DNA of 64,000 bases, from contig NC_092859.1 of the NCBI RefSeq assembly GCF_032062135.1, positions 38,501,458-38,565,457 of the forward strand. Direction: 5' to 3'. The notes below the pieces were generated by a model, which made no database searches, was not told the origin of the DNA, and worked only from the letters and a program-made list of their open reading frames with translations. Position 1 is the first letter of the stretch. Every line of letters starts with the position of its first letter. Position numbers and translations under genes: made by a program. Positions 1-64,000 of the stretch are shown here, one piece after another. The stretch is from Pyxicephalus adspersus (lineage: Eukaryota > Chordata > Amphibia > Anura > Pyxicephalidae).

Positions 1-942
1 GAGGAACCTAAATTGCTCAAACAGAAACGCCATGTCTTCTTTTCTGCTCTTCTGGGCCTGCTCTTCCTCTCGTATTCCACCCTTGTTTGCAAAAATGTTT
101 TTGGCTTAGGTTGGGTTGTAAAAAGCTAACACTGTCTAGTTTTGACATTTCAGTTCTGGTATTGACTCCATTGTTAGTTTGAGTAGATTGTGCCCTGTCT
201 GTTGAGGCTGTTGTGAATCCTTGGGGGTGTTTTTGGGACCCCAGCTATTTCTGTAGCAGTGGGGCTCTGCTCTCTACCAAGGGACAGGTTTTAGGCAGTG
301 TAATGACTGTATCTTTGGGTACAAATTCCAAAATTGAAATCTGAGCTTTGAGCAACATTGTTCATTGACTAAAAAACAGTTTGCACTGGATTGTTGAATT
401 CAGCAAAGATGACTCTTCTGACCAGTATTCCCCTGATGTCTGGTCAGTGGGGACTCCGTGGTCCTATGCTGACTGCCCTTTTTATATGTTTTGTTTTTTT
501 TTTTAATTTTCGCTTCAGTAAACAAACCTTTTATTTTAATTACCTTAGGCCACAAGACAAGGAATTTGCGTTGTTGTCAAGTATTATTAAAATTATAGTA
601 GTTTCTTTAATGATGTTGAAGATTTTTATGCATTTTTTGACACAACTTTATTAACGTTTTACTTATTAACTTAATTAGTTCTGCAGTGTAGATTCAAAAG
701 ACTGCTATCTACCACTATTTAATTAATCGATGTAAATCGCACTGAAGCTCTCTGGCAAAGAGTGTTACTGCTCTAAGCCTTAGGCTTTTCTCTAAATAAT
801 ATTCATATGATGTGATGGACCTCATGTATAGACTGTGGAGGAGAGAAAAAAGTCATTGTCTAATCTTCTGGAAAATTCTGGAAGGGAATAATCTGATGTT
901 TGGCTTTTGAGAATAACATAGTTGCTTTTCTTTATTAAAATG

Positions 943-1107
943 CAGTGTTCTCCCCAGCCTCTTTTAGTTGGGCGCACCATCTGGCACTTCTCAGTAACCA
1001 CCAGGCTGTTTTGGGTGGCTACTGAAAAGTAGGGTCACAGTACAGGGTGTGCCACCCGTCTACAGCTACTTCTTACCCAGCTTTAAAAAAATTCTGGGGA
1101 GAATACT
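943..1107. mobile_element. Short MITE with CAGTGTTCTCCCCAG ends
   Basis: The left end CAGTGTTCTCCCCAG is mirrored at the right by CTGGGGAGAATACTA, an inverted repeat of about 15 bp with two mismatches. The 165-bp body has no coding capacity. The ends match those of the larger elements at 10437, 12268, 14748 and 16167, so all belong to one terminal-repeat family. No clear target duplication is visible. The CAGTG start hints at the hAT superfamily but does not prove it. Confidence 0.7.
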
Positions 1108-1125
1108 ATTGTGTCTATATACAGT

Positions 1126-2490
1126 AGGGATGTGTGTGAAAAACTAGGTACACCCCTTGATCCAAAAGTTTGTAAAACCACCTTTAGCACAAAGTATTGG
1201 TTTTCTGTATGATTTTATTAATCTCTCACTTTTTAGTGCAGGAATTTTGGCCCACTGTTCTTTACAACATTGCTTCAGTTTTTTGAGGTTTGTGGGCATT
1301 TGTTCATGCACAGCTCTCCTAATGTCCCACCACAGCATTTGGGGTTGAATTCTAAACTTTAACTGGGCAATGGAAACACCTTGATTCTTTTCTTTTTCAG
1401 CCATTCTCTTGTAGATTTGCTGGTGTGCTTGGGGTTGTTTCTTGTTGCATTACCCAGTTTTGACCAAGTTGTGGCAGTCGCACAGATGGTCTCACATTTG
1501 ACACTAGAATACTTTGATATGCAGAAGAGTTCATGGCTGATTATTCACATCTCTGACATGAGTGAATGCAAGGTACCCAGGTCCTGTAACTGCTATACAA
1601 ACTCAAATTATCACCCCTCCAGCTTTGTGCTTGATAGGTGTTTTGGGATTTTTGAGCTGATGTGCTGTGTTTGGCTTTTGCCAAACGTGGCACGATGCAT
1701 CATGCCCCAACATCTCCACTTTGGTCTTGTCTGTGCATAGGTCTTTGTTTAAGAAGCATTGTGGTTTGTAGAGATGCAATTTTGCAAACCTAAGCTGTAC
1801 TGCCATGCTCTTTTTAAGAGCAACACTTCCAAGCAAGCCATACTGGTTTGGCCTTTTTCTAATTGTATGGTCATGAACTGTAACATTTAACATGCTGAGG
1901 TCTGTAGCGTCTGACATGTGGCACTAAAGTTTTTGCAGTTTCTCTGAGTCTTACTTTGGGATTATTATGCTGGAAAGATTGATAACGGTATTGAATATTT
2001 TCCACTAATGAATGAATATTAGTGAATAATCTTTCTCATCATGGAATGATGGACATATTGTTTGGAGACAGCTTTATAGCTCTTTAAAAATTAATGGGCA
2101 AGAACAGTTGCTTCTCTAAGACATTGCTGATGTCTTAACTCCTTGGCATTGTGTTAACACACACCTGAGTGCTCCAGACCAGCAGAATTGCCAAAACTTC
2201 AGCTTTAAAAGAGGTGGTCACACTTGCTAATGATCAATTAATAAAGTGCATTTGATTAGCAAAACCTGGCCACTACTTATTCTCTTAATGTCTATGGAAG
2301 TGTTAGGTGTATACTTGTATGTTTCCACACACTGCTTCTGCATTTTGAATTGGCCTTTGGTAAATACAAGGGGATTGTGTAATATATCATGTGTTGTGTT
2401 GTTGTATTTGCCTAAATTTAGAACCTTGCTAAGGATCAGATAATATTTTATTACGTACTGATACGCAAAACCTTAGAATTAAAATATCCT
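1126..2490 (-). mobile_element. Decayed Tc1/mariner transposon
   Basis: Read on the minus strand, two broken segments give Tc1-type transposase. The part at 1603-1917 has TDKTKVEMLGHDASCHVWQKPNTAHQ, holding the first catalytic Asp. The part at 1144-1404 has [28 protein letters not shown], the usual C-terminal end. Between them the second catalytic region (normally DNDPKHTS) is frameshifted, and stops interrupt it, so it is inactive. The ends carry GTGTGTGAAAAACTAGGTAC (left) and a long related inverted region (2300-2490), typical of Tc1 elements with long subterminal repeats. A second copy of the same family lies at 26483 in the opposite orientation. Confidence 0.85.
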
Positions 2491-2885
2491 TCCAATTTGT
2501 GCTCATTTATATAAGCTTTTGGAAGAGGCTTGAACTAGGTCAAATTCCGGTACTTTTCTAGTTGCATTTTATAAAATTAATACAGAGCTGCATTGTTTTG
2601 TGTATTGTTTATCTACTTGGAGTTCAGCTTTTTAAATTTGGTGGTTACACTTTACTTTATTCTCTGCCTCATAAGTTATCATATGTATTGATGTGATTAT
2701 TGGGCCATGTTATGAGAGGATCTGCATTTGTATGTTTAGCTTAGGTTGTCTTTCAGTTAGGAAACTTGTGAGGATTTATAATATATGCTGTCTTGGCAGC
2801 CTAAGTAAATTTCCTTTTTTAGCTTAACCCTAAAATACATGGCAGAAAATCTTTCTTACACTTTTCATATTCTTCTCATTTCCAG

Positions 2886-2988
2886 GTTCCTCTAATAAGA
2901 CAGAAGGATGACTATGTCAATGACAGAGTATCAGAAAAGAAGGATTGGCATGACTATGAACAAATTAGACAGGACCGTGATCGAACAG
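2886..2988 (+). CDS. GALNT10: GALNT10 exon 2 (luminal stem)
   Basis: Acceptor TTTCCAG after a pyrimidine tract, donor GTAATG. Encodes 34 codons plus one base and ends in phase 1. It covers the stem before the catalytic domain; [13 protein letters not shown] aligns with the conserved KDWHD segment of the human stem. The first part ([17 protein letters not shown]) is charged and little conserved, as expected for a stem. It opens in phase 0, so the unseen exon 1 should end on a codon boundary. Confidence 0.9.
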
Positions 2989-5900
2989 GTAATGGTGAAT
3001 TGAAACTTTTCCTTCTGAAGTTATCAATATCTTTATTCTGAGCTTACAAAAGCCATTTACGTTTCACTTTTGTCTGCTGATTTGATCACTAATGATATAG
3101 AGACATGTAATTCACACACAGTACAGATATCTGCTATGCAGAATTGTGGCTAGTTAGGGTAAAAGAAGACAGAAAAATGACTGCGGTTTTTAATTGAGTA
3201 GCTGAATTAATAAACTGCTTTACGGGGTCATTGCATAAATTGATGTCACTTCTGTTGATGGTATTAAAAAAGGCTGCTTATGGTTGAGTTAAAGTATAAT
3301 TCTGGTTTTGTTGAATGAAACTGCAAAGTAAACCCTTACAATAAATGTCTTTTATTCGCTTACGTTTGGTCTTTTAATTATACCAATGAAAGTGTTCGAT
3401 AAGTTGGTAAATAACCTGGTAGTAATCCAGTGACATTTTATGTTCCTGTGCAGTCTCAATTGCTGTTAGCAGAATGCATTGTCCTATTTTTCTATGTATA
3501 CCACAGGACCCACCCTCCTCTACCCAAGTATGCTATAGAGATGGGGAGAAGGAAATGTGTTCTGCAGTTCTACCACACTTGTGTCCTAGGGTGACAGCTC
3601 TGTTGCAAAATAGATACAGTACAGTGCTCCCTAGGATTGGAAGTGTGTTACTGGCAAGATCACCAAGTTGGAAAAAAGCAAACTATTGCAGCCACAACAT
3701 GGTTACAAGTAATAGACTAGTTCTCTGTGTTACTTTGTTTTGCTCTAGATTTAGATAGACTTTAGAAAAAGAAAACTTCAGATACACATTCATTTATAAG
3801 CTTTTTTTAAACTTTGTATTTGTATTACTTTGTAAATATTCAGATGGCCTATTGAAATTCAGTGCTAATATCTGTACAATATTACTATTCATTTCCAATT
3901 TATGATATAAAATATTGATTGTCTCAAATCCTTTAGGCTACTTAGCAGGGATATAAATTCAGTGCAGTAAGTCTAAGTACATTTTCACCAGTTCCATATT
4001 TTTTTGTAAAATAAAAGAAACACCTAAAAAATTTTACTCTTAAACATTCCTGAAAAATATATCTTCACGTAATGTTGGCTGTAAAACTTTATTTTGTGCT
4101 TGGTGTCAGTACAGATGTTGCCATGATTAGCTTACAGAGTGGAAACCTAAGAAATAAGTACAATTTGAACAAATTGATACTGGACAATTTGTGGAGTTTT
4201 TTTTCTGCCATAATGTCAGCACTGTTGTAAAAGGTTTTGAACTCACATTATAAAATCCTTCCTAGGAAATGGAGAGCAAGGAAAACCTTTCCAAATGACA
4301 GATGCAGATCGCGTGGACCAGGCCTATCGAGAGAATGGATTCAACATATACGTCAGTGATAAAATTTCCTTCAACAGATCGCTTGCAGACATCCGTCACC
4401 CTAAGTGAGTACAAAAGGCCATTGTGCTAAAAATGTGGGTAGTTATATATAAAAATGTTCTAAATCATTCAGTAAGAATCAGTGTCCAATGATGATACTG
4501 AGCCTTATTATTGTTTTGTTTGTGTAAACTTTATTAAACAATAAAATCGCTTTTTATTAGGCTAAACTCCAGCCAAAATGTTATTCTTGTTTATAGACTG
4601 GAAAAAAAGTTACAATTTGTTCTTTTTTTCTAAACGGAAACCAGTAGTTATTATAAGCAAAAAAATGTCTTCCTACACACATACACAAACATAAAATCCA
4701 TTGCATGGGCTGTATCTTGAACCACTGTGTTCTTTGTGTAAGTACATTAGTTACATTCATTCTGCATATGTTGTGTAATTTGTAACAATTGTTGTTACAC
4801 ATAACATGATTTTATATATTTGTACAAAAAAGACAGTACACTGTAAGTCAAATCCACATGATTCCTTTATTGTGTACATATAGCCCCCTCACATGCTGAG
4901 TAATCATTAATCCCCAGTATAGTGTGCTAAGGTATACATATGAGAACCAATGCATATAATACCATTAATACTGAAAAACATAAGTTAAAATGCAGCATAT
5001 AAAAGAATGAGCTATATAAGCAAAAGGCCAAAACATGATGAATGTAAGTAACAAATATTCTGAAACATTCTTTGGGTAACCCAATCAGGCACAATGCACT
5101 GAATGTGCAAGTGGTACCGTATTTTTCGCCCTATAAGACGCTCCAGAATATAAGACGCACCCAATTTTAAAGAAGGAAAATCTAGAAAAAAAAGATTCTG
5201 AAAGATTATTCCCCTTCTGATCACTCATGTGCCATTCAAATTCCCTTTCTGATCACTCTATGCCTTTCAAATTCCCGTTCTGATCACTTTGTGTCATTCA
5301 AAATTCCTTTCTGATCACTCTGTCATTCAAATTCCCCTTCTGATCACTCTGCTTTTTTTCCACTGTACGGCAGTTAGGACAGGGAACAGCAGGTGGCGCT
5401 GTGCCGGCTCCTTTCGCTCTGCTTTACAGACAGGAGAAGACACGTGCTGCTGCCATAGAGAAGAGGAGACAGACGCTGCTGCAGCCAGAGACACACGCAG
5501 GATCGGGTATCGGGTGAGTATATTATTTTAGTTATTTTATCACACCTTTGTCGTATAGGACGCACTAACTTTTCCCCCCCAGTTTTGGGGAAGAAAAAGT
5601 GCGTCTTATACTGCAAAAAATACGGTATTCTGATACTCTGTATTAATATATTTCTTAGAAAATCACTTTCTTACCTGCAATATTGTATGTAGTACACAGA
5701 AGGATATGATATAGTCTTGGAGGCATGGAAAGTTTTGCTTTTCCTGCACATGGCAGGTGCTCTAGTTGATAACTTTGGCTCACATGAAGTTGGTTGAGGC
5801 TAGCTGTCATTTTATTTGGATTTTTTTTTTTGTGTCGGATGGAAGATGAGGGATATAAAATACAGACAGGCTAGTGTAAGTATCTTACTTTGTTTTGGTA

Positions 5901-8878
5901 TTGACCTCCTGCAATCCCCTAGATACAGCCTGGGAGTAAGAGGGACAGCACTGGGAAGCAATTATATATAAGCTGGCTTCTTCAGGAAATAGAGGACAGG
6001 ACACCATACTGTTTCTTAAAGTGGGACTAAACTCTGGTTATACTAGCCTATCCCTGTTCCTTTGCGGATGCCGCCATCTTCCCACTTCTTTTTTTCCGCA
6101 TCCTGATCCTAAGCTATCTTCATTGGCCTGGATGGTGTAACTCCTTTGCAGGCTCACAGGAGTTATTGCACAGCTCAGCGAACTTTGACATGTGCAATAA
6201 ACAGGCAGGAAAGATTACTTATTGAATAAGGGACATCATCTGTCTGTTTCTGCAATAAGTACCTGCATGATGCCAATTTTTTTAAGTGGAACTTTAGCTT
6301 TAGATAACACAACTTATTTAAATTGTGTTACCTGTCTGGCTCTTCTGTGTGGTATAATTGTTTAAATATGAAAACTTTGTGGGCAGAAACTCCATTACTT
6401 TGGCAAGTAAACCACCTCAGTTTTTACAAGTATCTATTCTGTGTTTTAGCTTTTTGTCTTGCATTCATCTTTAACAAGTACTTTTTCAGAAAACTTTTTT
6501 CTTGTTTTGTATTCCTCCTGTCTATCCGTTTTATCGTGGCGTCTGGCAAGAGTGTTACATGATCTTAATTCTCAATACATGTTTCTAGCGCACTGTCTTT
6601 ATGCATTCAGCTGAGCTAATAGGAATTATTTCCTAAGGAAAAAACTCTTGTGATTTTATAGCACTTAATACTGCAGCCTACACAACACAGGTCACACCAG
6701 GGCTCACAGTTCTACATTCTTAAGCTATGCAAAGTGACAAATGTGCACATACTGTACTAAATCAAATAGCTATATCTTTGAAGAGTCAATATACGTCCAA
6801 ACAGACTATTTTTTTTGTGGTTTGAACTTTATACATAATCATTTTTTTGAGAATAAAAAAAACTGGCAGACGGGTTGATCTTTGTCTGATGGGACCAAGT
6901 TCAGTAAACTGCAGCAGTCAGTCACTTTCCTACAGATAAAACTAAACCCCAGGCAAATAACTTAATACACAGAATGAATACATTTGAGGGCTGTATTACC
7001 TGCTAAATGAGTTGAATTTGTCCATTCAATATTGAGATTTACAAAACACAACCCTGTGAGGCAGGGCGGGAGATCATATTTTTCTCTGCTGCCATTAAGT
7101 AATATCTACAGGTCTCATAGCTCCCTCTGTCTGTGACTGGACAGTGAAAGCAGAAGCAGTAGACTGATGAACTCATCTCTCTTACACGCTGCTTTCTTCT
7201 CCCTGCTCTTCATTAGAATTTGAGCACTGTAATACAACTGATTTGCTGCTAGCGCTACTTCCTCTTGCCTGCTCCTTACTGTACAGAGGATTGCATTAGG
7301 CTATCAGGTCTAATTAATTCAAAATTTAGGATCCTCTTCAGGTGATATTTCTGTCTGTGTCCTGCTAGGAAGATTAACCTCTCTTTTCTGGTATTGTCAT
7401 TGAAACCGAACACTTTCGGTAAGTCATAATTTTACAGTTGTCCCTAGAACTGGGATAAATCCCAGGACAACTCTTCCAAGTGGCATACTTGTTCTTTGGA
7501 TAACTGCCTGAGTTTACTGCCTTGTTCCATCTTGTTGACTGGATTACATACAGTTGTATACATACAGTTAGTGCCTTTTCCCTAAAGTTCCTCCTAAAAG
7601 TACACCTAAGCCTAATTACTAAAACATCTATACATTTATATTATGTTTTTCAAATATTGTTTGCTAACTTTTTAAACCATACCGTATGATTGTGATAAGA
7701 TAGTCCTTGTTCAGGCTGTTTTTGTCACGGGATAACAGCTGTGCTCCTTCATGGTCACCCAATCAAAAAGTTTGTTCATTTTCATAAAGTCTAGTTGACA
7801 CTGAAGTGATTTTTTATAGACAGGCTGAAAGAAGCTGTAGAAAGCCAGCAGCAAAAAAACAACTAAAGGGCAAGTAAGTAGAAGGAAAGTGATAAGTTTC
7901 TTGGTCTCAGTAGGAGAAACAATATGGGACCTGCTATTTCTAGGAGGAATTTTATGATGTCTACTCTTAGAAAAAAAACAATATGGTGCCTGGTCTTAGT
8001 AAGAGGAGGTATATAGTGCCTGCTGTTAGTAAAAGAAATCATGCGGTGCCTGCTCTTAGTAGAAGGAACTATATGGTGCCTTATATTTCTAGGAGAAAGA
8101 ATATGTTGCCTGATATTAGTAGGACACAATATGGTGCCTGCTCTTAAGAGGAATTTATATGATTCCTGCCCTTAGTAGAAAAAAACTTATATGGTGCCTG
8201 CTTTTACTAGAAGGTGCCAGTGCTTTATAGAGGAAACCCAATGGTTCCTGCTCTTAAAAGAATGCCAATATGGTGCCTTATCTTAGAATATTGGCATTTT
8301 AAACAAGCTTACAAGTGTAACAGAAGTGGCGGTAAGAGATGTAACATTTTAGGCTTGACTGAGTTTGACTGTACTGCTCACTAGCTGCTTTCCCATTGCA
8401 AGAAAAATAGGTATCTGTGTTCACAGTTTAAATAAGCTATGTCACCATCTCATTTTTATAAACAAAATCATTCTTGTTTTTTGGAATCTTTAAAGATCAG
8501 TTAACAGATTCATGGAATCAGTGGTGTGTAGGTAACCAGCACAATCAAATCATCAATAGGATCACATATCTCTGGCACAGTGCCTGTGTGGTTTCAGTCT
8601 GCCTAGCCTATTTTCATCCTTCTTCTTGGCAGCTTGGCTAGTCACAATCATAGAAGTGCACGCAGCAGGCAAAACGTTTTCATTATTAAGGACTTCAAGT
8701 GAACCAAATTGACCTCTAGTCAAAATGTAATTTCATTTTCAATGTAATCCTTCTGCTGACTGCGGTTTAGTGTCCAAAAGAACTGCAAAGCGTTAGAGAA
8801 GTATGTGTATAGACACGATTATTCATTTCCACTGCACCCTTTTGCAGATTGCTTCCGAAACTTTAAAGCAAATCTATC

Positions 8879-8910
<32 letters not shown>

Positions 8911-11900
8911 CAGAGAGACAGGTTTGCATGATTGCAGGGGCCCACACATGCGTTTTTTTTCTTTTCTTTTTTTTTCTTGTGACATCTTTACTGTGCACCC
9001 TATACATTCTGAAACCATGGTTAACACTCTGTGATAAAAAGTGACACAGACCTTTTAAGGTCTCTATGAAAAAAGGGTGACAGGAAGGTGTGAATAGTAA
9101 CAAAGCACTTTCAGACATTCTCATCCCTAAACATTCTACTAAAATGTGTTTTTATCTGTGGTGCCTTTGGAGGGGTTCCCATCATTTCCTATCCAAAATA
9201 GGAAGAAGAAATCTCCATGATAGGGACACAGATTGCTATAAAGCCTAGTTGGAGGACCTTGCTTTTTTTCTCTCCAAAAAAGGAAAGAAAAAAAAGGTTG
9301 AGGTTTTGTCAAAATTCCACAGTAGTTAAGCTTTATGTTGATGAGTGTTGTTTTCCTGCATTTGACATGCATGTTGATGTAACTGTCTCTAGTTGGCTCA
9401 TTAATTAAATTGTAATATTTTGTATGCGAATTTAATGTTTATATTTAATTTATGTTTCTACTTGGGTAATAACATCAGAAACTGTTGATCCACTGAACAT
9501 CTGACTGCCTTAGGTGATCATGAATGATTTTGTTCCCCGTCGGAGCAAATGTGGCCCCCTTTTTTTTATAGAGGGTTTATTTTGCTGACTTCTAGTTGTG
9601 GTTTTAGAGATCTGAATATTGTAGGTATTCAATTTATTGATTCAGTTTTTTTCTATTAGTTGGAGTTAACAGACCCGTGTCTTTTTTCAGCCTATGCAGC
9701 TATGAGATTATATTAGTTGTCTTTATTTTAAGCCCTGTCAGCTTTTTATTGGGACTAAAGTTCCACAATAAAACTTTGGCATCAAGCAGGTTCCTTTTGC
9801 AGAAAGGCACAGGCAATGTCTCTTCTGAAAAAAAGTATTCTCACCTGTCTGATCACTGCCAAGCTGTCAAAATTGAAAGAGTTGCGCATCCTTTGCGGGG
9901 GCCCAGACTGAATGTTGATGTTCAATGGTATGTAATTCTTGCCTGGCCAGTCAAGATAGCCGAAGATCAGAATGCAGAAGAGAAGAAGGGAGAAGCTGGC
10001 GGCGCCCTCAATGGAACAGGGGCAGGTGAGTGATCCCAAGGTTTAGTTCTGCTTTAAGTGTGACAGATGCTTCTGGAGCGCCATTATTTGTTAAGCATTT
10101 AGGCTTTGGGAATCCGCATTGTTGTTTATGTTTGGTTTAAAACTTTTTGGATTTAAGAACTGTGTCCCATTAGGGAAAATTTCCCCTTATTTTTCAGTTC
10201 CAGAAACATAAAGTTTTCACCATGTTAAGTGTCCTTATTTGAAGTTGGCCGTGGTCACTAGGGCAAATCGAGTAAAATTAAGGTATTTCTAAGCTACTTT
10301 ATAATATGAAGTCATTTAATTAACATGTATGGTATATATCTAAAGCTCTGCAACCCCCCTGGAGTTCTGGGGAAGGACCAGATACACAATGTACCACAGG
10401 GAAATGTAAAATAAGGAGATTCAGAGATATAAGCTACAGTATTCTCCCCAGAAATTTTTTTCAGCCGGGTGGGGGGAAACTGTAGCCAGGTACTAAAAAA
10501 GTGGGCGGGGCTAGACACTGCAAATTTGGAGCTCCTAGTTATTTTTGCTATAGGTATCCAGTAATCCTTCTATTGTGTTAGTGTTCTACCTGTCCCCTAT
10601 ACTTTGTTCCAACTTTCTAATGCCTGCCTTGTTAGAATGTACAATATTTTCCTTTTTTTTATATTATAATTTTTGTATTATACCTCAACAGTCCAGTGCT
10701 GTGCATTTTAATCCAACTCCCTATAGTTCCATGTTTTAATAGTGTAATACCTTGTAGTAGTGTAATATTGTGATTAATGTGGCTTAACAAACAAGGCTTA
10801 GTTCACATTGGCAGTAAAAAATGCCCCAACTGAGTGACTACTTCTTGGCAACTGCTGGGCACCTGGGATTGGTAACCGGTGATAACTGCTGGGCACCTGG
10901 GATTGGTAACCTTGGGCATGCGTGGGATTGAGCATGTTTCTTACATTATAAGAAAGCCCCTGATTATGCATTCCTGCTGTTGGGCATGCGCAAAAGGAGC
11001 AGCCCACAGCCACCTGGAATATGTGACACAAATATCCCAGGAGGTTGCAGATTTACTCAGAAGTCTTTACCACCATGTCAGTAAACATAGAAGGGGAGGG
11101 GTGCTCCCCAAAAATTAAAAAAAAAAAAACGCCCATTACTGTCCATATTCTATAGGCAAAAAAAAACTGCCCGTGAAATGTATCCACTCGCCTCGTGATA
11201 GCTGTGCGTGTAAAGTCTTCTTGCCAAATTCTGCAGCCTAACAATGTGATCAAACCTTCATATGTCCTAAATTGTTGGTGCACAGGGGACTCCCTTAGCT
11301 ACTAATAACCAAAATTTCTTTAGGGAATATCAGGGTATGGATATACCATATTTAAAAACCTGTGTAAATTGAACATTTGGAAAGGGCACCTAGGAGCCCA
11401 AAATTAAAAGTTCACATTAAGGATCCCCAGGGGCCACTTACATAGCAAGGAGCATTGGATATATCATCCTGCTCCAGTCAATATATTATATAATGATTTG
11501 TAAAAATACTTTTACTATTAGCAGTACCAACAAATAAAGATTTTTAAGGTAATAAACCTTCAAGCATTCATAAAACCCAAAAATGTTATTAACAAATACA
11601 ATAAAAGTTATATATAAAAACAATTCCATAGAAATCACTCATATATATCCACATATCTCCACTATAAACATAAAGTACTTATTTCTCACTCCTCAATATG
11701 TTTTATTTTATCTTCATCAGAAGGGTGAGATGAAAGACATTATGATTCTTATAATAAACATATATATGAATAAATACATTATACCTGATATGGTCCCACT
11801 GGAAGGGGCAGAGATGAGTTGGATGTCTTGCCCGGTCATTTCCATCCATTGCTGCACATTGTGGGTGATATAGTGATATCATGTTTGAGTTTGACACGCA

Positions 11901-14900
11901 CAGATGCCTTTATTTTCAATCATGCTGTGTTTTGGCTTTATGTAGGTATCTTTTATATTTTTACTACTTTTACTATGTGTCCTGATATGGGCGAATCTAC
12001 TTACAGATTAGTACTGCACCCCACATGATATGGGTGTATAATCTATAATGTCTGTTGTAGTGTGAACACATCATTTTCTAATTATATTATTATAAAATCA
12101 ATAATAATACCTTGTTGTTGACATGCACGTCAAATTGATGTAATGACATTTTGTGCCATCAATATATATATATTGCAGTTTTCTCCCCAGACTTTTTTTT
12201 CCGGGTGGGGGGAAACTGTAGCCAGGTGATAAATATATATATATATATTGATTTATTTATTTATTTACAGTATTCTCCCCAGAAATTTTTTTTCAGCCGT
12301 GTGGGGGGAAACTGTAGCCGGGTGATAAAAAAGTGGGTGGGACTAGACAACGAAAATTTGGAGCTCCTAGTTATTTATGCCATAGGTATCCAGTAATCCC
12401 TGCAATTGTGTCAGTGTTCTGCCTACCCCCTATACTTTGTTCCAACTTTCTAATGCCTGGCTTGTTAGAATGTACATTTTTTTTCCATTTTTTGTATTAT
12501 ACCCCAACAGTCCAGTGCTGTGCATTTTAATCCAACTCCCTAGAGTTCCATGTTTTAATTGTGTAATACCTTGTAGTAGTGTAATATTGTGATCAATGTG
12601 GCTTAACAAATGAGGCCTAGTTCACATTGGCAGTAAAAAAATGCCCCTCCTGAGTGACTACTTCTTCGCAACTGCAGGGCCCCTGGAATTGGTAACCGGC
12701 GATAACTGCTGGGCAACTGGGATTGGTAACCGGTGATAACTGCTGGGCACATGGGATTGGTAACCGGTGATAACTGCTGGGCACCTGGGATTGGTAACCA
12801 GTGATAACTGCTGGGCACCTGGGATTGGTAACCAGTGATAACTGCTTGCTGGGCACCTGGGATTGGTAACCGGTGATAACTGCTGTGCCCCTGGGATTGG
12901 TAACCAGTCATAACTGCTGGGCCCCTGAGATTGGTAACCGGTGATAACTGGTGGGCCCCTTGGATTGCTAAGCGGTGATAACTGCCGGGCACCTGGGATT
13001 GGTAACGGGTGATAACTGCTGGGCCCTTGGATTGGTAACCGGTGATAACTGCTCGGCACATGGGATTGGTAGGTGGTAAGTGCTGGGCCCTTGGGATTGG
13101 TAACCGGTGATAACTGCTGGGCACCTGGGATTGGTAATCGGTGATAACTGCTGGTCCCCTGGGATTGGTAACCGGTGATAACTGGTGGGCACCTGGGATT
13201 GGTAATCGATGACAACTGCTGGGCCCTTGGAATTGGTAAGCAGTGATAACTGCTGGGCACCTGGGATTGGTAGGCGGTAAGTGCTGGGCCCCTGGGATTG
13301 GTACCCGGTCATAACAGCTGGGCCCCTGGGATTGTTAACCGGTGATAAGTGCTGGGCACCTGGGATTGGTAACCGGTGATAACAGCTGAGGTAGGTGATT
13401 GAGGTGTAGGTATAGGTAAATGAGATGTAGGTAATTGAGGTATAGGTGAATGAAGGGTGGGTAAGTCAGTAAAAAAAAAGCAAATAGAAATCTGCAATAC
13501 GTACAAATCTCAGTCCAAGCGCTTTGGAGATGCTTCTAGAGAGGCTCCTCAGCAAGCAATGAAAGGCCACAGTTTCAGTGTAGGTACACAAATGGTAGTC
13601 CGTGACAACACAGCTGACTAACAGCTGACTGACCAATGAATGGCCAATCATCCCAACTGATATTCTTTGAAAAATAGTGGTTATTGCTATGAAGCAGTCT
13701 GCCCAAGACCTTACAGCTGGCAGGCCAATGGCCATATCTAGCATTGTATTTTTTTTTTCAATTTACAAAGCTTTATTTAGGAGCAAGACATTTATAAAGA
13801 AAATGATGATTATTTGGTGTGTCCATGGCGATCAGCCTGTATGTACAAGGCCTTACAATCCAGCAAGAACTTGTGCCCCTTCCTAGCCATTAAAGGTCCT
13901 CACTGGCTGAAAAATGTGATTTTTACAGGTGTGTTAAAGCTTTGTAAATTATTTACCAATGTTTTTTGAAAGTGAGGCTTGCTTTTTTCAATTCTAGTAG
14001 AGATTTGGAAGATGTAAATGGCATGATTTACTAAGGATCTCCAAGACTGGAGAGGATAAATTATCATGGGAGATCCTGGGTGATCCAGCAAACCTGATAT
14101 GTATTTGGATAATGATTGAAAACATTTACCAAATTATAGGAAATGATTTTAAGGAATCCATTCCAGGTATGCTGGATCACTCAGGTTCTTTTATGATAGT
14201 CTATTGTCTCCATTCTTTGAGAGTTTTAGTAAATCAGGCCCAAACCCTTATAAAGCATTGTGACTGCAATCTCCAAATTTAGTCCCTTTGGGCTCCTTAA
14301 AAATACCTTGCTATATTTTTATTAAATAACCAAATCCATACCTTCATGTGTTAGCTTTGTAAATTGGGCCAATAGTATTGAGGGCTTATAAGTTATGAGA
14401 TACCTGAAACCGGTCACCATTTAGTTAGTAGGGTGTTAATAAACTGAGCAAGAATACAGTAATTGTGCCTAGCCTTATGTTGAATACTTTTACTATTAGT
14501 AGTACCAACAAATAAAGATTTTTAAGTTAATAAACTTACAAGCATTCATAAAACCCATAAATGTTATTAACAAATACAATAAAAGTTATATATAAAAACA
14601 ATTCCATAGAAATCACTCTATGGAAATATATATCCACATATCTCCACTATAAACATAAAGTACTTATTTTTCACTCCTCAATATGTTTTATTTTATCCTC
14701 ATCAGAAGGGTGAGATGAAAGACATTATGATTCCTATAATAAACATACATAGTTCTCCCCAGAGGTTTTTAGCCGGTTGCTCCGCCCGGCTGATTTGAAT
14801 ACCCCGCCCAGCTCTCTGCAGCTCTCATCCTCGGATGAACGGATCTCAGTGAGGCTGCTCTGTGCTCTGAGCCATCCGTCCAGAGGATTGCTGCCGTCGA

Positions 14901-17900
14901 GCACACAGCTCAGCCTTCATGTGAAGGAGACACAGGCAGCCCCGCCCCCATCTCATAGCACGAGCTCGGATTTTTGCCTATGAAATGTATCCAGTGTGTA
15001 TAAAGTATCCATGTCATTCTGCATCCTCCCAGCTCTGTGTACAAACCTCCATATCTCCTAATATGTATGTCACAATGACATGTAATTTTCACGGTGTACA
15101 GGGGACCATCATAGATACTAGTTACTACAATTTCAGCCCCCCAGCTTTAAACAATTTCAAGATATCGGGGTCACAAATGTAAAAAGTTATGAAAATTGAA
15201 CCTTGGGGTTGCTGTTTCAGAGAAAAGTTCAACTAGGAGTCCTAAATTGAAAGTGCAAATTAGGTACCCCGGAGCCACTAACATAGCAAGGAGCATTGGG
15301 GTGGGGCCCCTAAATATATGCCTACCTGTCACAAATCTATACCTATGAAACTACTGTCTGACTATGGCATCATTAGAAAATGAACTCTGCCCACTAAATT
15401 TTTTTGAGGTTGAGGTACTGTAAGGGTACAGTCATATGCAACAAGGAAGTGCATTTTGATGGACAGTTTGTTTTTTTTTTTTAATGATCCCATGGTGATA
15501 AAAGGTGATCATGCCATAGTAATTACATTTTAGAAAGGTTTAGCCACAAGTGTCCCCCACTTGCACCTACAGTTTCAGTTTCCTATGCCTCTACCTTACA
15601 AAATTTAGTTCGTTGTATTAACTTTAAAAGTTAATTCAACAAATGGTTTAGGAGATCTGAAGGTTTGAACACAGCGAGTTGTTAGGCTGCAGAATATGAC
15701 AAGCAGCTTTTACACTCACATAGCGATCACGCTGCGCCCTATCTGATATCACATGCATGATGCTATTAAAGCATCTCCACATTTTTAATATTATATTAAA
15801 GAGCGACTTTCTCTGTTATGTAATAGAAAAATGTGTGTTTTTTTTTTTTTGTTTTTACACTTTTGTGGAGAGGACCCTCTCCCCTTCACTTCCATTTCGG
15901 TAAAGACCGAAGGGGAAATCCACAGCCTCCTGGGATATTTGTGTCACAATATGCTCCTTGTGTGCATGCATCTTCAGAGGATTTCTTATAATGTAAAAGA
16001 AGTGTTCAATCTAATGCATGCGCAGTGCAAGGCAGCACTGGATGTACAAGTGAGCGTTAGAGACAAGGTGGAAGCTGAGCCAGCATGGGCCTGCTGGGCT
16101 AATTTTGTAAAAGATTCAAGTGAAAAAAAAATGTTTTCACAAAAGTTCTATTTATTTATTTATTTACAGTATTCTCCCCAGAAATTTTTTTCAGCCGTGT
16201 GGGGGGAAACTGTAGCTGGGTGATAAAAAGTGGGCGGGGCTAGACACCGCAAATTTGGAGCTCCTAGTTATTTATGCCATAGGTATTCAGTAATCCCTGC
16301 TATTGTGTCAGTGTACTACCAACCCCCTATACTTTGTTCCAACTTTCTAATGCCTGGCTTGTTAGAATGTACATTTTTTTTCCATTTTTAGTATTATACC
16401 TCAACAGTCCAGTGCTGTGCATGGCTGGGCACCTAGGATTGGTAACCGGTGATAACAGCTGGGGACCTGGGATTGGTAACCGGTGATAACAGCTGGGGAC
16501 CTGGGATTGGTAACTGGCAGTAAGTGCTGGGCTTTTCAGACCTAGCAGTTTTTCAAGCAGCATTGTTTCCATGCAAAAGGAATGTGAGGGGTAAACGCAG
16601 CAACCTTACTGCCACTGTGAATTCAGCCTACCTTCACATGTCACCTCCTAGCGCTATTCCTATGTAATACAAAGAGCATCATGTATGTGATTGCAGATGG
16701 GGGTAGGACAAAAACATCCTGTGAAATGTATCCACCCGCAGTATGATCGCTGTGTTTGTAAAGTCTGCTTGTCATGTTCTGCAGTATAACAAGTCATTGC
16801 GCTCAATCCTTTAGATCTCCTAAATTGTTGGTTGTAATTACCTAAAATGTTTAGGGTACACAGGGGACTCTCATAGCTACTAATAACCAACATTTCTTTT
16901 TTTAGTTTCAAAATTTCAAAATATGGGGATCATGAGTTTAAAAACTTGTGGAAATTGGAAGATTTGGGTGAATGTTTGTAAGAAAGTGCACCTAGGAGCC
17001 CAAAATGGAAAATGCAAATTAGGACCCCCAGGGCCACTTACATAGTAAGAAGCATTGGGGTGGCCCCTCCTATATATTTTTCCTACCTTTCACCAAACTA
17101 TAACTGTAATTCTATGCTGCCCTTTCTGCTTCTGTTCTTCTAATCGCAATTTATCTGGAATGGGGAGGTGCAGAAAACTGAAAATGTAGATGCAAGAGTG
17201 GAACAGATGTATAAACCCCTAAAATTTCATTAGCGTGGCATCATTAGAACATAAAAACCTCAGTACATCAAACTGTCCGCTTCCCTACCTTGAACCCCAA
17301 TTTCTCTACAACAGAGAGATGCAGGTAAACAGAATTAAAGGGGCAAATGGGGGACATTTGTGGCTAACATCCTTCAAACTTTCATTTCCATGGCATCAAT
17401 ATGTAAAGTCTGCCCATGAAAACCTGCTGCCCTGTTACACATGACTTACCCTACCAGTACCTAAACCCCAATGTCGTTTTGATTGGCAGAGTTTTTTATG
17501 TTCTAATGATGCCAAAAAACTTTAGGGGGTGTTATCGACAGATGTTCCCCACACATTTTCAGTTTCCTACTCCTCCCAATTCCAAGGAAATTGGGTTTCC
17601 AGTGTTAGAAATGGGCAGTAATGTGTAACAGGGCAGTGTGTTTGCCATAGTAATGAAATTTTAGTGTGGGTGGGTTATCGAAATTCCCCCCCCCCTCAAA
17701 CAAGAGAAGCAGACGGGGTAACATAGTATGACAATTATAGATTTGTGAGAGATAAGTATAACTTTAGGGGCCCTTCCCCAATACTCCTTACTATGTAAGT
17801 TGTCCCGGGGGTACCCAATTTGCTTTTTTGATTTAGGACTCCAAGGCGCACTTGCTTTTAATACTACAACCCCAATGTTGTATTTTCACAAGATTTTACA

Positions 17901-20900
17901 ATTCTGATCCCCATATCATGAAATTTGTAAAAGCTGGGGTGCTGAAATTGTGAATGGTGCTAACTATAGGTTTTCCCTGTGCACCCTGAAAATTACAAAT
18001 CATTATGACTAACAGTTTAGGGTATATGAAGGTTTATACACAGAGCTGTAAGGCTGAGGAATGTGACACGCTGCATTTATACACACACTGCTCTGATGAC
18101 ATCATTACACACACCCACTGGGCGGAGACATTGTTTGCACGATGTTAATTTTTTTTTTCTCTCCAGAAGACCTGGCACAGCGAGAGGGGTAGGGACAGCC
18201 TGTGATCTCCTCATAGCTGTGCTGTGCTCTCCTCACTCCGCCCGGCTCTAATCAGCTATCAGCTCTTATCAGCGGAGAACGGAGCGGGCAGAGCAGCCTC
18301 TCCGGTATCCGTTCAGAGCTGCTGAAACTGTGCCAGGCAGAATAATCACAGCAGGCGGGCGTCCCGCCCCCCAAAAATGGGCTGGGGAGAACTATGAGCT
18401 ACATGTAGATCAACTTGTTGGTTCCCACTAGCAGCTGATATATCTGTTTTGGTTGTAATCGCTTCTCGGCCTTTTGGCTAAGATCAAGTGTAGTATCTGT
18501 TCTTATCAGTGTTCAGGGTTGGAAAGGGCACTAGCATCTTAGGAGAGGGATGCTGTGCCTGAGTACCTCTGTTAAGGACGGTCTACCTCTGGTGTAGCTC
18601 TGTAAGGGGCCGCCCTATGCAAACCTGCCGGCGTGGTGAACCGGAGGAAGAGCTTGGGCCTGCCCTGATAAGGAGCTCCCAGAGGCTTGACTGACCCGCT
18701 GGTGAGGATGGAGAAAAGCTTGGTCTTACCAATCGGTCTGACGAGCGGTCCGAATCTCGCCCCAGTGTCGTACCCCTGGAGTGGCGAACCAGGGGCACCT
18801 TAAAATCACGGGTTTGGGACCCCACTAGATTTTTTGGTTGCACAGTGCACGGCACTGTTTATATTTTGGATTCGGCACATCGCCTTAATCTGCATTAGCT
18901 GCGGCTAGTGTCAGAATGGGCAATTTTTAAAATCTGTTGCCCTGTGTGTTATGCACGGAGCACTTATTATTTAAATGTTTTTTATGTTTTGTCACTGTCA
19001 CTGGTGTGGTATTTGTGTGCCACTTTTTTGATGGAGGGTGCTATTCCCTTATGGGCTAGCCCTGAAGTCTTGGAGAGTGCCTTGGCCTAAAAACCAGGCG
19101 CTCTCCCTCAGTGGGAGTCTCTCTTCGGGAGAGCTCCCAGCTTAGTATCTTGTGGGACCTGCATGGGCGGGTCCCAGAGAGAAAAGGCCCCTCTCTGGCT
19201 TCGGTCAGGGGGGCATGTGTGTCCATCCCGGCTTCGGCTGGGTGGGCTTAGTATCCAGCCCTCGTCTGGAGCTTCGCTTCGGAGGGTCTGGAGAAAAAGG
19301 GTGGCCCTTCCTCTTTTGAGGAGGGATTACCAAATAGTACCCCAGTGCACGTTTTTTGTGTGGTGTTTTTGCACTTACACTTTTTTACCGTCACGGGGTG
19401 TGTTTAGCACGGATCGCGAGATTCAAAAAAAAAAAAAAAAAAAAAAAAAATCTGTTTTGGTTGTAATTGGCCTTTAATGAGTGGACTATTTATAATAATA
19501 CTTTATGGCAGCATGCATCATTAGTGTGTTAGTCAGAGCTCAAGAAAGCATCACTGCAGTCTTCATTTATCTGAGCATGATCAGAATTAACTTGAGATTT
19601 AGTGCTGTGTGATTGAGGCTGTTAGGATGATAAATTGCTTTGTCTCTATGGAGTTTCTCCAATGAGATTTCTTCTGCATCCTTACATTCCCATTCATATC
19701 ATCCCATGGAACTGTACAAAAAGCCAATTGTCAATCCCATCTGTGTTTTCCCATCTCTCAGCTGGTGTTTTCCCAGACATTACTGGGCTGTCCTCATTTG
19801 ACATGAGCTCAGGGCATGTTCTGCATGTGAAGCTGACATCTGTCCCTTTTATGTCCTCTCTGATTTTTCTAGCTGCAAGAGCAAGCTGTACTCGGCCAAG
19901 CTGCCAAACACCAGTGTGATCATCCCTTTCCACAACGAAGGGTGGTCATCCCTCCTGCGTACAGTACACAGCGTCCTCAATCGTTCTCCACCTGAGCTCA
20001 TCGCAGAGATTGTGCTTGTTGATGACTTCAGTGATAAAGGTGTGTGCGGGGGGTTTTCAGTGTGATATCAGTCATTGAAAAATCAAGCTGTGTATAGGGG
20101 TCAGTATCCAAATCTTTCATATTTTATCCTTGCCATTCAGGTTTGTAAGATTCTTTAGTATCTGACCTTTCATCCCTTAGGTATTTGTTTTTCTTACAGT
20201 ACAGCACCAACACTGAAGCACTGAAAGTTCTGGACCCACTGGATGGAAAAGCTTAAGATTTAGCTTAAAAGATGGAAAAGCTTAAAAGATTTGTGTAACT
20301 TCACCATAAACTAGAAAACTAAGGCCACACAAGTATTCCTGCTCAGTGTAGAATAGAGGGATACATAATCACATTTTTAAGGCAGTTATTATTTACTTTT
20401 ATTTATAAAGCCGCAACATACCTTGAGACTTAAATTGACAGACATACATAGAAGGAGAAGAGCACTAAGAGAAGGGAAGACAATCTTAATACTAACTTAT
20501 AGGGCCTGATTTATTAAAGCTCTCCAAGGCTGAAGAGGATACCATTTCATCAGTGAAGCTGGGTGATCCAGCAAACCTCGAATGGATTTCTTTAAAGTAA
20601 TTTGCTATTTGCTAGACCAGATCCATTCCAGATTTGTTGGATCAAAGTGTATCCTTTCCAGCAATGGAGAGCTTTATTCAGTCTGGCTCATGGATGAAGG
20701 AGCAAATCACAGAAGCTCAGTTGGAACAGTGTGACACTGGCTATAGGTCAAAGACCACCAGATTAGTTAGATGTTGAATTTTTATTCAATCTGGTTTTAG
20801 TCCCAATCAAGGTGGAAAATTATAGCCACCCTAACTCATTTGCTTTCTGTCTTCTGTTTTCTAAAAATATTCTTTTAATTCCCCAACTTTTCTTATTGCT

Positions 20901-23900
20901 CCTTTACCTATATATTTCAGTGTTCCCCTGAGATGCCATTGAACTCACTTCATGGTAAAGAAAGCAGTTTCAGATCTAGTTCCTCATATCTTTATCTTTC
21001 ACATTGTGTTAGGTTTTTACATCCCTGAAAATCTTTCAAGAAAATAAAGTTGGAACATTATGGCTGCTGTAAAAAATGTTTCCTCTCAAATTCTTTCTTC
21101 GAAGATTTTGGCCATAACATATATTACTATTAATAATAGTTTCCAGCGAACACCTAAATAACACCTGCAATTTTATAAAGTACATTAAATTCCTGACATT
21201 CTTTCTTTACCCCTATTGTCTTGTGAAATAATTGCATACACAGAGATGCAGAGAGTGGATGTGGCACATAATTGACGTTATCTTCACATACTTATGTATA
21301 AGGGAAGGTTTCTGTTAAACAAAATTACCACAGAATGCCAAGGTATAAAGAACTTATCCTGTGCAAATACAGCTTGCTCCATCTTCGAGATTGGTCCTTT
21401 AAAAGAATGGCCGGCCATGCTGACCAACAAAAAGCCTCAGGAGGGGTGGGATCAAGCTCCATTTTCACAGGAATAACTGTGACTAGATGCAATACGGATG
21501 TCTATATTTATAGATCCAGTGATTATTTTCACATGTATTTGTCATTGAAGTAAACCCTTATGTAGTTTTTCATTATATGATGAAATTGCTCGGTTAGCAA
21601 CTGGTTCCTTTTAATATAAAAGCCATTTCTGGCACACACAGGTATTATTTTAATAGGAAAAGACTGAAAACAGCTTGGGGGAGCTACAGTTAACTTACTT
21701 TGCCAGTTTGTTGGTATCTGGCTCTCCGGTATCAAATGCACACAGTTTTTTAGGCAATCTTTGTTGTTAGAACATACAGATAAGTTTTAAGAACAAAGAA
21801 AATACACCAAAAGCAAATAGATTTCTCTTCCCCATTGGCACTTTTCGTAGATCGGGGCACTGTTTACTGGCTAACCTTTCCTAGTTTAGGTTTAATTTAA
21901 ATCCGTCACCTAGTTGTTTTATTGACTTAAGTTTCCTCATTCACATAATATGACTGCATATTCATTACCCAGAAGATTTCTTGTGGAGAGTAATTTAGGT
22001 TGCAAGGATGATAAATTACCATGCCTTGATGACAATTTATTTTTCACTTCTTGTTTGTTCTACCCTAATCAGATGCCCACACTGCTTTTAAATTTTCTGG
22101 CTGATATAAAAGGGGAATTAGGACTAAAATACAAATTGGTTTGCTAATTATGACAGTCTGTTTTATGTTGTGGTTTATGGATAATACTGTATAATGATAC
22201 ACATCCTTCATTTCAAATTTAACCCTGATTCTGCTTATCCCTCTCTAGCACATGTCCTAAATATTTAAGTAAGAAAGCTTTTATTACTATCTGTGACATC
22301 AGCTCAAAACCTTTACATTTCTGTAACTAGTAGCTGCTGTCATTTCCTAATGATGTAGGCATTCCCCTAAACATTTCAATCCCCACCATATTTTTACTTA
22401 CAGTATGGGCAGGCTCATAGAAATCTAAACAGCATTTGTTTTGTTTTTTCCTTTAAAACTGAGCAGTAAGAAAAGTTGTCACAGTAAATAAAATGTTCTC
22501 ACAACAAAGATACAAATACCAATTGATGCATACTATACATAAAAGAGCAGATCATATCTATTGGCTTTCATAATAAAACAAGTGATGTTTTTCTAAACAA
22601 ATTTGTGTTGTAGGGGACAGCATTCCAGAAAGACAACTCTGAACAGGACAGGCAGAGAGATGATAAGAATGATCAGCAGGGAATGTCCTATGAAGAAGTA
22701 TAGTCTGGGATGACAAAGAAATCCCCCTATGTGGTAGCACTAAACCTATGTACACACCAGATTGTTGCTTAAGATGAATGCGACCAAATGTACAGGGGCC
22801 CTCTAACATCATTCATTAATTTGCCCTGGAACTGAGCAGCAATCTGTGTACAGCACTCATTGGTACATCTGTCACTGAAAATTATGTTTTCCAGCTACAG
22901 TAACCTGACATCTGTATGAGGCTTAAGCTTCCAAAAATATTTAGCAGGTACTCTTAAGATTGCTGGTGGGATTTACCATTTATCTAAAAGCAACATGTTT
23001 TCTAAACCAAAACAGTATGGTTGGAGAGGCACACCAGAGCGCAGGTGCACAATCCCATCTGACGTTACAAGATGAAACATATCAGTCCCCCTGTAACCCC
23101 ACATAACCCAACCACCTGACAATGAACTGAAATGTACAACTGGGAATAATATAACCATTAAAGTAACTTGCATGCAAACATGGGCGCATCTCTATCTGTG
23201 TAACTCAAATAATTCTCCTAAAGCAGACCAACTTTTGGCTTCTGTTCTTTGCAGATCAATGAAAACAAGCCCTGTATCCTAAAAGATGTAATTGGGTTGT
23301 CAACATAACTTGAATATGGCAACTAAGTGGGATGCTGAATGTGTACAGCTAACTGCAGGCAGCAGAACACAAAATGGGGGGTGGGGGAAGAAGGGTTGGG
23401 GGTAAGGGAATAAATAAGTTAAAATGGGGAAAGCAGGAGAAGGGGGGGACAACAAAAATGGAGATAAGGAAGGTATGTTAAAGCAATGGAACGGAGAGAT
23501 GAAGATTAAAAGAGCAGAAGAGATGGCAACACAATGTTTATTATTCACGGCTAATATCTGGCCCTCAAGGGGATACATCTACTATGGGGAGCATCAGATC
23601 CAGCCCCCAGGAAGCTTCCCCAGCCCCCCATGTTAAAACAGTAATAAAACTAAGAAAGGCGTAAAGGCCAATAAAGATAAATAGGAGTAGGAATGGCAAC
23701 AAAAAGAGGAAGGAAAAAGGGAGAGAGAGAAAAAAATTGTAGAGCTGCTGGCCCCAACCCTACAGAAAAACAAATAACGTTGACTATAAACAGATGATGT
23801 GGTGGAATATGTCCTGTATGCATGAGTGGACTTGGCTGAAATAGCCATATATAATATATATACATATCTGTGAAGTAAATAGGAACAGTGATTGTCATTG

Positions 23901-24652
23901 AACCCCGAGTCATACAGTCCTGCCAGAGAAGAAGCCCTGGAGTGGGATAATGACAAAGAGTCTACTGTAGAACCCCTGACATAGGGCAACTCATTCTAGT
24001 GATGATCAGGAACAATGATAGTCATTGCACCCAAGCCCAAGAATATCAATTCAAAAAAAATTAAATTGCTCCACTTACTACGTGGTAATTTGTTCTACCC
24101 AGGAATGACAGGATTTAAACTATGACCTAGAAAAAAAAAGCAACCAATATTCTAAAAATACCCGGCGATGCAAAGGGAGAAGCCTACAAAATAGTGGCAA
24201 AAATGGTTATGGCACAGTCCACTTATGAGTAAACTTTTAAAATGACCCTAAAGCAAATCAGTCCAAACACTTACATGTCCCTTGAAATTAGTCCAAAGAA
24301 GTACAAACAGGCCTAGGCTGCTCACAGAAAAGCATTCTAGTTTGGCAGCTAGACAGGAGGAGGAGTTCACTACATCCAAAATGGGTTCTTAAAACTTGAC
24401 ATTACATCTGCAGGAGCATGGACCCCTTAGGAATAGTCTGAGCCAGTTTTCCACTTCTAATAATCCCAGACCCAAGGCAGGTAAGGTGGCTGTAGTTGGT
24501 TCCAGCATGGCGGACATGGGCCAAGAGAGACTGAGACTGTGTGTATTGGTTCAGGTATGTGTCCACAGCATGATGTCAGGTAGCTCTGTCCCTTTTACAC
24601 TTGTTCCTATCAATAATATACAATACTAGTCTGATATAAATGCACTATAGGG

Positions 24653-24685
<33 letters not shown>

Positions 24686-27600
24686 AAACAGGATTTATAT
24701 AGGGCCAACATATTACGCAGCGCTGTACATTAAATAGGGATTGCAGATGACAGACTAATACCGACAGTGATACAGGAGGAGAGGACCCTGCCCCGAAGAG
24801 CTTACAATCTAGTAAGAATTGGGAAATTCCCTGAGATTAGCTCCTCATGCACTTATATAGTAGTAAGGATCTAAGTATCTTTACCTTAAGCTGCATGCTT
24901 AAAAAACTGTGTGTGAGTATCTTCCATCCACTACCTTTCCAGATAACATAACGGTTTTTACAAACTCCATGCTACACATGACTAATACATTTATAGAGCG
25001 CAACAAGCAGCAGTATATGCCCAACATGTATTAGATAAAAATGATAATAAATCTGAGCTTTCTTAACTCAAATTGATAAATTTTTAGGTAATTGGTAAAC
25101 GAACAGCAATATATCATAAACTGCTGCCATTTGTGTTAAATAAAAATAATTGTGTTTATCTATTGTTGCCCTTGATCTCCTGCAGACCTTGCAGACCCTT
25201 CATTACTGCATGCTTGCTTGCCAGCAATGGCTGCATTGTTTTCTCAGGGCAGGTTTTCCAGTGGTAAAAACAATTGACAATACTGGCATAATGTGTGTGT
25301 TCAAATGGCTACTTGTGGTCTCTATCCAATTCCCATGTGACAGGGTGACAGCAAAGGTGAACAGTTGGATACAAGAAGGAAGCAGTGTTGTCACCTAAAA
25401 TAAAAAAGTGCCTGAAGGAAGTGACTTTCATGACTGTTAAATTACTTATGATTTTAATCTAAGCTGCAAATTAAACTGTGGAAATTACCTTTAATTGCAA
25501 TACTATATTAAAGCTTATTTTAAATTTGAATTTTGGGTTCACAATATAGTTCGACTGGGTTCCCTTGATCTGCTGTGTACCTGTCTGGGCTCACTTACTC
25601 CTGAGTTGGAAGTAATTTTCTTCCAGCTACTATCAGTAACACAGTGAATTTGTTTAAAACCAGCTACATAGAATCAAGCCATCTTATTGTTAAACCTTTA
25701 AAAAGGGAACATCTGAAGATGGCCATAAGTGCATTGCTAAAACATCTTGGTGATGGAAAATGGGGCCAGTAGCAATATACAGCACTTTGTCAGACAGCAG
25801 AATTATTGATCAACTTGTTTTGCTGTGCTATTTGCTGGCTGCTAAGGGAAGGAGGCAATCGTAGAAGTCGTTAAAGCACTTTTATGTGAAGTGAATAAGA
25901 CGTTGAACCACTCTCTCATCCCACAGTTACATACAACTAGGAGACACCAACTCTTCCTTCAAGTCTTCAATCAGCAAAAAGTGGCTTTAATTGTTTACTA
26001 GAGGGCAGCGTTTAGCGTCCTTTTAACCACAGCTTTTTCCTTTTATTTATTATTTTCTTCTCTGCTTAGATAAACCTTCGCTATGATTTCAAGATGTTGA
26101 AAGCTTTTAGAGCTAAACTGCCACCCTTAAACGGTGGTTAATGAGATTTATCTTCAGTATTTGTTAGACGTGACATCCTTTTTGCTTTTATTCTACACTC
26201 TTTTCTTAAGCAGTGTGCTGCAGGTTAAGGGTATTATTGTGTAGAATGTGAAGTTATATGGGCCTAAACATCAAAATGTTTGAGAAAATCCCCCAAAACA
26301 TTCCTTAGAAAAAACCTTACCAAAAAAAAAAATGTGTGTAATCGTTACATACAATTAAAATAAAAAACATCCGGTTCTTAATGCGTCTTAAAAATAGGTA
26401 AATATAACCTCAGGTGAGCAACAACAGATGGCATATTTTACATTTACATTATTACTCATATAATAAGTTAAAATGCAGAATAAGTGTGTGCAATATTAAG
26501 TACACCCTACTACTACCATGGGAATTAGGAGGGTAATAGCCAGGTGCTGCATTGATTATGAAATGCATTTGATTAGTTGATCATCAGCTAGTGTGACCAC
26601 CTCTATAAAAGCAGATGCTTTGGTAGTTTGTCATTCATGTGTACGTTGGAACATTTAGGTATCTGTTAACACTGTGCCTAGGAGGATAGACATCAACAAT
26701 GATACCAGAGTGGCGATTGTTGGTGACCATCCATCTGGGAAGGGTCATAAAGCCATTTCTTTAACGATCTGAAGTCAATCAGTGACAAAGAATATTCACA
26801 AGTGGAAAACATGTCAATTTTCCCACAAGTGGATGTCCTAGCAAATTTACCCCAAGGACAGAATGTGCAGTGCTCAGAGAAATTGCAATAGAACTAAGAA
26901 CTACATTTCAGACTTAACAGGCCTCAGTCAACTAGGTAAATGTTAAAGTTTATTACAATACAGTTTAAAATATCTTGAACAAGTTTGGCTTGTTTGGAAG
27001 GTATGCCAGGAAATGGCGTCTTTTCTTTAAAAACAACATGGCAGCATGACTTAGGTTTACAAAGTTGCATCTGAACATACTATAAGACCTCTGGAACAAT
27101 GTCATTTGGACAGATGAGACCAAAGTGGAGATGCTGGCCCATTAGGCACAGCACCACGTTTGGTGAAAACCAAATGCAGCAAATCTGCAGATTGACCTCA
27201 TATGAACTGTCAAGCATAGTGATGAAGGAGGGATAAATGTTTTTTTGCTAGAGGGCCCTGGCACCTTGCATTTATTAAGACGACCATAAACTGCTCTTTA
27301 TACAAAGGTATTCTAGAAATAAATTTGTGTTCATCTTTGGGACAGCTGAAGCTTGGTGGAAATTGGGTCAGGCAACAGGACCGCAATTCCAAGCACATCA
27401 GCAAATGTAAAACAGAATGGCTATAAAAGAAAATATTCAAGCTGTTGCAATGGCTCAGTTAAAGTTCAAACTTCAATCCGATGGACATTCTTTGATGGGA
27501 CCTTAAGACAGCTGTGCATATACAAATGTCTGCAAACGCCAATTAATTGATGCAATACTGTAAAGAAAGGTGAGCCAAAACTCTTCCACAATGACGTGAA

Positions 27601-30600
27601 AGACTAATAAAGTCATACAGAAAAGAATATGTCCAGCTAAAATGTGTTTAATTTAACCTGGTATTCTAATTGGTTATTAAAGTTTTCTCTTGTTAAAACA
27701 ATCATCCTGTGTAACAAACGTATATTAGAAGCTCTCACATGTAAATGGAGAAATAAGCTTTTTATCCTTTTCAATCAATTTAGAGATATCCTTCTGTCTT
27801 TGCAATTGATGTCCTTTAAAACCTTAAGAAATGCTTTAACTAAACTACAATGTCCAGTGTTTTTTTTTTTTTTTAATGATAGCTGTTGTTTGTTCTGGTT
27901 TGTTTTGCTGTTACTGCTGTCCCTGGACACTGTGGCTTAGTGCAGCATTTGGTTTATTGTTCAATGTAATAGTAGGCTTCAGAGACCTTTAGTAAGTTGC
28001 TTTAGGGTATGAATCTGAGAGTTCACAAGCTTCCTAGGAAGATGTGTAGGGTTACTTGCAGGTTCCTCTAGGTACCTAATTCTTCATTTATTTATCCAGC
28101 AAGTTTAGGTGTTTTAAGCTTACAGGTCCCGACAACTGAAGACACTGCCAACCTTCCTTTTGCCTATTTCTTTTTCTTTTTTCTGTTGTAATGTTTTAGC
28201 CTTAGAAAACCTCTATGTCTTTCACTACATGATGAAGATGGTTGGAACAAGAAACTTTAACAAGAAAATTGACCCCAAGCCATTTGTTTCACTTTAAAAC
28301 TACAATGTACTTTAGGAATAATTCATCTCTATGCTAACCTCATGCCTAAGGGGGCCTGCTCAAATGTTCATTTATCCTACAAAATTTTTCCTTTAGAAAC
28401 AGAAATAGTTTTCATCCCTTTGTAACTTCTCGGCCCTCCCATGTGATCAGCACAAACCCTTTTTGCTTTGTAGTCACTTTCAAAAATGACCCTTGTATCA
28501 TCCATACATCATCTGATAATTTTTTACCCCAACGCTGCAAATTTTTAATTTCCAAGAACAATGTCTCCTGTTGCCAGAGCAAGAAAATCTTTTTTTTTTC
28601 TGCATGCAGTCTATTTCTTCGTAGCCATGACAATCCAGCTATCAGAACTCCTATTTATTTCATCTTTCCTGATAAATAATTTCATAAGCCCTGGCAGCTT
28701 TGTCATTGTACGAATCTTCATACTAAATTTGAACAGCTGTTCTTTTTTTTTCCAGCAATCAGCGTAAATTATTTAGCTGTGCTCTGTCTGCCAGAACCCT
28801 AATTGCCTCCCTTAGAGCCTCTTTATTTTTCCGCAGACCTCCCGTCTGTTCCATCCCTGAAGATCGCAGGATGGCAGCCCCGTATCAGCTCCACTCGCTT
28901 GCCCTTTTGTTGCACGTTGCCCTTCAGCTCTGATTAGAATCTTAATGGGGACGATCGGTGCTTAAGATATAATTGCAACCTGTTGGACCCATAAACACCT
29001 CATAGATCACACTTAAAGCCAATAAAGCTGGGCTTAGTTATCTAATTCAGGGAATTGTAGAGATCTTAAGCGCACTCTGCAGAATTACTGTATATGGCAT
29101 AAATATTCTATTAAACTTTCTTTTCCAGATGAGATGTATTTAAAGGGCTAGAATACAGAAATGTTCAAATAAATCAAATTTTTAAAATAATCATCCCTCA
29201 TTCAGAATTTGTATTATTATATGTAGGTATCTATTTATTTAAAAATAAATGTATGTATGTATGTGTGTGTGTATGTTCCACCATCACTCGAAAACGCATG
29301 GAGACATTTCAACCAAACTTGCCATACATATGACTGAGACTCATGTGAGTGCACCAGTCATCTTTGTACAGCGCTGTGCTCTATGTCAGAGCTATATTTT
29401 GATGAAACGCATCAACACATTTCAACCAAACTTGCTGTTGGACCATCACTAGGAAGCGCATCACCAAACTTGCTATACATATGACTGAGACTCATGTGAG
29501 TTCACCGATGATCTTTGTACAGCGCTGTGCTATATGTCAGAGCTATATTTGCATCTATTTATGTGTGTATGTATTGCTCAGCACAGTGTGCCTTTTGCTT
29601 ATATTTTTACATACTTTTTTTGGACTATAATATAAAATAGCAATAAAAAAATACCCGGGCAATGCTGTTCTGTTGGGGGGAATATTCACTGCCACACAGA
29701 ACAGAAAATAATAAATTTTAAAGGTAATTTGTTAATGATACAATAAAATGGTCTTTGATCAATTTAATTAAGTTTATACATTTTTTTTAAACCCATCAGG
29801 TTTTTTTTGCTATTTAGAGAGTTTTCCTCAAATACTGTAATCATGACAGCAACTCAAAACAGAAAAGTAAGTTAGTCTTATAGCAACACAGACTGAAATG
29901 GAAAAAAATGTTCCTTTCTTTCTTGCTGACAATTTTTACAAGACAGAAAATGAAACAGCAACACTGGCAGGAAAATATGTCTTTTCCAGGTAAAACTAGG
30001 GAGAGTTAAAACCCTGTCAATATTTTTTCTGTCTGTTCTGTTCCTGTTATAGATTCTTTGTCACTTCCTCATCAGTGGGAAGTGAGACCGGAGTAGAACA
30101 GGAAGTGAGGACAAATACATCTGAGCCCCAGATGGCAGTGTCATATTTCTTACTTTATCCCAAACCAGTAATAAAATATTTTTTCCTTGACATACATTTT
30201 GGTAGCTCCTAGAACTTTTATCATTGCAGTCCTCATATTACCATCCTTAAACTAGATCAGCCTATGCTCCTGAATCAGATGGCACAGTTGTGCTCTGTTA
30301 ATGAATTACTGTACACAATTAATGACAATGCTTACTTTTTTGGTTATATATAAGGAATGAGCTTAGCATTGCCCAAAACTGTTATTGTTATGTTTTTAAC
30401 AGAGCCACATAGGCTAGCCTATCTTCTACATTCTTCAGCATTTTGTGTGTCTGTTATGTGACCTGTAATGTCTCTATGACCACAGAGGGTTGGAAATGTC
30501 AGGGCAAGGAGAATACACCATACCACTTTTAACAAGAATAGTCAGGATAGTCAAAAGAGTCTATCTATGTAACATTGCGGTTTATTTGGCAACACAACAG

Positions 30601-33600
30601 AATAACACATCTTGTACTCTGACAATCTGTTCAACATGGGGTGAAGAAGAGAACGGGTGCCAAAAAGGGCAAACTTATAAGGTTGTTAGATAAACAAACA
30701 ATTGCATTTAATTATCTGATCAAAGCCATCACATTTTGGGTGGTAACAGAGTCCACCTTATTAAGGGCTAAATTTTATAAAGTAGATAAATATGTATATT
30801 TAAAAATGTGTCTCTCAAAACCAGGTGATCTTTCTGATAAAAAGGCAGTTTCTCTTGTAACCTAACTATATAAAATTCATTTTCCCCATTGTAAGACCTG
30901 ATAACCTGGTTGTCTCATTAATACCAATGTTTCTGACAACACATTTGTTTTTCTCATGCAATGCCTCTCTGACAGTTGTACTTAGGTAGAGCTTATGTCA
31001 CAAGCAAGGGGTGCCACTGCTGGCTTCTTTCTAAAAATGCGTGTGTTTTTTTTGAGTCACACAGAACAAGCATTCTGTTTCAATGAGGGGACGTATCAGT
31101 GTGATGATCCTAAAACCTACAAAAGAGGAAGGAACTTCTTAGGCTTTCTCCAGTAACCTGACAGTCTGTGATATTTGAGCAATGTGAAAACCATTTCTTA
31201 ATATTTAATAGGATGGGGTATTGTGACCATACGTCCATGGGCAATTGCAGACGCAGCTGTACAGTGACCTTTTTGTACATTTTTTCAGCAGTGGATAATT
31301 AAAAGACCGTTGCAAAGTGCCACATCTTTTAACATTTGAGTACCTGGAGTTGGCAAAAATATACCAACTCCAGTTCCGACTTTACAGCCCGGTTTACAAA
31401 TAAGCATTTCATACAGTTGGTAACCATAATGCAATATGATGACAGTTTTACATTTTACTTTCTTTTACTCAACTCCAAATATAGGCATGTTTGCAACACC
31501 ATGTAATTTTCCATCTAAATCACAGTCTGAAAGAATATGCTTAGTCTCTCTGAACTCTGGTATTATGTGTTGACACATTACATGGAGCACACCTCATTAT
31601 TTTCTATACTTTTACACTGCTACTTGCTTCACTGTATCTGTTAGAAGGTCTGGCAAAACACATCCATTTGATCACTCTGTTCCCCACTGAGACCACTCTC
31701 ACCATATCTATTCCTTGAAAGCCAAACACATCTCCTAAATTATTAAAGCCGTAAAGCTTTAATGTCTGCCACAGCGCCCCAGAGGACCGTAAGCAAAAAG
31801 TTATACAGTTGTTCTTGTTTTTTTTTCTCCCTCTCTGTCTTTCTTTTTTTTAAACATTAGAGGAGAGAAATATTGATCTGCAGAGATGGGTAAGCAAGCT
31901 GCGTAGAAGTAAAGTTAGTCTTATTTTTGCAATTGACTCAGTAAATAAATAGATGTAGTACATTTAATTGGAGGGAGGCATTATGGGTGTAAAGTTCCCT
32001 GTTGCTAGGCACAGTAAGAAAACATCTTAGACTGCCTATTAATGTTTTTGGCTTCTAAAGTATTGGTAAAAGCAAAACTTTTTTTTATAATGTGGGCAAA
32101 AATTGTACAATTTTTTATTAATGCCTTTTGTTTTCCTTGTTGACCACTGCCATTAAAAAGTGAGGGAAAATAATAAAAAATGTTACAGTTGCCTCCAGGA
32201 GCTAGAGATCCAGTCATTCAATAGGGACATCTCTTTCAGGGATATCTGAGATTTTCGGTAGGTTCAGTTGTGCTTTGGGAGAGAGTGATCCCATGCAGCT
32301 CCAGAACCAGCATGTTGCACAGTTGGCAGCAGTAAGCGTTACTGGTACCGCTTACTGCCACCCCCATTCATTCTTTGTGGTGCATGTAGTGTTTCTCCAT
32401 AGAGTGTTAAATACATTACAACCTGAACATAGCCTTTCTCCTGCTTTCATATTTATTTCTTCAAATTTCCTGTGATGGCTCTACAACACAATGTTAGTTA
32501 GGGCTATCCCCCCAGCAGGACACTGATCCTAAAGATAATTTGATAGGGATTTTATTTTTCATTGCTGTATCCAAATAAATGAATGTATTTGTTATGTTTG
32601 ATTTAGATACATGCAGGACTATTTTCTGCCCCTAAAATGACCCAGTTATTCTTACTGCCCTTTTAGCTACTTGTGCCTGCGTAATTAAGTTCATTTTTGA
32701 ATCGTAGCGGAGTTTGAAGTATTAGAAGTAAGGATCAGCACTTCTAAATCTGACCACGTTTAAACGTGCCCAGTGCAAAACCGTTCCTCTGCGCACACTG
32801 GAAAAATCCAATTATAAATCCAAATGTGCAGTGGCACAAAGGAACTCATAAAAAGAAGACTAATGAAATTTAATAAAAGCTTGGATATTTTATGAAGTCC
32901 CTTGTGTCACTTTTGGATTCATAATTAAATCCATGGTATATTCTTAAAAAGGAGCATTACAATTGTCATATGGACATAACTTGTCTGCTGTGAAGAAACA
33001 TGGATGAGGACTGTATCAACTAGTAGTTTTGTTAACAGAGTTAAAGTTTCAGCATTTATACTGAAATTACATTAAAGGTATGAAACGTCAATTGGACTTG
33101 TACAACTTGAAAGTGTAGGAAGTCCTTACTTTTTAATCATTGTTTTTACCAATGCTATTGGGCATCCACTAGTTCTAACTCTAAGAAACTCCTGCTCTAG
33201 GCTATCCTAGCACAGTTACTGTAACAGAGTCAACAGGTGGATAGCCAGGTCAGGTAAACAATGTCCAGTTTCAATAAAGGCAGACAGAGCACAGAATAAT
33301 TTTAGTACAAATAATAGGCCAATGATCAAGATAAACACAGATTAAGGAAAAGCACACACAGTCCACAGGGGGCATAAAAAATTAGGCACGGACAGTCAGA
33401 CAGAATTCAGAGACAGATGGATCTATCCAGGGCATGAGCAAACTTTTTTCAATCATTATTATTGTTTAATACTTATATTAACTTTTTTAATATAAATTAT
33501 TATTATTATTATTAATAAATTAATAATTGACTAATATAGTCAATAGGGTGTACTATTTACCTGTATAAAGCTTAGGCACAGTACATTAAAAATTCAGCAA

Positions 33601-36600
33601 TACAAATACTAAAATCTAAACATTAAAGCAATTGGGTGTGATAGAATAAGTATAGCAGAAACAAGACACTAAAAATGACCCTGTCCTTTTGAGTTTACAA
33701 AAATGTGTATATGTGCCTTAGGGGCAGCATGACAGTATGTTTGCCCATTTAAATAGGTGTGTATATGAGGGTTCATCTAAAGAATTCAAGACTTGGAGCA
33801 TGACAGGCCTGAGGTCTACAAGGAAGCTCATCATAAGTTGAGGGGGTGATCAAGGAGGTGGATAGGAGGAATTCATGAGCAGAACAAAAGGTTGTAGTTG
33901 GGATGATATCTGGTAATTCATGAATATATGTATGGAGGGGACAAGCTATGGGGCGATTTGGAAGTGAGGGTTGGAAGGTTTAATTGAATTCTTTGAGTGA
34001 TTGGAAGCCAGCGGATTTATTGGCAAAGGGGCAACACCTGACCACCACAAGGAAAGGTGGATAATGTGACCAGATAAGGCCAGAGCTTTAGTGCTGCATA
34101 GCAACCTGCAACTGGCAAAAGGTTCAAGGCTAAATAATGCCATTACAATTAATCTTTCATCTGCTGTATTTTTATTCCTTTTCAGAACACCTGAAAAAGC
34201 GTCTGGAAAATTACATGGTGAATTTCCCAAAAGTAAGAATAGTTCGCACCAAGAAGAGAGAAGGTCTAATTAGAACTCGTATGTTGGGAGCCTCTGTGGC
34301 CATTGGAGAAGTCATCACCTTCCTCGACTCACACTGTGAAGCCAATGTTAACTGGCTTCCACCTCTGCTTGGTAAGAATCTCACCTGTAAAGTTACAGAA
34401 AGCTGTCCAAAATTTAACATAATACTTAACAAAAACCTTTTCCCACCACTGCCAGGTCTACTCGGTTTTCATGTATATACATTTCTTATTGGTCATGTGA
34501 TCTTTGCTAAGTAATGTTAAAGCAGGACTCACCCACAATGCGAACTAGGCAAGGCCCGCAAACATAAAAAAAACAGCCGATATTATTAACCTGCTGTTTT
34601 ATGTTTATTAGCAGTGATCTGGTTTCTGTATACCTGCCCGCTCACTTCTGCTTTCTTTATAACCCAGCTCTTAGCAGGCTCTAATGCCATGAACGCTGCA
34701 AGCTGTTTTTAGGATTGGGAGCAGTTTTCCAATCACTTCTTTTTTGCAGTGGACCAGCTCACGGCACTTCTGGGTCAAAACTGTCAAAATCCCAATACAG
34801 CAACTAGGTTAGCTGCCCTCAAACCTGTGCCCTCAAACTGCCTGAAGTACAAGCAGAAGGGGCAATATCTCCACACTGTCCCCCTTGTTACAGTAATACC
34901 TAAAGTTCAACTAAGCTTTATTTTTGTATGAAAAAATACAGATACATAAATAAATCCCTTTAGGCCTATGTCACAACCTGGCAATGACAGTATTGCAGAG
35001 AAATACTCATCTGTTTTCCCAGCATCATTCTTTTACTGGTCAGAGAAAGGTATTGCTTTCATGTTTCAAGGAAGAACATACAGCATTTTAGCCAGCAAGG
35101 GACTGACATCTTGCTGTCACTGTTGAGCTGTTGGCAGCATAGTGATTACAAAGGTTGTTTAAAGCTCACCAATTTAATCTTTGACCAATGTTTATATGAA
35201 TTTATATATATACACTTCAGGTAGGCTAGTTTAGCTCCCAGATTGTTTTACTATGCAGCCATTCTGATGTAATGCAGGTAGAATGCAGTTTGGAATTGTC
35301 TAGCTGAAAGAATTGAGGCATTTCCTGAAAAAGATGTCTGAATGGCTTTGTATAGATTTTTCGGGATAAATCATGTTTCATATATTATGTTTATAAATAG
35401 TTTTTTTATTGCGTTTTACCTTGCATTTGTGGATGCAGCAATGATTTTTTCACACAAAGCTTCCTAAACCCCTGCAGTGATTTGCACTACAGAATTGTTT
35501 ATTTTTAATGCAGCACCTGAAGGTCACGGCCATCCAGTACTGTTTTTGTGTTCAATGATTTTTACGTTTTTTTTTATTTTTAAACAAAAATAACAGTAAA
35601 CAAATAGTAATTTGCATACATCCGTGACATAAAGGTGGGGAGCAGTGAAACAGTACATGTGGCAATAATAATTTTCATAAATTATTAATATTGGCAAACA
35701 TGTACAGATAATTTGACAATAAAACTGTTTTGTACAGTGTGAGTCCATTTCCTAACCCTTGAGCACATAAAACAGGGAAACTACCCATAGAAAACTATAC
35801 AAAAGAAACTTGTGGGGAAAAACAGACCAAGTGGGAAAAAAAGTCGTAAAGTTGTTAGGGGTATAGATGGATTCGCATATTGTAACCATGGCTCCCATGT
35901 GGACATAAACTTGTCATAGGAATCTGACAAAATACTCCTTAATTTTTCATTCACTAATGTATTATTCATTTGGGCTTTCACCTCCTGAAAAGGTAGAGTC
36001 TGCTGTTTACAATGGTGTGCTATTACTTGTTTTGCCAAAAGTAAAAAATTGGTAACTAGCTGGAATTCTCTGTTGGTAATTTTTGAAGGTTTAAAAATGT
36101 AGCAGAGCAACCCAATGATCTTTTGGGAGATATAAAATTTGAATACTCTGCTCCAAAACCTATTAACAAATAGATACTTCCATTATATATGTACTGCTGT
36201 GCCCTCTTTTTTACAGCCACTAAAACACATACTAGAATTTTGGTTTGTGCAATGCTTGAGGCGAGAGGGAATCATGTGGTCACATTCCTGGAACACCCGG
36301 TCATCCTAGACCAAGTGCTAAACCATTCCTCGGTGGGTTTAGACCCTCCCAAATCTCTCTCCCATTGGGAGACATATTTATTCACATGTGGGTTAAATAT
36401 CTTAACAAGTTCTAAATATAGGATTGAAATTAGTTTTTTAGTTAAAGTCGTTCTTAAACAGATTTGTTCCAGCTCTGATATCTGGGCGGATATTACTTTT
36501 AATGAGCATACCAACCCAATGTTTAAGCTGCAAATATTGAAAGTACTCACTATTAGGAGCATCCTGGGAAGCTTTAATTTCCTCCCAGGTCACTATATTA

Positions 36601-39600
36601 GAACCATTGAGCAAGGCATGTACATTAATATACCTATGGGCTGTCCACCTAGTGAACGCTGTTGGGGGACTCATAACCAGGATGAAATGTTGGGTTGTTT
36701 TGTATAAGAAGCAGTGGACAGTGTGATGACATTAATTTACTAGAATATATATTACTATCCCAAACCCCCAATACATGCCTCAAATGAACACTTAAACCTG
36801 GCAGGCACAATTTGGACGTTTTCCAAGGTAAGGCTGTTACTGCCACTGGATTACATAAAAAAAAGTTTCAATTTGAACCCATAGCGGGGCTCCCAGGCCA
36901 GCGAATAATGCTGGAATAAAAGCTACATGAGCTGCCTGATAGTATTTCATTAGGTTTGGGACTCCTAGCCAGTCTTGTCGCCTAATCATGAATAATGTCC
37001 TCATTTTATCGTGCCATATGATTGCTAATATAGCTTTTTGCAATCCTTGTAAAATATTTTGGGGAACTTTGTAAGGGAGCATTCTAAATAAACACAGAAG
37101 TTTTGGTAATACTGACATCTTGACTGACTGTATTCTACCTATCCAAGACAAAGCACCCTATATCTCCTCCATCAGACACCTCTATCAGTCACATAACCTA
37201 GGGGAAAAAATAGGCATGCCATGACTGGCATCACTCTGCTCTCTCTTCTTACAGCGTGATCTTTGTATTGTAGTACCACTGATTGCCTCTTTGTGTGTCT
37301 TTTCCTTTCATATTTCTGAATGCTTTTGTACAGGGACTGAAAGAAACTAGTATCAGGTCAAATTCATGGACTTATACTGTTCACAGTTATTAAAATACAT
37401 GTCATTATGTGGAATAAAGATCTGCATTGGTTTGTATCTTTTAAATTTCATATAAAATAAATTCTATTATATTAAATTATATTAAATTCTAATATATTAT
37501 TATAATAAATTCATACATGATTATATTAATTATTCAAACTTTGTCATTGAAAATGCCTAACATTTTCCCTTTAACATTAGCATGATTTACACAGGTCTTC
37601 TTACTCTTTGGACACTTACAGAACCATCTTTGTCTATATCTGAAGCGTGGTCGATGTTAAGATAAATAGCAGGGAGCTGGCGTTGGTCACTTCTTTGCTT
37701 TTTTTTGGCTGCGTTTCTGACCTAAATCCCCTGCTACAAAGGGAGATTATGTACAAACAGCTCATTGCATTGTTCCAGCACTCACTGTAATTACAGCTTC
37801 CTCATGCCTGATAAAAATATGACATTAGCTTCCATGTATTTTTGAACTTGTTTAAAAGTGCCTTTTCTCTTCTCTGGCAGACCGTATAGCTCAGAACCGC
37901 AAGACGATTGTGTGTCCTATGATTGATGTCATTGACCACGACCACTTTGGATATGAGACCCAAGCAGGAGATGCCATGCGAGGGGCCTTTGACTGGGAGA
38001 TGTATTACAAGCGAATTCCCATCCCTTCTGAAATTCAGAATGTAGATCCCAGCGAGCCTTTTGAGTGAGTTTCCTTTATGGCTTTATATACAGTATATCT
38101 TTTTTTTCTTCTTTTATGATACTGCATATGCAGGCTTAGCTTGCCATATGTATGATAATGTTTGGGCAGATATAATCAGTTTAGATAATTAAAATGAATG
38201 TAAGTAAATGGAACATAAGTTAGGGCATTTTTTCCAATTGAGGAACATAAGTCTTTGTTTTGAATCACTTTAGCTTTCAGTCTTTGCACGTCTTTGCAAT
38301 GTTTTGCAGTAAAGTTTATATTTTAGTTCATCATGAATGCTTTTTCTCAGATTAAAGCTCAAATTCATCCCATATGAAAAAGGTTGTTTGAATATTCACC
38401 TTCACCCCTTGGTTCTATTTCTCACAGACAATCTGCCACTTGTATCCTCCTCTTTTGGTTGAATGATGTCTAGGATCATTAACCCACTTTCTTTAGCCCT
38501 TGGCTTCATTAACACCAAGCACTCGGGCCATGTGCCCCAAGACCTGGCACCACGACTACACCTTTTCTGTCTCTGCCATTCCTTTTTTGTGTCTTGGTCA
38601 CAACTTAACGCCAAGCACTCTGGGTATGTGCCCCATATAATGTGCAAATGAAAGAAAAGAAAGTGGTTTAAGACTCCCTCTTTTTTGTGAAAAGTAAATT
38701 ATGTATTTTTGCATATTTGATCAATACATAATTGTAATACAGATAAATACAGTATTCTACCTCTGTCCTGTTAACACTCCACAGGACAAAGGTTGTTCAT
38801 ACTATACTGTATTGCTTCTACCAATACAAAGATTCAAAAATGACTGTATTGTGTCGCCTAAACACCGACACCGATTTTACCTCGATAGGCTTCATTAGGC
38901 ATAAGTTTAGTTAGCATACTTTACTGTATTTATCTGTAAAAATTTTGTATTGATCAAATATGCACAAATACATAATATACTTTTCACAAAAAAAAAGCAG
39001 TGAGCCTTAAACCTCTTTCTTTTCTCTCATTTACACATTATATGTCAGTTATCTAGGGGTGGCTCCATTATCCTATTAATCTAAGTGATGTGACGAGTAT
39101 TTCCTTAAATAACATGTGCCCCATATTTCTTTGTTTGTACCCCAAGACTATACCTTTCCTGTCTCTGACATTCTTTCTTTGTGGCTTGGTCACAAACACT
39201 TCTTTTTCTGTTCCCACCCTTTGCCTTTAGATCAGAAGGGCAATGTGTATTGCAGAACTGCCTAGGCTCCTCATCAGCTCCAAAGTTTCATTTGATACAG
39301 CCAGGAGGGCTAGGAGAATGTCACTCATTTTTTCAGGTACGGCTGAGGTCCATGAGTACATTTGGACTGGGGGGCTTAGCTTAGTGCATAGTATGAGCTT
39401 AGTTGGAAAAAGGATTTTTAATGAGGGAATTTATATTGTGAAGAATTTTTTTAAAATAGAAAAAAATGTTGTGCATTTGTATTGAGACAAGTTTGTAATG
39501 GAAGGGGAAGAGATTTTTTGTAGAATACGAGATAGGGTTATCACTTGAAGAAAGGATTAGTTCTGGGTAAAATAGGGGGTACAGGGAGTGTTAAGGGAAA

Positions 39601-42600
39601 AGCACACTGTGCATTACATAATCCATTCCTCTGTACACTGCAGTATGTTCTCCTGCCCCTTGAATGTGGGGCTCATTTTTGTGACACTTAAGCCCTGTGT
39701 GTCGTGTTCCTCTTACCCCTGAACCTTGTGTGTTAAATTCTCCTGAAATCTGTGCATTAGGTACTTCAGAATCCTACACTCTGTGGATTTTGTACTCTGA
39801 CCCCTGCACTCTGCATATTATTCTATCCTGATCTGTGAGTATAGTTTTTCCATCATGTGAACCAGAAATATATTTTTTAAGGGACTCTGTGCATATGTTG
39901 AGTAGACTGAAATGGAAAAAAAAATGTACCAATCATTACTATTAAGTAGACATGGGCGAACTTACTGAAAAGCACACTACAAGGTGTTAATTTTGTATAA
40001 CTGCATATGCCTATTGCAAGGTTGGCAGGACTGCTAAATAAATGTTAACAAAGAATAACAAAGCAGAACATAAAAAGAATGTGCAATATAAAAGTGCCTC
40101 TGCTTTGAAAACCTGAGACATTTTGTTCTGCAGTAGCTGAAAAGGAATATCATATTGATTCATTTTTTCTTCTCCAAAGAATGTGGTCTTTTTATTAAAA
40201 ATCTAATTGAAAAACCTTGTATGTTAGCAGAACCAGGTGTGTGTTGAAGAAACAAATAGGAAAGAATTTAAATAAAATTTAAAAAAGTAGCACAATCAAT
40301 ACCAATACAGCTAGCTATTTAATAGAAGAAGGGTACTTAGAAGATTAGTTTTGTTTTTGGCACTGAGAAAGTCCAAGAGAATTATAGTAACAATTATTGA
40401 ATAAAATTAGGAAATAAATAATTTGGATTTTAAATGTAACCTTTTAAAAAGAATGTGAAAAATAAAAGAAAGCTAGTGTTGATTCCTTTGCTGAACTACT
40501 TCTGTCTTTCTCTTTCTTTGGTACCTTTGATTCACTGAACCTAAGCAGGTTTGTGGAAGTGTGATGTGAATCTACAGATGTATTTCAGGTTGGTGAACCA
40601 GAAAGTATTGTAGCAGTTGGATCAGTTGGAGATGCCAGCATGGTACTCCATGTACATCTTTTCGTATAGGTTTAATTTTACATAAAATCTGCAGAACTAC
40701 TTTTAAGAATCCACGATCAGGCCACTCATTATTGCAGAAAGGGGTAGACGATGTCCCCTCCTTCCTGCCTACTCTATCTGTTAAAAGCTAAGCTTCTCAG
40801 GTTCAGCTCTGTTTGCCAGGATACCCGACCATCCCAGCTTCCCCCTGCACCTTCCAGGAATGAATGAGTTACACTATCCCAGCCTGGCCAATAAAGATGG
40901 CCAAAGATCGTCTTCATAAAAAGACAAAAATGACGACGGGGACAGGTGAGTATTCCAGGTTTAGTTCCTCTTTAAAATTACCATGTCCACAGTGGACTGT
41001 GGGTAATAAAAAATCCCACATTGACAACTAACAAAAGTAGTCACCTTCCTCTGCTCCCTCCTACAAGAAGTGTGTGATTTATAGGCTTAGTCAATGCTGG
41101 TTGGAGAGATCAGGTCTGCTGGTAGGGAGAACCAATTTGTCAAGACAAAAACTATAATGACTTTATTGCTTCCTCTTGGAATTTTTTTGAAGGTAATTGT
41201 TCACCTGGTTAAGTTCTAACAAGTGCTTACCTGCTATGAAAGGTTCAAGAGAATGTGGAATAAAGAAGGAAAAGACAGTTTGAATTCATAATTCAATGGA
41301 AAATTATAGTCTTCATTAATTTGCATTTTACACTATTGTTCATTGCCTGGGGACTCTCAAAGACTTTATTTAGACTACAAGCATTGTGTTTAGTGATGTC
41401 AAAGTGTTAAGAGGCTGGATCGGGGACAGGTGAGTAAATAAGACTGGTATGGGAGGTTACAGTATAGGTGGAACAGTTACAAGTGTTATAGTTTAATAAA
41501 TTTTTTTTTTTTATAAGAGCCTAAAATTCTATGGGTATTGAAAACTTTCTCAAACACTGGGCCTCACCTTATAAAGATTTTAACCCTTTTCATTGTACCA
41601 ACCTAAAGGAAACGTAGTGTCTTTATTGTCATATATGTTTTGTGGATTTCTTCTTAATACCTGTCCTGTCAAACCCCATCCAGCAGGACATAAAATAAAG
41701 AGAAAATGTTCTTAACAGAAAACGCAGACAGCAGTAAAAAGAGATGGGGTTCTACCATTGCTCCACAGTTAATGAATTTTTCGGTCTTGTATGCCTCATG
41801 ATTTGGTCTGGTGATTTACCGCGAAAGAGAGCCACATTATAACAGTAAATGCCTTTTGTTTCCTAAGGAGGGTGATCTGATGTGAAGCCACAGGGGAGAG
41901 GAACGGAGAAAAGCGATTAGCTCTGTAGTGATTTGTTTGCAGTGAAGAGCCTTAATAGCCTGAAAGGGCTTGCTGGAGATACATCATGACAGCACTATTT
42001 TAACACAGCTCACCACAATGAGTTTAAAAATGGCTTTAGCAGTAGATCAGAGGAGAAAGGATAGAGAGGCTTCCTCAGAGCAGGTATTTCTCTAGCAGTG
42101 TCCTACTGTACCTAGTGATAAATCTTACTCTGCTGGACATTCTAGTTTTTAATGCTTAAGTTGTCTTTATCAAAGGAAAACATCATTTAAAAATATTTCT
42201 GGGATGATAATGAGCATGATAAGCATAATGTAAATTAATTTTTTCTAATGCAAATTTTTAAAATCTAGTTTCAGTGAATAATTTTATTTATAAAAGTGTA
42301 ACTCTGATTCCCCACCATAGAAAAAAACTCCAATCCCATGCGGCTCCATTTCTTTGCACCTCCACCCCCATGGTTTAATCATTTTATTTAGTTGAGAGAC
42401 TAGGAAAAGTTTAGAAGGCTTGTAAAGGATTGCAATCTGTATTCTTTTGGGAAGATAACCTTTCATGCTTTTTTCATAGATACATTAGAAAGTGAAATTT
42501 CTCCAAAGTGAGAACCTTACCTAGACCATTATCATCACAGTATGTGTTTTTCCCTTCTGTTCCAGTTCTAATGACAACTAAAAATTTGGAATCCCCCAAA

Positions 42601-45600
42601 ACGATCCATACACAGTGCTACCAAGGCAAATAGAGAGGTTGACAGCAAAACCAAAAAGGAAAACATGAGAAAAGGAGAAATCCATTGAAATAGATCAAAT
42701 CTATCGACTCCTCCCTGCCTTATTCATAACAAAATATAGTCTTGTGCTCAAATACATTAAAATTTGAGTGTATTCCATGCAGTCAGGTGATGATTGCTGT
42801 GCAGAGTTCATATGCTTGCCATTAAAGCAAAAGTCCATGACAACTAGGGATGACCGAGAAGGCCTCTGACAATCTCGCGAAAATTTCCTCGAACTTCCGG
42901 TCTGTGGTGCTGGAAGTGGTAGGAAGGTAGACGGTAAATAATGCTAGTTTGCCTCAGTCTTACAATACTTAGCTGAAAAATTAGGCAAAGGCAATGGTAC
43001 CTATCAGTGTGGCAGTACTGGGGGTTTTCATCTGAAGTTTGTTGGCCTCCCAGAAGCAGCAGAAATTAAAAGTATTTTGCTAGCTGGCACAATGGCAAGC
43101 ATGACATTGGGGATGAATGCCACCCCTGTACATTGCGATAACTAGCGGAAAAATTCAACCAAGACAGGCTCAGCTGACAGGGTGTTGGTGATAGCCAGCC
43201 AGAAACTCAGCACAGAAGCAGTGTGGGTTCACAGAGGCATCTTAGTTGGCCAGTGAGTCCTTGTGTCAGTCAATCAGTGACATCTGCAGTGGGGGTATGA
43301 TAGTTGTTAGTAACCCACCTTTCGTTCATTTTCAAAAAAAAGTGAGGCGATTGACATTTTCCGGCGACAGTCATGATCGGTTGTCCATGACCACTCCGCC
43401 AGCAGCCGTCAACACCACCACCACCAGCCAGAAAAGAGCCAAAGTAATCGTGCATCATACGCTTCATCCATTCTCAATGGTTATGCCCCCACACTTCACT
43501 TGTTTGAGGTGACTGCATCAGGTTTCACCAGGCATCCAGAAAATCCCCCCTGCCTTGGCCTAGACTTTTGGATGTGTGCGGCCTCCTGCCACTACTGCTG
43601 CTGCTGCTGCTACAGGTAGAGGCAGTGTCCGCAGACCTTCTCACACAGCCGGTCGCATAGTAGTCTGCTCAGGCGGGCCACCTTTTCTTTCTCTTGCGCC
43701 GGGTTGGGTAGAAACAGTGACATTTTGTCTTTGTACCGGTGATCCAGAAGGGTGGCCAGCCAGTAATCATCCTAATTTTTGATTTAACAGATGCGGGGGT
43801 CCCTCTGTAGGCATCGCAACATGTGGACACACATATGAAAGAGGGGTTCCCTGGGCCCATCCTCCTCTTGTCCCTCAGTAGGCGCCAAAACATCTTCCTC
43901 CTCATCACCTACCTCCTCCTCTTCAAGCTGCAGCTGTTCCTGTTGTTCCATCGGCCACACAATGCCTGGGGCGTGACAGCACAAAAGTGGTTTGGATAGG
44001 TCCTGTCCAGCAGCCCCAACATGGTCTCCCTCATCCTCATCATCATCATAACCATCTTCCTCCACCTCCTCCTCTTGGAACTTCTGATGCTGGCCAGTGT
44101 CCCTTCCTGCCCCGCCTGATTCTGGCTCTGCGCTATGGAGTGTAATGTCACCCTCATCCTCCTCCCTGCTTTCTTCCCCTCCTCTCACATTGCCACCTTC
44201 AATTAGGCCACACAGGGTATTATCTAGCAAAAAGATGATGGGTATGACGTTGTTCCAGCCTGACTGCTCCTGACTCACAACTGGTCACTGGTAAAATAGC
44301 TCAGTAGTGTGGCTCTACAAAGGACCCAGCTGCCTCCATGCACCACTGGAGCATGTGCAGCATGAAGTTCATGCTGCACACTGGAGCATGTGCAGCATGA
44401 AGTTCCATCCAGTCACCAGTGTCACCAATCAATCTATGCCGTGGCAGCCTCTGTTGGCGCTGGATCATGCTAAGCACCGCGGCGGCAGTAGGGGATTGGC
44501 GGACATGGCTGCAGATGAAGCGAGCCTGTCTCCAGTCCTGGGTACATGCGGAGGAACTTCTGCTCCACTAGGTTCAGTACGTGGGCAAAGCAGAACACGT
44601 GTTATGCGCAGAGCGGCCATAGGGTTAGCCCCGTTGTCGCACACTATGTTGCCTGTTGTGAGCCGGGAGGACTTCAGCCAAGCCTCAACCTCTCTGTGCA
44701 AAGCAGACAAGAGTTCTCTGGCGCCGTGACTTTTCTCTTCTAAAGATACCAGTTTCAGCACTGCCTGACAACGCATGTGCTTGAGGGAGCCATAGTGGCG
44801 TGCCCGCTTAACCACAGTGTCCTCTGCTGCTGACTTTCAGGAGGAGTGTCGAAAAGAGAGGGGTTGACGGTAGAAGGAATGGAGTATGAGGAGTTTGCAC
44901 AGTCCATCAGGTCACGGAAGGGAGCCGAGTCCACAATGCTGTACGGCAGTAGCTGCAAGGTCAATAGTTTGGCTAGATGAGAATTGAGTTCAATGACTGT
45001 TTTGTTGGTTGGGCCCATAGCCGATTGCTTGTGCAGAACTCCGGTAGAATGGGCTGGGAACTAGGGGAGCTGAAGGGGTCACTAGAGTACCATCTAGCTG
45101 CAACAAACGTTGTCTGATGCCACAAAACCTGCAAGCAGAGCTGATAACTTCCTTGCCTCTAGAAGTATGGCAGCCACAAACCTCCTGAGACGTACTAGCA
45201 ATGACAGTTGGAGGTGGACAAGAAAAGAGGATGACGTGGTTGCACCTCCTTCAAGAGAGCACAAGTACTGCTCCCACTTTGGTTTGTGGTTCTTGGGCAT
45301 GTGGGACAGCAGGGATGTTGTACCCAAATGTGATCCAGCCTGTCCTCTGCGGATCTGCCTGTGGCACAGGTCTTTCAGTGTGAAAAAGGACCACACTGGA
45401 GAGGTGCGTGCAACCACTCTGCTGCTTATTTTCTTTGCCTGCCTCTGCGTCTGCGGGGTGCCGTGCATCTGCTCCAGCTCTATCTCCCCCACGGTCACAT
45501 CGTCTCTTTACTGTTCCCCTGCTTGTGCCCACTTGTCTGTCTCTTCTTTGCAACTCACATAAGGCAGATTTGCAGCCCCTTCCATCCCCAGTCTGCTGCT

Positions 45601-48600
45601 GCCTTTATACTATGTCTGTTTCCGAGCTACTGCTAGCCCTTACACGCACCGCACCGGTGGTTCTCGGGTGACATCACGGTCATCATCATCCTCTTTTTCA
45701 TCTAAACCAACCCCTGCAAATGCAGCCACTGATTCAGAACCCTCGCCCAGCAAGTCCTGACCACACTCTCCAAGGATCTCAAAGTCTGCCTCCTGCTCTG
45801 AACTTCGCAAGATCCTCAGGCCATTCGTCAAACAACGTGGAAGAGTCATCTTGAGGTACAGGCACATTAGACACGCTAACATCTGTGTTTGCTCCTGTCA
45901 CGGCTGTATGATTGTATTCTGCCCTCTCAATACATCTACCAGCGTACTGGTGCTCTGCACACATCTCAAATCTGTTTGAAAACTTGTGCTGCTGCCTCCA
46001 ACAGTTGCTGCTGCTGCTGTCCTACAGTGGTGGACTCTCAGGGAGTATGCCCCCTGCCAGATGCGGCAGGTTGCCCAATACCACGCCTTCCCCTGGGTCT
46101 ACCTCTCATCTTTTACTTATTCGGGCAAAAATGCACCTGTACCAAAGGGTTTCTTGTATCTGTATTTATTTTAAAGTAAGAGAGAAATGTCACTGTACAA
46201 ATTGGTCTTCTTTGGTAAATAGGAACAGGTATCAAACACTAAAATATCTGTATTTTTTTTTACAGTAGCACAGAATATTCACTGTACCAAACAGTCTTCT
46301 TTGGTAAATAGGAACTGCAATTGATTTTTTTTAACAATATTGAATGTACAGTGTGAAAAAAGATGACTAACAGTGTCCTCACTAATACACAATATAGATT
46401 ACATTAAATGTGCTGACAATTTAACAAAACTGACTAGCTATGCATGGCACTACAAGTAGCAGCAACCACAGTTGTACCTTCAGTGCATGTGCAGTTAGTG
46501 AACAGCACCTAAGAGTATAATACACACAATATACCTTGCACTAAATCTGCTGACTGCTGACAATTTCACAAAACTGACTAGCTAGTAGCTCACGTAAAAG
46601 TAAATGCCCTATAAAACACTGAACTATGGAACTAGGAGGCACCTACACTGTCCCTGTCACACTACACGTCTCTCCCTGCGTCTATCCTATACACAGAACA
46701 CAAGATGGAGTGACTAACCCCTCCCTCCTTCCCTGTATATATATGCCTGTGCTCTGATCTCTCCTGATTTGCAGCTGGGCCTTGCTGTGCATCCTAGGAG
46801 CGAATGATTTGGCTCCCAGACGCAATTCCTGACAAAATTTTTCGCAGTTGCCGCCCCCTGGTTTTTCCCTTGTTCATTCGGCGAGAACACAACCCCATGG
46901 CTAATCACAAGGCCGTTCTCGCTTACATGTTCGGTAAGCGAGAAAGGCCCGATTCGCCACGAGATCGAATTTAAAAATCTTGCTCGCTCATCCCTAATGA
47001 CCACCTGGATTTATGAGCAATATTTGACTCAGAAGTGGAGTAACAGCCACTTTGCAAGAAGGGCAGAGAGAACAAAGTTAAAGCATGCTGTCAATCACTC
47101 TTTTAATTCATGTTTTCATAACTATACTTCAACTTGGATTTACAGAAATACTACGGACCATTCTTTTTTTTAAGGGATTTAGGGCATGTTCTCACCGGTC
47201 CCTTTGATCACACATATGCCTCTACAGGCTACCACTGCATTTAATAGAAACAAGTAGGCTGACATTGCCGAATGTACTCTGAATATGCTCTGTTAAATCT
47301 CCAAGTGGACTACAGAATCTATGGAAATGTGAGGGAGATGTTCTGAAAACATAGCATACTCCCTGCCATAGAGTGACAAGGCTGCTTCTCCATACAGTAC
47401 AGTGAGCTAGCACTGGACAGGAAGTGTGTTATTGGCAGCATTACTAGGTGAAAATAAAGTGAAAGCAAACAAATGCAGGCACCACATCTAAAAACTGACT
47501 GCATTATATTAAATTTTGTTCTTAGATATTACATATGCATTGTTGTATAAAATCTATAAATTAGCAGGATGAATATTACATGATCCAATTCTACACATTT
47601 ATATTGCACAGCCAGTAATTTTATGTTCTCCAGCTGTAAACTTTAAAGCTACCGTGATATTTTTTAATTATACGGTAATGGCATTCCAGAATAGCCCTTT
47701 ATTAATGTCTGCTCCCATTATCGGAAACCTTTGTCTGTAAGTGCATTCTCTTTGTATTGTTTGGCTAGCACAATACATGAAAAGGATTTCACTTTGGAAA
47801 GCTTCCTCCACAAATGTTTCATTAGTTTCTCAATTAGAAAAAAAAAGTATTGCAGTTTTGAATGTCTCATTGCCTAGTAATGTATTTCCAAGGTTGCTTT
47901 TTTAAAGAATGCAGAATTGGTCAAATGCATTGGCTGTGCCCTGTAGTGTGGTACTACACAAAATGTATATATTCATTGTTTGGATAGAGCAGCTATATTC
48001 TTAGAAAAAAGCTAAAAGGTTTAACAGCCATTAAGCTTCCCAATTTCCCCTTCTATAACATATTATTTTATAGCCAATGGTATAACCACTGGATCTCTGT
48101 GGTTCCCTGTGAAATACAGGCAGATCATGGCTGCTGAAGGGAGCCCATGGGGGGACTGGACATTCCTAGGCAGACTGCATTTGCACAGAAGACAGTTATA
48201 AAGCCAGGAGGGCAAAACTAAAGGCACAACTTTTTCAGATTTGTATTGAGTGACCAGGGGTACTTACCCCTGTTCATTTTTCATTGACGTCTGTGTCCCT
48301 GTCAGGAAGGTTTACTTCTTACCTTAGCTTTACCTTTAATTGTCCTGATTACCAATCCTCTAACAGAGGATTTCCCACTCATTGAAGAGGTATCCTGTTG
48401 AGCCTACAGGGCAGAAAGTGAATTTCCCAAATTAAGGACATAAAACAAATGTGAAGTTTTGTCTTTAGATAAACTTTGACATAGCTTCATGCACAGCCTC
48501 CAAGGGCAGTTTTTCATCCAACAGGTACTTAGGTTAGCACTATTAAGGTTTAAGCACTTGGAAACTTTTATGGCCAGGCCTGATTTGTTTTCAAAATCTA

Positions 48601-51600
48601 AAGTCCTGCAGTGACAGAACACTTTTGATGCTGATTAGGTAAATTATACCTAGACACAAGAACAAAATGTTAATTTATTGCAGCTTACCAGTCCTTTGAT
48701 ATGTGGTGGCTGCATTAGTCTGGCGTATTTTTCTGTTTTTTCTGGTTCTCACTCACTCACTAACTGCACTGTACGTATAGAGTAGCAGCATTTTCACCTT
48801 AGGAAAGAATACAGAACACCTCACTGTATCCTCTTCTCCATATCACAGAAAAAATGCTTTCTACTCCCAACAGATAGTTAGCAACAATGTAAATGTTCAG
48901 AATTCAGCAATGGAAACTGGTGCTTGTAAGTGCATTCTTTCTATATTGTTCTGCTATTACAATGTATAAATGGGTTTTCCCTTTACAAAACTCACTTCAG
49001 TATCTTTTATTGGCTCCTTCAGTTAGGAAATAAAATGTATTTTGTGTTGTAGTTTTTAAGGTCTCATTGCATAGTAAATGCATTTCCAAGGTCGCCTTTA
49101 TAAAGGATGCGGAATTGTGTGCATTAATCAGAATTAGTCACGGCCATGGTCATGTGATGTCATCATGCTTCAACAGCAAGCCTGATTTATTTATTGTCAC
49201 CAGATTTCTGAAAGGATCAACAGGTATATTTTTGTAGTTATTGAACTGATATAACAAAACACATTTAATAAGATATTTTGTAAACAACAAAAACAAGCGA
49301 AGTTCATTGTAATGGTTTACAAACACTTATAGCTGTGTGCTTCTGTATCTGAACAGCTGCAGCATTATCGTGCTCAGCACCTAAATATTTTCAGTAAAGA
49401 AACCGTATGCTATTTGTGGCCTTCAGGCTTAGCAAGGCATAGCTCCACAATCTGTTCTGAGCTTTTCTGGCAGCAGCTGGATTAATCGCCAAGAACGCTG
49501 TGCAGAATCAAAGAATCTCCTTCATGTTGCTGCTGGAGTACAAATTTTGTGTTACATTGCCAGCATGGTGAGCAGACGATGAGGACAAGAATATAGATTT
49601 TCTGCAAACTCCTTGTTTATATTTTGTTTTCATTGCAGGTCTCCAGTTATGGCCGGTGGATTATTCGCTGTAGACAGAAAATGGTTCTGGGAGCTCGGAG
49701 GATATGATCCTGGGTTAGAGATCTGGGGAGGAGAGCAGTATGAGATATCATTCAAGGTCAGTCCTGGGCTTACTTTTTTTATTGTAGTATTTATTTCATC
49801 TGTTAAACTTCCTTGGACTTCTAGGGTGTTTTTGTGACTGAATATTTTTTTATTTTGAGTAGAGTGGGGCTGAATGTTATCTCATGCTAGTTCTTTACTG
49901 CTGACACCAAAAGTCTGTCATCAGACTCCATTGTAAAATATAACCTTTTATGTTAATGGAAAAACATCAGAGGTATCATAACAGGCACCCACTATTGGCA
50001 TCTTCATAGAAAAAATGGATATAAAGAATTTCTATGACACACGTACCTCAGCTAAAAAGCCAAGGAAAATCACTGCTTGGTTGATGTAGATACCTCACTA
50101 GAGTTCTAGTAACAGAGCCATCTCAGTCTACAGAAAGCTGTAGCCGCATGATGACATTACAACCAGAAGTGGCAAAAAACAGCTTTAAACAAGCATTAGT
50201 TTCAGCAATGATCAGCCCCACCCACAATCAATGGGTTTGATTTGTGAAAGCTCTCCAAGGCTGGAGAGAATACACTTTCATCAGTGAACCTGGGTGATCC
50301 AGCAAACCTGGAATTGATCTGGTACGGAATTCAAAACATTTGCTAGCAAATGACTTTGAAGAAATCCATTCCAGGTTTGGATTACCCAGCTTCACTGATG
50401 AAAATGTATCCTTTTCATCCTTGGAGATCTTTAATAAATCAGGTGCAATGTCTGGCCTGTCCAGTTGCTTATACTTACTTTTCCTTTGCTTTAGCAGGGT
50501 GAAAAAAAACATATTGCTTTCAGTTGCATGGGCACATGAATGGTTTTAGACAAAATAGGACCCTGGGTAAATAGGAAGTGGGAGCCCCAACGGAACAGTA
50601 TTTCATCTGCCTGCACCCTTTTCATTTTGTTATTAAGGTCCTGGAGAAGGTGGGGGCATAGTTTGCTCCTCTCTAAATACAGCTCTGCATAGGCAATGTA
50701 CAGTTTTCCTTTAATAGGGCTAAAGAAATAAATGCACATGCTTTGATAACCCAATGTTTTAGTATAGTTAAATATTGGTGGTTGGTTTGTTAATAAACTA
50801 TTGCGCAAATAATTGGGTACAAAACCTATTCATAGACTGTAAATTGATAAAATAAGTATATGGATGTATTATGTTGTTGGGTGTCTGTACCATATCCAGG
50901 ACAAACCCCAACACTCCTATGAAATGTCATCTTATATTTTACTGTGCTAAGGGAGGAAGCTGGACTATGACAGACAGAGGCTGCCACGATGGAGCTCTGC
51001 AGTGATGCATAATTGCTGGGCCATTCAACTCATCATTCATTCCTCTTTGTAAATCCTGTGGTTTGTCAGCCCCAGTTGGAAGATGCAGAAGTTTCATACA
51101 TAAGGATTTTAAACCACAAATAATTTTCATATCCTGAAGTGTTTCAGGGAAAAGCACAACAAACACATATTGTTCCCCTCACAGCCACACTCCCTAATTT
51201 TTCTGACACCTATGAATTCTGCCTTCAGCAGCGCAGCCCCATTTGCCAGATAGAGTTACTGACTGTACCCCTTGTAATTAGTCACCCGCTGCGAGCCCCT
51301 TTGACAGGGTGGGTACAAGTCACACAGAAACAGCTCCGTTTATTGTCCTGAAATTAAGATAAAGTGGTGCAGTCATCTGTAGCTGATAGATTAATAACTG
51401 TGCTGGAATCACACGCACAGAAGGGCTGGCTGTTGGGAGGGGGCGGATGGGAACTGGGAAATGAGCGATGGCTGGGCTATGGGGGCTAACTAAGCTTATT
51501 TATTTTCATGCTGCGCTGACAGTGCTGCACAGAGCAGAAAAGACAATATATAGCAATATGTGTGATAAACAAAGGAGAGATGGGGCTACAAAACTACATG

Positions 51601-54600
51601 CAATTGCCATGTATTGAGATGTTACCATGTTACATGGTAGTGACGGTGGTACAGCTTGGTTAGAATATTAAGAAGCAGCACCTGGCAGATTTAGGATCAC
51701 TGCTGTGATTGGTGGACATCATTTTCCATTGAAGTCTTTGGGGATCCTAAATTATTATTCCTCCAAGTTACATTTTTTGTGGAAGCTTTACCAGTAACAG
51801 TCTCTACAATGCTGGGCTAAATAAAGTATCTTAAATCTGTAGTTCAAACAAACTACTAATAGACATTTAATGATTTACTTGCGCAGATTAAAATTGATTG
51901 GTTTTATAACTGCCTAGTGTTTTAGTGTTTAAGTGCACCTGATACACTTTTAACACTAAACTGTTTGCTAAAGAGAGAGTACAGAAGCTGTTTGCTTTCA
52001 GGCTTTCTGTAAATAAAACTTCCTACAGAGCTATTAGGCAAAGAGGGGAGGGTAAATAAGTCACACCATAGAGTAATTCACAATACATTCCAGATTGAGC
52101 TATGGATCAATCCAAACAACAGGCTGTAAACAGCAAGTTAGATAAGGATAGCCTGCAGAACGTGAAAAGAGGACATCGTCTCCATCTTTTGGATAGACTT
52201 GAGAATACAATTCTATCCAATGTTTCATACTTACTTGACTTGATGATCTGCAACTTGACTGCTGTAGCATACGCTTTCATATTCTTGCACATAGATTCTC
52301 TTGTGTTTCAGAGCTTTGCATTAGTATTTGTGAAATTTGTATTAGATGTTTGATGGAATGAGTTTTATCTTCGTCTTACAGGGCCTTTAATGTCCACATC
52401 TGAAAACCCTTGATTCTTATTAAAGCAGACACACGCTGTGAGAAACTGCTGTTTTACTTGCTGCCGTCTCCTGGGAGTGAGCTTGTTGTAAAGTGTTACA
52501 TGATGATTGTTTAAGTGTAATTAAAACTTGCTAGTTCAGAATGTATTTATCTTGTAATGACCCAATTATTTTCCCATCTTGCCACCAAGAGGCTCAGAGC
52601 ATGCATACATTATGGGGCTTCAGTCATGTAAATCCAGATGACATTCATTGAGCCCTCAATTTTGAAAGTTTAGCTTTTAAAATATAAGGGAAGCATTCAG
52701 TATGTCATAGACATATCAGTTTATTTGTAAGTTTTCCTTTTTTCACAATATTCATAGGATTAGCCTATACTTTAGGACATATCCACATAAAAGTAATATG
52801 TGGGTCATATGTTCAATTTAGTGTGCACAGTTGTAAGAAACATTTGGTGGTTTACTTCTCCAGCAACTAACAAACACACATTTTAGGTTTGGATGGGTTT
52901 GTTTTTTCAGCTTATTTATAGACAAAATGTATTTTTTAAGCTTGGAATGGATATAGTTATATGAGGAACAGTTTTTAAAAGTCTATTTCTTCTCTGATAA
53001 GGACATTTTAAAAGTTAAAGTAAAGGGGGACACAGATAGTGATACAAATCTTACTGATGTTGTTACCTTTTTCCCCACACATGAAAAAAAAAAGACAATG
53101 TGTTAAATAACTGTGGATCAACATGGTTTACATGAATGATCTCTTACCTTTTGGCTAATCAATCTTTTTTTGTACATTATTTTAGGTGTGGATGTGTGGT
53201 GGTCGTATGGAAGATGCTCCATGTTCTCGAGTGGGACATATTTACCGGAAATATGTACCCTACAAGGTGCCCACAGGTGTCAGCTTGGCAAGAGTAAGGT
53301 TCTTTCACCTTCCAAACTAAGTTAACATTTTTGTTCCTTTGTGAATAAAAACATGTTCCAATGTTCTGCCTCTGAATTACAGTAATCAAATATTACTGAA
53401 CCTTGGCTAAACCAGTGCTTGGTGAAAGATATCATAAACATATACTTAGCTGTACTGAAGCCCCAAGTATTATATTATTCATTCCAAATCACTGAACACA
53501 AAAAACTTCTCATGTTATGCTCTGTTTTACCCCCATCTAGTGGTCATCTTGCTAACATATTTGTATGGATGCATGATCATTTCAACTAACAATACTAATT
53601 ACATTTTATTTTGCTGTCGTATACATCAGCAACAACTTGCATTTGAAACTTAGTCTGATAAATTTACCTTCCCTTGTAGAATCTAAAACGAGTAGCAGAA
53701 GTGTGGATGGATGAATATGCAGAATATATCTACCAGCGACGCCCTGATTATCGACATCTTTCTCCTGGTGATGTGACAACTCAGAAAGAACTGCGCAGCA
53801 GGTTAAACTGTCAGAACTTCAAGTGGTTTATGACCAAAGTTGCCTGGGACTTGCCCAAGTATTACCCTCCTGTTGAGCCTCCTGCTGCTGCATGGGGAGA
53901 GGTAAGTTAAAGACATGCTGACATGAAAAAAATGTATTAAAGGACTGCCATATCTAAGATGGTGTCACTTATTTTGTATGGCAAAATTATCCAGAGATAA
54001 TATGAAAAATGGTTGAAAAGATGTTTTCTTTTTTGCGAGTAATAAAAGGGTTGTGAATAGATTATTCTTCTCTTCCCTCCTATCATCAGATCCAGAACAA
54101 GAAGACAGGCCTCTGTGTAGACAGTAAGCATAGCTCTATGGGCACAGAACTGCGACTGGATACCTGCACCAAGGGGCGAAAGGCAGATGCTTGGAACAGT
54201 GTACAGGTAGAAGGAAGTGACTGCCTAAGTTTTCAATACAGGTCACAAATTGGAAGGAAGATGCTAACATATATTTTTTTCCAGATATTTACTCTGGGCT
54301 GGAGAGAAGACATCCGCCCCGGAGATCCACTGCACACCAAGAAAGTATGCTTTGATGCCATATCTCACACCAGTCCCATTACACTCTTTGATTGCCATGG
54401 GATGAAAGGAAACCAGCTGTGGAAATACAGAAAGGTCAGCAGGTCTAATCATGTTCCCTGTAGGCACAAAGGAAATAGGTGCTTCTAAACAGTGCCAGTT
54501 AACTTCCAGAACATATGTTCTATGTGCCACTATTTTTTATCATGGTTTGCAGCAGTCTTTGCAGTGTCTTTCTTTTTCTCCTCTTACTGTCTATCTGTCC

Positions 54601-54841
54601 TGTTATTCTCCACATTTTACAGTTGATAGATAAACCTTTGAGCAAATACTAATCCTCTATATTCTACTCCCAGGACAAGACCATCTATCACCCCACCAGT
54701 AACAGCTGTTTGGACTGCAGTGAATCAGACCGCAGGATCTTCATGAACATTTGTAACCCCTCCTCCCAGACACAGCAATGGACTTTTGAAAACACCAACT
54801 CCACAATCTTAAAAATCTTCAACAGAAATCGGGGCTTATAA
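2886..54841 (+). CDS. GALNT10: Polypeptide N-acetylgalactosaminyltransferase 10, 11 exons, lacks exon 1
   Basis: Golgi type II enzyme that transfers GalNAc from UDP-GalNAc to Ser/Thr, mucin-type O-glycosylation (EC 2.4.1.41). The family member T10 is known to prefer peptides already carrying GalNAc. Joined exons: 2886-2988, 4266-4404, 19873-20039, 34186-34371, 37881-38064, 49639-49756, 53186-53293, 53680-53901, 54090-54206, 54285-54434, 54674-54841; total 1662 nt, 553 codons plus TAA, every junction in phase with GT-AG borders. Counting from the first visible residue, the GT-A domain has VDDFSD (D131), the manganese DSH motif (D184, H186), WGGEQYE (E292) and the third metal ligand in RVGHIYR (H317). 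A ricin-B lectin domain fills about 410-553. The human protein is about 603 residues, so roughly 50 N-terminal residues with the membrane anchor lie upstream. Identity as T10 rests on near-identity to the remembered human sequence, for example RPGDP..TKK and [11 protein letters not shown]. Confidence 0.95.
2989..4265 (+). other. GALNT10: GALNT10 intron 2
   Basis: 1277 bp, non-coding. A segment at about 3560-3700 (TACAGTACAGTG ... GGAAGTGTGTTACTGGCA) resembles one at 47375-47460, so an old interspersed repeat is likely. Nothing else is identified. Confidence 0.6.
4266..4404 (+). CDS. GALNT10: GALNT10 exon 3 (entry to catalytic domain)
   Basis: Acceptor TTCCTAG, donor GTGAGT. Encodes GNGEQGKPF, then the family-typical block around [17 protein letters not shown] and [11 protein letters not shown]. 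It contains an NRS sequon. Phase 1 in, phase 0+2 out: AA joins C of the next exon to make the Asn before the conserved Cys. Confidence 0.95.
5115..5627. mobile_element. MITE with TACCGTATTTTT inverted ends
   Basis: The left end TACCGTATTTTTCGCCCTAT, followed by AAGACGC, is mirrored at the right (5601-5627), about 27 bp with few mismatches. A TA at each end is compatible with a TA target duplication as in Tc1/mariner-like elements, but the superfamily is not certain. The inside has a short tandem repeat (5213-5353) and a GC-richer part with ACAGGGAACAGCAGGTGGCG. The open frames across it are not genes. Confidence 0.75.
5213..5353 (+). repeat. Minisatellite, unit about 30-34 bp
   Basis: About five degenerate copies of TTCTGATCACTCTGTGCC / ATTCAAATTCCC, inside the MITE at 5115-5627. 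TTCTGATCACT recurs at regular spacing. Confidence 0.8.
6018..6305 (+). repeat. Interspersed repeat, family TTAAAGTGGGACTAAAC (copy 1)
   Basis: Starts TTAAAGTGGGACTAAACTC and ends AAGTGGAACTTTAGC. Internal blocks GCCGCCATCTTC, GCATCCTGATC and GCTATCTTCATTGGCC recur, on the opposite strand, at 9740-10062 and 40680-40978. About 0.3 kb, non-coding; class unknown. Confidence 0.65.
7893..8290 (+). repeat. Minisatellite, unit about 30 bp
   Basis: Around a dozen diverged copies of AATATGGTGCCTGCTCTTAG plus TAGNAGGAA. Unit length varies between copies and the array is decayed. It lies in intron 3. A minus-strand open frame across it, with RHH repeats, is only the translation of the array. Confidence 0.85.
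8879..8905 (+). repeat. Poly(A) run, 27 bases
   Basis: Uninterrupted A27, possibly the tail of an old retro-insertion. No duplicated flank was recognised to prove that. Confidence 0.9.
9740..10062 (-). repeat. Interspersed repeat, family TTAAAG..ACTAAAC (copy 2, inverted)
   Basis: On the minus strand it starts CTTAAAGCAGAACTAAACC and ends GTGGAACTTTAGTCCCAATA. Shared inner blocks with the copies at 6018 and 40680 include GCATTCTGATCTTCGGCTAT and CTTGACTGGCC. The 118-codon open frame at 9677-10033 falls on this repeat and is not a gene. Confidence 0.65.
10437..11470 (+). mobile_element. Non-autonomous element of the CAGTATTCTCCCCAG family, copy A
   Basis: Begins CAGTATTCTCCCCAG, then GGGTGGGGGGAAACTGTAGC, GTGGGCGGGGCTAGACACTGC and a shared 250-bp head. 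Two units of the 34-bp minisatellite follow (about 10850-10912), then a tail with CTACTAATAACC and CACCTAGGAGCCCAAAAT. The same head, minisatellite and tail order is seen in the copy at 16167-17100. No transposase is coded. The right end is approximate. Confidence 0.7.
11505..11770 (+). repeat. Direct repeat, copy 1 of 2
   Basis: A 265-bp block starting AATACTTTTACTATTAG and containing CATCAGAAGGGTGAGATGAA recurs nearly identically at 14487-14747. It is part of an interspersed element that continues here to the right to about 12030 (TGATATGGTCCCACTGG...). Class unknown. Confidence 0.8.
12176..12238 (+). mobile_element. Truncated head of the CAGT.TTCTCCCCAG family
   Basis: CAGTTTTCTCCCCAGACTT, then GGGTGGGGGGAAACTGTAGC, cut off at an (AT)n run just before the full head at 12268. 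It looks like a second copy broken by slippage or nested insertion. Confidence 0.7.
12268..13460 (+). mobile_element. CAGTATTCTCCCCAG family, copy B, with large minisatellite
   Basis: The head matches copies A and C over about 400 bp and is preceded, as in copy C, by TTTATTTATTTATTTA. The element then expands into a 21-unit, 34-bp array and a second short array (GAGGTATAGGTGAATGA, 13385-13460). The tail seen in copies A and C is absent. No coding capacity. Confidence 0.7.
12664..13390 (+). repeat. 34-bp minisatellite, about 21 units
   Basis: The unit is TGATAACTGCTGGGCACCTG followed by GGATTGGTAACCGG. Units mostly run head to tail at 34-bp spacing with no spacers, so it is not a CRISPR array. 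The unit contains the palindromes GGTAACC and ACCGGT. Variants GGCACC / GGCCCC alternate in places, and a TAGG(T/C)GGTAAGTGCT variant recurs six units apart. Because 34 is not a multiple of three and units lack stops, three minus-strand frames stay open; this is not a protein gene. Confidence 0.95.
14022..14244. mobile_element. Palindromic MITE, copy 1
   Basis: ATGATTTACTAAGGATCTCC at the left pairs with TTTGAGAGTTTTAGTAAATCA at the right. Inner CTGGGTGATCCAGCAAACCT pairs loosely with AGGTATGCTGGATCACTCAGG. The whole 220 bp can fold on itself. The same element occurs at 20502 and 50235. Confidence 0.8.
14487..14747 (+). repeat. Direct repeat, copy 2 of 2
   Basis: Nearly identical to 11505-11770. 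It stops exactly where the inverted-end element at 14748 begins, so that element interrupted or replaced the rest of this repeat. Its continuation is not found beyond 18396. Confidence 0.8.
14748..18396. mobile_element. Large palindrome-like element with CTCCCCAG ends
   Basis: The left end CATAGTTCTCCCCAG (14748-14762) is exactly mirrored by CTGGGGAGAACTATG (18382-18396). Subterminal GC-rich blocks with GAACGGAT and GAGGCTGCTCTG are also inverted. Segments at 14990-15330 and 17750-18080 are inverted partners (GGAGCATTGGGG; CCCCTAAA). No transposase is seen. Copy C of the related family lies inside (16167-17100). No convincing target duplication was found. Confidence 0.7.
16167..17100 (+). mobile_element. 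CAGTATTCTCCCCAG family, copy C, nested
   Basis: The head matches 12268 and 10437. Three 34-bp minisatellite units follow (about 16430-16523), then the tail with GAAATGTATCCACC, CTACTAATAACC and CACCTAGGAGCCCAAAAT as in copy A. It sits inside the element at 14748-18396. The right end is approximate. Confidence 0.65.
18458..18510 (+). pseudogene. 5' fragment of U2 snRNA (nt 1-53)
   Basis: As far as I recall U2, all 53 bases are identical, beginning ATCGCTTCTCGGCC and including the branch-site recognition stretch GTAGTATC. Identity ends at CTTATCAGT, before the Sm site and the 3' stem-loops. It cannot be a working U2 gene: two thirds are missing and the sequence upstream is target DNA, not a snRNA promoter. 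Confidence 0.95.
18460..19450 (+). mobile_element. U2 snRNA-headed retro-insertion with A tail
   Basis: The insertion is bounded by 18-bp direct repeats ATCTGTTTTGGTTGTAAT (18442-18459 and 19450-19467), ends in 26 A (19425-19450) and starts with the 5' end of U2 snRNA. The 914-bp body (18511-19424) is clearly GC-richer than its surroundings. It has several stem-loops, for example GTCTCTCTTCGGGAGAG and TCCCGGCTTCGGCTGGG, and no known protein domain. No AATAAA precedes the tail. Target duplication plus A tail indicate LINE-type target-primed reverse transcription. Whether it is a SINE-like family or a one-off chimaera cannot be told from one copy. Confidence 0.85.
19873..20039 (+). CDS. GALNT10: GALNT10 exon 4 (nucleotide-binding part of GT-A fold)
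   Basis: Acceptor TTTTCTAG, donor GTGTGT. Encodes the start of the GT-A Rossmann-like core: [19 protein letters not shown], the [14 protein letters not shown] helix and [14 protein letters not shown] lies at the UDP-GalNAc site. Sequons NTS and NRS are present. The exon is separated from its neighbours by introns of 15.5 and 14.1 kb, the two longest in the window. Confidence 0.95.
20502..20689. mobile_element. Palindromic MITE, copy 2
   Basis: GGGCCTGATTTATTAAAGCT at the left and GGAGAGCTTTATTCAGTCTG at the right pair. The inner GCTGGGTGATCCAGCAAACC is shared with copies at 14022 and 50235. Confidence 0.8.
24654..24835 (-). repeat. Interspersed repeat ending in (ATT)n
   Basis: An (ATT)n run is followed by ATAAACAGGATTTATATAGG, CAACATATTACGCAGCGCTG, GAGGACCCTGCCCCGAAGAG and CTTACAATCTAG. 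On the minus strand this reads as a retroposon-like 3' end, TATATAAATCCTGTTTAT then (TAA)n. I recognise it as a very common repeat of frog genomes; whether it is a LINE end or a SINE is not settled here. Confidence 0.7.
26483..27645 (+). mobile_element. Decayed Tc1/mariner transposon, + strand
   Basis: Starts with GTGTGTGCAATATTAAGTAC and ACCCTACTACTACCATGG. Frames read [13 protein letters not shown] (N-terminal helix-turn-helix region) and [13 protein letters not shown] with the first catalytic Asp (27098-27136). A collapsed second catalytic region reads [13 protein letters not shown]. Many stops and indels. The 3' terminal repeat seems missing or decayed near 27645. It is the same family as 1126-2490. 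Confidence 0.85.
29280..29560 (+). repeat. Tandem duplication of a 160-bp unit
   Basis: CATACATATGACTGAGACTC and CTTTGTACAGCGCTGTGCT occur twice, in blocks 29290-29402 and 29452-29555. The array follows a (GTAT)n/(GT)n run. TTTCAACCAAACTTGC is characteristic of a widespread repeat I cannot name with certainty. Confidence 0.8.
33480..34080 (-). repeat. Long diverged copy of the (ATT)n-ended repeat
   Basis: An (ATT)n run at 33498-33520 is followed by GACCCTGTCCTTTTGAGTTTAC (compare GACCCTGCCCCGAAGAGCTTAC at 24780). The right part has GGATAGGAGG, GATTGGAAGCCAGCGGATTT and ATTGGCAAAGGGG, the farther part of the same frog repeat. It ends about 100 bp before exon 5. Confidence 0.55.
34186..34371 (+). 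CDS. GALNT10: GALNT10 exon 5 (DxH manganese motif)
   Basis: Acceptor CTTTTCAG, donor GTAAGA. Encodes [11 protein letters not shown], the [12 protein letters not shown] helix and [19 protein letters not shown]. The DSH codons at 34326-34334 are the metal-binding DxH motif of this glycosyltransferase family (GT27). A full set of substrate-binding residues is present. Confidence 0.95.
34512..34925 (+). repeat. Probable interspersed repeat after exon 5
   Basis: Starts GTTAAAGCAGGACTCACCC and ends ACCTAAAGTTCAACTAAGC. These ends resemble those of the TTAAAG family (6018, 9740, 40680), but the interior differs. Low-confidence grouping. The rest of intron 5 before 35560 shows nothing recognisable. 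Confidence 0.45.
35560..37160 (-). mobile_element. L1-type LINE, 3' end of ORF2, decayed
   Basis: Minus-strand segments give the C-terminal third of an L1-clade ORF2 protein. At 36837-37151: [20 protein letters not shown], the [11 protein letters not shown] block and [17 protein letters not shown]. At 36272-36562: [11 protein letters not shown]. At 35781-36110: [13 protein letters not shown] and [15 protein letters not shown]. Frames shift and stops occur between blocks. It has no 5' half (truncated near 37160), as is usual for LINE insertions. A T-rich run near 35566 may be the remains of the A tail. It lies antisense in GALNT10 intron 5. Confidence 0.88.
37881..38064 (+). CDS. GALNT10: GALNT10 exon 6 (catalytic domain)
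   Basis: Acceptor TCTCTGGCAG, donor GTGAGT. Encodes [18 protein letters not shown], then [20 protein letters not shown]. The [11 protein letters not shown] block is typical of the family's acceptor side. The exon ends inside the codon for Glu before SPVMAGG. Confidence 0.95.
38634..39044. mobile_element. Fold-back element
   Basis: The left arm 38634-38754 (CATATAATGTGCAAATGA ... GATAAATACAGTA) is the reverse complement, at roughly 85% by eye, of the right arm 38932-39044. The 177-bp loop contains CACCGACACCGATTTTACC. Diverged direct copies of another sequence (CCCCAAGAC ... CTTGGTCACAA) flank it at 38534-38605 and 39140-39195. Confidence 0.85.
40680..40978 (-). repeat. Interspersed repeat, family TTAAAG..ACTAAAC (copy 3, inverted)
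   Basis: On the minus strand it starts TTTAAAGAGGAACTAAACC and carries the ATCTTTATTGGCCAGG block shared with 6018 and 9740. A CACCTGTCCCCGTCG part follows the start, as CACCTGCCCCTG does in the 9740 copy. Confidence 0.6.
42845..46996 (-). mobile_element. hAT transposon, 4.15 kb, with target duplication
   Basis: The ends are TAGGGATGACCGAG (left) and CTCGCTCATCCCTA (right), inverted with one mismatch. They are flanked by 8-bp duplications ATGACAAC / ATGACCAC (42837-42844, 46997-47004). An 8-bp duplication is the hAT hallmark. The inside codes a broken hAT transposase on the minus strand. Size and content suggest a once-autonomous copy, now inactive. It lies antisense in GALNT10 intron 6. Confidence 0.9.
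43030..46060 (-). pseudogene. hAT (ZBED-like) transposase remnant
   Basis: Minus-strand blocks in N-to-C order. A Q-rich N terminus lies near 46000. A BED zinc-finger-like region follows at 45251-45430 ([36 protein letters not shown]). The [18 protein letters not shown] block is at about 44900-44970. [16 protein letters not shown], around a catalytic Asp, is at about 44605-44655. An acidic E/D-rich stretch is at 43900-44170, and a C-terminal part resembling the hAT dimerisation domain is at about 43030-43200. Frameshifts and stops separate the blocks, so no complete protein can be made. A duplicated 36-bp unit (44344-44405) is one source of disruption. Confidence 0.8.
47733..47925 (+). repeat. 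Diverged direct repeat, copy 1
   Basis: CTGTAAGTGCATTCTCTTTG, then TGTCTCATTGCCTAGTAATG and CATTTCC-like AAGGTTGC ... AAAGAATGCAGAATTG. The same order of blocks recurs at 48922-49120. Confidence 0.6.
48922..49120 (+). repeat. Diverged direct repeat, copy 2
   Basis: CTTGTAAGTGCATTCTTTCT, GGTCTCATTGCATAGTAAAT and AAGGTCGC ... AAAGGATGCGGAATTG match 47733-47925 over about 190 bp with indels. Confidence 0.6.
49639..49756 (+). CDS. GALNT10: GALNT10 exon 7 (catalytic loop WGGE)
   Basis: Acceptor CATTGCAG, donor GTCAGT. Encodes [21 protein letters not shown] and then the invariant [15 protein letters not shown]. The Glu codon at 49733-49735 is the conserved acidic residue of the Gal/GalNAc-transferase motif. 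The exon ends on a codon boundary. Confidence 0.95.
49757..53185 (+). other. GALNT10: GALNT10 intron 7 (3.4 kb)
   Basis: Contains the MITE at 50235 and otherwise looks unique. The 51160-51530 stretch is less AT-rich than its surroundings and may be a conserved non-coding element; this is a guess from composition only. Confidence 0.6.
50235..50444. mobile_element. Palindromic MITE, copy 3
   Basis: TTGATTTGTGAAAGCTCTCC at the left pairs with TTGGAGATCTTTAATAAATC at the right. CTGGGTGATCCAGCAAACCT pairs with AGGTTTGGATTACCCAG. This copy folds best of the three. It lies in intron 7. Confidence 0.85.
53186..53293 (+). CDS. GALNT10: GALNT10 exon 8 (third metal ligand)
   Basis: Acceptor ATTTTAG, donor GTAAGG, exactly 36 codons. 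Encodes [21 protein letters not shown]. The His at 53237-53239 corresponds to the third manganese ligand in this family. It is the first of six exons packed into 1.7 kb. Confidence 0.95.
53680..53901 (+). CDS. GALNT10: GALNT10 exon 9 (end of catalytic domain and linker)
   Basis: Acceptor CCCTTGTAG, donor GTAAGT, 74 codons. Encodes [19 protein letters not shown], the [13 protein letters not shown] segment, and the proline-rich linker [15 protein letters not shown] that joins the catalytic and lectin domains. Confidence 0.95.
54090..54206 (+). CDS. GALNT10: GALNT10 exon 10 (lectin alpha repeat)
   Basis: Acceptor CATCAG, donor GTAGAA, 39 codons. Encodes the first ricin-B trefoil repeat: LCVD, then a cysteine (LDTC) and AWNSVQ. 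The usual QxW is not seen, so the alpha repeat is probably degenerate for sugar binding. The following intron is only 78 bp and free of stops in frame. Confidence 0.93.
54207..54284 (+). other. GALNT10: 78-bp intron 10, in-frame and stop-free
   Basis: Donor GTAGAA, branch-like TGCTAAC at 54262-54268, and a run of T before CCAG. The length is 26 codons with no stop, so its retention would add 26 residues between lectin repeats alpha and beta without breaking the frame. Confidence 0.9.
54285..54434 (+). CDS. GALNT10: GALNT10 exon 11 (lectin beta repeat)
   Basis: Acceptor TTTTTTTCCAG, donor GTCAGC, 50 codons. Encodes [15 protein letters not shown], then VCFD and [13 protein letters not shown] and QLW are the CxD/QxW signature of a complete trefoil repeat, so the beta repeat looks fit to bind GalNAc. 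Confidence 0.95.
54674..54841 (+). CDS. GALNT10: GALNT10 exon 12 (lectin gamma repeat, stop)
   Basis: Acceptor CTCCCAG, 55 codons and TAA at 54839-54841. Encodes [19 protein letters not shown] and TQQWTFE, i.e. CLD and QQW of the third trefoil repeat, with an NST sequon near the end. The C terminus (FNRNRGL) is a few residues longer than my memory of the human one. Confidence 0.95.
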   Translation, partial: DKTIYHPTSNSCLDCSESDRRIFMNICNPSSQTQQWTFENTNSTILKIFNRNRGL

Positions 54842-55390
54842 TGAGGAATGGAAAAAGGACATACATATATAAATAGGAATATATATTTTAAATCTATATT
54901 TTTTACTGACGGGTGGGTGGGAAATTTGTTTCTTTTGTTCTGAAAATATTTTTTCTCCATTGTTGTGTAGGATTAACAAAAAAGAGATAATCTGAATGTT
55001 GAAAGTGCAGGTTGTGCTATTTATCCCTGATGCTGAGACAGAACAGTCACAGAACAGTGCTGACAATTAGGGGCTTTCTCTTTTGTTGCAGTTCTGCCCA
55101 GGACCACCTTACCTGACAATTGATTTTTGGTATAAATATTTAATATTAAGAACTTGTTTCCATGAGTTTTTGTTGTGGCACCAGTGTACCTTCTGTCTAC
55201 TTACTTGGCCCCTCTGGATAAAGTGTGCTAAACCTTTCTTCAGAGACCATCTGTCCACTAGACATACTAAAACGTATGCAGTACATCTCTGCAGTATGTT
55301 GCAAGTATTAAAATGCTTATGGTGAGAATAAGTTCTGACCTAGTGCATACATGTGCAGTTTAATGTTAAGTGCCATGTTTGCCTCATAGC

Positions 55391-55911
55391 TACACTATAT
55401 GGTCAAGGGTTTGTGAAGAAATGACCATCAAAACTAATATACAGCCAAAAGTTTGTGAACACCTGATTTTTCAGACATAGGGTACTGTTAATACTTTAGC
55501 AAATACATTTTAGAAAATTGTGTATTTCCTATATTCTGGCAACACTTTGAAGAATGCCATTTCCTGTTCCAGCATGACTGTGCCCCTATACACAAAGCCA
55601 GGTCTATTAGAACATGGTTAGTGATGAGTTTTGTGTTCAGCAGCGTAAGTGGTCTGCAGAGAGCCCTAAAATGAACTCTATAATAAACACAAATAGGATG
55701 AATAGAAAGCTAAACACTCTTTTGGCTGAATTAATTCGAGGTTTCTCATACAAACCTAAATATCTTTGAGAAAGCCTTCCTAAAAGAATTGAGTCTGTTT
55801 TAGGCCATGGGACAACTCCATCTTAATGCCCATGATTTTGGATTAGCTAGTCTGATAAACTTATATAGGTTGACTGGTCAGATGTTCATAAAGCTCTAGC
55901 CATGTAGTGTA
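55391..55911 (+). mobile_element. Internally deleted Tc1/mariner element in the 3' UTR
   Basis: The ends are TACACTATATGGTCAAGGG and GCTCTAGCCATGTAGTGTA, inverted with mismatches and flush with TA at both sides. The middle reads FQHDCAPIHKARSIRTWL from 55567, the region around the second catalytic residue of a Tc1/mariner transposase. The N-terminal half is deleted and the rest is frameshifted. It lies 550 bp after the GALNT10 stop. Confidence 0.88.
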
Positions 55912-57119
55912 TCACTGGCTCCTAGAAGTCAGAAGGTGATGGCCCCTAATTGGAGCATCTGCAGGCACTAACAAAAGTTGGTCCAAAAGGCCCCTAAAAA
56001 CAAAAAATGGTTTTAACACAGCATCACTGAAATTGCCAACCTGCAAAGTAAACAGCAAATGTTGAAACTTGAAATATTTTCTAGTGCCTTGCTGGACAAG
56101 AGGAATGTGGGAGTTGTTTGAAGCCTGTGCAATTTGTTTTTTCACCTTTACCTCTCAATAATAAGGAGCCATTTGTATGAGTGAGTTTTACAAACCCTTG
56201 AACTAGTGCATTTATTTGCATGTCCTAGCAATGAATTACAGCTCATACAAAAGTTATTAGTGGTGAAAGAAGCCTAATATAGGTTCTCTGATGATCTTGC
56301 AATTTTTTAGTTCAGTAAAAGATTGTCTTTACATGTATTTTAGTTGCCGTACTATTAACACAGGGATGCATCAACACTTAGGAACCACTAAACTTAATAA
56401 GAAATTGTTCTTGTCAGATACTTGTAACATTTGAGATATTTGATTTTTTTTCAAGCTTTGCCGTGCAGCATATTGCTATTTGAGTGAGGAGGAAGCAAGT
56501 TCTTCTGTGGGGTTACTAAACAGGAGATTTGTCATAATGACCCCATTATGTTGCACCTTCCAGACCATCGTCTCTTTTGAATATTCCCCATAACTTTTTT
56601 ACACTTGTTATTATAACTTCTTTTACATTGTATCATTTAGGTATATTGGCACTCTAAGATGCCAATTTGATGGGAGATCTTCACCCATATAATCCGAAAT
56701 TTAACATGAAACTCATCTGGGATGCAACATTTTTAAGGTGACAGTACTGCTAAAATGCAAAGCACCGCTTGACTGTGTTCGTTTTAGACCAGTCCCTAGT
56801 GAAACTAGTTTTGGGGCCAGACAGAAGTTGAGACCAAGACCCCATGTACAAGCCTGGGCCTAAAAGACTTACAACAGGACTCAGCAAAGGTGCACCTCAC
56901 CAAATACTGCCTAAACATATCATATATGTAGTATGTGTTGCTGAAGTTAAATCAATGTAGAATATGTCTACCTTGTTAGGTCTGAAACTGTGTTTCCATA
57001 TAACCTTTTACCTACCTCTTCATCCTGGAGACATCAGCACAATACATAGTGTATGTTTGTATGTTTTGTTATGTACAAAGCACTTCAGTCCTTCAGATAG
57101 TATTGCATTGACATAGAAA

Positions 57120-57124
<5 letters not shown>

Positions 57125-57168
<44 letters not shown>

Positions 57169-57176
57169 TGCACAGA
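57125..57176 (+). repeat. (AT)26 microsatellite
   Basis: Uninterrupted AT dinucleotides, inside the inferred 3' UTR. Confidence 0.97.
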
Positions 57177-58066
57177 AGACATAGAAGCCTGTGTATTCCA
57201 AAGCACTGTGTTACGAATTAATCTGGATTAAATTTTATAAAATGGCTTACAAGGGGCTAGGTACATTACATATATGGCTGGCTATACACGTGGGAACTTA
57301 TCAGCAGTTTAAAGTTCTGTTAAAGGCAGTACAAGGACAATCAAAATCCTTTTTCACTAATACATCTGGAGTTCATTGAAATTGGATCTTTTCATTTCAC
57401 TTTTTTTGCTACCTTAATAAAATTGTTATAAAATATTTACAAGGTATTGATACAATTAAAGATGTACAGTGCCCCACCCTCAATATACAGAGAACTGTAT
57501 GCAGGATTTATATTCCAGAAGTAATGCTGTTTTAGTAATAGGTGGGTCAGTAGGGCCAGAAATAAATGAAAAATACAGGACAACATTCATAAGCTATTTC
57601 TGTGGTTCAGGAGTGTGAAATGTTTTCAGATCACTGGAACTTCAGTTCCTTCACATTCACCATTTGTATATTTGAGTGGTGTTGTGTCCTGCACTAGCCA
57701 CAGACCTATGGTGAACAGGTGGGTTTAATATTATTAATGGGCACACTTTGTTGTAATGGGCTTTCAGCGTGTTAGGATTTCAAGATTGTTCTGTTTGAAG
57801 TTAGCAAAGCATGAGTGTGACACATGGAGTCTTATAATTAAAGTTTATCACAAGGAACCACTTTTTTGAATAGAGAAGGGAATGGTTACACTTTCAACCA
57901 AGTTTTTAATCCTGTGTGAGTTACCATTGGGCAGATTTACCCCTCCAATTGTACTGGTGACTATTGCAACCTAAACATAAAGTGAAGGGAGATTTAAAAT
58001 TCCCAAAATGAGGACTGAATTGCATTGTTGTATATACTTTTCAAACCCACTATATGTAAGATATAC

Positions 58067-58290
58067 TTAATGAGCCACTTGGTCAGGCACTTCCTGTGTC
58101 TCCCACATTGTGTACCTGTGTGTATATTCATCTTCTTTTAACTCTACGAACAATTTTCTAGGCATTTTGCTGGCTTCATCAGTTTCCCCCACATTTTTGT
58201 TTATGCCCGTACTATGTAGTCTATTGTGAAGTTCCATGTAAGATGATGGACCTATATAAATCATTATTATTAATAAAGAGGGGAATTTTA
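58067..58290 (+). repeat. (ATT)-ended interspersed repeat, + strand
   Basis: CACTTCCTGTGTCTCCC ... GGACCTATATAAATCATTAT TATTAATAAAG resembles, in the sense direction, the repeat seen inverted at 24654. It is diverged in the middle. Confidence 0.5.
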
Positions 58291-60370
58291 CCCTTATTTT
58301 GGGTGATTTACACAAACCTCCTGTTGCATCCCAAGGAAAGTAGGTAAAGTAAAATTGCCCCTGTGACAGGGATGTTAAGCGCCTCCTACATTTTGGCTGT
58401 GCAAACACTTTAATGTATTGTTGCATGTCAAAAGGTGGGATTTGTGGTGATAGTTCAGGTTGGTTGACCCATTACTTTCATATCTATATATTCTATTCTT
58501 TCAAATTCCTACATATGTGCAACCTAACTGCAGATAACAGCTCCGATTTTTAGCTATCATTTGTGCAGGGCTGATTAGAGAACACAACGAATAACACCAT
58601 TGCTTTCCTTCCCATAGCATTCCCTCCCAACCAGCTAAATGGTTTGCCACTTGTTTTTTTTAGATGTCAGGACTTCCATCTTATGTTTACATTGCTTCCA
58701 GGACTTAAAAAATTTCCCAGACTGCTGAAGGATTTCAGAAAATGATACTTTAGTTTTTCTAATTTCTTATGTCACCCTTATCTGTATAGACTTTTTTATA
58801 AGGGACACCATATCTTTATTGGAAAATGAGGCCATGTGCAGCCAACCTAACATCATTAGGGGACAGTTCACCCAAATACTTTCAGGTTCTGCTGCTGTTG
58901 GAGGTCTTTTACTAAAGGCTCTATTCCATAATGTAAAAATATTTTTAAAAGCTAACACGGTTCCTTGTGTTCCATCTGAAACAGAGACAGAGCTGGGAAC
59001 CTAGCCACAGTGAACTGTCAGCAAAGGAAACCCCAAGGAATATGGAGCGACTCACATGGACTACCCAAATCTAAAATGTCACACCCACTCAGAGTGACCC
59101 TTTTAGTTTCTTGATTGTAACGCTGATACTTAAACATGTTTATCATCTACTAAATGTTGTTTTTCAAAGTCTGTACTTCAAATAATCTTTTATACTGTTC
59201 CAGGTATGTTAAAATGAAATTGCCAAAAACCACATGTACAGTATTGAAAATGTTGTGACCATGTGTATCTTTTTACTTCTTGCCAGTGGATGAGGAAATG
59301 ACAAGTATTTCTGTGTCCTGGAAATCGTGTGATCCTTTAAAAGGTCATTTTGAAACAACGTAGCCCAAGCTAAAATCTAGCTAACATCAGATAATACTTA
59401 AAAGTTCACCTGTAACCTTGTAGTAGATATAATAATGCAGAAAAGATGGTAATGAAATGCATCTCTCAGAAGCGGGTTGTAATAAAGTGAGCTATAGATT
59501 AAATTCTTCAAAGGTAACCAGATTTTTTTTTTCTTTTGAGAGCAAGAACGTAATGATTGTGAAGTTTTGATTTTAGTTTCCAGGGAGAGATTTTTTTCTC
59601 TGCGATGGCTGTGGAAGAAATGGGAAATGTGTTCATCATCAGCACAGGAAGTCTTTATGATAAAAAAAATACTGTCAGAAATACCCATCTTTCTGTTAAT
59701 TTGTAAAGAGGCTAGCGGTGTAGCACAGTGATGCAGATCTGCTTTAAATATATAAAGGTGGGGCTTTAAGCAGACCTTTCCTTGAATTACCTTTTCTTGT
59801 AAACACTACTATGGGTAGGCCAAAATTCCCTTTTTCCGTTGCTAAGATAAACCCACTGATTGGTTGGATCTGCCTAAATTTCACTTCACCCAAGGAGCCT
59901 TTGGCAAAGATTTCAAAACCAGACCAGGCAAGGTGATGAATTTAAGAATTCTGGCATAAAGAAAGGTATATTTTACATATGTGTATTGTGTTTACTGTTT
60001 AATAAGGTGGTTAAAAATTTGCAAAACAATTCATTCAGGCTGTAGACTCATTCAACATCATTAATAATAAGGTCTACCTATACACTCCTCCTTTATACCA
60101 TTGTTATGTCATAGGTTGCTTGATCCTGCTGTAGATATGGGAAAATGAAATGTTTTATAATTAGTTTTACCATTTCTAAAGAAGACAATCTTAATTTCTA
60201 TCTATAATTTTCTCTAATTCTAGGAAATGTTCCTTCTGATTGGTGAGGGTGGGTGATTTTAGCACTTTAACCTTAGTGGCTTGGATAATCCTTGATGACT
60301 TTTCTGACATAATGCATTGCTAGGTTTTTAAAGGCTGAAAGAAGACTTATTTTGTAATGTATTTAAATTA

Positions 60371-60376
60371 AATAAA
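60371..60376 (+). promoter_or_regulatory. Poly(A) signal AATAAA, best candidate for GALNT10
   Basis: AATAAA is followed about 20-30 nt later by AAAGTGTGCTGTTGTCATG, a GT-rich downstream element. The expected cleavage is near 60395. No other AATAAA downstream of the stop has as good a GT-rich element in the right place. Confidence 0.6.
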
Positions 60377-60899
60377 TTTTACAAAGATTTCCTAAAGTGT
60401 GCTGTTGTCATGAATCTGTGCAGGGACAAGAGTGACCAAAGACTTACATGCTTACATTTCATCCAGGCTTATTCTGGGTAGAGATGGTCGCCCAATAATC
60501 ACGTGTACACTTAATAAATGTATATCTGATGGCAGGGCCACTACAATCAACTAGCTGCTAAACTGTGAATGTGCAAAGGAGATTTATGTCCATAGACCTG
60601 CTCCTAATATGGACAAAATCTTTAAACCCTAACAAAATATTTGACTACCAGACTCATTTACAAGACTCTTTCTAAAATCATTTTATTGTCATATGATTAC
60701 CCTGCCTTTCTCCCTCAACCACAGTTTCCTTAAATTAGGACAGTTTTGAGGAACATTTTCAGCTTCAGGTACAACATGAAAGCCTTTGGCCCAGCCTGCT
60801 ATTCATCTATTGCTTCTGTGCAACATTTTCAGAGGATAATCAGAAGCTGTTAATGAAACATTACAGGTGGCCCTGTAGCATAGTTTCTACTCTCCATGT

Positions 60900-61194
60900 C
60901 GGCCTTTCTCAACATTTTCACCCCTAAGGAATTTTTTTTAAAAATTGTCAAGTGAAGGGGTACCCCTGGTATAACCAGTTGGAAAAATGGTATTTGCAAT
61001 GGTTGCCATAAAGTTGTGGTCAGAATGCCTCCTTTGCTGACAGCTAAAAAAGGTCATTGGTTTCCTGCAGCTGAATCTGTGGTGCTGGCCGTGGATTTAT
61101 GAAGGCGACATCCTATGGGAGGTCAATAAGCCACAGTTTAAGGAACTCCTGGCAATTTCTGGAGGAAGCCTAGCTTTCCCTGGTTGCTCTAAAC
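60900..61194. mobile_element. hAT-like MITE, left of a tandem pair
   Basis: Begins CGGCCTTTCTCAACATTTTC and ends with CTTTCCCTGGTTGCTCTAAAC, a decayed version of the inverted CAGTGATTCTCAACC end seen in the next element. It is heavily diverged. It abuts the element at 61195. Confidence 0.5.
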
Positions 61195-61846
61195 CAGCCT
61201 TTCTAGACCATTTTAACATGTGGGAACCCCTGAAATAACTTCCAGGTCTTCAGGGAACCCCTTACATTGACTAGTACATACACAGCTCACAGTTTATTGC
61301 TGTGGTGGTCAGTAGTAAGAATGTATTTCGTTGCTGGCCATTGGGAGGTATATCATCCTACAAATAGCCAAAAATTTTACCAATATCAGGTATAAGCAGG
61401 AGAGAGTGTCTGCAACATGCTTTTTTGGTGGGTTTTTTTAGGTATTCTTAATCCTTACAGTTTAAAATTTATCAATTATATTTATTTTTAATTATCAATA
61501 AAAACAACCATATTGGTTACCATACATCGAAATATCTATAACGTTTTCATTAGACCTTATACCCACCCTTTTTGAAGGTAGAAAGCTTGTATTCAAGGTG
61601 CAATATAAGAGCAGTGGATACCTCTTTAAGGGGGAAAGATAACTTTCTTCCTTCTTATGCAACAAGAAACTGTTCTACCCTTATTCACTGCTCTTTACCC
61701 CTGAACTTAGATCTCCATTCTCAATGTATTATATTGGAATCAGGTAAGCTGACTTGAGAGGCTCAAATTGCTCACTGCTTAAAGAACCCCTAGCATCCTC
61801 TGAAAGGGGACCTAGGGTTCCACAGAACCATGGTTGAGAATCACTG
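61195..61846. mobile_element. hAT-like non-autonomous element
   Basis: The left end CAGCCTTTCTAGACCATTTT, then a GGGAACCCC block, is mirrored by GGGTTCCACAGAACCATGG, then TTGAGAATCACTG at the right. The flanks CTCTAAAC and CACTAGAC (8 bp, six matches) could be a worn target duplication. The 652-bp body is AT-rich and non-coding. Confidence 0.65.
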
Positions 61847-63784
61847 CACTAGACTATCATTCCCAAACTTCTCTCTAAAACCATTCCAGGAGCTCTCCTG
61901 CTTTTGTACTGTTAGGCTAGGCATAAATATGTTCAAAAATTGTTTTGAAAGCCACCATTGCTTGCTTTGTATTGCTAAATGTGGTAAAAATGTGGTTGTT
62001 GATCTTCCACCACTCGTATCAACATTCTGGTATTAAAATAATCAAATTTTGATACAATAGGATCAGAAGATTCAGTATACTTTTTATGTTTTGACACCCA
62101 ACGCAGATAATTTTCTGCATAACTCAACTTTCTCTGCATCTGTTTGCCCTGATTCACCCCTCAATCCCACCAGTACAAATTTTACCCCTAAGATATGCCA
62201 CCCTTATACAGATCTCTCCTCTAACATTATCATGTCAATACAGTCTTCCACCACCACCAAAAGCCACTCACTGGACCTCAGGCAGCTGCTTGTCTACCTA
62301 ACCTAGGCATATACTGCAATTTTCTTTCTATGTCATTTTTGATCAATATTACAATTACTTTAAATTATCTTTGTGAGCAACTGCAATTATTCAATTCACC
62401 ATTGACATTTGATATTCGATTGATATTAAAATTATTTTCACCTCTATGTCTAATTGATCCTAACACAAAAGTGGTTTAAATTTCAATAAGATGCTTAACC
62501 AATTGACAATGGAAATCGCTTTGCCTAATCAATTTCCAACTGATTTTATGCCCAAGTAACAATTGTAGGTCTGATCAGGATCAGGATTTGATCTGATCAA
62601 ATTGTCTGAAAATATTTCATAGAGTAGGACCAGCTTTAGGAAAAGTCCTTTCCTGCCTTTGACATGAGCAGAGAGGGAGTTTAGGAAAAGCTACCTAGGC
62701 TCTGAACTATTGCTACCCTTTCCTGAGATCTGCCAGGAGGGCAGAAGTGGTGGTTACAGTGTAAGCGTGATGGGCAATGCAGTGCCACTGAAAACAAATA
62801 AAAACTTGGGCAATAGAAACTATGATCATTAATGGCCACTACAGCCTTAAAGTTTTGGCACAGAGGGTGGAAATTGTACAACAAAATAGTACTTTTGGTT
62901 CTCCTCTCTAACACAATAGTTCCACCAGCTTTGCTCTACAATAGAACAGTACCAGCAGCTGAACTCCCAAACAGTATTAGCAGGTCTCCATTGTAATATA
63001 CAGAACTGTCACGTCTAAGTTCACAGGTGCTTTACCATATATCTCTTCCACACAGCAGTGCCTTTCATTATCTCTCCACTCAATCGGAGTTCTCATCCCA
63101 ACACCACTGTGTCGGCTAGTCTACCTGAAACGTTGTATCATCATTAGCAGGGTACAGTCAGTTCCAGCTACATTCAGCTCTCAATCACAGTGGTACCATC
63201 AACAAAAACAGCATTTTTCTAACATGGCAAAACCATCAACTCTTTATTAATGTTTCAGATCTTTACTAAACCTAACATGGATCAGCATTCACCTACCAGG
63301 TATTTGAAACTGATCAAACAATTGTCGTTTTGTATACCAGAAACTTCATATGTGGGGGAGATAGAAGGATCCTAGTCCTCTGAAATGCTTTACCATATAT
63401 TTAACAATATTTTTAAATACTCGTCATCATACGGTATATGCTCCGACCAAAGTTACACTGAAGATGGTAAATGCAGTCTCTCAGACTGGTTCTGCCAAGT
63501 TGGTCAGTTCCATCTGTTTTTACTAATGACTTCAGTGTCTTCTTGCCAGACTTCCTACATTGTCATGCATTGAATAACACAGACACAAGACTGGATAAAT
63601 TATGTACAATCATGGCCCAAAACATTGGCGCCCTTGCATTTATGTCAGAAAATGCACCACTTCTCCCAGAAAATTGTTGCAATTTCAAATGCTTTGGTAT
63701 TGTCATGTTTTTTCTTTTCTGGGCACTGGAAGAACACAAAAAAGCAGAGAATACAAATCTAGGACATTTTACACATTTGCAGTG

Positions 63785-64000
63785 TTGATTGTTGGCAAAT
63801 GCATGTCAGTATGGTGGAGGTCAGTACCTCCACTGCCTGCAATGTTGATTGTAAGACCATTGCACGTTCATACAGTGGCAGCTAGTGATGAAGTGCATGT
63901 CCATACAATGTTGGTTGTAAGGAATGTGCAGTGAAGATCAGTGGAGAAATGCATGTGTGTACAGTGGGGTGGGGGGCAATAGAGAATTGCATGTCTGTGC
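63785..64000 (+). repeat. Diverged tandem repeat running off the window
   Basis: TGTTGATTGT / TGTTGGTTGT with GCATGTC(A/C) and CATACA(G/A)TG recur at about 50-60 bp spacing (63782, 63842, 63910). At least four degenerate units lie before the window ends. Confidence 0.55.

Follow-up and report, generated by a model that had tools for sequence, protein, structure and literature searches.

The element described here, which lies within the window (the whole 64,000-nt stretch of Pyxicephalus adspersus DNA that was analysed), is among the youngest copies of a family of dispersed, U2 snRNA-headed sequences and is not a one-off. The members of this family have a head-body junction in common, show no coding signal, carry target-site duplications and A tails of their own, and often start at U2 nt 1. 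The element is probably a young copy of a non-autonomous retroposon of the SINEU kind that would be amplified from sources residing in U2 genes, transcribed by RNA polymerase II and copied by LINE machinery, with a head that could be renewed from U2. To our knowledge, only a few SINEs carry snRNA heads, and the means by which they are transcribed once separated from an snRNA promoter are not settled. In the present family, the two head versions can be mapped onto a tree, part of a body lies within a U2 gene, some copies are very young, and LINEs that target U2 are joined to the same heads; the idea of promoter borrowing thereby becomes directly testable.

The window copy and the dispersed family

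A sequence-only reading of this locus had described a retro-insertion flanked by exact 18-bp direct repeats, with U2 nt 1-53 at the very 5' end joined to 914 bp of GC-rich, stem-loop-rich sequence devoid of coding capacity and of AATAAA, and these features are all borne out (Table 1). The repeats are 100% identical over 18 nt, with the duplication and U2 overlapping by the first two bases of the latter (AT), and the head matches the Rfam U2 model RF00004 with 63.5 bits (gathering score 46, E 3.5e-10) in an alignment that is firm over approximately the first 53 positions, the remainder of its nominal span to 18628 consisting of large unaligned gaps. The GC content of the element is 52% vs 39% for the window; the folding energy is -439.7 kcal/mol (z = -8.6, 20 shuffles); the longest stop-free stretch, at 111 aa, is at the level of single-base shuffles (mean 109, 200 shuffles); and neither AATAAA nor ATTAAA occurs in the window element, GATAAAA preceding or beginning the A tail in many other copies. 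The tail had been read as 26 A's, of which 25 stand, the last being the first base of the 3' duplication. The window element had no match in the phage collection searched.

Table 1. Anatomy of the U2-headed element (positions in the window)
Feature	Position	Strand	Remarks
5' target-site duplication; last two bases double as U2 nt 1-2	18442..18459	+	exact 18-nt direct repeat
U2 snRNA-derived head, nt 1-53 (U-type head)	18458..18510	+	RF00004; identical junction elsewhere in the family
U2 nt 37/38, the site at which LINE poly A is joined in U2 genes and in the heads of other copies; unbroken in the window copy	18494..18495	+	
Head arm of the 16-bp head-body helix (U2 nt 39-53 and one base)	18496..18511	+	16/16 pairs
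Body, 914 bp: GC-rich, highly structured, non-coding	18511..19424	+	
Body arm CGCTGGTGAGGATGGA, complementary to U2 nt 39-54	18697..18712	+	
A tail, 25 A	19425..19449	+	
3' target-site duplication	19450..19467	+	exact 18-nt direct repeat

The same reading had left two options, a single template-switch product or a copy of an amplified family, and favoured the latter, proposing a junction search to decide between them. Whole-genome pattern scans allowing at most three mismatches located the U2(1-53)/body junction 48 times and a second junction, U2(1-38)/body, 124 times, with no match in the reversed control in either case; with no mismatches allowed, ten copies were recovered, again with none in the reversed control. 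A search with the whole element produced 42 matched stretches, 33 of them spanning at least 900 of the 967 bp, with identity of 84-100% (best 40 of 668 candidate places). Exact flanking duplications of at least 10 nt (10-22 nt) were detected in 25 of 52 rows, a count that covers exact matches only, the rows without one including LINE-joined, truncated and older copies. Thus, the family is real. A one-off chimaera, produced by a LINE reverse transcriptase that jumped once from some RNA onto U2 snRNA, would fit a 5' end at U2 nt 1, the A tail and the duplication, and jumps or deletions do happen within the family, as at L053, but this explanation is refuted by the junction common to so many copies and absent from the reversed control, and by the divergence of U2-headed copies down to approximately 77% identity (L091), leaving it with hardly any probability. 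At L053 itself, the missing segment has the look of an intron (GTAAGG...TTTAG); splicing was nevertheless rejected because GTGTTTAG is retained at the junction, which points to internal deletion or a template jump instead.

Twelve of the 48 U2(1-53)/body junction matches end in GGA rather than GGG. The three such places that were read, L092, L093 and L094, match the family profile with E-values of 3e-22, 2e-49 and 2e-13, respectively, which include the U2 head, possibly the source of most of the score in L094; the body of L092 alone still matches the profile (E 1.5e-8). The 5' end falls at U2 nt 1-2 in 26 of 64 family loci, at nt 3-12 in 16, at nt 15 in one and at nt 38-50 in 11, which are joined to a LINE end; the remaining 10 start beyond position 150. 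Four loci (L018, L019, L043 and L048) all start at one place of one repeat, between GT and AA, and L034/L035 lie about a dozen base pairs off. The duplications are exact at L018 and L043 and near-exact at L048, and each repeats sequence specific to its locus, so that these three loci represent separate events; at L019, no duplication was found. A pattern scan for poly A combined with the hotspot gave two weak matches and was uninformative. Many duplications start at a boundary resembling that between T and A, which suggests that the LINE machinery that would copy the family RNA into nicks is probably of the APE type.

Of the ten copies whose junction has no mismatch, three, namely L052 (C2:117067471-117067598, with an exact 17-bp duplication), L051 (C2:91915873-) and L004 (C2:138599952-), are young, cut at the 3' side at positions 136, 96 and 271, respectively, and devoid of an A tail, and are reminiscent of 'tailless' retropseudogenes. 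In L034 (C6756:211-1155), a second partial U2 (approximately nt 5-24) precedes nt 1, as if synthesis had switched back to U2.

By structure, the family can be considered a long variant of SINEU, apparently the closest known kind. Kojima is said to have defined SINEU in 2015 as SINEs with heads derived from U1/U2 snRNA genes, and SINEU-1 reportedly displays recurrent head addition and a preference for one repeat as target. The likeness is that of a multicopy non-coding retroposon with a U2 snRNA head: here too, the head is U2-derived by its RF00004 match, and the amplified, dispersed copies have a common head-body junction and are non-coding. As reported for SINEU-1, heads change on the tree of the family, and four loci share one start in one repeat. 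The differences are the 914-bp body, long for a SINE, heads that end at nt 38 or nt 53, and another host; the two are likened by description and not by sequence. Retropseudogenes of snRNAs and LINE/snRNA chimaeras likewise combine an snRNA 5' end, an A tail and duplications, but do not have one junction common to many copies with subfamilies, as this family does. The literature matches listed include no amphibian report of such a U2-headed family, which is weak evidence of absence.

Two head versions and the head-body helix

Two head versions, their apparent exchange, LINE ends within heads and a helix between head and body all lay beyond the sequence-only reading. In the nt-38-type copies, U2 ends at nt 38 (...AAGTGTAGTA joined to CCTAATCCTTCCAGTGATCAGGG), and in the younger, U-type copies, at nt 53 (...AGTATCTGTTCTTATCAGT joined to GTTCAGGG). 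The nt-38 and nt-53 stretches are equally long up to a common CAGTG, and the nt-38 head may therefore have arisen by replacement or heavy mutation of this stretch instead of being shorter. In a comparison of the scans by eye, each of the 21 matches to the start of the nt-38-type body with no mismatch recurred in the junction scan, preceded by GTAGTA or a close variant.

On a tree of bodies only (48 rows), the head label requires four changes, three of which are forced by starred branches, and a single head origin was obtained in 0% of 200 bootstrap trees; that none of 500 label shuffles was as low shows label clustering only. The most distant bodies, L092 and L094, carry U-type heads, and therefore the nt-38 head is not simply ancestral. 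L093 (U-type) pairs with L091 (nt-38 type) with support 100/100, and the young U-type clade of 28 rows is nested within nt-38-type bodies (96/98). Given that L092 and L094 are long branches and that ten rows fill less than half of the columns, individual placements deserve less confidence than the mixing as a whole. A mosaic structure is visible in L007, with a young, U-type stretch in the first ~200 bp and an older remainder. This tree suggests that several head replacements took place in the history of the family. With sources in U2 genes, the head would be renewable from U2, which would account for the alternation of heads ending at nt 38 and nt 53 on the body tree.

In the window copy, U2 nt 39-54 pairs without a break with the body arm (16/16 including G-U, dG -20.3), and when the first 400 nt of the body were dinucleotide-shuffled 300 times, no shuffle reached an energy as low; three other 17-nt pieces of the head are unremarkable, with 169, 107 and 14 of 200 shuffles as low. 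The best partner of the head lies at the homologous place in seven of eight sequences tried, the exception being L092. Such pairing is rare by chance only in the window copy, L058, L093 and L091 (0, 0, 5 and 6 of 300 shuffles as low, respectively), with corresponding values of 39, 50 and 67 for L033, L090 and L094; the nt-38-type heads among these (L033, L090 and L091) use the same partner place with weaker pairing. The register is well defined, in that 125 of 144 cells pair, vs 62-88 when the arms are slid by 1-4. Covariation is not supported in the helix, where 574 of 2000 random re-deals of the body arms among nine rows gave at least the observed count, or in an RNAalifold analysis of nine whole elements, with a covariation term of +1.89 and both sides changed in 19 of 296 pairs. 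The mean duplex energy with the cognate vs the other head was -17.4 vs -15.1 for U-type rows (37 rows) and -16.5 vs -15.2 for nt-38-type rows (15 rows), the rows including a few wrongly picked, among them L082, L087 and L089; the cognate head is thus favoured only a little. The helix may be structural, or else a trace of how U2 sequence was taken up.

Source loci and transcription

The sequence-only reading had further supposed that the master of such a family is transcribed from a U2 promoter, perhaps after insertion into a U2 gene. One part of this supposition has a counterpart in the genome: at L080 (C4:5143.3-5143.7 kb), a LINE poly A is followed by U2 nt 38-53, body positions 54-303, the 8-nt TTAATTAA, U2 nt 44-192 and the usual U2 3' flank, and thus part of the body is embedded in a U2 gene. 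U2 nt 44-53 (TCTTATCAGT) is found on each side of the body, that is, as a 10-nt duplication of U2 sequence. By its sequence, L080 has the structure expected if the body had inserted into a U2 gene behind nt 53; alternatively, a full copy could have landed in a U2 gene, with one of the two heads subsequently lost by recombination. L080 and its neighbour L081 are the first branches of the young U-type clade. The other part of the supposition fared less well: L080 is broken and holds 250 bp of body only, another LINE lies directly upstream of its LINE with a U2 fragment between the two and no readable promoter, and an intact U2 gene with a promoter and a full-length body was not found among the places scored.

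A query composed of 20 bases of the U2-array promoter and the head showed the U2 promoter to be absent from family copies among the best 40 of 411 candidates: alignments of family copies begin at query base 15 or beyond, and the only places that extend further into the promoter, C128 and C4:7845516, belong to U2 arrays. Because the scored family copies keep no U2 promoter, amplification from sources inside U2 genes is the best reading. Under this scheme, U2 genes would harbour the body, now or in the past, and RNA polymerase II would make RNA from the U2 start site, which would explain the 5' ends at nt 1.

Alternatively, the masters might lie outside U2 genes, with U2 snRNA repeatedly added to the 5' end in the course of reverse transcription, helped by the U2-complementary body segment, and with transcription from chance neighbouring promoters. 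The head changes on the body tree, the 16/16 head-body complementarity and the lack of a promoter-bearing source among the same best 40 of 411 candidates are all compatible with such renewal, but it leaves unexplained both the U2-embedded body at L080 and the nt-38 head end beside the LINE junction at nt 37/38, and readthrough would place so many 5' ends at nt 1 only if every event added U2 anew, so that we regard it as unlikely. Another possibility is a polymerase III SINE the dispersed copies of which transcribe themselves from an A-box-like motif contributed by the U2 head and a B-box-like motif contributed by the body. Scored against what we take to be the consensus of the two boxes, TGGCTAAGATC has one mismatch to the A box and GGTCCGAATCT two mismatches to the B box, in the window copy as well as in the consensus, but equally good matches to the boxes, all imperfect, occur elsewhere in the element, and the two motifs are approximately 270 nt apart. 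Furthermore, polymerase III stops at runs of T, and the seven body runs of at least five T that the window copy and the consensus each contain argue against this polymerase, making self-transcription quite unlikely. Sources inside U2 genes, transcribed by RNA polymerase II, thus remain the preferred reading.

The origin of the body was sought in the LINEs that accompany U2. Derivation from a LINE 5' region is not supported, given that a comparison with 12 LINE 5' segments, most of them from U2 arrays, gave one 25-nt match (E 0.36), and the window element and the LINE 5' regions compared have no clear sequence in common beyond U2. A profile of 33 copies matches LINE-bearing loci mostly in the U2 part, with few matches extending some tens of bases beyond. 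In a search with the 3' 265 bp of the element, all 40 scored places (best 40 of 414 candidates) were family copies, with no LINE partner seen.

U2 genes, U2-targeting LINEs and family heads

The U2 genes are clustered on C4, at about 5.14-5.22 and 7.84-8.43 Mb, in a search that scored the best 46 of 83,610 candidates and may thus miss uninterrupted genes. At all 20 U2 loci read, an A run that closes a LINE-like sequence meets the 3' part of U2 at nt 38, and where the next gene is readable, U2 breaks off at approximately nt 22-36 and the 5' region of a LINE follows. The U2 arrays, at 5.14-5.37 and 7.84-8.43 Mb (loci L059-L078, L083, L084, L087 and L095), are crowded with LINEs, some of which are arranged in tandem, separated by a U2 fragment (L095).

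In one LINE that adjoins a family copy on C2, a reverse transcriptase domain (PF00078, 98.8 bits) was identified; no endonuclease domain was listed for this LINE in the one reading frame scanned. It contains an SDH motif, which we take to be typical of APE endonucleases, and on this motif together with the target site rests the label Keno-like for the LINEs joined to U2 genes. The window element differs from such LINEs in showing no coding signal, that is, in encoding neither reverse transcriptase nor endonuclease, and in that this copy lies outside U2, between 18-bp duplications of non-U2 sequence, instead of being inserted at nt 37-39. As to the target, the published description places that of Utopia (RLE-type) at U2 nt 39, with Keno (APE-type), which occurs in frogs, using the same place (PMC4640811), and the LINE ends found here, meeting U2 at nt 37/38, agree with the site so described for both.

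The same LINE ends are found in family heads. Poly A joined to nt 38 of a U-type head gave 13 matches, one of which (3 mismatches) is doubtful; eight of the 13 are on C4, and eight were read as sequence (L012, L013, L038, L042, L055, L080, L081 and L085), the doubtful match belonging to the other five. For the nt-38-type head, five poly A-joined matches were found, including L036, which is a head deletion without a LINE. LINE-joined heads are accordingly rarer in the nt-38 type (4/126) than in the U-type (13/61; p = 1.3e-4), and also with C4 left aside (2/~112 vs 5/46, p = 0.02), these latter counts being made by eye and ~112 being an estimate from the 100 of 124 junction matches listed. The view of the LINE ends was confined to their 3' side. 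One of them, at C2:7253796, was traced further upstream: there, the LINE is 5'-truncated and neither the front half of U2 nor a duplication was found, which speaks against a clean insertion of the LINE into the head at this locus; some LINE-joined heads may thus be joint copies of LINE and element and not insertions into standing heads. L034 and L035, which are 94.8% identical over 1134 bp, look like one place without (L034) and with (L035) a LINE in the head, the LINE being seen from the near side.

As part of the preferred reading, the U-type head would recreate the landing site of U2-targeting LINEs, the ends of which are joined to a fraction of these heads.

These observations can be joined with the amplification scheme in a broader picture, which we put forward tentatively and consider rather improbable as a whole. 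The family would be a promoter-borrowing retroposon with sources in U2 genes and RNA that starts as U2, in which the body segment complementary to nt 39-54 keeps the head in a helix and may aid the pickup of a fresh head. The spread of U2 heads would also create new LINE landing sites. The nt-38 head, with no LINE site beyond nt 38, would be an escape form, as suggested by the lower frequency of LINE-joined heads of this type. Apart from this picture, the family itself suggests that a host gene array, the LINEs specific to that array and a non-coding passenger may be in three-way conflict.

At L041 (C4:8062775-8063192), a 5'-truncated family copy with its own 14-bp duplication lies in a LINE inside a U2 gene and, going by this locus, family elements and LINEs seem to have each landed in the other. 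Elsewhere in the window, a 34-bp minisatellite of 21 copies occupies positions 12670-13388, and a smaller block with a very similar unit is located about 3 kb off, at 16424-16514.
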